NCBI GenBank assembly: GCA_013286835.1
Contig: JABDEZ010000018.1
Span: 1 to 35,051, forward strand
Direction of reading: 5' to 3'
From: Bacteroidota bacterium
GTDB taxonomy: Bacteria > Bacteroidota > Bacteroidia > Chitinophagales > Chitinophagaceae
DNA length: 35,051 nucleotides
Part shown: in pieces, positions 1 through 35,051 of the stretch
Layout: the number at the start of each line of letters is the position of its first letter
Position numbering within the stretch: position 1 is the first letter of the stretch
The notes under the pieces: generated by a model
Database searches by the model: none
What the model was told of the DNA's origin: nothing
The model's input: only the letters and a program-made list of their open reading frames with translations
Position numbers and translations under genes: made by a program

Positions 1-310
1 ACATTTTGTGTTACAGGCTAAAAGTGTTTACCAGCTTGTATTTCACTGTTTTTTTCTGTAAAATGTCTGTTGGTATTTTTATTTGAGCACAGACATTTTA
101 AAGGTAGAATAAATGTTATTTCTGTGGTATCCCAATTATATGCTCCCTTACCAAGGGTAAACCTGAAAAAGTCATGAAATGTACTGAAATGTCCGTCGGC
201 TGACATTTTAAATTTCATATTAAATCAATAGCGGTAAGGATTGCCGGTAAAATGTCCTTTTCTGCTTAGAGAAAATATTTTCGCAATTATTTGTGATACG
301 GACATATTTA
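1..310. repeat. Cluster of alternately inverted TAAAATGTC/GACATTTTA motifs, possible insertion-element end
   Basis: The stretch before the first gene has no convincing coding frame but holds a recurring motif. Copies lie at 1-7 (acatttt), 58-67 (gtaaaatgtc), 89-100 (acagacatttta), 187-193 (aaatgtc), 202-212 (gacattttaaa), 247-257 (gtaaaatgtcc) and 300-305 (ggacat). They alternate in orientation and form three consecutive inverted pairs. The first pair has perfect 12-base arms (59-70 with 89-100). On the minus strand the copies encode repeated G/R/K-H-F triplets. Multiple short terminal repeats of this kind are known at the ends of IS21-family elements, so a residual IS end is one inference. 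No transposase gene is present to prove it. Alternatives are regulator binding sites or foreign sequence joined by assembly. Confidence 0.4.
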
Positions 311-347
311 TATCTAATATTAGACCCATCACCATTGCAAGATACTA

Positions 348-995
348 TTGAGAATAAGGATTTGCCAAAAGAAGATATGCACGGTTCCACAGTTCGTAGT
401 GTTCCACAAGGTGCTTGAAGATATAGGCATGATGAAAATGCTGCCGGGCATGGCGGTGATAGTACCTTGCGATTTTAACCAGACCAAGGCTGCCACCCTG
501 GCCATTGCCAATTATGAGGGGCCGGTTTACCTGCGCTTTGGCCGCCCGGTATGGCCCAACTTTACAACAGAGGATCAACCTTTTGAAATAGGTAAGGCAC
601 AGGTACTTGCAGAAGGCGCTGATGTAAGCATCATAGCCTGCGGCCACATGGTGTGGATAGCAGTAGAAGCAGCAAGGATGTTGGCCGAAGAAGGCATACA
701 TGCTGATCTCATCAACATACACACCATAAAGCCACTGGACGAAGCAGCGATCATAAAATCGCTGAAGAAAACAGGCGCGGTGGTCACTGCCGAGGAACAC
801 CAGCAAAACGGTGGCCTGGGCGATAGCATAGCCAACGTGGCCGGTCGCGAATGCCCTGTACCACATGAGTATGTGGCAGTAAAAGACAGCTTTGGCGAAA
901 GCGGCAAGCCGGTTGAGCTGCTTACCAAGTACGGCCTTACCAAAGAAAACATAGTAGCTGCAGCAAAGAAGGCTATAGCGCGTAAGAAAGCCTAA
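348..995 (+). CDS. Transketolase C-terminal subunit, 5'-truncated fragment
   Basis: From residue 22 on (VLEDIGMMKMLPG, base 411) the product matches the split transketolase C-terminal subunit of the pentose phosphate pathway. It keeps the end of the pyrimidine-binding domain (FNQTKAATLAIA, PVYLRFGRP) and the whole Transketolase_C domain (IACGHMVWIAVEAA, INIHTIKPLD, VVTAEEHQQNGGLGDSIA, VKDSFGESGKP). The family is usually about 315-320 residues and only about 195 are left. The first ~120 residues, including most of the pyrimidine domain, are missing. The 21 residues before base 411 have no family resemblance, so the annotated ATG at 348 is probably spurious. The break may be an insertion, a deletion or a chimeric assembly join. 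As it stands the fragment cannot be an active enzyme half, because thiamine diphosphate binding needs the lost part. The N-terminal subunit is not in the window. Confidence 0.85.
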   Translation: MRIRICQKKICTVPQFVVFHKVLEDIGMMKMLPGMAVIVPCDFNQTKAATLAIANYEGPVYLRFGRPVWPNFTTEDQPFEIGKAQVLAEGADVSIIACGHMVWIAVEAARMLAEEGIHADLINIHTIKPLDEAAIIKSLKKTGAVVTAEEHQQNGGLGDSIANVAGRECPVPHEYVAVKDSFGESGKPVELLTKYGLTKENIVAAAKKAIARKKA

Positions 996-1044
996 AAAAT
1001 GGCCAGCTTGCAAACTGGGTATTATTATTGCAGCATAAAAAATA

Positions 1045-1066
1045 GCCCCGTCCTATAGGGCGGGGC
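1045..1066. terminator. GC-rich hairpin after the transketolase fragment
   Basis: The arms gccccgtcc (1045-1053) and gggcggggc (1058-1066) pair around a tata loop with one G-T pair. An A run precedes the hairpin (1037-1042), so the T tract needed for intrinsic termination is on the minus strand. The plus side lacks one. It may still help end the upstream plus-strand transcript. Confidence 0.5.
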
Positions 1067-1139
1067 GCATTAATAACACAGGCTGGCTTTAGTCAAACCT
1101 ATCCTGCACATTTACAGTCTGTATAATAAACACTAAACC

Positions 1140-1643
1140 ATGACACGCACGCACCGCACATTTTATGCTACCCGATCAGCGATTGTTTGCATAGCATTAG
1201 TGCTGCTGTGCATTTACAGCTCATCTTGCAAGGCGCCCAAGCCCCTCACGGTCGAAAGTGTAAGCAATGTGCGCATGATGCAAGACCCACCGTTCCTGGT
1301 AGATGTTCAGTTTCACAACCCCAACAAGTACGCCATACAGCTGAAGCATGCCGATGTGGAAGTATTTATGAACAATGCCCATCTGGGCCAAATGCGGCTG
1401 GATACGCTGATAACAGCGCCGCCCAACTCATCATTTATTTTACCGGTCGGTCTTAAAATAGACCTCAGTAGCATACTCCCCAACATAGGCCAGTTGCTGT
1501 TCAACAAAACCATCCATATCAAGCTCGATGGTAGCATAAAAGCTGGCCGCAAAGGCGTATTCATTACTATACCGTTCCACTACGAGGGCGATCAGGTACC
1601 CGAAAAGATGGAACTGGATCTGATGAATGGGCTTAGGAAGTAG
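1140..1643 (+). CDS. LEA type 2 (LEA14-like) family lipoprotein
   Basis: This 167-residue protein has a hydrophobic N-terminus (about residues 12-26) ending in SSSC, with Cys30 as a probable lipidation site, so it is likely an outer-membrane or periplasmic lipoprotein. Residues ~36-160 look like a single LEA14/WHy-type beta-sandwich. The signs are FLVDVQFHNPNKYAIQLK, the conserved N-P pair in the second strand, VEVFMNNAHLG, and a C-terminal strand pattern after KLDGSIKAG. The family is thought to bind hydrophobic or stress-related partners, but no substrate is known for bacterial members. The gene stands alone. Its stop codon lies one base from the stop of the convergent minus-strand gene, leaving no room for a terminator between them. 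Confidence 0.75.
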   Translation: MTRTHRTFYATRSAIVCIALVLLCIYSSSCKAPKPLTVESVSNVRMMQDPPFLVDVQFHNPNKYAIQLKHADVEVFMNNAHLGQMRLDTLITAPPNSSFILPVGLKIDLSSILPNIGQLLFNKTIHIKLDGSIKAGRKGVFITIPFHYEGDQVPEKMELDLMNGLRK

Positions 1644-1644
1644 C

Positions 1645-4227
1645 TCATCGCACTACCGTTACATTACCCGTTTTATGATAAATCATATTGCTGCCGGCTA
1701 CTTTATATTGCAGTGTCCAAAAGTAGGTACCTAGCTGTACAGGTATGCCATGGTTGGTGCCGTTCCACTTACTGTTGCCCAAGCCATCAAATATACAGGT
1801 GCCCCATCTGTCGTAAACAGCAAGGCCAAATACCTCTATATTGGGGTTGTTGGCAATAACGTGGAAATAATCATTGAGTCCATCTACATTAGGCGTAAAT
1901 GCCGTTGGTAGCCATGCATCGTGAGGAATATCTGTAACGGTTATTTTATAGGTGCAACTGTCGCTGCAATCGCCATTGCTGATAACACATTTATAGGCAG
2001 ATAAATAATACATGGCATCCAGCGTATAATCGGTACAGTTTTCGCATACAAGCGAATCGTTTAGGTACCATTGAGTATTGGCTGCGGCTGCACAAGGCGG
2101 TAGTACCAGTGTGGTGTTATAGGGTACAATGATGGATGTGTCGGTGAACGATGACACAGGTTTGGGCAGCACAGTTACCTGTAGCGTACCTGTGTCGGCA
2201 CCTCCGACGCTAGCTGCCGTCAGTTTTACGGTATAAGTGCCGGGTACATTGTAGCAGATAGCAGAAGGGTTGGGTCCTTCATAAGTATCAGGTGTCCCAC
2301 CAGTAAATGTCCATTGGTATATCTGTGGGTAGTTGTGCGACTGTTGTACGAAGGTTAGACACTGCCCGTTGCAAAGCGTACCTGATGATGTAGTTACCTT
2401 GTCTATAACGGGCTCGCAGAAAGTTACATGTACAGTATCTGCATAGTCACCGCATTGCGTGGCAGAAGAAAGCCAATAGCTGCCCGGTGTATCTACCCGG
2501 ATAAACTGACTTGTGCCACCCGTGCTCCAGAGATATGTTCCCAGGTCAAAGCGGGAACTTATGTCTGCTCTCATAGTGTTGTTGCATACAAAAGTATCTG
2601 CCGGTAATATTGCAGTACCCAACGGGGGGTAAATAATTACCCGGAAGGTATCGTTATAGGTACAGCCTGCTATGTTTGCGTTAACAGCATATGTTCCACT
2701 CTGTGTTGTCGAAAATACAGGGCCTGTGGTATTGTTGCTCCATTGGTAATAGCCTGTGGTATCCAGCTTGACAGATGCAGTACCGGTACAGGAAAATGTA
2801 TCCTGCACCGCTATGCGCGGCTGATACATAACATAAAAGGTATCCACACGCCATGCACCCGGGCATGTTTGTGCTTTTACCCAGTAAATACCCGGCTGCC
2901 CAACGTTAATTGACTGACTCGTGGCGCCTGTGTTCCATACATAATCTGCAGAAGCAATAACTGATGATAGCTGGTGAGGAAGATTGCAAGCATGAACATT
3001 ATAACTGAACGAAGCCTCATTGGCGGGTACTCTGCTGCTGAGCCCCCCCCATTCAAACCAATTATTCAAACTATTAGCGTAGTTAGTATCAACTGCTATC
3101 GCATTAGGTATCACATTGCATGCTAATCCGTATTCATTGGGTTTATCTACTATGCCTATATACACAGAATCAGTACTATCTGCGTAATATAGGGCGTATA
3201 TTTTGTCATCAGGCCCTATTTGCAGTTGATTGCCCCAAGTAGTAACGACCAGCAGCCCAAGGGATATTTTTGAATTGCGTATGGCGGTTGCTGTAGGCAA
3301 GGAAATATCCAATTGAGTTAGATAAGGATAAGGATTAAATAAATTTGCCTGGTTTTTATCATTGTATAAGTACACCTTCGAGCGGTCGGCTGAAAACTCA
3401 ACCGAGGAACCTGATCGACCTGTTGACTGAATATTTATGCTGGTGTCTATCAATATAGGATGATCAATTAGTCCTGTATTCACGTTAAAATCAAATAACT
3501 GCATAAAGTAGTCTGATTCACACCATATTAATTTTTCATCATCCAACGAGATCTTTATGTTATCGCCATAAATGTTGTACGCATGGTAAGATTGATTTCC
3601 GGTGGCAGATGTTACCGCCGGACTTATTCCTGCAGGTGTGATATGAAAGGAATGAAATTCATTTGAAAAGAGCTGGTGCGTTATTATCCACTTATTGCAT
3701 TGCCCACTGCCTGCTGCTGCCATTGATGGGCTCACATTTGTATCTAATAATACGGCGTTATAACCAGGCACTATATCTCCTAAACCGCCGTTTAGCGTCA
3801 TATCTACTACACTATAGTACAATCCAGTTAGAACAAATGTGTCGTAATAATTCGGCGGCCCAGAAAAAATGTAAAAACGATTATTATTAGCCGGATCCGG
3901 AATGATCGATGCATTGCACCCAACAGTATCAATAGATGGGATGCTTGTACTTTGGAGTGGAACATTAAGATGCCCGTTAGGCATCATGTTGTTATTACGG
4001 TCCCACACCGCAGCTCCATTGGTATAAAAAAGTATGTTCCCGGCAGCATCGCTTATGGTTGCAGATGTCTGTTGTGCCATTATACTGCTGACAAATTGGT
4101 GCGGAGGGTTGGTATTAAAAGACAGGCCATTGTTGTGGCCAAAGCACCAGTTGTTATTTTCTTTTTGCGCCATTGCAGGCTGTAAAAAAGAAAATATGAG
4201 GCATATGAGCAGTGATCGTGTTTTCAT
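1645..4227 (-). CDS. T9SS type B sorting domain secreted protein with PKD domain
   Basis: The 860-residue product starts with a Sec signal peptide (residues 1-20, ending PAMA-Q). The first half (~22-430) looks like the propeller-like region common in these proteins: WCFGHNNGLSFNT, NILFYTNGAAVWD, a repeated nnRFYIF/vYLYN pattern and DDKIYALYYAD. Ig-like segments with YVWNTGATSQSI-type motifs follow (~435-625). A PKD domain (about 630-700; YQWTFTGGTPDTYEG, GTYTVKLTA) and another Ig-like stretch come next. The last ~85 residues form the gliding-motility-type CTD: LPTAFTPNVDGLNDYF, VYDRWG, WNGTN, GTYFW, ending GNVTVVR. That domain directs export through the type IX system and surface attachment. 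The function of the passenger is unknown. It appears monocistronic. Confidence 0.88.
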   Translation of the reverse strand: MKTRSLLICLIFSFLQPAMAQKENNNWCFGHNNGLSFNTNPPHQFVSSIMAQQTSATISDAAGNILFYTNGAAVWDRNNNMMPNGHLNVPLQSTSIPSIDTVGCNASIIPDPANNNRFYIFSGPPNYYDTFVLTGLYYSVVDMTLNGGLGDIVPGYNAVLLDTNVSPSMAAAGSGQCNKWIITHQLFSNEFHSFHITPAGISPAVTSATGNQSYHAYNIYGDNIKISLDDEKLIWCESDYFMQLFDFNVNTGLIDHPILIDTSINIQSTGRSGSSVEFSADRSKVYLYNDKNQANLFNPYPYLTQLDISLPTATAIRNSKISLGLLVVTTWGNQLQIGPDDKIYALYYADSTDSVYIGIVDKPNEYGLACNVIPNAIAVDTNYANSLNNWFEWGGLSSRVPANEASFSYNVHACNLPHQLSSVIASADYVWNTGATSQSINVGQPGIYWVKAQTCPGAWRVDTFYVMYQPRIAVQDTFSCTGTASVKLDTTGYYQWSNNTTGPVFSTTQSGTYAVNANIAGCTYNDTFRVIIYPPLGTAILPADTFVCNNTMRADISSRFDLGTYLWSTGGTSQFIRVDTPGSYWLSSATQCGDYADTVHVTFCEPVIDKVTTSSGTLCNGQCLTFVQQSHNYPQIYQWTFTGGTPDTYEGPNPSAICYNVPGTYTVKLTAASVGGADTGTLQVTVLPKPVSSFTDTSIIVPYNTTLVLPPCAAAANTQWYLNDSLVCENCTDYTLDAMYYLSAYKCVISNGDCSDSCTYKITVTDIPHDAWLPTAFTPNVDGLNDYFHVIANNPNIEVFGLAVYDRWGTCIFDGLGNSKWNGTNHGIPVQLGTYFWTLQYKVAGSNMIYHKTGNVTVVR

Positions 4228-4404
4228 GGCAACAATAGCTAAATATCAAGCACTACACCTATTGCCAGGTAAAACGGATTATATTTTACTTACAGAATAT
4301 GTATATTCAATGTAAAAGGGTACAGGTAAAAGAATAGTGCTTTAACAAAATACGAAATGTATTATTACAAAACAATAGCACTACTATAAATGATATAAGG
4401 GCCA

Positions 4405-4941
4405 CTAAAACTCGTTCTTCCACATCATGCTCTCTACGGGCTTTATGGTGCGGGTATTGTACTTAGCGTCTGTTTTGCGGTTATACTTGTTTATCACCTC
4501 CCCATCTACAGGGAAGTAAATAAGCTGGCCAATAGGCATGCCGGCATATATGCGCACGGGGTGCACACAGCTTATTTCCAGTGTCCAGGTGTTGCAGAAG
4601 CCAACATCACCCTTGCCTGCAGTAGCGTGTATATCTATACCCAGCCTGCCGGTGCTTGATTTACCTTCAAGGAAGGGTACGTGTGCGTGTGTTTCGGTAT
4701 ATTCTTCAGTTACGCCAAGGTATAGCGTACCAGGTTGTATCACCAGCCCTTCTTCAGGTATCTCGTAGTGCGATATCTGATTGTGCTTGCGCGCATCCAG
4801 CACATTGTCATTATAAATGGCCAGGTGCTTGCCCAGGTGTACATCGTAACTATTTGACCCCAGGTATTTACGGTCGTAAGGCTCTATTACAATATTGCCT
4901 GCTGCAATTTCTTCCAAAATCCTGCTGTCGGAGAGTATCAT
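4405..4941 (-). CDS. dcd: dCTP deaminase
   Basis: The 178-residue product matches dCTP deaminase, which converts dCTP to dUTP for the thymidylate pathway in the cytosol. Length fits the family. Visible signatures are the N-terminal MILSDSRILEEI, SNSYDVHLG, the core FLEGKSSTGRLGIDIHATAG with the Arg/Gly nucleotide loop, and GFCNTWTLEI carrying the expected catalytic glutamate. YAGMPIGQLIYF and a C-terminal YNTRT tail close over the nucleotide. The protein is homotrimeric in the family. A perfect TAnnTTTG element ends 5 bases from the ATG (complement 4947-4954), so the mRNA may be leaderless. It is divergent from the phosphopantetheinyl transferase gene. No strong terminator is visible before the next minus-strand gene. 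Confidence 0.95.
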   Translation of the reverse strand: MILSDSRILEEIAAGNIVIEPYDRKYLGSNSYDVHLGKHLAIYNDNVLDARKHNQISHYEIPEEGLVIQPGTLYLGVTEEYTETHAHVPFLEGKSSTGRLGIDIHATAGKGDVGFCNTWTLEISCVHPVRIYAGMPIGQLIYFPVDGEVINKYNRKTDAKYNTRTIKPVESMMWKNEF

Positions 4942-4946
4942 ACGGG

Positions 4947-4954
4947 CAAAGATA
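4947..4954 (-). promoter_or_regulatory. Promoter -7 element of dcd
   Basis: The minus strand reads TATCTTTG, a perfect match to the Bacteroidota -7 consensus TAnnTTTG. It ends five bases before the dcd ATG, which predicts a transcript start at or next to the start codon. No clear TTTG -33 box is seen at the expected distance; the nearest is a TTTTTC stretch. Confidence 0.55.
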
Positions 4955-5108
4955 AATTTTATTCGATTTTGAAAAAGAGAGATTTTTGAAAAATGATTGC
5001 AGGATGAATATAAAAGAAATTAAGATGCTATTTTCACCATAATTAGACTTGATACGAAGATATAGACACTATTTAAAAGTCATTGGCAATTCCCCCTACC
5101 TTTACACT

Positions 5109-5741
5109 ATGCCCCTCATTAAAGAATGGAACCCCGGCAATTATGGTCTTGCCGCTATATGGCACGTTACTGAGCCGGAAGCTTTTTTCACCGAACATAC
5201 CGGAGTGGTATCAGACATTAAAAATGAGAAGCGTCGGCTGGAACGCTTAGCAGGTCGATACCTGTTGAAGCACCTACAGGAAGATTTCCCCCTGCATGCC
5301 ATTGCTCCAGATCCGCACGATAAGCCACGCATAGATGAAGATAAATATTTCTTCTCCATCAGCCATTCATGGCCTTATGTGGCAGTAGTTGTAGATCCCG
5401 AAGATGAAGCAGGCATAGATATACAATGCTGGCACCCGCGTATATTGGGCATACAACACAAGTTTTTAAGTGCCGAAGAGCAGGAAATGTTTGGCAATGA
5501 CGAGCAATTGGTAACCCTTGCATGGGCAGCGAAAGAAGCAGTATATAAATGGATAGGCCGCCGTGGAATAGACTTTATTGAACATATGCCCATTACTTAC
5601 TTTGCGAAAGGTGATGAATACAGCCTTATGATATACGCAAAAGGCCGACAGGTACCTATGATGATTACTGTAACAGGCGTTTTAACAGAAAATTACGCAT
5701 GTGCATATGTTACAGGTACCGAGGAATGGGCTATATATTAA
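5109..5741 (+). CDS. 4'-phosphopantetheinyl transferase superfamily protein
   Basis: This protein transfers phosphopantetheine from CoA to a serine of acyl or peptidyl carrier proteins. Motifs are the substrate Arg/Lys region KRRLERLAGRYLL, FSISHSWPYVAV (family SxSHS), GIDIQ at residues 102-106 with the metal-binding Asp104, and WAAKEAVYKW with Lys142 and Glu143. At about 210 residues it fits the two-lobed Sfp-like class. The reading frame extends up to 5049, but the start at 5109 is preferred. Family homology begins there, and a TACCTTTA promoter-like element (5097-5104) lies only four bases upstream, within the longer frame. No carrier protein, PKS or NRPS gene is nearby, so its target may be the fatty-acid ACP or a distant cluster. 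Confidence 0.85.
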   Translation: MPLIKEWNPGNYGLAAIWHVTEPEAFFTEHTGVVSDIKNEKRRLERLAGRYLLKHLQEDFPLHAIAPDPHDKPRIDEDKYFFSISHSWPYVAVVVDPEDEAGIDIQCWHPRILGIQHKFLSAEEQEMFGNDEQLVTLAWAAKEAVYKWIGRRGIDFIEHMPITYFAKGDEYSLMIYAKGRQVPMMITVTGVLTENYACAYVTGTEEWAIY

Positions 5742-5745
5742 AATG

Positions 5746-5761
5746 GGTATGTCCACATACC
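5746..5761 (+). terminator. Short hairpin after the phosphopantetheinyl transferase
   Basis: Arms ggtatg (5746-5751) and catacc (5756-5761) surround a tcca loop just after the stop codon. A T-rich stretch follows only after about 10 bases, so this is a weak candidate. Confidence 0.3.
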
Positions 5762-5814
5762 TGAAATCTCTATTATTTTTTGGGGTTTCTAGTTATTTGG
5801 TGCTTAATCTTTTA

Positions 5815-5822
5815 TAGCTTTG
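5815..5822 (+). promoter_or_regulatory. Promoter -7 element of the propeller lipoprotein gene
   Basis: TAGCTTTG is a perfect TAnnTTTG match 32 bases before the ATG at 5855. A TTTG at 5796-5799 could be the -33 box, but the 15-base spacing is shorter than usual. The element lies inside the longer open frame that starts at 5780, which argues for the start at 5855. Confidence 0.5.
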
Positions 5823-5854
5823 CGGCTCGAAAAAACACTACAAATATTCTAGAA

Positions 5855-7135
5855 ATGAATGTAAGAACCCTCTTGGTCGCTCTGTGCGCACTTATGCTAA
5901 TCGCATCTTGTAAGAAGAACAACAACAACGATGTAAGCCCTACCTCCATCACTTTAAAACCAATTACCATGACTGGGAAAACGGTGAAGCTCGAATGGTC
6001 GAAACTCATCAATGATTCCCTGATAAGCTACACTATTGTGAGGGTAACCGATACAACTGCTGGCAACACCAACACCAATAACACTCTTACCTTTATAAAT
6101 GTTGCCAAGACAGTTACCGAATATACAGATACACTTGTACTAAGCCCTTATGCACAATACTACGTGATGGCAAACGTGAAATCGCTATACTATAGCTTAC
6201 CAATTCAAAGCAACAAAGAGACATATTACAGGACAGATATTGATTTTTCGGCTATGGTAGCTCAAGATGCATTATATGACAGGACGGCCCAACAAATTTA
6301 TATCTACAGCTCTGCTGGCAACATTGCGGTGTACGACCTCGCATCTAAGAAATTCGTGCGCAGTATCAATACAAACGCCACTATAGGTACTTGCGATATG
6401 GCAATGTACAATGGCAAGCTGGAACTCTACGTGCCCAGAAATGATGGATGGGTGTTTATTTATGATGCAGCAACACTTACGCAAACAGACCAGATAAGTG
6501 TCGGCAACACCGCTTCCAGCATAACATGTAACAATGGCAAACTTTTTGTCTCTGCAACTAACAACTATTATAGCAATGTGGTACTCGCGTACGACCGTGC
6601 CACCAAAACCTCGGTTACCCCTAACACAGGCTATTACTACTCCACCTCATACCTGGCGCTTATACCTAATACTAATTCTGAATTCTTTTGTGTGGATAAT
6701 TCCTCACAGGTACTGCTTTTCCGTTTCGACGCTCAAGGAAATTATGTTTCTCAATCCATCAGCGCCATTAGTGGCAATTACCAGTTTTCTAACCCGGCAG
6801 TTGTATATCCCAATGGCAGCAAAGTAATATGTGGCAGTTATGGTGTTATTGTAGACAGTAATTTACGTACGGCAGTTGCCTTACCACGCGGCAACGTCAC
6901 ATATACCAGCTTCGCTATAGACGGTACAGGAAATACCATTTATGCCGCTACAAACAATAAAAGTATACAAGCATATGATATGGGTAACTACCAGCTGACA
7001 AAGAACTACAGTACAGTGGGCAGCCCGGTAAAGGTATTCTACAACAATGGTAAATTAATAACGGTTAGCGTTACAGCGCCCACACCCTACTACTACTATA
7101 CATCGGGCGAGTACACTTTTGTTGAGCAGCTTTAA
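5855..7135 (+). CDS. Lipoprotein with FN3-like and beta-propeller (YncE-like) regions
   Basis: The frame is open from 5780, but a clean lipoprotein signal begins at 5855: MNVRTLLVALCALMLIASCKK, with Cys19 in an I-A-S-C lipobox. The mature 426-residue product is therefore lipidated. Residues ~30-115 look like a fibronectin III-like sandwich (SITLKPITMTGKTVKLEWSK, LISYTIVRVTDT, YAQYYVMANVKS). The rest is repeats of the type IYIYSSAGNIAVYDLASKKF, YVPRNDGWVFIYDAATLTQ and VVLAYDRATKT, a beta-propeller resembling YncE/quinoprotein-like folds. No catalytic residues can be assigned. It is more likely a binding or structural surface protein than an enzyme. It is monocistronic, closed by a strong terminator. 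Confidence 0.7.
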   Translation: MNVRTLLVALCALMLIASCKKNNNNDVSPTSITLKPITMTGKTVKLEWSKLINDSLISYTIVRVTDTTAGNTNTNNTLTFINVAKTVTEYTDTLVLSPYAQYYVMANVKSLYYSLPIQSNKETYYRTDIDFSAMVAQDALYDRTAQQIYIYSSAGNIAVYDLASKKFVRSINTNATIGTCDMAMYNGKLELYVPRNDGWVFIYDAATLTQTDQISVGNTASSITCNNGKLFVSATNNYYSNVVLAYDRATKTSVTPNTGYYYSTSYLALIPNTNSEFFCVDNSSQVLLFRFDAQGNYVSQSISAISGNYQFSNPAVVYPNGSKVICGSYGVIVDSNLRTAVALPRGNVTYTSFAIDGTGNTIYAATNNKSIQAYDMGNYQLTKNYSTVGSPVKVFYNNGKLITVSVTAPTPYYYYTSGEYTFVEQL

Positions 7136-7154
7136 CATTAAGTTCTAAAAATTA

Positions 7155-7193
7155 AAGAAGCCATCCTTGTATGTATAGGATGGTTTCTTATTT
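7155..7193 (+). terminator. Intrinsic terminator after the propeller lipoprotein gene
   Basis: Arms aagaagccatcct (7155-7167) and aggatggtttctt (7177-7189) pair over 13 bases with one G-T, followed by attta. The next 200 bases up to the glnN promoter contain no gene that I can see. Confidence 0.8.
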
Positions 7194-7400
7194 ATAGCAA
7201 ATAGATTTAGCTGGAAGTCCATATTTACACAATTGCTAATCTCATGTCAGGCTGAGAGCAGTATTGATTATAGGGTAGTTATACAAAAAAGAATACTTAG
7301 TTTGAGCAAACACTACAACATTATAATGAATTAAAAATAAATAAATGTTATGTATTTATTAATATTCGCACAAATTTTTTAACAAAATCGAAAAATACTT

Positions 7401-7408
7401 TAGATTTG
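7401..7408 (+). promoter_or_regulatory. Promoter -7 element of glnN
   Basis: TAGATTTG, a perfect TAnnTTTG, lies 17 bases before the ATG at 7426. The expected -33 position holds only a T run (7375-7382). The leader would be about 12 bases. Confidence 0.5.
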
Positions 7409-7425
7409 CGCAAAATATAATATCA

Positions 7426-9618
7426 ATGTCATCACTACGCTTTCTTGCATTACAGGAAATGGGCAAAGAGGATAAAAAAGTATCCGGCTACGGTGCTAAA
7501 AAGATCACTGCTTTGTTTAACAGTAATGTATTTACAGGGCGCACTATGCGCGAATACGTGAGCGATGAGGCTTATAAAAGCCTGATGAGCTCCGTAAAAT
7601 CGGGTTCGAAGATCGATCGCCGTATGGCAGACCAGATAGCCGCCAGTATGAAGGCCTGGGCAGAAGAACGTGGTGTAACCCACTTCACGCACTGGTTCCA
7701 GCCATTGACTGGAATAACAGCTGAAAAGCATGATTCGTTCTTCACCATTAAGGCTGATGGCACTGCAATTGAACTTTTTGACGGCGACGCACTGATACAG
7801 CAGGAGCCAGATGCCAGCAGCTTCCCTAATGGTGGTATACGCGCTACTTTCGAGGCTCGTGGTTATACTGCATGGGATCCCTCTTCACCAGCTTTCATTA
7901 TGGAAGCAGGCCAGGGTAAAACACTGTGCATACCTACTATATTTATAGCTTACAATGGCGAAAGCCTTGATTATAAAGCGCCATTGCTGAAGAGTATTGC
8001 TGCGCTTGATAAAGCGGCAGTTGACGTTTGCAACTATTTTGATAAGAATGTAACCAAGGTAACTGCTACCCTGGGTTGGGAGCAGGAGTATTTTGTAATA
8101 GACGAAACGCTTGCCAATGCCCGTCCAGACCTGGTTATGTGCGGACGTACACTAATAGGCCATGCACCTGCAAAAGGCCAGCAGCTGGATGACCACTACT
8201 TTGGCTCTATACCTGAGCGTGTGTATGAGTTCATGCAGGATTTTGAGCAGGAGTCATATAAACTGGGGATACCATTACGCACACGCCACAATGAGGTAGC
8301 GCCAAGTCAATTTGAATGTGCACCTATGTTTGAGGAGTGCAACATAGCAGTAGATCACAATACCTTGTTGATGGACCTGATGGCCAAAGTGGCCAAGAGG
8401 CACAAGCTGAAAGTATTGCTGCACGAAAAACCATTTGCAGGTGTTAACGGCAGTGGTAAGCACAACAACTTCAGCATGTCTACAGATACAGGTGTAAACC
8501 TGCTGGCACCGGGCAAAACACCACGTACCAACCTCATGTTCCTTACCTTTTTTGTAAACACAATTAAGGCCGTACATGACCATGCAGACCTGCTGCGTGC
8601 TGCAATTGCCAGCGCTAGCAACGATCATCGCCTGGGTGCTAACGAAGCGCCACCGGCTATCATATCTGTATATATTGGCAAGTACCTTACTGAAGTACTG
8701 AACGAAGTGGAAACACGTGTGAAAGAAAAGTTCAGCGAGCAGGACGAAGTAATATTGAAGCTGGATATACACAAGCAGATACCAGAACTGCTGATGGACA
8801 ATACAGACCGCAACCGTACCAGTCCGTTTGCATTCACAGGCAACAAGTTTGAATTCCGTGCTGTGGGCAGCTCTGCCAACTGTGCATCACCCATGCTGGT
8901 GCTCAACACTATCATAGCTCAAACCCTGAAGGAGTTTAAGAAAGAAGTGGATGGCCTGATTGAAAAAGGTGAGAAGAAAGAAATAGCCATACTGCAAATA
9001 TTACGTAGCTACATCACAAAATCGCGCAGCATATTATTTGAAGGTGATAACTATAGCGATGAGTGGGCTGAAGAAGCCAAGCGCCGTGGCTTGAGCAATT
9101 TTAAAACTACCCCTGAAGCACTGGATGCTTTTGTAACAGAAAAAAGCAAACAAGTATTCTATAGCAACAATATTTATAACGAGCGCGAGCTGGAAGCACG
9201 CCACGAAATAATGCTGGAAGAATACGTGAAGAAGGTGCAGATTGAGGCCCGTATAATGGGTTATCTAAACACCAACCACGTACTGCCTGCTGCTATACAC
9301 TACCAGAATATTCTAATAGAAAACATAAAGGGCCTGAAAGAAATAGGCTTAGGCGAAAGCAGTTATAAATCCCAGCTAAAACTTGCAGAAAAAGTAAGCG
9401 GCCACATACAGGAGATCAACGACAATGTAGAAGCCATGCTTGCAGCCAGGAAAGTAGCAAACAATGAGGAAAGTATGCACCGCCGCGCTACTAAATACTG
9501 CAACGAAGTAAAACCATACTTCGATAAAATACGCTACCACGCCGATAAGCTGGAGCTTGTAATTGAAGATAAACTATGGCCACTGCCTAAGTATCGCGAA
9601 TTATTGCTTTTGAGATAA
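7426..9618 (+). CDS. glnN: Glutamine synthetase type III
   Basis: The 730-residue product catalyses ATP-dependent ligation of ammonia to glutamate in the cytosol. Its length and N-terminus (MSSLRFLALQEMGKE, VFTGRTMREYVSDEAYKSL) mark the GSIII family, typical of Bacteroidota and about 250 residues longer than GSI. The GSIII N-terminal domain spans ~1-150 and includes THFTHWFQPLTG. Catalytic signatures are LGWEQEYFVID (metal Glu219 and Glu221), RHNEVAPSQFE (287-297) and NGSGKHNNFS from Asn341. RLGANEAPPAI and NRTSPFAFTGNKFEFR lie further on. The last ~130 residues are the helical GSIII C-terminal extension. No PII or ammonium transporter gene is adjacent. A TAnnTTTG promoter sits directly upstream and a strong hairpin follows, so it is transcribed alone. 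Confidence 0.97.
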   Translation: MSSLRFLALQEMGKEDKKVSGYGAKKITALFNSNVFTGRTMREYVSDEAYKSLMSSVKSGSKIDRRMADQIAASMKAWAEERGVTHFTHWFQPLTGITAEKHDSFFTIKADGTAIELFDGDALIQQEPDASSFPNGGIRATFEARGYTAWDPSSPAFIMEAGQGKTLCIPTIFIAYNGESLDYKAPLLKSIAALDKAAVDVCNYFDKNVTKVTATLGWEQEYFVIDETLANARPDLVMCGRTLIGHAPAKGQQLDDHYFGSIPERVYEFMQDFEQESYKLGIPLRTRHNEVAPSQFECAPMFEECNIAVDHNTLLMDLMAKVAKRHKLKVLLHEKPFAGVNGSGKHNNFSMSTDTGVNLLAPGKTPRTNLMFLTFFVNTIKAVHDHADLLRAAIASASNDHRLGANEAPPAIISVYIGKYLTEVLNEVETRVKEKFSEQDEVILKLDIHKQIPELLMDNTDRNRTSPFAFTGNKFEFRAVGSSANCASPMLVLNTIIAQTLKEFKKEVDGLIEKGEKKEIAILQILRSYITKSRSILFEGDNYSDEWAEEAKRRGLSNFKTTPEALDAFVTEKSKQVFYSNNIYNERELEARHEIMLEEYVKKVQIEARIMGYLNTNHVLPAAIHYQNILIENIKGLKEIGLGESSYKSQLKLAEKVSGHIQEINDNVEAMLAARKVANNEESMHRRATKYCNEVKPYFDKIRYHADKLELVIEDKLWPLPKYRELLLLR

Positions 9619-9640
9619 GTAATTAATTGGGATCATTTTG

Positions 9641-9675
9641 AAACGGGTAAGGATGTATTCCTTACCCGTTTAATT
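9641..9675 (+). terminator. Intrinsic terminator of glnN
   Basis: The perfect 13-base arms aaacgggtaagga (9641-9653) and tccttacccgttt (9659-9671) have a 5-base loop, followed by taatttt. Confidence 0.9.
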
Positions 9676-9773
9676 TTGGGTAGCACACTCTTTTTATGAA
9701 CATAGCAGTTCTTGGCTTATAGCTACCCATGATAACAACCATTCCTAAATGTTACTACTATTTCTAGCATTAG

Positions 9774-9810
9774 AAAGGGGCCGCTACACTTTGGTAGCGG
9801 CCCCTTTTCT
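9774..9810 (-). terminator. Terminator of the giant T9SS gene, probably bidirectional
   Basis: Arms aaaggggccgctac (9774-9787) and gtagcggccccttt (9794-9807) pair perfectly with a 6-base loop. A/T runs on both sides allow use in both directions. It sits 19 bases beyond the stop of the minus-strand gene. Confidence 0.85.
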
Positions 9811-9828
9811 ATATTTTGTTATCTAGCC

Positions 9829-12800
9829 TTAGTTATCAGCTTTCACCAGTTTCTCTACAGAAACCAGGTTGCCATCTGCATCAGATATCCTGATCATATA
9901 GATACCATTTGCCAGCTCAGCTATGTTTAGGCTCTTTGCATTTGCTTTGCTAAAGAGTTCCTTACCATCCAGACTGTTTACAGATACATTCACCGCAAAT
10001 GGTGCATCAATGTAAACTATATCCCTTGCAGGGTTTGGATATACCCTTACATTCTGGCTGTTAACTACATTAGAAACACCAAGACTGTAGTGGTAAATAG
10101 CTGACATGTTACCGCAGCCATTGCTGTTGGTTACATATACCGTATAGTCACCACCTGCAGGTGCAGTGTACGTATTACTTGTGCCTGCAGCCGTTACAGG
10201 AACACCATCAAGATACCATTGGTAAGAATACTGACCACCTTGTGTACTGAGGGAACCACCATTACCTGTAATAACCGGATTGGGCAATGAGTTGACAGTA
10301 ACATTTACAGGTGTTGCAGTTTCAGTGCATCCGGCAGAATTACTAATAACCACAGAATAAGAATAAGTGCCTGGTGCAGTTGGGGAAGCCAACAGGCTAT
10401 CAGTTGTAACACCAACATTAGTTCCGTTTAGCTGCCATTGATAATTAATACCAGGGCCAGTACCTGCAGACAATGTAACACCGCCACCCTGACAGAATGT
10501 TGTAGGTCCGGAAGCACTAATTACATTACCCGGCAGCGGGAACTGCGTAACATTTACAGGTGAAGCAGTATCTATACAGTAGCTGTTCGATATTACCACA
10601 ACATTGTATAAACCTGCAGCATTAGCATTGTAAGAGATCAGGTTTGCACCTGGTATTGCTACACCATCATCGTACCACTGATAGGTGTAACCTGCACCTG
10701 AAGGCGCTGTTAATGTAACGCTGGTATTGTTGCAAAGTGCAGTAGAACCAGATGCAGCTATAGGACCAGAGGGAACCGGCAATGCAGTAACAAGAGTAGC
10801 TGCAGAAGTACCTATACAGTTATTCATATTAGTAACAGCTACGCTATAGTTGCCAGATGTTGTTGCACGGAAGCTGTCTTGTGTAGCGCCTGATATGTTA
10901 TTGCCATTGAACTGCCAGTTATAGGTAAATGACGGATTAAAGTTAGTAGTTAGCCGCACAGAACCACCATTACAGAAAACGTTAGAACCCGCTGATAATA
11001 CGCTTGCCGGAGGCAAAGGGAAAACCGTTACAGAGTCTGGTACCGAAGTACTGGAACAAGAGTTAACATCTGTTACCACAACACTATAGTTACCTGCATT
11101 GGTTGCAGAATATACCTGGTTAGTAGCACCGGATATTGTGGTACCATTCCGGCTCCATTGGTAAGAATAACCAGAGAACGCAGTTCCATTTGCAGTTAGC
11201 AATACATTACTGCCATTGCAGAATGCCAATGAAGTAGTGGTAGTAACAGTTGCTGTTGGCAGCGTATTAATATTTATAATAGCATCGAGACTAGTGTCAT
11301 TAGCACAACCATTACCTATTATTACTCTGTAGCGGCCTGCATCGAGTATTGTGCCGGCGGCGATTGTAATACAAGGCGAGTTCTGGTAAGCAAGTGGTAA
11401 ATCGACATCGTCTTTCTGCCACCTGTATGTACCTGCATTCAAGGCACCTACGCAAAGATGAATTGGAGATCCAGTACACACACCTTGTGAAAGAGGCTGA
11501 TCGATAATGGGTGATGCACCACCAATTGTAAATGTTACTTTATTTGAAGTATCGGGCAATGCACACGCACCGGTTATTACTGCATAGTAAAGACCGGAAT
11601 CTGATGGAGTAGGGATCAGCCTCGTATAAACCGGAGCATTTGCGCTCGGTATTGCTATGTCATTATGATACCATTGGTATTGCAGACTGGCACCGGTAGC
11701 TGCTACTGTGAATGTAATAGGTAACCCACCAATACAACCACCGGTTGACTGGGGTTGCGTGGTAATTACTGTTGGAGGACATCCTTCACCTATCTGGTAC
11801 AAGCCTGCAAGGCCGGTAGGCGCAAGTGTATCTATTGAAATAGACGTTGCAGCCTGTCCTATAGAATGCAGGTAATACCACGTAGTACCTGCGGGGTTAA
11901 CACCAACTTTAAAGTTCTGGTAATTAGCTGTTGGGGTTATATCGCCAGGAACAAAAGTAAAGGATACACCTATTGAATTTGGAGTCGTTACCAAGGTTGG
12001 CGATGTACTAATAGTGTAAGTACGGTTGATCAATTTCAATGGGTTGAATGAAGAGAATGACAATGTACTTGCAACCGCAGGCTGTGTACTTACAGCTATA
12101 TCGCCGGCAGCAATAACATTGGTTCCTGTACCTGAAATTGAAACAGGTGTATAGTTATTGCTATCGCCTATTGGATATTTGAAATTACCTGAACCCATAG
12201 CACCAATGACTGCGTGTTTCTGGTAGGTACCTACTATCCAGCCTGTTATGGCACTTGCATTGTTGTTGGTACCTGATGCACCGGTTTCAGCAAATGCACC
12301 GGTTGCCATGATAATACGGCTTGGAACATTGTTCTCTGGTACAAAGGTAATAAGATCACTACTTGGGACAGACAAATTACTACCTGTGTTGAATACAACA
12401 TATGGAGGACTTAAGGTTTTGATATTACCCAGGTTGGCTGTATTGGTAGTACCGTTTACAAAGATACCGTTACCCGTAACACGCTGTGGCTGGTTGGCCA
12501 ATGTTGGCGCTGCAGGAGCAATAGCTGTTGCTGACCCTACAAACTGTAACTGGCCAAAGGTGAGCGTACCCGCATCATCCGAGGTAAGCTTCCCACCACT
12601 GTTTACCGCAAGGCTACCATTGAGTACCAGATCACGATTAGAGAATTGGTATTCACCACCGCTATTGATGGTCATTGAGTTTTGTACACCTATACCTGTG
12701 TAGTAAGTAGTTACTGCCCTGTTGGTACCTGCACCACCATTTATAACAAGGTTACTGAAATTAAACAATGAAGATACACCAGACCCTGTGGTCATCAACA

Positions 12801-15800
12801 GGAAGCCTCTTGTATTACCACCCGCATCGGTTGAGGTACTATTACCAAATGTAAAGGTATGAGCAGATGAATCATTGAACATTGGAGTACCAGCAGGAAC
12901 TACAAACTCGAACGCCGCAGGCAAACCACTGAATGGATTAAGATAAGTAGTATCTGCAGGAGGATCGACAATGGTTACATTGCCACCATAAAAGTGAATA
13001 GCTGGTGTTTGCAGACTGAACAAGGCACGTCCGTGAGGTACACTGTGTGCCAGCTGGTTTACCAGGTTAGTTTCACCTGTATTACCATCAACAGTTATGT
13101 TACCACCCGATTGTGTAAAGTAAGAACCACCCAGCGAAGCAAAGTTACCATTGATGTTAAGCGTACTTCCTGTACCTACGCTAAAGCCTCCATAGTTTTC
13201 AAATGGTTTGTTACCACCATTTAAAGTACCCATACCTATACCTACAGTACCACCGTTAAGAATGAAGCTACCATAATTGTATATACCTACATTAGCGAAT
13301 GCTGATATCTCGCTTGCAGTATTGTTGCTATTGACCAGCAAACTACCAGCAGTAATATTAACTGCACCGTTATTTACGAATGAGCTATCTACATTCAGTA
13401 CATTACCAGAAGTACTGTTATTAACAGTACCCAATACTGTAAGCGATTTGGCAACACAACTAGCAGAGCTGACGGTAGAAACAACACCAGGATTGATGAC
13501 TGCAATACTTGTAGCAGCAGGTACAGCATTAACATCCCAGTTGCTTGCAGTGGTCCATGGCCCAGTAGTTACCTGGGTATAAACGCCTGATGCACCAGTA
13601 TTGATATCGACTGCATTAGCTGCAAAGTACCATGGACTGCCTGTGAGGTCAGTACCCAACAGACCTGTTCTTGTTGCTGTAAAGTTTGGTGCAGAACCAC
13701 CACCACCGCCATTGGCACCCGGTGCTGCATTTACGTGGGTAAGACGCAGTTGGTTGATATTAATAGGATTGAGCAAGTTGCCTGCTGTGGCCTTGATATT
13801 AAAGGTGGCACCAGAAGTTAAAGTAAGCTGGTTGCCTGTAGCAAAGCTCCATGAAGCATTGGTACGTGTATCCATTATATAACCGCCATCATTAACAGTA
13901 GGATTTAGCGCTGATGTACCTGTAGCTGCATTATGTGTTAATGTTATAGTACCACCTGCACCCAGGGCGTTAGCTGCACTGAAGAAAACAGATACATTTC
14001 TATTGGATGGACCGTATGATACAGGGAAGAAACCCTGGCTGGTAAGACCATTACCTGCAGTTACGTTCGCCGCTATAGGCAGCCCTGCGGTACCAAACCA
14101 GCGTGTGAGTGAACCCGTAGTAAGGCGCACATTACCATTACCCAGTACATTGGCATAAGAGGTTCCACCTGCAGGCTCCATAATAGTACCCTGGTTTGTA
14201 GCCAGCGTGCTGTTGCCTATAGTAAGACCGTAAGAACTCATGTCTATATCACCCGAGAGGAAGGTAAGCGTACCAGGTATAGTTGCATTGAATGGGACTT
14301 GTACGGCGTTACCCGTATTTACATTTATTACTACATTGAAAGGGGCTGTTGTTGACGGCCATACTGCAGCCGTTGCAGTAATATTGCCTGCAGTATCGAA
14401 TGTAAGTGTAGAGTTGGTTGTAGCATATTGCAACAGCAGCGATGTATTGATCGGGTTAGCTGCTGTTGTAGATATACGCACACCACCACCACTGTTGATG
14501 GCAAGTACAGGTGTTGAACCCAGGCTGTTGATACCAACAAGGTTGATACCGGCAGCATTACCTACACGATAAACTATAGGACCGGCAGGTGCATTACTAA
14601 GTGTTACATTCTGTGTACCACTAGTACCGTTGAAGAACAGGTTGGGCTGAGTAGTGAGTGTACCACTGCTTTGTATATTACCACCCAATTGGTTAAATGT
14701 ACCTGTCAGCGTAAGTACCTGTGTACCAGCGGCAACACTTGCCCCTGTGCTCACATCAAATGTACCACCAGCCTGTATAAAATTATTAAGGGTATCATTA
14801 TATGCTTGTGTACTTGCCAATGCCCATGTACCTGTACCGGTAGAAGTTATGTTAAAAGTATCTGTTACATTGAGATGTACACCATTCCAGTTACAAACGG
14901 ATGTTTGATTGTATGCATTGTACACAAAATTTTGGAAAACCTGATTAAGGCTGGTGGCAAGCGGACCAACCGTAGAGGTCGTGTAGCCGGAAATAAGGAC
15001 AGTAGAACCAGGATTCCAGGTAGCAGGATAAACAATGAAACCACCTACTGTAGTATATCCATTATTAAAGGTACCATTAATAATAAGCGATGACGCAGAA
15101 GGAACAACAAAAGGATATATATCCATAGTACCGCCTGCAGCAAGTTGCCCCTGAGTACCAACGGTAGCAACTGAGTTGCTAAAATCAACTACGTTCAGTC
15201 CATTGTTATTATTTATTGCAAGGGTACCTTCAATATCGGGTAAGCTACCTGCGCCAAAATTCAGGGTGATGCCACCATCACCATCCAATATAAGACTTGA
15301 ACCTACAGCTATATCTATACCTGTAGCATTAGCTATACCATTTACGTTAGTAGTAAGTATGCCGGGATTGACAGACTGCAAATGCACTTGTGTAGTATTT
15401 GCAACACTTAAACGGCCTATACCTTGTGTATATATAGGTCCATCGGTGGGGGCACCGGTGGCGGTATCGGATATGCCATTGTTAAACACAAGAATATCTG
15501 TAGGGTCTGGTACTATGCGAGCAGGAGTCCAGTTGGCAGAGTTTGTAAAAGATGCCGACACAATCCTGTTCCAGGTATATGTATTAGTACTGCCGGTTGT
15601 TACGATACCAATAAGGGGAGTAGGTACATAATATGTAATAGAACAAGCACTACCGCTGGAATAAGGGAAAATAGTATAAGTATATGCCGTACCAGGAGTA
15701 AGACCAGGATCTGTAAATGAGGTTCCACTAGTGTCTGCAACCACAATACCATTGGCACCAAATACATTACCAACGTTATAGGTAGTGCCGTTTACCGGAG

Positions 15801-16815
15801 CACCTAACAATGGCCCTATAGACCGTACTACAACATAACCACTTGGCGGGTTAGCAGGTGCGGTAAAACTACCATTAACAATAGACGCACTAGTACTAAA
15901 AACAAGATTAGTGGGCAGTTGAGTGGAAAGTGGTGTTACGCAAGGTGGTATATATGTAACAGCAAAATCGTCCAGGTCTATATCACCGCCAACATTATAG
16001 GTTAGATCATTGGTAGATGGAGTAGCCTTGAAGATAATATATGCATTGGGGTTTGTGTAGTAGCTTGCTGGTACGGTGTATTGAAATTGCGTCCACATAG
16101 GATTGCCAAATTGATCTACTGGCAAAGTAAACTTTGGGTCGCCCCAAGGATAAATAGAATCGATAAGTGTACCGCCGGTTGACGTAGGCGATGAATTAAT
16201 ATAAACCTTTACTTGCTCAGTATAATCCTGGTTTATATACCCGGTCTGCAAAAAGAATGTTAGCCTTATTGTTCCAACCCCATTATAAGGAGCGTAGGCT
16301 GCATTTAAATTTAATGCAGGAGAAGCTAATTCACCAAAATATCCAAAGCGTGAACCCGCATTTCCATCGTTATACCCATTGCCTTGTGCAGCATAAACCA
16401 TAAACCCTCCGCCATCGCAGTTATTATCAGCCTGCCCGTTATTTAATGGGGTTGGATAAGGAAAAAAATACTCATACTGGGTCCCATAGGGGCCAGAGGA
16501 AAGAGAGCAGCAGCCAAATGGGTCATAGTAAGCAAATGGGCTAGATGAGGGGTAGGGGGGGCAATCAGGGTAATAATAGGTCCCATTTACATAGGCGCTT
16601 CCCGCTAAATTATTCTGAAACCAAACCGGATAACCCTGATTACGATTGTTGTTGTCAAATGAATAATTGAACACACTATTTGTCCAGCCAGCGGGTATAG
16701 ACTGAAAGTAAGACGTTGTATCAAAATTTTGAGAATAGATGACCTGGGCATTAGTGTGGGGAGAGATCCCTGACATTGCGGCCAGGATCAATACTAGAAT
16801 TAGCAATTTTTTCAT
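9829..16815 (-). CDS. Giant T9SS type A sorting domain surface protein with beta-helix-like core and Ig-like array
   Basis: The 2328-residue secreted protein has a signal peptide (residues 1-23, ending HTNA-Q). Residues ~25-290 form a jelly-roll-like domain (SQNFDTT, PAGWTN, DIDLDDFAVTYI) interrupted by a Tyr/Pro/Cys-rich stretch at ~60-115. An FN3-like domain follows (~293-410). A very long repetitive strand region (~415-1660) has motifs such as YTWNRIVSASFTNSANWTP and GPWTTASNWDVNAVP and many short glycine/asparagine strands, suggesting a beta-helix. Seven Ig-like modules of ~80 residues lie at ~1675-2240 (YQWSRNGT, YQWYDDG, GNYSVVVTD). The C-terminal ~80 residues are the type A T9SS domain (VRVYPNPARDIVYID, NIAELANGIYMIRI). 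Likely a surface adhesin or matrix protein; no catalytic motif was seen. It is monocistronic. Confidence 0.88.
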   Translation of the reverse strand: MKKLLILVLILAAMSGISPHTNAQVIYSQNFDTTSYFQSIPAGWTNSVFNYSFDNNNRNQGYPVWFQNNLAGSAYVNGTYYYPDCPPYPSSSPFAYYDPFGCCSLSSGPYGTQYEYFFPYPTPLNNGQADNNCDGGGFMVYAAQGNGYNDGNAGSRFGYFGELASPALNLNAAYAPYNGVGTIRLTFFLQTGYINQDYTEQVKVYINSSPTSTGGTLIDSIYPWGDPKFTLPVDQFGNPMWTQFQYTVPASYYTNPNAYIIFKATPSTNDLTYNVGGDIDLDDFAVTYIPPCVTPLSTQLPTNLVFSTSASIVNGSFTAPANPPSGYVVVRSIGPLLGAPVNGTTYNVGNVFGANGIVVADTSGTSFTDPGLTPGTAYTYTIFPYSSGSACSITYYVPTPLIGIVTTGSTNTYTWNRIVSASFTNSANWTPARIVPDPTDILVFNNGISDTATGAPTDGPIYTQGIGRLSVANTTQVHLQSVNPGILTTNVNGIANATGIDIAVGSSLILDGDGGITLNFGAGSLPDIEGTLAINNNNGLNVVDFSNSVATVGTQGQLAAGGTMDIYPFVVPSASSLIINGTFNNGYTTVGGFIVYPATWNPGSTVLISGYTTSTVGPLATSLNQVFQNFVYNAYNQTSVCNWNGVHLNVTDTFNITSTGTGTWALASTQAYNDTLNNFIQAGGTFDVSTGASVAAGTQVLTLTGTFNQLGGNIQSSGTLTTQPNLFFNGTSGTQNVTLSNAPAGPIVYRVGNAAGINLVGINSLGSTPVLAINSGGGVRISTTAANPINTSLLLQYATTNSTLTFDTAGNITATAAVWPSTTAPFNVVINVNTGNAVQVPFNATIPGTLTFLSGDIDMSSYGLTIGNSTLATNQGTIMEPAGGTSYANVLGNGNVRLTTGSLTRWFGTAGLPIAANVTAGNGLTSQGFFPVSYGPSNRNVSVFFSAANALGAGGTITLTHNAATGTSALNPTVNDGGYIMDTRTNASWSFATGNQLTLTSGATFNIKATAGNLLNPININQLRLTHVNAAPGANGGGGGSAPNFTATRTGLLGTDLTGSPWYFAANAVDINTGASGVYTQVTTGPWTTASNWDVNAVPAATSIAVINPGVVSTVSSASCVAKSLTVLGTVNNSTSGNVLNVDSSFVNNGAVNITAGSLLVNSNNTASEISAFANVGIYNYGSFILNGGTVGIGMGTLNGGNKPFENYGGFSVGTGSTLNINGNFASLGGSYFTQSGGNITVDGNTGETNLVNQLAHSVPHGRALFSLQTPAIHFYGGNVTIVDPPADTTYLNPFSGLPAAFEFVVPAGTPMFNDSSAHTFTFGNSTSTDAGGNTRGFLLMTTGSGVSSLFNFSNLVINGGAGTNRAVTTYYTGIGVQNSMTINSGGEYQFSNRDLVLNGSLAVNSGGKLTSDDAGTLTFGQLQFVGSATAIAPAAPTLANQPQRVTGNGIFVNGTTNTANLGNIKTLSPPYVVFNTGSNLSVPSSDLITFVPENNVPSRIIMATGAFAETGASGTNNNASAITGWIVGTYQKHAVIGAMGSGNFKYPIGDSNNYTPVSISGTGTNVIAAGDIAVSTQPAVASTLSFSSFNPLKLINRTYTISTSPTLVTTPNSIGVSFTFVPGDITPTANYQNFKVGVNPAGTTWYYLHSIGQAATSISIDTLAPTGLAGLYQIGEGCPPTVITTQPQSTGGCIGGLPITFTVAATGASLQYQWYHNDIAIPSANAPVYTRLIPTPSDSGLYYAVITGACALPDTSNKVTFTIGGASPIIDQPLSQGVCTGSPIHLCVGALNAGTYRWQKDDVDLPLAYQNSPCITIAAGTILDAGRYRVIIGNGCANDTSLDAIININTLPTATVTTTTSLAFCNGSNVLLTANGTAFSGYSYQWSRNGTTISGATNQVYSATNAGNYSVVVTDVNSCSSTSVPDSVTVFPLPPASVLSAGSNVFCNGGSVRLTTNFNPSFTYNWQFNGNNISGATQDSFRATTSGNYSVAVTNMNNCIGTSAATLVTALPVPSGPIAASGSTALCNNTSVTLTAPSGAGYTYQWYDDGVAIPGANLISYNANAAGLYNVVVISNSYCIDTASPVNVTQFPLPGNVISASGPTTFCQGGGVTLSAGTGPGINYQWQLNGTNVGVTTDSLLASPTAPGTYSYSVVISNSAGCTETATPVNVTVNSLPNPVITGNGGSLSTQGGQYSYQWYLDGVPVTAAGTSNTYTAPAGGDYTVYVTNSNGCGNMSAIYHYSLGVSNVVNSQNVRVYPNPARDIVYIDAPFAVNVSVNSLDGKELFSKANAKSLNIAELANGIYMIRISDADGNLVSVEKLVKADN
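10110..11790 (-). repeat. Seven tandem Ig-like modules within the giant T9SS protein
   Basis: Seven modules of about 80 residues are recognisable by a repeated Cys near the start (FCNGS, FCNGG, LCNNT, FCQGG), a central Y-x-W (YQW, YNW, YRW) and a final YSVVVT-like strand with a second Cys. The last module lacks the first Cys. The DNA copies are diverged, so no recent duplication is evident. Confidence 0.7.
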
Positions 16816-16866
16816 GGTGGTTGATTTAAGGTTGAATCATTTACAAGGAAAAGTTTTCATTATCAG

Positions 16867-16895
16867 CAAAAATAAGAATTCGCATTAAATACAAA
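16867..16895 (-). promoter_or_regulatory. Promoter of the giant T9SS gene
   Basis: The minus strand reads TTTG (16892-16895), 17 bases, then TATTTTTG (16867-16874): both Bacteroidota -33 and -7 elements at near-consensus spacing. The leader would be about 45 bases. This is the most complete promoter in the window. Confidence 0.65.
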
Positions 16896-16963
16896 AACTA
16901 TTTATGGCGTTTAAGTACCTTCCCTGATATCTATTGACGGCAAAAAAAGGCTAAAGGTTAGAA

Positions 16964-16995
16964 ATAAACAAATAATAATATCATTATTTGTTTAT
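16964..16995. repeat. Perfect 13-base AT-rich inverted repeat in an otherwise empty 337-base gap
   Basis: Arms ataaacaaataat (16964-16976) and attatttgtttat (16983-16995) flank a 6-base loop. It sits between the giant gene's promoter and the next minus-strand stop. Apart from this repeat and the promoter, I see no gene or remnant in 16816-17152. It could be a weak terminator for 17153-18343 or an operator. Confidence 0.5.
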
Positions 16996-17152
16996 ACAAT
17001 ATTTGGAGATAGGGTGAAAAAGAAGAATGGAAACGTCTATTTGATTTATTGAAAAGTGCAGTAAATACAATATCAAGTAATTACATAAAATTGAAAATTG
17101 ACTAGGGTCTAATTTAAAGCCTGGCCAATTCTCATTATTCATCAAATATTTT

Positions 17153-18343
17153 TTATCTTATTTCAATTGATCTCACGCTTATCTGCTTGCCATTGCTGTA
17201 TAATTGCATATAGTATATCCCACTTGCTATATTTGCTGGCACGTGTATCGATACCTGACCTGAAGCTAATATGTTGCCTTTGAGTATTTCCTGCCCTGTG
17301 ATGTTTACCATACGATATGCAGCATCTGATAAATTTGCAGGTACATTCATTGTAAATATATGGTTAGCCACCGGGTTAGGATAGATCGTAATACCGTCTT
17401 GTGATGTAACGAGGGGCACACTTGTATATAAAGGAAGACGTTGAGTGTGTACGTAGGTATGTGTAATGCTTTGTGAACTAAATGTATTATCAGCAAAAAA
17501 TACATCTACCAACGGGGTTGTTTCACCTGCACGGTAATATTTATAATCGTACGTACTGGTTACCTGTCCTTGCGTTAGGCCAAATTGTTGAAGCACATTA
17601 GCAGGGAAAGGCGTTGTGCCCTGAAAAAAGCTATCTACCTGTTGGTATATAATCTTTACTTCTATCACAGATCTGAAATCAGATTTTTTACCGGCAGCAG
17701 TATTTACCTGCACAGTTCCTACCCCAATTACGGTGTCCTTTTCTGTAACGTAAGATCTATAGGTACCTGGAGCATGAGATAAGCTGCCAGCTGCATAATT
17801 GAGCAGAAAGCCCGTAGATGTGCTAAATGATGAAGACCATACCGAATTGTAAGTAGCGGGGAAATATATTTTTGTATAAGGCGCTGAATATAGGACCACT
17901 TGTTGAGGAAATATGATGCTATCTGTAAGACCACCTGTTGCAGCTGCTAATGAGAAGCCTTTACCGTCCAGTTTTTCACCAAGTTTTAAAATTCCGTTGG
18001 GCAATATATTATATAGCGAGCGTGCATCGAAATATAGCAATGGTTCTTTTATAGGATGTATGCCAAACTCCTGGTAACTATAATTGGGGTATGGAAGGTG
18101 CAGTACAAATGGTGTATCAACGAAATAATAACTAAGTCCTGTAAAATCCCAAGCCACGTTTGCACCGGCCCCAATGTTTGCAGGTATGCCTGTTGTGCCA
18201 TAGCTGGTACTTATGCTATCCTCACTACTTTGGGAACCAGAAAAAACATTAGCAGTAAAATCACTTTGACTAAGGCTGAATTGTGCATTTGCTGACCAGG
18301 TAAATAGAATAACGGCGGCGAGAAAGAGTATAGCGGTCTTCAT
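17153..18343 (-). CDS. T9SS type A sorting domain-containing secreted protein
   Basis: The frame opens at 18382, but the signal peptide MKTAILFLAAVILFTWSANA-Q begins at 18343, so that start is preferred (396 residues). The ~290-residue passenger (SLSQSDFTANVFSGSQSSED, ANVAWDFTGLSYYFVDTPF, YRSYVTEKDTVIGVGTVQV, DYKYYRAGETTPLVDVFF) has the look of beta-rich Bacteroidota surface proteins of unknown function. The last ~80 residues are a type A T9SS domain: ITIYPNPVANHIFTMNVP, YRMVNITGQEI, IASGIYYMQLY and a terminal SVRSIEIR. It is likely exported through the outer membrane and anchored or released. A TATATTTA promoter-like element lies a short way upstream. It is divergent from metH across a 200-base gap. 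Confidence 0.82.
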   Translation of the reverse strand: MKTAILFLAAVILFTWSANAQFSLSQSDFTANVFSGSQSSEDSISTSYGTTGIPANIGAGANVAWDFTGLSYYFVDTPFVLHLPYPNYSYQEFGIHPIKEPLLYFDARSLYNILPNGILKLGEKLDGKGFSLAAATGGLTDSIIFPQQVVLYSAPYTKIYFPATYNSVWSSSFSTSTGFLLNYAAGSLSHAPGTYRSYVTEKDTVIGVGTVQVNTAAGKKSDFRSVIEVKIIYQQVDSFFQGTTPFPANVLQQFGLTQGQVTSTYDYKYYRAGETTPLVDVFFADNTFSSQSITHTYVHTQRLPLYTSVPLVTSQDGITIYPNPVANHIFTMNVPANLSDAAYRMVNITGQEILKGNILASGQVSIHVPANIASGIYYMQLYSNGKQISVRSIEIR

Positions 18344-18454
18344 AAGGAATTTTGAATATTTTGTAAATATATAAATTATCAATAAACATTTTTAGTATTT
18401 ACCATCGAAACATATTATTTCTTGAACAATGGTACCTTTAAAGATAATTTCAGA

Positions 18455-18466
18455 GAAAGGCCTTTC
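18455..18466. promoter_or_regulatory. 12-base palindrome upstream of metH
   Basis: The perfect palindrome gaaaggcctttc lies between the two divergent genes, about 60 bases before the metH -7 element. It could be an operator for either gene; no known regulator site was recognised. Confidence 0.3.
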
Positions 18467-18516
18467 ATTTTATTGAAATGCGAGACTTGTTTCAGTGATT
18501 ACTCTGATTTAGTTTT

Positions 18517-18524
18517 TACATTTG
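18517..18524 (+). promoter_or_regulatory. Promoter -7 element of metH
   Basis: TACATTTG matches TAnnTTTG perfectly, 21 bases before the ATG at 18546. With a leader of only ~15 bases there is no space for a cobalamin or SAM riboswitch downstream of it. Confidence 0.5.
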
Positions 18525-18545
18525 CATAATTTTTCATGTTGATTG

Positions 18546-21248
18546 ATGTCTGAAATACAACCATTTCTCCGCCTGAGTGGCCTGGAGCCTCTTATAGTTC
18601 GCCCGGAAACAAATTTTATTAATGTTGGGGAACGTACCAATGTTACAGGATCTAAAAAATTTGCACGCCTTATAAAGGAAAACAAGTATGAAGAAGCCCT
18701 ATCTGTTGCACGGCAGCAGGTAGAAAGTGGCGCACAAATACTAGACATAAACATGGATGATGCCCTGCTAGACGGTGTGCAAGCCATGACCACATACCTG
18801 AACCTGCTACAAGCTGAGCCGGATATAGCCCGCATACCTATTATGCTCGACTCATCTAAATTCTCAATTATAGAAGCAGGATTGAAGTGCGTACAAGGTA
18901 AATGTATTGTAAACTCCATTTCTATGAAGGAAGGGGAGGGGAAATTTATAGAGCAGGCTATTATATGCCGCAACTATGGCGCCTCGGTAATTGTTATGGC
19001 TTTTGATGAAGTAGGGCAGGCCGATTCTATGGAACGTAAAGTTGAGATCTGCGAGCGTGCTTATAAGATATTAACAGAACAAGTCGGTTACAAACCACAG
19101 GATATCATTTTCGACCCGAACATATTTGCTATTGCAACCGGTATAGAAGAACACAATAATTATGGTGTTGATTTCATAGAAGCCACCAGGATCATAAAAC
19201 AAAAAATGCCGCTTACTAAAGTGAGCGGTGGTGTAAGTAATGTATCTTTCTCATTTAGGGGTAACGATGTTGTACGTGAGGCCATGCACAGTGTTTTTTT
19301 GCTGCACGCAATAAAAGCAGGTATGGATATGGGCATTGTAAATGCCGGACAGCTACAGGTGTATGATGAAATAGAACCTAAACTAAGGGAACTGTGTGAA
19401 GATGTGATACTGAACAAAAGGCCCGATGCCACAGAGCGGCTGGTGACCTTTGCAGATACAGTACAGGCAAAAGGAAAAGAAGAAAAGAAAGATGACCTAT
19501 GGCGTGGCACCAGCGTGGAAGAAAGACTGCGACATGCATTGGTAAATGGTATTACCGACTTTATAGACCAGGATACTGAAGAGGCACGCCAGAAATACCC
19601 TAAACCACTTGACGTGATAGAGGGGCCATTAATGGATGGAATGAATGTAGTGGGTGACCTGTTTGGCAGTGGTAAAATGTTTTTGCCACAGGTGGTGAAA
19701 AGCGCACGTGTAATGAAAAAAAGTGTAGCCGTGCTTACACCTTATATAGAAGCTGAAAAAGAACTCCGCCGCCAAGCCCATATTACAGCTGGCACTATAA
19801 ATGAAGAGACCGCCGGCGCTGCCAAAATACTAATGGCAACGGTAAAGGGAGACGTACATGATATAGGCAAGAATATTGTAGGTGTAGTTTTGGGCTGTAA
19901 CGGTTATGATATCATAGACCTTGGGGTAATGGTGCCTGCCGATAAAATATTGGAAACTGCGCAACGTGAGAAAGTTGATATAATAGGATTGAGTGGTTTG
20001 ATAACCCCAAGCCTGGATGAAATGGTGCATGTGGCCAAGGAGATGAAACGCCGGGGCATGAGCCAACCTTTGCTGATAGGTGGCGCAACAACATCGCGCA
20101 TGCATACTGCTGTGAAGATAGCACCTGAGTATAACGAAGGTGTGGTTTATGTGCTGGATGCCAGCCGTAGCGTTACCGTAGCCGGCAACCTGCTGAATAA
20201 AGAACAAAAAGAAGGTTACCTGCACAATATAAAAGATGAGTATAGTAAGCTGCGCGACGACTTTGCAAACAAACGTTCTGCCAAAGCATACATTACTCTT
20301 GAAGAAGCGCAGAATAACCCCGTTGATATAAACTGGATAGACTATCAACCACCCGTACCTTCATTTACAGGGGTGAAGGTCTTTGCCGAATATGATATTG
20401 CTGAAATACGTCAGTACATAGACTGGGGACCTTTTTTCATAACATGGGAGATGCGCGGCAAGTTTCCGGATATACTTACAGATGCACATGCCGGTACAGA
20501 AGCAACACGGTTGTATAACGATGCCAACGCATTGCTGGACAAAATAATTGCCGAAAAGTGGCTTACAGCAAACGGTGTGATCGGTTTTTGGGAAACATTG
20601 AGAACCGCACCAGATACCATAGAACTGAAAGATGAGCATGGACATGTGATCAAGACCCTGGAGTTCCTGAGGCAGCAGATAAAAAAAGCAGCAGGTCAAC
20701 CCAACTTCTCCCTGGCAGATTTCATAATGCCCGGCAAGAAAGACTACATGGGTGCATTTGCCGTAAGCATACATGGCATAGAACCACACCTGCAGGCATT
20801 TGCAGACAACCTTGACGATTACAATAAGATATTGCTGCAAGCCATAGCAGACCGATTGGCTGAGGCATTTGCAGAAGTGCTGCACCTGCGTGTGCGCAAG
20901 GAACTATGGGGATATGATAAGGAAGAACAAATGCCGATATCTGAACTGGTAAAGGAAAAATACCGTGGCATACGGCCTGCGCCCGGCTATCCTGCATGTC
21001 CTGACCACACTGAGAAAATAAAATTGTTCGACCTGCTGGATGCTACAGGCAACGCGGGTATCATCCTTACCGAATCGCTGGCTATGTATCCCGGGGCAGC
21101 GGTTTGTGGTTGGTATTTTAGTCATCCGCATAGTTCTTATTTCGGTATCAACAATATACTGGAAGACCAACTGGTTGACTATACCCGCCGCAAAGGCATG
21201 GACCCTGAAGAAATGAAGAAGTGGCTTTCACCAATATTAGACTCCTAA
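18546..21248 (+). CDS. metH: Methionine synthase (cobalamin-dependent), lacking the homocysteine-binding domain
   Basis: The 900-residue product contains three of the four MetH modules. The pterin (methyltetrahydrofolate) domain is at ~12-290 ([47 protein letters not shown]). The cap and cobalamin-binding domains are at ~318-580, with the cobalt ligand His438 in DVHDIGKN and [13 protein letters not shown]. The activation domain is at ~620-895, with the SAM-binding motif [15 protein letters not shown] near residue 810. A full MetH is ~1220 residues. The missing N-terminal ~330 residues hold the zinc/homocysteine domain, which must come from a separate polypeptide. Split MetH is known in Bacteroidota. 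ATG at 18546 is preferred over the TTG at 18543. The next gene starts one base after its stop, so the two are probably co-transcribed. Confidence 0.95.
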
Positions 21249-21249
21249 A

Positions 21250-21906
21250 ATGAACGACATACCGGCAACAGCTTCCAAATATCCAAAGGGGCTAACCATA
21301 CTCGCAAATATTATATCGTATATTTTTCACCCAGTATTCATGCCAGTTATTATGGCAGCTGGTGTTTATTTTTTATCACCAACCAGCTTTGCAGGCATAG
21401 ATATATCCATGTTTGGCCAATGGTTGCTGATAATGGGTTTTCTTACTGTTTTCTTTCCACTGTTCACTTTGTTCCTGCTTAAAAAGCTAGACTTTATTGA
21501 AAGCATACAATTGCATACCGCCAAAGACCGTATCATACCGCTTATAGCCACTATGATATTTTACTTCTGGGCCAACATGGTATTTGGTAATATACCCAAC
21601 GTGCCCATGATATTGCACCTGGTAACGCTCAGTTCGTTCTGGGGTATTATCCTGTTGTTCCTGATCAATATTTTCTTTAAAGTAAGTATGCATACCGCAG
21701 CAGCAGGCAGCTACGTGGGTCTGATGATAGTATTGGCTATGACAAGCCCTGTAAATATGATACTCCTGTTCTTTGCTACTGTTTTAGTGGCAGGTGCCAT
21801 AGGTACTGCGCGCCGCATATTGGGTGCACATGGCAGTGGAGAAATATGGCTGGGCTATGCTATAGGCATACTGGTTACGTTGGCAGCCTATATTTACTTA
21901 AAGTAA
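21250..21906 (+). CDS. PAP2-like integral membrane protein with altered phosphatase motifs
   Basis: The 218-residue protein has about six predicted membrane segments (IISYIFHPVFMPVIMAAGV, WLLIMGFLTVFFPLFTLFLL, IIPLIATMIFYFW and others). Its layout recalls PAP2 phosphatases: KDRIIPL stands where KxxxxxxRP is expected, KVSMHTAAAGS where PSGH is expected, and ARRILGAHGSGEIWLGYAIG where SRxxxxxHxxxD is expected. The third motif keeps Arg and His but has Glu for Asp, so activity on lipid phosphates is uncertain. The start is one base after the metH stop, indicating translational coupling, but no functional tie to methionine synthesis is known. The shared hairpin 21932-21969 ends the unit. Confidence 0.6.
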   Translation: MNDIPATASKYPKGLTILANIISYIFHPVFMPVIMAAGVYFLSPTSFAGIDISMFGQWLLIMGFLTVFFPLFTLFLLKKLDFIESIQLHTAKDRIIPLIATMIFYFWANMVFGNIPNVPMILHLVTLSSFWGIILLFLINIFFKVSMHTAAAGSYVGLMIVLAMTSPVNMILLFFATVLVAGAIGTARRILGAHGSGEIWLGYAIGILVTLAAYIYLK

Positions 21907-21931
21907 GAATCGAGCTAGATATAGCAGAATG

Positions 21932-21970
21932 AAAATGGCTGGAATTTGTATACAAATTCCAGCCATTTTT
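21932..21970. terminator. Bidirectional terminator between the metH unit and lysA
   Basis: A perfect 38-base palindrome with 19-base arms (21932-21950 and 21951-21969), centred on gtatac, begins aaaatggc and ends gccatttt. A/T runs on both sides serve the convergent genes on both strands. Confidence 0.92.
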
Positions 21971-21987
21971 ATAAGCAGATAAATGAA

Positions 21988-23202
21988 TTAAAGCACCTCC
22001 AGCTGGTTGCGGAGCAGATCTTCAAATACATCGCGACGACGTATGAGTTGCGCTTTACCATCCTTTACCAATACTTCGGCAGGTTTCAGGCGTGAGTTGA
22101 AGTTACTACTCATTTCAAACCCGTATGCACCTGCGTTGTGGAACAAAAGATAGTCACCTTCTCTTACCTCATTCAGCACCCTGTCCCATGCAAAAGTGTC
22201 TGTTTCGCAGATGTTACCTACCACTGTGTATATGCGCTCGGCACCTGTGGGATTAGTAATGTTGGTAATGCGGTGATAAGCATCGTAAAACATTGGCCTT
22301 ATCAGGTGATTGAAGCCTGAATTTATACCTACAAATACTGTTGCCGTGGTTTGTTTTATTACATTGGCTTTAGTTACGAAGTAACCACACTCGCTCACCA
22401 GGTACTTACCAGGCTCAAACCAAACTTCCAGTTTGCGACCGTATTCTTTTTCAAATTCTTTTACTGCTTCAGTGAGTTTTTCACCAAGTGTATAAATATC
22501 TGTTTCTCTATCGCCTTCTTTGTAAGGCACTTTAAAGCCACTGCCCAGGTCTATGAACTCTAGTCGGTCAAACTTCTGTGCAGCTTCAAACATGATCTCA
22601 AGTGCATTGAGGAATATGTTGATATCTTTGATCTCGCTACCGGTATGCATATGCAAGCCCTGCACATGCAGGCCGGTTGTTTTCACTACACGCTCTATAT
22701 GGCGCATCTGGTGTATAGAAATACCAAATTTGCTATCTATATGCCCTGTAGAAATTTTGTAGTTACCACCAGCCTCAATGTGTGGGTTAATACGGATGCA
22801 AATGGGGTAGGTACCACCAAATTTGCTACCAAACTGTTCCAATATAGATATGTTATCTATATTAATATTGACACCAAGCGCTTTCGCATCGCTTATCTCA
22901 GCAAAATCTACGCAGTTTGGTGTAAAAAGTATTTGTTGTGGCTCGAAGCCTGCCTTTAATCCCAGCATCACTTCATTAATGCTCACGCAGTCCAGGTTGG
23001 CACCCAGGCTGTTTATATACTTCAATATATTTATGTTGGTCAGCGATTTGCAGGCATAAAAAAAGCGTGTGGGGTGCGCTTTAAAAGCATCCTTCAGCTT
23101 GTTGTATTGTTCTGCTATTTTTTCAGCATGATAAATATAAACGGGTGTACCATACTCATTGGCTATGGAAATCAGTTGCTCGTAAGCAATAGTCTCAGGC
23201 AT
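21988..23202 (-). CDS. lysA: Diaminopimelate decarboxylase
   Basis: The 404-residue PLP enzyme converts meso-diaminopimelate to lysine, the last step of lysine synthesis. Fold III decarboxylase signatures are present: FFYACKSLTN with the PLP-binding Lys52, LDCVSINE, HMHTGSEI, the phosphate-binding IDLGSGF, and EPGKYLV in place of the usual EPGR. The active-site pair follows as CETDTFA and GAYGFEMSSNFNSR. Length fits LysA. EPGK with Lys for Arg is a small oddity; related decarboxylases share the fold, but the CETDTF motif favours LysA. The promoter TATTTTTG lies ~43 bases upstream, directly beside the terminator of the gene behind it. It is transcribed alone. Confidence 0.92.
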   Translation of the reverse strand: MPETIAYEQLISIANEYGTPVYIYHAEKIAEQYNKLKDAFKAHPTRFFYACKSLTNINILKYINSLGANLDCVSINEVMLGLKAGFEPQQILFTPNCVDFAEISDAKALGVNINIDNISILEQFGSKFGGTYPICIRINPHIEAGGNYKISTGHIDSKFGISIHQMRHIERVVKTTGLHVQGLHMHTGSEIKDINIFLNALEIMFEAAQKFDRLEFIDLGSGFKVPYKEGDRETDIYTLGEKLTEAVKEFEKEYGRKLEVWFEPGKYLVSECGYFVTKANVIKQTTATVFVGINSGFNHLIRPMFYDAYHRITNITNPTGAERIYTVVGNICETDTFAWDRVLNEVREGDYLLFHNAGAYGFEMSSNFNSRLKPAEVLVKDGKAQLIRRRDVFEDLLRNQLEVL

Positions 23203-23244
23203 CTTTTTTTAGTTATTGGGGAATGTAATTGAAAAAATAAAATT

Positions 23245-23252
23245 CAAAAATA
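23245..23252 (-). promoter_or_regulatory. Promoter -7 element of lysA
   Basis: The minus strand reads TATTTTTG, a perfect TAnnTTTG, about 43 bases before the ATG. The -33 region overlaps the preceding terminator hairpin, and no TTTG is visible there. Confidence 0.5.
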
Positions 23253-23256
23253 CGAA

Positions 23257-23289
23257 AAGAGCGGGAGCTTTTTAAAAACTCCCGCTCTT
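23257..23289 (-). terminator. Intrinsic terminator of the nucleotide-sugar dehydrogenase gene
   Basis: Perfect 11-base arms aagagcgggag (23257-23267) and ctcccgctctt (23279-23289) are joined by a self-complementary T/A loop, with TTTT after it on the minus strand. It ends four bases before the lysA -7 element. Confidence 0.85.
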
Positions 23290-23315
23290 AGCGTGTTAGC
23301 CATTATTATGGGGAG

Positions 23316-24611
23316 TTATAATCTTGCGTGTACCTTATCCTTATCCAGGCAGCCCTTAACATCATACACAACGCCATCGCGCTTCACAGACTTACGCCAT
23401 GCATAGTCAAGAAACTCATTGTGTGCAACAGCTAGTATGGCCGCATCATATTGCTCACCGTCCAGTTCGGTGATAATATCAATACCGTATTCATGCTTTA
23501 CTTCTGCCGGGTTAGCCCAAGGGTCGTAAACGGTTACATTTATTTCATATGACTTCAGTTCTTTAACAATGTCAATCACTTTAGTATTGCGCACATCGGG
23601 GCAGTTTTCCTTAAAGGTGATACCCAGCAACAGCAAGTTTGCATTCTTTACGCCAACATTGTTCCTAAGCATCAATTTCACAACCTCGTTGGCAACATAT
23701 GCACCCATGCCATCGTTCAGGCGGCGGCCTGCAAGTATTATTTCAGGGTGATAACCGGCTTCCTGTGCTTTTTGCGCCAGGTAATAAGGGTCAACGCCTA
23801 TGCAATGGCCACCAACCAGCCCTGGCTTAAAGGGCAGGAAGTTCCACTTAGTTGCAGATGCAGCCAATACTTCGTGCGTGTCTATACCCAGCCTGTTAAA
23901 TATCTTTGCTAGTTCATTTACGAATGCAATGTTGATATCGCGCTGTGCGTTCTCTATTACTTTTGCAGCCTCTGCCACTCTTATACTGCTGGCCTTATGT
24001 GTACCTGCTGTTATAACAGACCGGTAGAGTGCATCTACTTTTTCAGCAACTTCTGGTGTAGAACCAGATGTTACCTTCTTTATTTTGGTTACGGTATGTG
24101 TCTTATCTCCGGGGTTTATACGCTCTGGAGAATATCCACAAAAAAAGTCAACATTAAACTTAAGACCCGAAACACGCTCCAGTACAGGCACACACTCTTC
24201 TTCTGTAACACCTGGGTAAACTGTCGATTCGTAAACAACAATATCTCCCTTTTTCAGAATCTTGCCTACACTCTCACTGGCTTTGTACAGCGGGGTAAGA
24301 TCAGGGCAATTGTTCTTATCAACAGGAGTGGGTACTGTTACTATATAGTAAGTGCAGTCAGCAATATCGCCTAGTTTGTTGGTGCAATGCAACCCTTTTA
24401 CGCCATCCAGCGGAACGACTTCGGATATTACACTCTTCAGGGTCTCATCATCAACTTCCAGTGTATTATCCTTGCCACCTTGCAATTCATTGATCCTTTT
24501 AGTATTGATATCAAATCCCAGCGACGGATACAATTTCCCGAACTCCACTGCCAGTGGCAGGCCTACGTATCCAAGGCCTATAACAGCCACTCTGACATTA
24601 CCTGATTCCAT
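23316..24611 (-). CDS. Nucleotide sugar dehydrogenase (UDP-HexNAc/UDP-glucose 6-dehydrogenase family)
   Basis: The 431-residue product oxidises C6 of an NDP-sugar to a uronic acid with two NAD+. Motifs are the N-terminal Rossmann loop [12 protein letters not shown] (about residues 10-21), [20 protein letters not shown], the phosphate loop [11 protein letters not shown], and [18 protein letters not shown] with the catalytic Lys/Asn. [15 protein letters not shown] carries the catalytic Cys270, and a C-terminal NAD-like domain has [15 protein letters not shown]. The [11 protein letters not shown] form and overall sequence resemble the TviB/WbpO group (UDP-N-acetylglucosamine or -galactosamine dehydrogenases), but the exact sugar cannot be fixed by eye. 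It feeds capsule or exopolysaccharide synthesis. The CpsB-type phosphatase gene is upstream on the same strand, 117 bases away. Confidence 0.88.
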
Positions 24612-24728
24612 TATTGAGTTTATTATTAATACTAGGGGTGTAAAATATAAAAAATTGGCACAAGATAAAAATTGCCTTCCACGTGTAATAGTACCTTTTT
24701 GTTATCCTTTTGCTAAGTGTAAACAGCG

Positions 24729-25496
24729 CTAAGCAATCAAATCCTTATTTCTAAATGCATACTTCTGCAGCTTCAGGAAGGTTTTGCCCTGCGTAAACCT
24801 TTGCAGTAGCTCGGCATGCCTCATGTGGTGCATGTCTGTGCCCGCATAATCATACAGCTTATTTTCAAGTATGAAGAGCGCCATATCCTTCACATCGCCT
24901 CCGTAATAACCTGCAAGTGACAATGTATTGAGCTGCAACATACAGCCCCTGTCTTTAAGGTCTGTAAATATTTGCCTGTTCTCCCTGAAATATAGGTAGC
25001 GCTCGGGGTGTGCCAATACAGGCTTATATCCCTTAAGCTGTATATTAAACATGATCTCAAACAAATTGGATGGTTGCGATGCCATCGAAATTTCTACCAA
25101 TACCTGATCCTGATAAATGGTAAGGAGAGGCTCACGTTCCAGTATCTGGAAAAAATGATCGTCTATGTAATACTCGGCAGCCGCTTTTACTGCAATATCC
25201 ATATCCTTTTCCTTCAGCGTATGATGCACCTGTTGCAGGCCCGCTAATATTTTTGATGAAGAATTAGGATAGTGATCGAAATTGATATGGGGTGTAGTGA
25301 CAACGCCTTTATATCCCATGTCCTGCATGGCTTTCAGCATTGTAATACTATCATCTATTGTTTGAGCGCCATCATCTATGCCCGGTATAAAGTGAGAGTG
25401 CATATCGGCCCCCAGAAACGAATAATCGCGCACTGCATCACTATTATCCTCTTCTTCACTTTCTCTTTTCTTTCTCCCAAATAACCTTGAAAACAT
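24729..25496 (-). CDS. PHP-family tyrosine-protein phosphatase (CpsB/CapC/YwqE type)
   Basis: The 255-residue protein matches the manganese-dependent PHP phosphatases that dephosphorylate the bacterial tyrosine kinase controlling exopolysaccharide chain length. Key residues are DMHSHFIPGIDDGA (metal His33 and His35, with Asp41 and Asp42), VTTPHIN, AAAEYYIDDHF, HPERYLYF and the C-terminal GTDMHHMRHAELL with Asp and His ligands. The basic, acidic N-terminus (FGRKKRESEEEDNSD) is an extension not needed for catalysis. No cognate BY-kinase (Wzc) or Wza gene is in the window. The nucleotide-sugar dehydrogenase downstream supports a role in polysaccharide production. It is divergent from the LhgO-type gene. 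Confidence 0.85.
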   Translation of the reverse strand: MFSRLFGRKKRESEEEDNSDAVRDYSFLGADMHSHFIPGIDDGAQTIDDSITMLKAMQDMGYKGVVTTPHINFDHYPNSSSKILAGLQQVHHTLKEKDMDIAVKAAAEYYIDDHFFQILEREPLLTIYQDQVLVEISMASQPSNLFEIMFNIQLKGYKPVLAHPERYLYFRENRQIFTDLKDRGCMLQLNTLSLAGYYGGDVKDMALFILENKLYDYAGTDMHHMRHAELLQRFTQGKTFLKLQKYAFRNKDLIA

Positions 25497-25678
25497 TTTT
25501 GTCCTTTATGTTTTTACTAAATACAACGATCTGGTAGCAGCTTGATATAAATATAGTGCCCTATAATGGCAAATTTATACATAAGCAGCCATAAAACTTT
25601 TAATAAATAGCCCGCATGGATAATAACCACTGTATATGAATAGCCTTTCGGTAAAATGGCGCTATTTTTACGCCCCAA

Positions 25679-26911
25679 ATGCAACAGATGGAACAAGACA
25701 AATATGATATAATAATAGTTGGTGGTGGAATAGTGGGGTTGGCAACAGCATATAAGATAAATACAAAATACCCAGACAAGCGTATTTTGGTGCTTGAAAA
25801 AGAAAACGAAGTAGCAGCTCACCAAACCGGACATAACTCTGGCGTTATACATTCGGGCATTTATTACAAACCAGGCAGTTACAAGGCAAAGAATTGTGTA
25901 GATGGCCGAAGGGAGCTGGTTGCCTTTGCTAAAGAACACAAAGTACCCCATGACATATGTGGCAAAATAATAGTTGCTACAAAAGAAAGTGAGCTTGCCC
26001 ACATGGATAAGGTATTTAACAACGGGATAAAAAACGATGTTGAAGGTATAGAACAGATAGGCCCGGCCAAGATAAAAGAAATAGAACCGTACTGTGTAGG
26101 CATACGTGGACTTTGGGTGCCATGTACAGGCATAATAGATTATGCTGCCGTATCGCGCAAATACGCTGAGCTGATACGTGCCAAGTTTGCCGGTAGCCGC
26201 ATACTTACGGGTTATGAAGCCACTGCATTTGAAAAAAATGGTGACCATACTATTGTAGTTACACCAAAGGGGAATTTTACCGGCCGCTATATCATTACAT
26301 GCGCAGGCCTGCAAAGCGACAGAGTAGCACGTAAGGAAGGAGTAAAAACAGATAGTACCATTGTGGGATTTCGTGGCGACTACTACGACTTATCTCAGAA
26401 AGGGTTAAAAAAAGTAAAAAACCTTATATATCCTGTCCCCAATCCCCAATTCCCATTCCTGGGTGTGCATTTTACCCGCATGATACAAGGTGGTACTGAG
26501 TGCGGACCTAATGCTGTATTCGTATTCAAACGTGAAGGATATGGAAAAACGGACTTCTCTTTTACTGACACTAAAGAAGCCTTCAGCCATGCCGGCACAT
26601 GGAAGTTTTTCTACAAACACTGGCGTTTTGGTATAGATGAGTATAGGCGTGCATTTTCTAAAAAATTGTTCTTAACCCGCTTACAAGCATTAATACCCAG
26701 TCTGGAAATGGATGACCTTGTGCCTGGCCGTGCAGGAGTAAGAGCCATGCTGTTGGCCCCCGAGGGCGAAATGATAGACGATTTTAAAATAGAACGCAAT
26801 GGTAATGCTATACACATACTCAATGCGCCGTCGCCCGCAGCTACAGCATCGCTGGCAATAGGTACCGAAGTAGAACGCATGGCAACATCGTTCTTTGAAT
26901 TAAAGAATTAA
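25679..26911 (+). CDS. lhgO: L-2-hydroxyglutarate oxidase (LhgO family)
   Basis: The 410-residue FAD-dependent oxidoreductase of the DAO fold is predicted to oxidise L-2-hydroxyglutarate to 2-oxoglutarate, passing electrons to the quinone pool at the membrane. Evidence: the dinucleotide loop IIIVGGGIVGLATA (Gly15-Gly20) with Glu40 at the end of the second strand. The LhgO-specific AHQTGHNSGVIHSGIYYKPGS follows, then KAKNCVDGRRELV, ITCAGLQSDRVA, VGFRGDYYDL, HFTRMIQGG and GRAGVRAM. AGVRAM precedes HILNAPSPAATASLAIG, the FAD-contact C-terminus. Length equals the family. An in-frame Met at 25688 is an alternative start. It is transcribed alone from the divergent gap with the PHP phosphatase gene. 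No lactate-type or glutarate genes are adjacent. Confidence 0.9.
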   Translation: MQQMEQDKYDIIIVGGGIVGLATAYKINTKYPDKRILVLEKENEVAAHQTGHNSGVIHSGIYYKPGSYKAKNCVDGRRELVAFAKEHKVPHDICGKIIVATKESELAHMDKVFNNGIKNDVEGIEQIGPAKIKEIEPYCVGIRGLWVPCTGIIDYAAVSRKYAELIRAKFAGSRILTGYEATAFEKNGDHTIVVTPKGNFTGRYIITCAGLQSDRVARKEGVKTDSTIVGFRGDYYDLSQKGLKKVKNLIYPVPNPQFPFLGVHFTRMIQGGTECGPNAVFVFKREGYGKTDFSFTDTKEAFSHAGTWKFFYKHWRFGIDEYRRAFSKKLFLTRLQALIPSLEMDDLVPGRAGVRAMLLAPEGEMIDDFKIERNGNAIHILNAPSPAATASLAIGTEVERMATSFFELKN

Positions 26912-27050
26912 TATAACATTTTGTTGACTATTTTGTTATTGATTTTACATAAAAACCGTTTAATAACCGTTTCATTAACAAGTTATTAAATAATATTAAA
27001 CCAAGGTATCGGTGTTTTATTGTAAACTTGCATGATAAATTATTTTGTTT

Positions 27051-29108
27051 ATGAATCTCAAGACGGTAATTGGCGTTTTGTTGCTGTCCCCTATTGTGGC
27101 ACATGCTCAGCCCCCGGAAGCGGGCAAGGGGAGCACGCTTACAGTTTACTCAGATAACCATGAACGGTTCGTTTTGGTACTGGACGGTAAGCCACAAAAT
27201 ACTGTTGCCCAGGATGACATCAAATTAACCGGCTTAGACAAGCCAGTGTATGATGGTAAGATCGTTTTCGAAGACAAATCCTTACCTATACTTCTGGCAG
27301 ATATAAGAGTTACTACTCCAGGCAATGCTACCGACCCATCTGGCAAACGCGCCGATGCATATTACAATATAAGGAGAACACTGGATGGCACTATTGAGCT
27401 GCACTTCCTTTCTGTAGTACCCATAAATGAAAAATACCTGACCAACGATGTAAAATATTTTGCGCATAAAGGTGGTTATGGTGGCCAATTCATAGATTAT
27501 ACTGCACCTATAGCTACAAAAACCACTACTCACGAAGAGATGATAAATGGCAAGAGTGTCATGGTTTCATCCAGTAATACCGGCTTCGATCTTTCTGGCA
27601 AACCAATAAAAGACAAAGACGTAAAATTTATAGACTACTCTGCTTCACAAGCCAAAGAAACATCTACAACTACCACAACTACTAACTCAAAAGGAGAGAC
27701 CATAACACTACATACCAAAAAAGTAACACCAACTGATGTTTATGGCAACCCCACTGCTCCTGTAAATGGTAATGGCACTCAACTGTATGTACCATCAGAA
27801 GACCAGGTACTTGCAAACGATGAAAGAAAAACAAAGCCGCAGACCATAGATTTAACTAAGTTGGGTGACAGGCAAGTAGTGAAAGACAATGTGCATGCTG
27901 ATTACATGAACATACAGAACTCGTCAATAACCGAGGATAAGCTACAAAATCTAACTAAGTACCGTGATGATGCAAATGACCAATACGCTAATACGCATAT
28001 GGTTGCTGTGGGTGATGGGTCTGCAGTTTTGCTTACAAACCCACAGACTACGTACACCACTACAACACAATCAACACCTAATACAGTAACCACTTCACAA
28101 ACAACTACATCTCAGGTCACTACCTATTCAGCGCCGGTTGTAACAACTACTGTTACTACGCCATCGCAACCCCAGGTAGCAGTATCAACCCCACCTGCAG
28201 ATAATGTAACAAAATATTCTTACAGCAAGCATGGCAATGTAACCACCACAACTATTGTAACAGATGCTCAGCCGGCACAGAACACAAACAATACAACACC
28301 CGTGCAGGCTACCGTCTCTACTCCCCCGCCACCACCTCCTCCTGCCCCACCTGTTGAACATACATCAGATGCCAGGGCATTTGCTGATGCGGTACATGGT
28401 GCAGTAGTGAACAACGCAGCAGGCCAGACGAAAGTGGGCGAGGATGCAATACCTGAAAGTAAACATGCCAAAATCATCAAAAAGGTGTTTACATCAATGT
28501 CATCTTATCATGATACTGAAACACCAACCGCGGCTCCGCCGGTATCTAATATTGATACTACAATTGACAATGGACAGATAGTAGTTATGGTACCTGCAAC
28601 CGTAACAAATAATGGCACTGTACAAGGCGTTAACACCCCCGCACCGATATCTGCTACAACTATGCCGAATAACACTGTTGCTATAACTACTACAACAACA
28701 AATACGACACCCGGTGTAGTAGCAATGGATGGCAACAGCACACCATATGTAAACTCAGCCAATTACGAAGGGTATAACAGCGATGGTACACGCCGCATCA
28801 GTAATGCGCCATGTCCTAATCCTATGGACGTTCCGTCGTTTGACGAGGCAAAAGCTGACATTAGCGCATTGCCAGACGATGGCACCAAACTATCAACTGC
28901 AGTAATGCTGGAGAATAGCTATTGCTTTACATCGCAACAAGTTTTTGAATTGTGTATGTTATTTACTGCAGAACATTCAAGGCTAGAGTTCGCCAAAACG
29001 TCTTACAGCAAAACGGTTGACCCTACCAATTACTTTAAGGTAAACAACGCTTTCCAGGAAGATGCCTCGGTAAAAGAGCTGAAAGATTTTCTGGATAAAA
29101 CAAAATAG
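27051..29108 (+). CDS. Secreted DUF4476 protein with long Thr/Pro-rich stalk
   Basis: The 685-residue product has a signal peptide (MNLKTVIGVLLLSPIVAHA-Q). Residues ~25-135 form a beta-rich domain (LTVYSDNHERFVLVLDGKPQN, NIRRTLDGTIELHFLSVVPI) commonly paired with DUF4476. Residues ~200-580 are low-complexity and dominated by Thr, Ser, Asn and Val, with a polyproline run near residue 424. Residues ~583-685 form a DUF4476 domain: MDVPSFDEAKADI, NSYCFTSQQVFELCMLF, RLEFAKTSYSKTVDPTNYFKVNNAF, LKDFLDKTK. The family is unstudied and specific to Bacteroidota. The ATG at 27051 is preferred to an upstream TTG because the signal peptide starts there. Two domains on a stalk suggest a periplasmic or surface spacer. 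A T-tract terminator follows. Confidence 0.75.
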   Translation: MNLKTVIGVLLLSPIVAHAQPPEAGKGSTLTVYSDNHERFVLVLDGKPQNTVAQDDIKLTGLDKPVYDGKIVFEDKSLPILLADIRVTTPGNATDPSGKRADAYYNIRRTLDGTIELHFLSVVPINEKYLTNDVKYFAHKGGYGGQFIDYTAPIATKTTTHEEMINGKSVMVSSSNTGFDLSGKPIKDKDVKFIDYSASQAKETSTTTTTTNSKGETITLHTKKVTPTDVYGNPTAPVNGNGTQLYVPSEDQVLANDERKTKPQTIDLTKLGDRQVVKDNVHADYMNIQNSSITEDKLQNLTKYRDDANDQYANTHMVAVGDGSAVLLTNPQTTYTTTTQSTPNTVTTSQTTTSQVTTYSAPVVTTTVTTPSQPQVAVSTPPADNVTKYSYSKHGNVTTTTIVTDAQPAQNTNNTTPVQATVSTPPPPPPPAPPVEHTSDARAFADAVHGAVVNNAAGQTKVGEDAIPESKHAKIIKKVFTSMSSYHDTETPTAAPPVSNIDTTIDNGQIVVMVPATVTNNGTVQGVNTPAPISATTMPNNTVAITTTTTNTTPGVVAMDGNSTPYVNSANYEGYNSDGTRRISNAPCPNPMDVPSFDEAKADISALPDDGTKLSTAVMLENSYCFTSQQVFELCMLFTAEHSRLEFAKTSYSKTVDPTNYFKVNNAFQEDASVKELKDFLDKTK

Positions 29109-29112
29109 TATG

Positions 29113-29139
29113 AGCCTCCTTAAACGGAGGCTTTTTTTT
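29113..29139 (+). terminator. Intrinsic terminator after the DUF4476 gene
   Basis: Arms gcctcc (29114-29119) and ggaggc (29126-29131) have a 6-base loop followed by an unbroken T8 tract, a textbook rho-independent terminator. Confidence 0.92.
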
Positions 29140-29171
29140 GCACGTATATTGCATATGTAACCTGATACAAC

Positions 29172-29711
29172 ATGGAAGACAGCCTGGAAAAAATTAAATA
29201 TCCTATAGGTAAGTTTCAACGACCAGAAAGCTATACAACACAATCGCTAAACGATTGGATGAATATACTTGAGTCGTTGCCGTTGTGGCTGGATATATGC
29301 ATTGAGAACCTGGATGAACCACAACTACAGGTGCCCTACCGCGATGGAGGCTGGACCATACAACAAGTGATACACCATGTAGCCGACAGCCATATGAATG
29401 CATATATACGTCTGAAGTTGGCGCTTACTGAAGACAACCCCCAAATAAAACCTTATAAAGAAGAATTGTGGGCACAATTGCAGGATACGCAACTGGTACC
29501 CATCAATATATCGCTAACACTGCTGCATGCCCTGCACAGGCGGTGGACCACTACGTTAAGGCAGATGCAGCCGGAACAGTGGGAGCGTACATACTACCAT
29601 CCTGAGCACAATAGAAATGTACCCATGTGGGAAATGACAGCTATGTATGCCTGGCACAGCAGGCACCATATGGAGCATATACGTACACTGCGCGAAAGAA
29701 TGAACTGGTAA
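29172..29711 (+). CDS. YfiT/BstA-like DinB-fold metal-dependent transferase
   Basis: The 179-residue protein fits the YfiT branch of the DinB four-helix fold. It begins YPIGKFQRPESYT, then GGWTIQQVIHHVADSHMNAY with probable metal ligand His69. The C-terminal helix YAWHSRHHMEHIRTL supplies the other ligands, probably His162 and His166. In Bacillus the relatives are Zn/Ni-dependent bacillithiol S-transferases involved in detoxification. Whether this organism makes bacillithiol cannot be told from the window, so the substrate thiol is open. Length equals the family. It is a single gene after a strong terminator, with a 67-base gap to the next gene. Confidence 0.8.
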   Translation: MEDSLEKIKYPIGKFQRPESYTTQSLNDWMNILESLPLWLDICIENLDEPQLQVPYRDGGWTIQQVIHHVADSHMNAYIRLKLALTEDNPQIKPYKEELWAQLQDTQLVPINISLTLLHALHRRWTTTLRQMQPEQWERTYYHPEHNRNVPMWEMTAMYAWHSRHHMEHIRTLRERMNW

Positions 29712-29778
29712 TGATAATTTGTGTTTCATAGGATATTTTAATAATTCCATATTACCTTAGTGTACAAAAACTGCAATC

Positions 29779-30249
29779 ATGATGGCATTTATATTATACC
29801 TACATAGCGACTTACGCTGGCTAATATTACTTTTTGCCTTGCTCACAATAATAGGTGGGCTGCGTGGTATGGGTGGTAATCGCGTATTTGGAAAAGCAGA
29901 TAAACGCAATGCACTGATCCTACTCATCTGTTGCGATATACAATTGCTGCTGGGGCTGGCGCTTTACTTTGTAAACGGCTACTTCAACACACTTACTACG
30001 GGTGGCGCTGCTATGATGAAAAATACTTTTCAACGCTTCTATGCTATGGAGCATAATGTGATGATGATCATAGCCATCATATTGATCCACATAGGATACA
30101 GCAGTATTAAGAAAAATATTTCAGATCAGGCAAAGTTCAAAAGGTTGTTCTGGTTTACAACTATAGCTATGGTTGTAATATTGGTTTCTATACCGTGGCC
30201 AGGTCGCGACCAAATAGGTCGTCCATTGTTCAGAGTCACAGGCATATAG
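29779..30249 (+). CDS. Small integral membrane protein, function unknown
   Basis: The 156-residue protein has four predicted membrane helices (about residues 10-25, 45-65, 90-112 and 122-140). Conserved-looking features are LYLHSDLRWLILLF at the N-terminus, MEHNVMMIIAIILIHIGY in helix 3 with His residues at both ends, and a PWPGRD turn near the C-terminus. Histidines in the first and third helices suggest cytochrome b561-like haem or quinone binding, but this is only a guess. I recognise it only as a Bacteroidota hypothetical. The stop codon abuts the plsC start with no gap, so the two are translated together. ATG 29782 is an equally possible start. Confidence 0.6.
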   Translation: MMAFILYLHSDLRWLILLFALLTIIGGLRGMGGNRVFGKADKRNALILLICCDIQLLLGLALYFVNGYFNTLTTGGAAMMKNTFQRFYAMEHNVMMIIAIILIHIGYSSIKKNISDQAKFKRLFWFTTIAMVVILVSIPWPGRDQIGRPLFRVTGI

Positions 30250-30987
30250 ATGTTCCGAAAAGTATTCCAGCCGTTCTATACCCTATACGTACTGGTTACA
30301 TTTATTGTATGCCTGTTGATATGCTTCCCGTTTTTTTTGCTGATTAGTGCAGGCAATAACATTACAGCAAGAAAAACTATTTATGCCATTATAAAATATT
30401 GGGCTAAAGGTTGGTTATGGATAATAGGGATGCCCATCAAAACCGGCGGCATAAAACCACCACCAGGCAGATATGTGATTGTAGCCAACCATATATCTTA
30501 TATGGATACTATAGCCATATTTGCTGCTATACCATTCTACTTCAGGGCATTAGGTAAGAAGGAAATATCGCGGATACCGGTGCTGGGCTTCTTATACCGG
30601 CAAATTGTAATAATGGTGGATCGCGATAGCCCCAAAAGCCGTACACTTAGTATGCGCCTTATGTGGCGGGTACTGGCCCATGAAAGTTGTATTACCATTT
30701 TCCCAGAAGGTACTTTCAATGAAACCGGTGAGCCCCTGAAAGAATTTTACAATGGCGCATTCAGACTTGCAATAAGCTCACAAACCCCTATACTACCCCT
30801 TATTTTTGCTGATATGGAACAACGATGGGATTATCGCGCCTGGTGGAAACTTTGGCCAGGGCGCAATAGGGTTATTTTCCTTCCCCCAATAGCAGTACAC
30901 AACATAGAACCACAAAACATTAACACACTGAAGCAAACCGTTTACGAAGCAATGGAAGCTGAAATAATAAAAATATCAGGAAAATAA
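30250..30987 (+). CDS. plsC: 1-acyl-sn-glycerol-3-phosphate acyltransferase
   Basis: The 245-residue membrane-bound enzyme acylates lysophosphatidate to phosphatidate in phospholipid synthesis. An N-terminal membrane helix (about residues 10-32) precedes the acyltransferase signatures. These are NHISYMDT (residues 80-87, the catalytic His81 and Asp86), KKEISRIPVLG, VDRDSPKSRT, and the FPEGT motif from residue 151, followed by LPLIFADME. Length fits PlsC. Head-to-tail contact with the small membrane protein upstream suggests shared expression. Other acyltransferases of this superfamily (lyso-ornithine-lipid or late lipid A acyltransferases) cannot be excluded by sequence alone. Confidence 0.88.
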   Translation: MFRKVFQPFYTLYVLVTFIVCLLICFPFFLLISAGNNITARKTIYAIIKYWAKGWLWIIGMPIKTGGIKPPPGRYVIVANHISYMDTIAIFAAIPFYFRALGKKEISRIPVLGFLYRQIVIMVDRDSPKSRTLSMRLMWRVLAHESCITIFPEGTFNETGEPLKEFYNGAFRLAISSQTPILPLIFADMEQRWDYRAWWKLWPGRNRVIFLPPIAVHNIEPQNINTLKQTVYEAMEAEIIKISGK

Positions 30988-31029
30988 AAATAGTTTTAAT
31001 AATTTCAGGTAGTGATATGTACATGCAAA

Positions 31030-31060
31030 TTGTACATTTCTTTCTAAAGTTGTATCTTGT
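31030..31060 (+). promoter_or_regulatory. Possible promoter of the RRM gene
   Basis: TTG (31030-31032) and tatcttgt (31053-31060) stand 20 bases apart, near the Bacteroidota spacing, although the second box is imperfect. This implies a leader of ~60 bases, longer than those of the other genes here. Confidence 0.35.
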
Positions 31061-31128
31061 AGCTACAGTAATAAATAAGCAGGATGAAAATCCTTTTAAA
31101 AAAAAATAGAAGATAAAAATAGAATTGT

Positions 31129-31461
31129 ATGAACCTTTTTGTAGGTAATCTGAGCACAGAAACAACGGATGCCGACCTGCGCCAAATCTTTTCAGAGTTC
31201 GGCGATATAGTTTCGGTAAGGGTATTAAAAGACAATGAAACAGGGATATCCCGTGGTTTCGGCTTTGTAGAAATGACAGAGAAGTTTGCGGCCTTTGATG
31301 CCATTGACAACATCGACTGCACCTTTCTAAAAGGGAACATCATATCTGTGAAAGAGGCTAAGCCTAAAACAACAGACCGCAAAACAAATTCTTTTGGTCC
31401 TAAGAAGCCATATAGTAAGCCATCTTACCCATTACCAAGGAGGGATCCTAACAGGTTGTAG
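31129..31461 (+). CDS. Single-RRM RNA-binding protein
   Basis: The 110-residue protein has one RNA recognition motif: RNP2 MNLFVGNLS (residues 1-9), RNP1 SRGFGFVEM (around residue 45), the LKDNETG loop and ISVKEAKPK as the last strand. A basic tail rich in Lys, Pro and Arg (KPYSKPSYPLPRRDPNR) follows. Small RRM proteins of this type are common in Bacteroidota and cyanobacteria, bind RNA and are often cold- or growth-phase-regulated. The rather long leader could allow post-transcriptional control. It is closed by a strong terminator. Confidence 0.88.
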   Translation: MNLFVGNLSTETTDADLRQIFSEFGDIVSVRVLKDNETGISRGFGFVEMTEKFAAFDAIDNIDCTFLKGNIISVKEAKPKTTDRKTNSFGPKKPYSKPSYPLPRRDPNRL

Positions 31462-31541
31462 TCCCTGATAAAACAGGAGAATATATATTGTAGTTGCTAA
31501 AGGTAAAATTTACTTGTGTAAACGTATATAGTACCCAGATG

Positions 31542-31598
31542 AAAATATAAAAGTCGGAAGTCACTATGAAGGTAGTTTCCGGCTTTTATATTTTACTT
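31542..31598 (+). terminator. Intrinsic terminator after the RRM gene
   Basis: Arms of 18 bases (31542-31559 and 31577-31594) pair with one G-T pair, and a T-rich stretch (acttttttgg) follows. The right arm overlaps the end of the histidine-kinase remnant. Confidence 0.88.
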
Positions 31599-31744
31599 TT
31601 TTGGCAGTTATTAACCTTCAGGTCAGGATTTGCTTCATCCAGCCTCCTCTCATCTCTTTTAGTAACAGTGCTCCGCAGGAACTTCAGGTCAAAGTAGAAA
31701 TTAGAACCTTTACCTGGTTCGCTATCTACATAATCAGCTTTTTC
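31586..31744 (-). pseudogene. Remnant of a (probably hybrid) histidine kinase, HATPase tail
   Basis: The minus strand between 31744 and the stop at 31586-31588 is open for 52 codons. It begins EKADYVDSEPGKGSNFYFDL and continues KFLRSTVTKRDERRLDE and so on. VDSEPGKGSNFYFDLKF is the G2 box and final strands of a GHKL ATPase domain (family form VxSExGxGSxFxFxL), and a charged linker follows, as before a receiver domain in hybrid kinases. Stops cut the frame directly upstream (taa, taa, tag), and no H box, N box, G1 box or receiver remains. It is a dead fragment, probably left by a deletion. It fills part of the 482-base gap between the RRM gene and the adhesin gene; the rest shows no gene. Confidence 0.75.
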
Positions 31745-31943
31745 CTATTATTAAGATGCAAATATCAACAATATAGTATGAAAAATAAAATGCACTAACG
31801 TTTTTAAATAATTTACTGTCTAAAATATTGCTGATAGCTTGTAATAAAAGGATATCTTGGTATATTTATGTCCATGTCGTTCTTTTTTTGCAACAAATAG
31901 TTTATTTAACAAAACATAAATACCCGCATAAAAATCATACTCT

Positions 31944-34900
31944 ATGAAGTATTTCAACAAAAAAAACATATTGCTATCACTTACCGTACTTGTGGGATAC
32001 TTGAGTTTGCATAACGCTACGGGTACTGCTACAAACGGCAATGGTGACCGCACAGGATCTCCTTTTGCATATACAGGTGCTCCCACCTGTGCTTCAGCAG
32101 GTTCTTGCCATAACCAAAGCCCTGGTGTTTTTACTCCGGTTACTACCATACAGGTATATAATGGAATAACGCCTGTTACCAGTTATGTTGGGGGTACGGT
32201 TTATACAGTTACTATAACTGTAAGCTCACCTAATATAACAGCAAATACGCGTTATGGTTTCCAAACCGTTTCTGTACTGTCAAGCAATAATAACAGTACA
32301 GGTACCTGGCTTTCTTTACCGCCAGGTTTTGTATCTCCAATTGTTAATTCAAGAGTGTATGTTGAGCAGTCTGCTTCCCAAAGCGCTAATTCAGTAAACC
32401 TTACCTGGAGGGCACCAACGTCGGGCAGCGGTACCGTAAAGTTTTATGCCTCTGCACTGGTAGCTAACAATAACTTGCTGGCTACAGGCGACAATGCTGC
32501 TGATACTTCACTCAGCCTGCCTGAATTTGCAGTCTGCACACCACCAACTGTTACCCCTTCTATTAATCTGATCCATTGTAATAATGGTGCAGATGGCTCT
32601 ATAAACCTTACTGTAACAGGTGGCACTACCCCTTACATTTTTTCATGGACAGGGCCTGGCGGCTACACATCTACCGCGCAAAACATCTCGGGACTGGCTG
32701 CCGGTACTTATAATGTTACAGTTACAGGAGGCACATGCTCTTCTACTGCTTCTGTCACACTCAGCAACCCTGCACCAATAGTATTGGGTACATTAAGCCC
32801 AATTACCATATGCGAAGGCAACACACTGAACCTGACCGAAACTGCTTCAGGAGGTACCGGTACCCTTCAGTATTCGTGGACAGGGCCAAACGGCTTTACA
32901 TCTAATACACTCAGTCCTTCAATACAGTTAGTGCCTATCACAGATTCTGGCATATATACCCTAGTAGTAACTGATGGAAATGGTTGCACAGCTACAAAAA
33001 CCGTGCATGTTACCATAAATCCGGGTATAATATTGCAAGCAAATGCTACAAGCCCCTCATGTCATGGTGATATAAATGGTAGTATAGCCCTGTTCCCATC
33101 TGGCAGTGGCAATCAGCCGTTCTCTTACTCATGGACAGGGCCTAACGGTTTCACAGCTACTTCATCAAGCCTTGCAAACCTTGCTCCTGGTACTTATACA
33201 CTTGTAGCATCGCAAGCATCAGGCAGTTGCACACAAACATATAGCGCTACACTTACTGATCCTGCATTGCTAACGGCGGCAGCATCAGTTACTGCCACTC
33301 CTGTTTGTGTGGGCACACCCCTTAAATTAACTGGCGTGGGCACAGGCGGTACAGGTATTCTTACTTACCGGTGGAGCGCTCCAGGAAACTATTTTTCCAA
33401 CAACCAGAACCCTACGGTTACAAACACCGCAAACTATAATAACTCATTACTCTATACCCTTGCTGTAACAGATGCTAATAATTGTACCGCTTCAGCTACT
33501 GTAAATGCGGTTGTTGATACTATACCTACGGTAACAGCAACCGGTGTCGGCGCGCTCTGCAATGGTTCTGCAACGGGTGGTGTAAACGTTACTGCTACCG
33601 GTGGTTTGCCATTCACTTATGCTTATTCAGGCCCCAACTCATTTACTGCAAACACACAAAATATTACGAATGTACCTGCCGGCACTTATACTGTTACTGT
33701 AACTTCGGCTGCTGGTTGCTCTACTACAAAATCTGCTACAGTTACCCAGCCAGCAACATCTGTAACAGGTGCAGCAACATCCAACACACCATATTGCGCA
33801 AATGGCACCATAAACCTATTTGGTACAGGCAGTGGTGGTACAGGTGCAATATCTTACTCGTGGACAGGGCCTAACGGATTCACATCGCCCGTACAGAGCC
33901 CGTCTATATCATCTGCAACTATTTTGAACTCTGGCACATATATACTCACTGTAAGAGATGCCAACAATTGCAGCTTTTTAACCACTACAAATGTTCAGCA
34001 AAGCGTACAACCTGTTGTAGCAACAACTGTAACAAACGTCTCATGCTTCAACAGCAGCACCGGCTCTATAATCAGCACAGTAACAGGTGGGGCGCCACCA
34101 TTCACTTTTGCGTGGACAGGACCAAATGGTTATACCTCTAGTGCTCAGAACCCAACTAACCTTGCCGCCGGTATCTATTCTGTGGCTGTAGTAGGGGTAT
34201 GCTCAGGTACAGGTACAACATCCGTAATTGTAACGCAGCCTGCCGCTCTTTTAGATTCTATATATGCTAACAACCCCGTGTGTGCAGGTACTTTGCTGAA
34301 CATCAGCAGTGCAGTATCTGGTGGTACAGGCAACTATAATTACTCATGGACAGGACCTAACAATTTTATATCTACTACATCAAACCCATCTATACCTGTT
34401 GTAACAACTGCTGCAAGCGGACAATATACCCTTGTGGTACGTGATGGCAACAACTGCCTTAAAGCTGCACAATATGTTGTAACAGTTGATACTGTACCAA
34501 CTATACCACTAAAGGACACCAGCTATTGCCCAGGTGCTTCAGTAGTGCTGAATGCTGGCAACAATGGCGCTGCTTTCCTTTGGAATACAGGCGCTACCAC
34601 ACAGACAATAGAGGCAGGCACTGCAGGTAGCTACCATGTAATAGTAACCAATGGCTACGGCTGCCCTGCAACAAAAACCATCCAGGTTTCTGCAGGTTCA
34701 GTACCAACAGTTGATTCTATACATGCAGGTATAATAGCAACCAACCCTGGTGGCTTTAACTTCTCTGCAATAAATGCAAAATCTGTTTCGGCTTATCTGT
34801 GGGACTTTGGCGATACCCACACAGCGATCGGGGCTACACCAACGCACTATTATGCTGCAACCGGCACCTACCCTGTAAAATTATATGCTGCAAATGTTTG

Positions 34901-35051
34901 CGGTGTTGATACAGTAAGTAAACAACTAATAGTAACCGCAGTAACCGGCGTACAGAATGTAACTGGTGGCAAGGTTAGTTGGGTTCTGAGCACTAGAGGT
35001 ATAACCATTTGGTCCTGTCCACGCAAAAGTGAATGGTGGCGCCCCACCTGT
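31944..35051 (+). CDS. Choice-of-anchor V/SprB-repeat adhesin, 3' end missing
   Basis: The ATG at 31944 opens a frame that runs to the window edge (1036 codons without a stop). Residues 1-~26 are a signal peptide (LLSLTVLVGYLSLHNATGTA). Residues ~30-195 match the choice-of-anchor V/Reeler-like domain (NGNGDRTGSPFAYTGAPTC, then ASAGSCH). Four SprB modules (SWTGPNGFT, NLAAGTYTVTV) alternate with four Ig-like modules (GGTGTLQYSWTGPNGFT, DSGIYTLVVTD, ITICEG). Another Ig-like domain and a PKD domain (YLWDFGDT, YYAATGTYPVKLY) come next. The expected T9SS sorting domain should follow GVQNV (around base 34960), but from 34968 the sequence is the inverted copy of an internal segment, so the C-terminus is lost. 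Likely a surface adhesin exported by T9SS. Confidence 0.85.
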   Translation, partial: MKYFNKKNILLSLTVLVGYLSLHNATGTATNGNGDRTGSPFAYTGAPTCASAGSCHNQSPGVFTPVTTIQVYNGITPVTSYVGGTVYTVTITVSSPNITANTRYGFQTVSVLSSNNNSTGTWLSLPPGFVSPIVNSRVYVEQSASQSANSVNLTWRAPTSGSGTVKFYASALVANNNLLATGDNAADTSLSLPEFAVCTPPTVTPSINLIHCNNGADGSINLTVTGGTTPYIFSWTGPGGYTSTAQNISGLAAGTYNVTVTGGTCSSTASVTLSNPAPIVLGTLSPITICEGNTLNLTETASGGTGTLQYSWTGPNGFTSNTLSPSIQLVPITDSGIYTLVVTDGNGCTATKTVHVTINPGIILQANATSPSCHGDINGSIALFPSGSGNQPFSYSWTGPNGFTATSSSLANLAPGTYTLVASQASGSCTQTYSATLTDPALLTAAASVTATPVCVGTPLKLTGVGTGGTGILTYRWSAPGNYFSNNQNPTVTNTANYNNSLLYTLAVTDANNCTASATVNAVVDTIPTVTATGVGALCNGSATGGVNVTATGGLPFTYAYSGPNSFTANTQNITNVPAGTYTVTVTSAAGCSTTKSATVTQPATSVTGAATSNTPYCANGTINLFGTGSGGTGAISYSWTGPNGFTSPVQSPSISSATILNSGTYILTVRDANNCSFLTTTNVQQSVQPVVATTVTNVSCFNSSTGSIISTVTGGAPPFTFAWTGPNGYTSSAQNPTNLAAGIYSVAVVGVCSGTGTTSVIVTQPAALLDSIYANNPVCAGTLLNISSAVSGGTGNYNYSWTGPNNFISTTSNPSIPVVTTAASGQYTLVVRDGNNCLKAAQYVVTVDTVPTIPLKDTSYCPGASVVLNAGNNGAAFLWNTGATTQTIEAGTAGSYHVIVTNGYGCPATKTIQVSAGSVPTVDSIHAGIIATNPGGFNFSAINAKSVSAYLWDFGDTHTAIGATPTHYYAATGTYPVKLYAANVCGVDTVSKQLIVTAVTGVQNVTGGKVSWVLSTRGITIWSCPRKSEWWRPTC
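32540..34500 (+). repeat. Alternating SprB/Ig-like module array
   Basis: Eight modules of 77-85 codons repeat the motif S-W-T-G-P-N-G-F-T. The core Trp codon is at 32646, 32877, 33132, 33372, 33861, 34113 and 34347. A degenerate YSGPNS copy sits at 33624. The DNA core tggacaggnccnaacgg is nearly identical in six copies. Modules with NLAAGTY alternate strictly with modules opening GGTG and ending TLVVTD. Confidence 0.8.
34083..34166 (+). repeat. Source copy of the right-edge inverted repeat
   Basis: These 84 bases inside the adhesin gene encode part of a SprB module (FAWTGPNGYTSSAQNPTNLA). The last 84 bases of the window are their exact reverse complement. Confidence 0.95.
34968..35051 (-). 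repeat. Perfect 84-base inverted copy of 34083-34166 at the window end
   Basis: Reversed and complemented, 34968-35051 equals 34083-34166 without a mismatch, and similarity stops at 34967. The frame stays open through it only by chance (translation from WVLSTRGITIW is antisense). The perfect match, sharp border and position at the very end suggest a snap-back amplification chimera or an assembly-graph end. Confidence 0.9.

Follow-up and report, generated by a model that had tools for sequence, protein, structure and literature searches.

The perfect inverted repeat at the right edge of the window, i.e., of the whole 35,051-nt stretch of DNA that was analysed (bases 1–35051 of scaffold C18, which totals 35,338 nt), is best read as an in vitro template-switch chimera that the assembly incorporated next to a gap, a reading to which we assign a probability of about 0.87. 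The mark is most likely an ordinary artefact with no new biology in it, and a chimeric contig end best explains why a large surface protein seems to lack its T9SS sorting domain and has an aberrant C-terminus (KVSWVLSTRGITIWSC...). A sequence-only reading of the window had proposed an amplification or assembly chimera, and the proposal is supported by three further sites of this kind, by MDA-like microhomology at the junctions, and by the absence of the marks from a close relative.

An inverted insert in a surface-protein gene

Bases 34968–35051 of the window are the exact reverse complement of forward-strand bases 34083–34166, with 84 of 84 bases identical, which confirms the perfect 84-base inverted repeat described earlier; an exact 84-mer arising by chance is excluded. 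A repeat search of the window returned the same pair as 90-nt arms at 98%, the next longest of the nine inverted pairs listed being 26 nt at 77%. A stricter exact search also found one 38-nt palindrome, with arms of 19 nt, at 21932–21969.

The right edge is not the end of the contig: it adjoins a gap of 10 N (scaffold 35052–35061), and the scaffold continues beyond it. Bases 35062–35152, outside the window, are the reverse complement of forward-strand bases 33643–33733 (91/91), bases 35146–35180 are a direct copy of forward-strand bases 34938–34972 (35/35), and bases 35181–35338, which reach the scaffold end, are unique new sequence. The insert is flanked by the two 35-nt direct copies, and its two inverted pieces run one way, from 34166 to 34083 and, after the gap, from 33733 to 33643. 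At the first junction, the pentamer GGCAA (34968–34972, + strand) is common to the forward sequence and the inverted source; the putatively chimeric tail then runs for 79 nt beyond this microhomology on the reverse strand (34973–35051), up to the gap. The second junction, which the earlier reading had missed, exists at scaffold 35146–35152, about 95 nt beyond the window, and shares GCAGTAA (7 nt).

The gene in question occupies 31944–34972 on the + strand and encodes a large cell-surface protein with SprB, Ig-like and PKD domains and a Reeler domain on its N-terminal side. Its T9SS sorting domain was said to be replaced by the inverted copy, but the domain is displaced rather than lost. The first part of it lies at scaffold 35146–35338, past the window and in the frame of the gene, and matches both Por_Secre_tail (PF18962; 33.2 bits, cut-off 27, profile positions 1–44 of 75) and the T9SS type A sorting domain TIGR04183 (25.2 bits, cut-off 23, positions 1–41 of 72). 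The premises of a single junction and a replaced domain arose because the window is cut at the gap. If the inverted stretch is continuous, the insert measures 547 nt, which leaves a remainder of 1 and causes a frame shift with a stop at codon 1050.

The intact form of the gene is found in a same-genus relative, Flavipsychrobacter MAG_CO247, with 95% amino acid identity over residues 1–1006 of the surface protein; by position and identity, this sequence apparently represents contig C26 of the same-genus genome G001. When the insert is left out, with base 34972 joined to base 35181, 3185 nt of the scaffold align to the relative without a gap at 89.4% identity, and the reading frame into the sorting domain is restored. 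What follows downstream in the relative is found on another contig of our assembly, C84, whose first base lies 438 nt further on in the coordinates of the relative; the assembly therefore breaks again just past the insert.

Continuation into unique sequence past the inverted copy had been named in advance as the observation that would speak against an artefact. Such a continuation is present in the scaffold, although only across the N gap and as assembly sequence alone. It does not rescue a natural inversion, because the gene of the relative is uninterrupted and because marks of this type recur.

Marks of the same kind elsewhere in the assembly

We sampled 82 stretches of the same assembly, comprising 1,242,040 of its 2,668,605 non-N bases (46.5%), for non-hairpin exact inverted pairs of at least 20 nt lying within 6 kb. 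Six loci qualified, on C18, C17, C120, C60, C1 and C9. Besides that on C18, the sample contained three chimera-like local jumps, two of them inverted (C17 and C120) and one direct (C87).

On C17, 44 nt at 417–460 are inverted and copied from 81–124 without any gap, and are flanked by two 58-nt direct copies, the whole mark (361–512) lying no more than 512 nt from the contig start. In G001 both flanks align to a single place with a 58-nt overlap, so the duplication is single in the relative; the inverted piece matches only its source there. The 94-nt insert breaks an open frame, the longest frame in 2000-nt stretches being 534 codons with it and 656 without, and it splits a gene between its POTRA repeats and its Omp85 domain (Pfam). 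On C120, 32 nt are inverted from 4137–4168 and end at a 10-N gap. This insert is absent in G001, where the bases on either side of these 42 positions (copy plus gap) abut base to base; the right side belongs to a PKD/Ig-like protein (Pfam), and the left piece of 909 aa matched no Pfam family. The mark on C87 (1772–1839) contains a 58-nt direct copy of 1175–1232 that again stops at 10 N; to the right of the gap the sequence resumes 26 nt back (96%). By Pfam, PKD domains lie on one side of the mark and a CHU_C T9SS signal on the other, and the duplication is single in G001.

All four marks (C18, C17, C120 and C87) were absent from the one same-genus relative in which they were checked, and each either adjoins 10 N or lies no more than about 500 nt from a contig end. 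Surface proteins of the PKD or T9SS type account for three of the four marked genes. The jumps cover approximately 0.8 and 1.3 kb on C18, 0.3 kb on C17, 0.4 kb on C120 and, for the direct copy, 0.6 kb on C87. The sample held 16 short gaps, and we compared their 120-nt flanks with the sampled sequence, which brought the C87 mark to light. Three of the 13 ten-N gaps had a chimera-like flank (C18, C120 and C87). The other ten had no such flank in this comparison, in which copies from the remaining 53.5% of the assembly are undetectable; their number counts against a chimeric origin. From the coordinates, the tails at the gaps extend 79, 84, 28 and 52 nt beyond the microhomology. These lengths are all below the usual short-read length, as would be expected if single chimeric reads extended contig ends.

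The six visible junctions, five of which are inverted, share 5, 7, 2, 6, 4 and 6 nt, a sum of 30. For random joins in the window the mean is 0.69 nt, and none of 2,000,000 random six-junction draws reached 30; the sum of 18 for the four junctions outside C18 was reached by 2 of 2,000,000 random four-junction draws. The draws were of inverted joins within the sequence of the window only; the observed set of six includes one direct junction.

These results have a bearing on annotation. At least three further contigs bear similar marks, one of which splits an Omp85-type gene; caution is called for, and any pseudogene, truncation or inversion called near a gap or contig end of this genome should be compared with the relative.

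Probable origin of the marks

We infer the in vitro origin of the switches from the anatomy of the insert, the junction microhomologies, the intact gene of the relative and the recurrence of the marks, all of which would be chimeras retained as tails at contig ends or as short insertions. In the proposed sequence of events, a growing strand would reach about 34972, where its 3′ end would come off, re-anneal through GGCAA to an opposite-sense strand at 34162–34166 and copy backwards. A second switch, through GCAGTAA, would lead from about 33643 in the inverted copy back to + strand position 34938. Both chimeric tails, of 79 and 84 nt, would have survived assembly at a spot with probably weak coverage, and the scaffolder would have bridged them with 10 N. 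Gaps of ten N are a common habit of scaffolders. The true sequence would then pass straight from 34972 to scaffold base 35181. In one variant, a single inverted stretch of 524 nt would have been copied, its middle 349 nt being unplaceable; in another, two separate chimeric reads would meet at one gap, with the same appearance.

Among in vitro processes, phi29 MDA would be the most likely, at roughly two chances in three within the chimera reading, and on overlap and distance it fits best. Lasken and Stockwell (2007) found 85% of 475 MDA chimeras to be inverted, 83% of the inverted ones joining segments less than 10 kb apart, with complementarity of 2–21 nt in 76.8% (PMC1855051). Tu et al. (2015) gave an overlap peak of 6 nt, a distance peak of 250–300 nt and an inverted share of about 70% among visible pair-end chimeras (PMC4595205); with ChimeraMiner, about 91% were inverted (PMC6515389). 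Here, the joined segments are likewise mostly inverted (5/6) and local (less than 1.5 kb, where fewer than 10 kb is usual), all six visible junctions overlap within the 2–21 nt range, at 2–7 nt, and, relative to the departure point, the inverted targets lie upstream in C18 and C17 and downstream in C120.

About one chimeric read per 10–22 kb is reported for MDA (PMC1855051, PMC2731171). Two single-cell assemblies (SAGs) each had seven chimeric contigs with reads joining non-contiguous regions (Rodrigue et al. 2009; PMC2731171). Our assembly resembles these in that a few contigs, several sites in all, join non-contiguous regions, four being found in 82 stretches, with absence judged in the relative rather than in the true genome of this strain. 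In the single-cell study, however, the joins were read directly, whereas here we infer them from the assembly and the relative. The completeness of our assembly (69.43%, with 0.51% contamination) suits a single-cell genome or an ordinary MAG alike. One feature is at odds with MDA: C18 and C17 show both a departure and a return, C17 without a gap, whereas most MDA chimeras have a single switch, one-level chimeras making up 97.06% and 95.71% in two samples and two- or three-level ones being rare (PMC4595205).

Within the same overall probability, we also count chimeras formed during library preparation (by PCR, end repair or tagmentation fold-back) from an unamplified metagenome without any MDA, a possible though distinctly less favoured source. 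These would result in the same anatomy, and inverted artificial reads are also reported for ligation-based nanopore libraries (PMC13141652). Against them, distances of about 0.3–1.3 kb combined with overlaps of 2–7 nt match phi29 chimeras closely, and four sites in 46.5% of the assembly seem to us many, a judgement rather than a comparison with a published rate.

Outside the chimera reading, the alternative that survives best, although we consider it improbable, is a genuine mutation by template switching, in the cell or in its population, which would have placed an inverted segment from 0.8–1.3 kb upstream into the gene, with a 35-nt duplication, and broken it. The anatomy does fit the L-1, inverted 2-3, 4-R geometry of the four-point model of template switching, with the return point (4) preceding the departure point (1) (PMC7954356); both ends of this geometry are visible on C18, where the 10-N gap lies inside, and it is free of gaps on C17. 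A gap with tails is also what an assembler would leave where it broke on a real inverted duplication. However, the model was described there from comparisons between great-ape genomes, whereas here the event is known from one assembly alone. A mutation must also contend with three further local jumps, all absent in the relative and all beside 10 N or close to a contig end, and with the damage done, the C18 insert shifting the frame and the 94-nt C17 insert breaking an Omp85-type gene. Somewhat less probable still is a lineage with unusually high microhomology-mediated template switching in vivo, in which recent insertions at several loci would have broken genes, the one for this T9SS-exported surface protein among them.

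Slighter again is the likelihood of a pure assembler error, in which correct reads were misjoined in the graph in the absence of any chimeric molecule. The location of the mark at a 10-N scaffold gap would suit such an error, but the 2–7 nt shared at the junctions are far below the usual assembly k-mer, and for that reason the graph could contain these joins only if chimeric reads supplied them. Finally, a programmed cassette that inverts or duplicates to diversify the SprB-repeat protein is barely credible: although the sources of the copies fall within a surface-protein gene rich in repeats and three of the four marked genes are of surface type, the two inverted pieces start at different places and their junctions, of 5 and 7 nt, are unrelated, the reading frame is broken by the insert, the relative lacks the insert, and the same kind of mark occurs in an Omp85-type gene. 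Gene-breaking marks at four unrelated gap or contig-end sites, absent in the relative, are what would be expected of chimeric reads at thin coverage, and not of a functional cassette.

Natural repeats and the control genome

Of the other three qualifying loci, two are natural repeats. The 30-nt inverted pair on C60 was rejected as a chimera, being the terminal repeat of a dispersed element that also occurs on our contig C21 (93%) and at several places in G001; the element (5256–5430, about 165 nt with 30-nt terminal inverted repeats) is MITE-type in look. A 76-nt inverted pair on C1 was likewise rejected, because it belongs to a degenerate multi-copy repeat (2781–3270) present in both orientations. 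The 25-nt pair on C9 (397–421 and 3175–3199), with flanks that are similar but diverged, lies in a stretch that had no match in G001 and was assigned to neither class. A 32-nt pair on C25, about 9.7 kb apart, fell outside the 6-kb limit and was left out.

As a control, 539,876 non-N bases of G001 gave one qualifying inverted-pair locus, versus six in our 1,242,040 bases. This difference in rate (about 1.9 versus 4.8 per Mb) is weak evidence when taken alone, the control being unmatched in that it has fewer contig ends, no 10-N gaps and several all-N stretches. The argument for chimeras is carried by the site-by-site comparison with the relative, and not by the rate of loci.

On C11 (4378–8495), a 100-N gap is accompanied by long direct repeats, exact over 1245 nt, which look like a tandem duplication or an assembly duplicate; the flanks of this gap are direct repeats of another kind than the chimera-like marks. 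Long direct repeats were also seen on C19, C1, C3 and C9. The window itself encodes a protein of 2328 aa (9829–16815) that combines Ig-like domains with a T9SS sorting domain at its C-terminus, and another T9SS protein, of the CHU_C type (1645–4227), and contig C10 (5652–8531) carries a paralogue of the surface-protein gene, with 40–45% amino acid identity in pieces.
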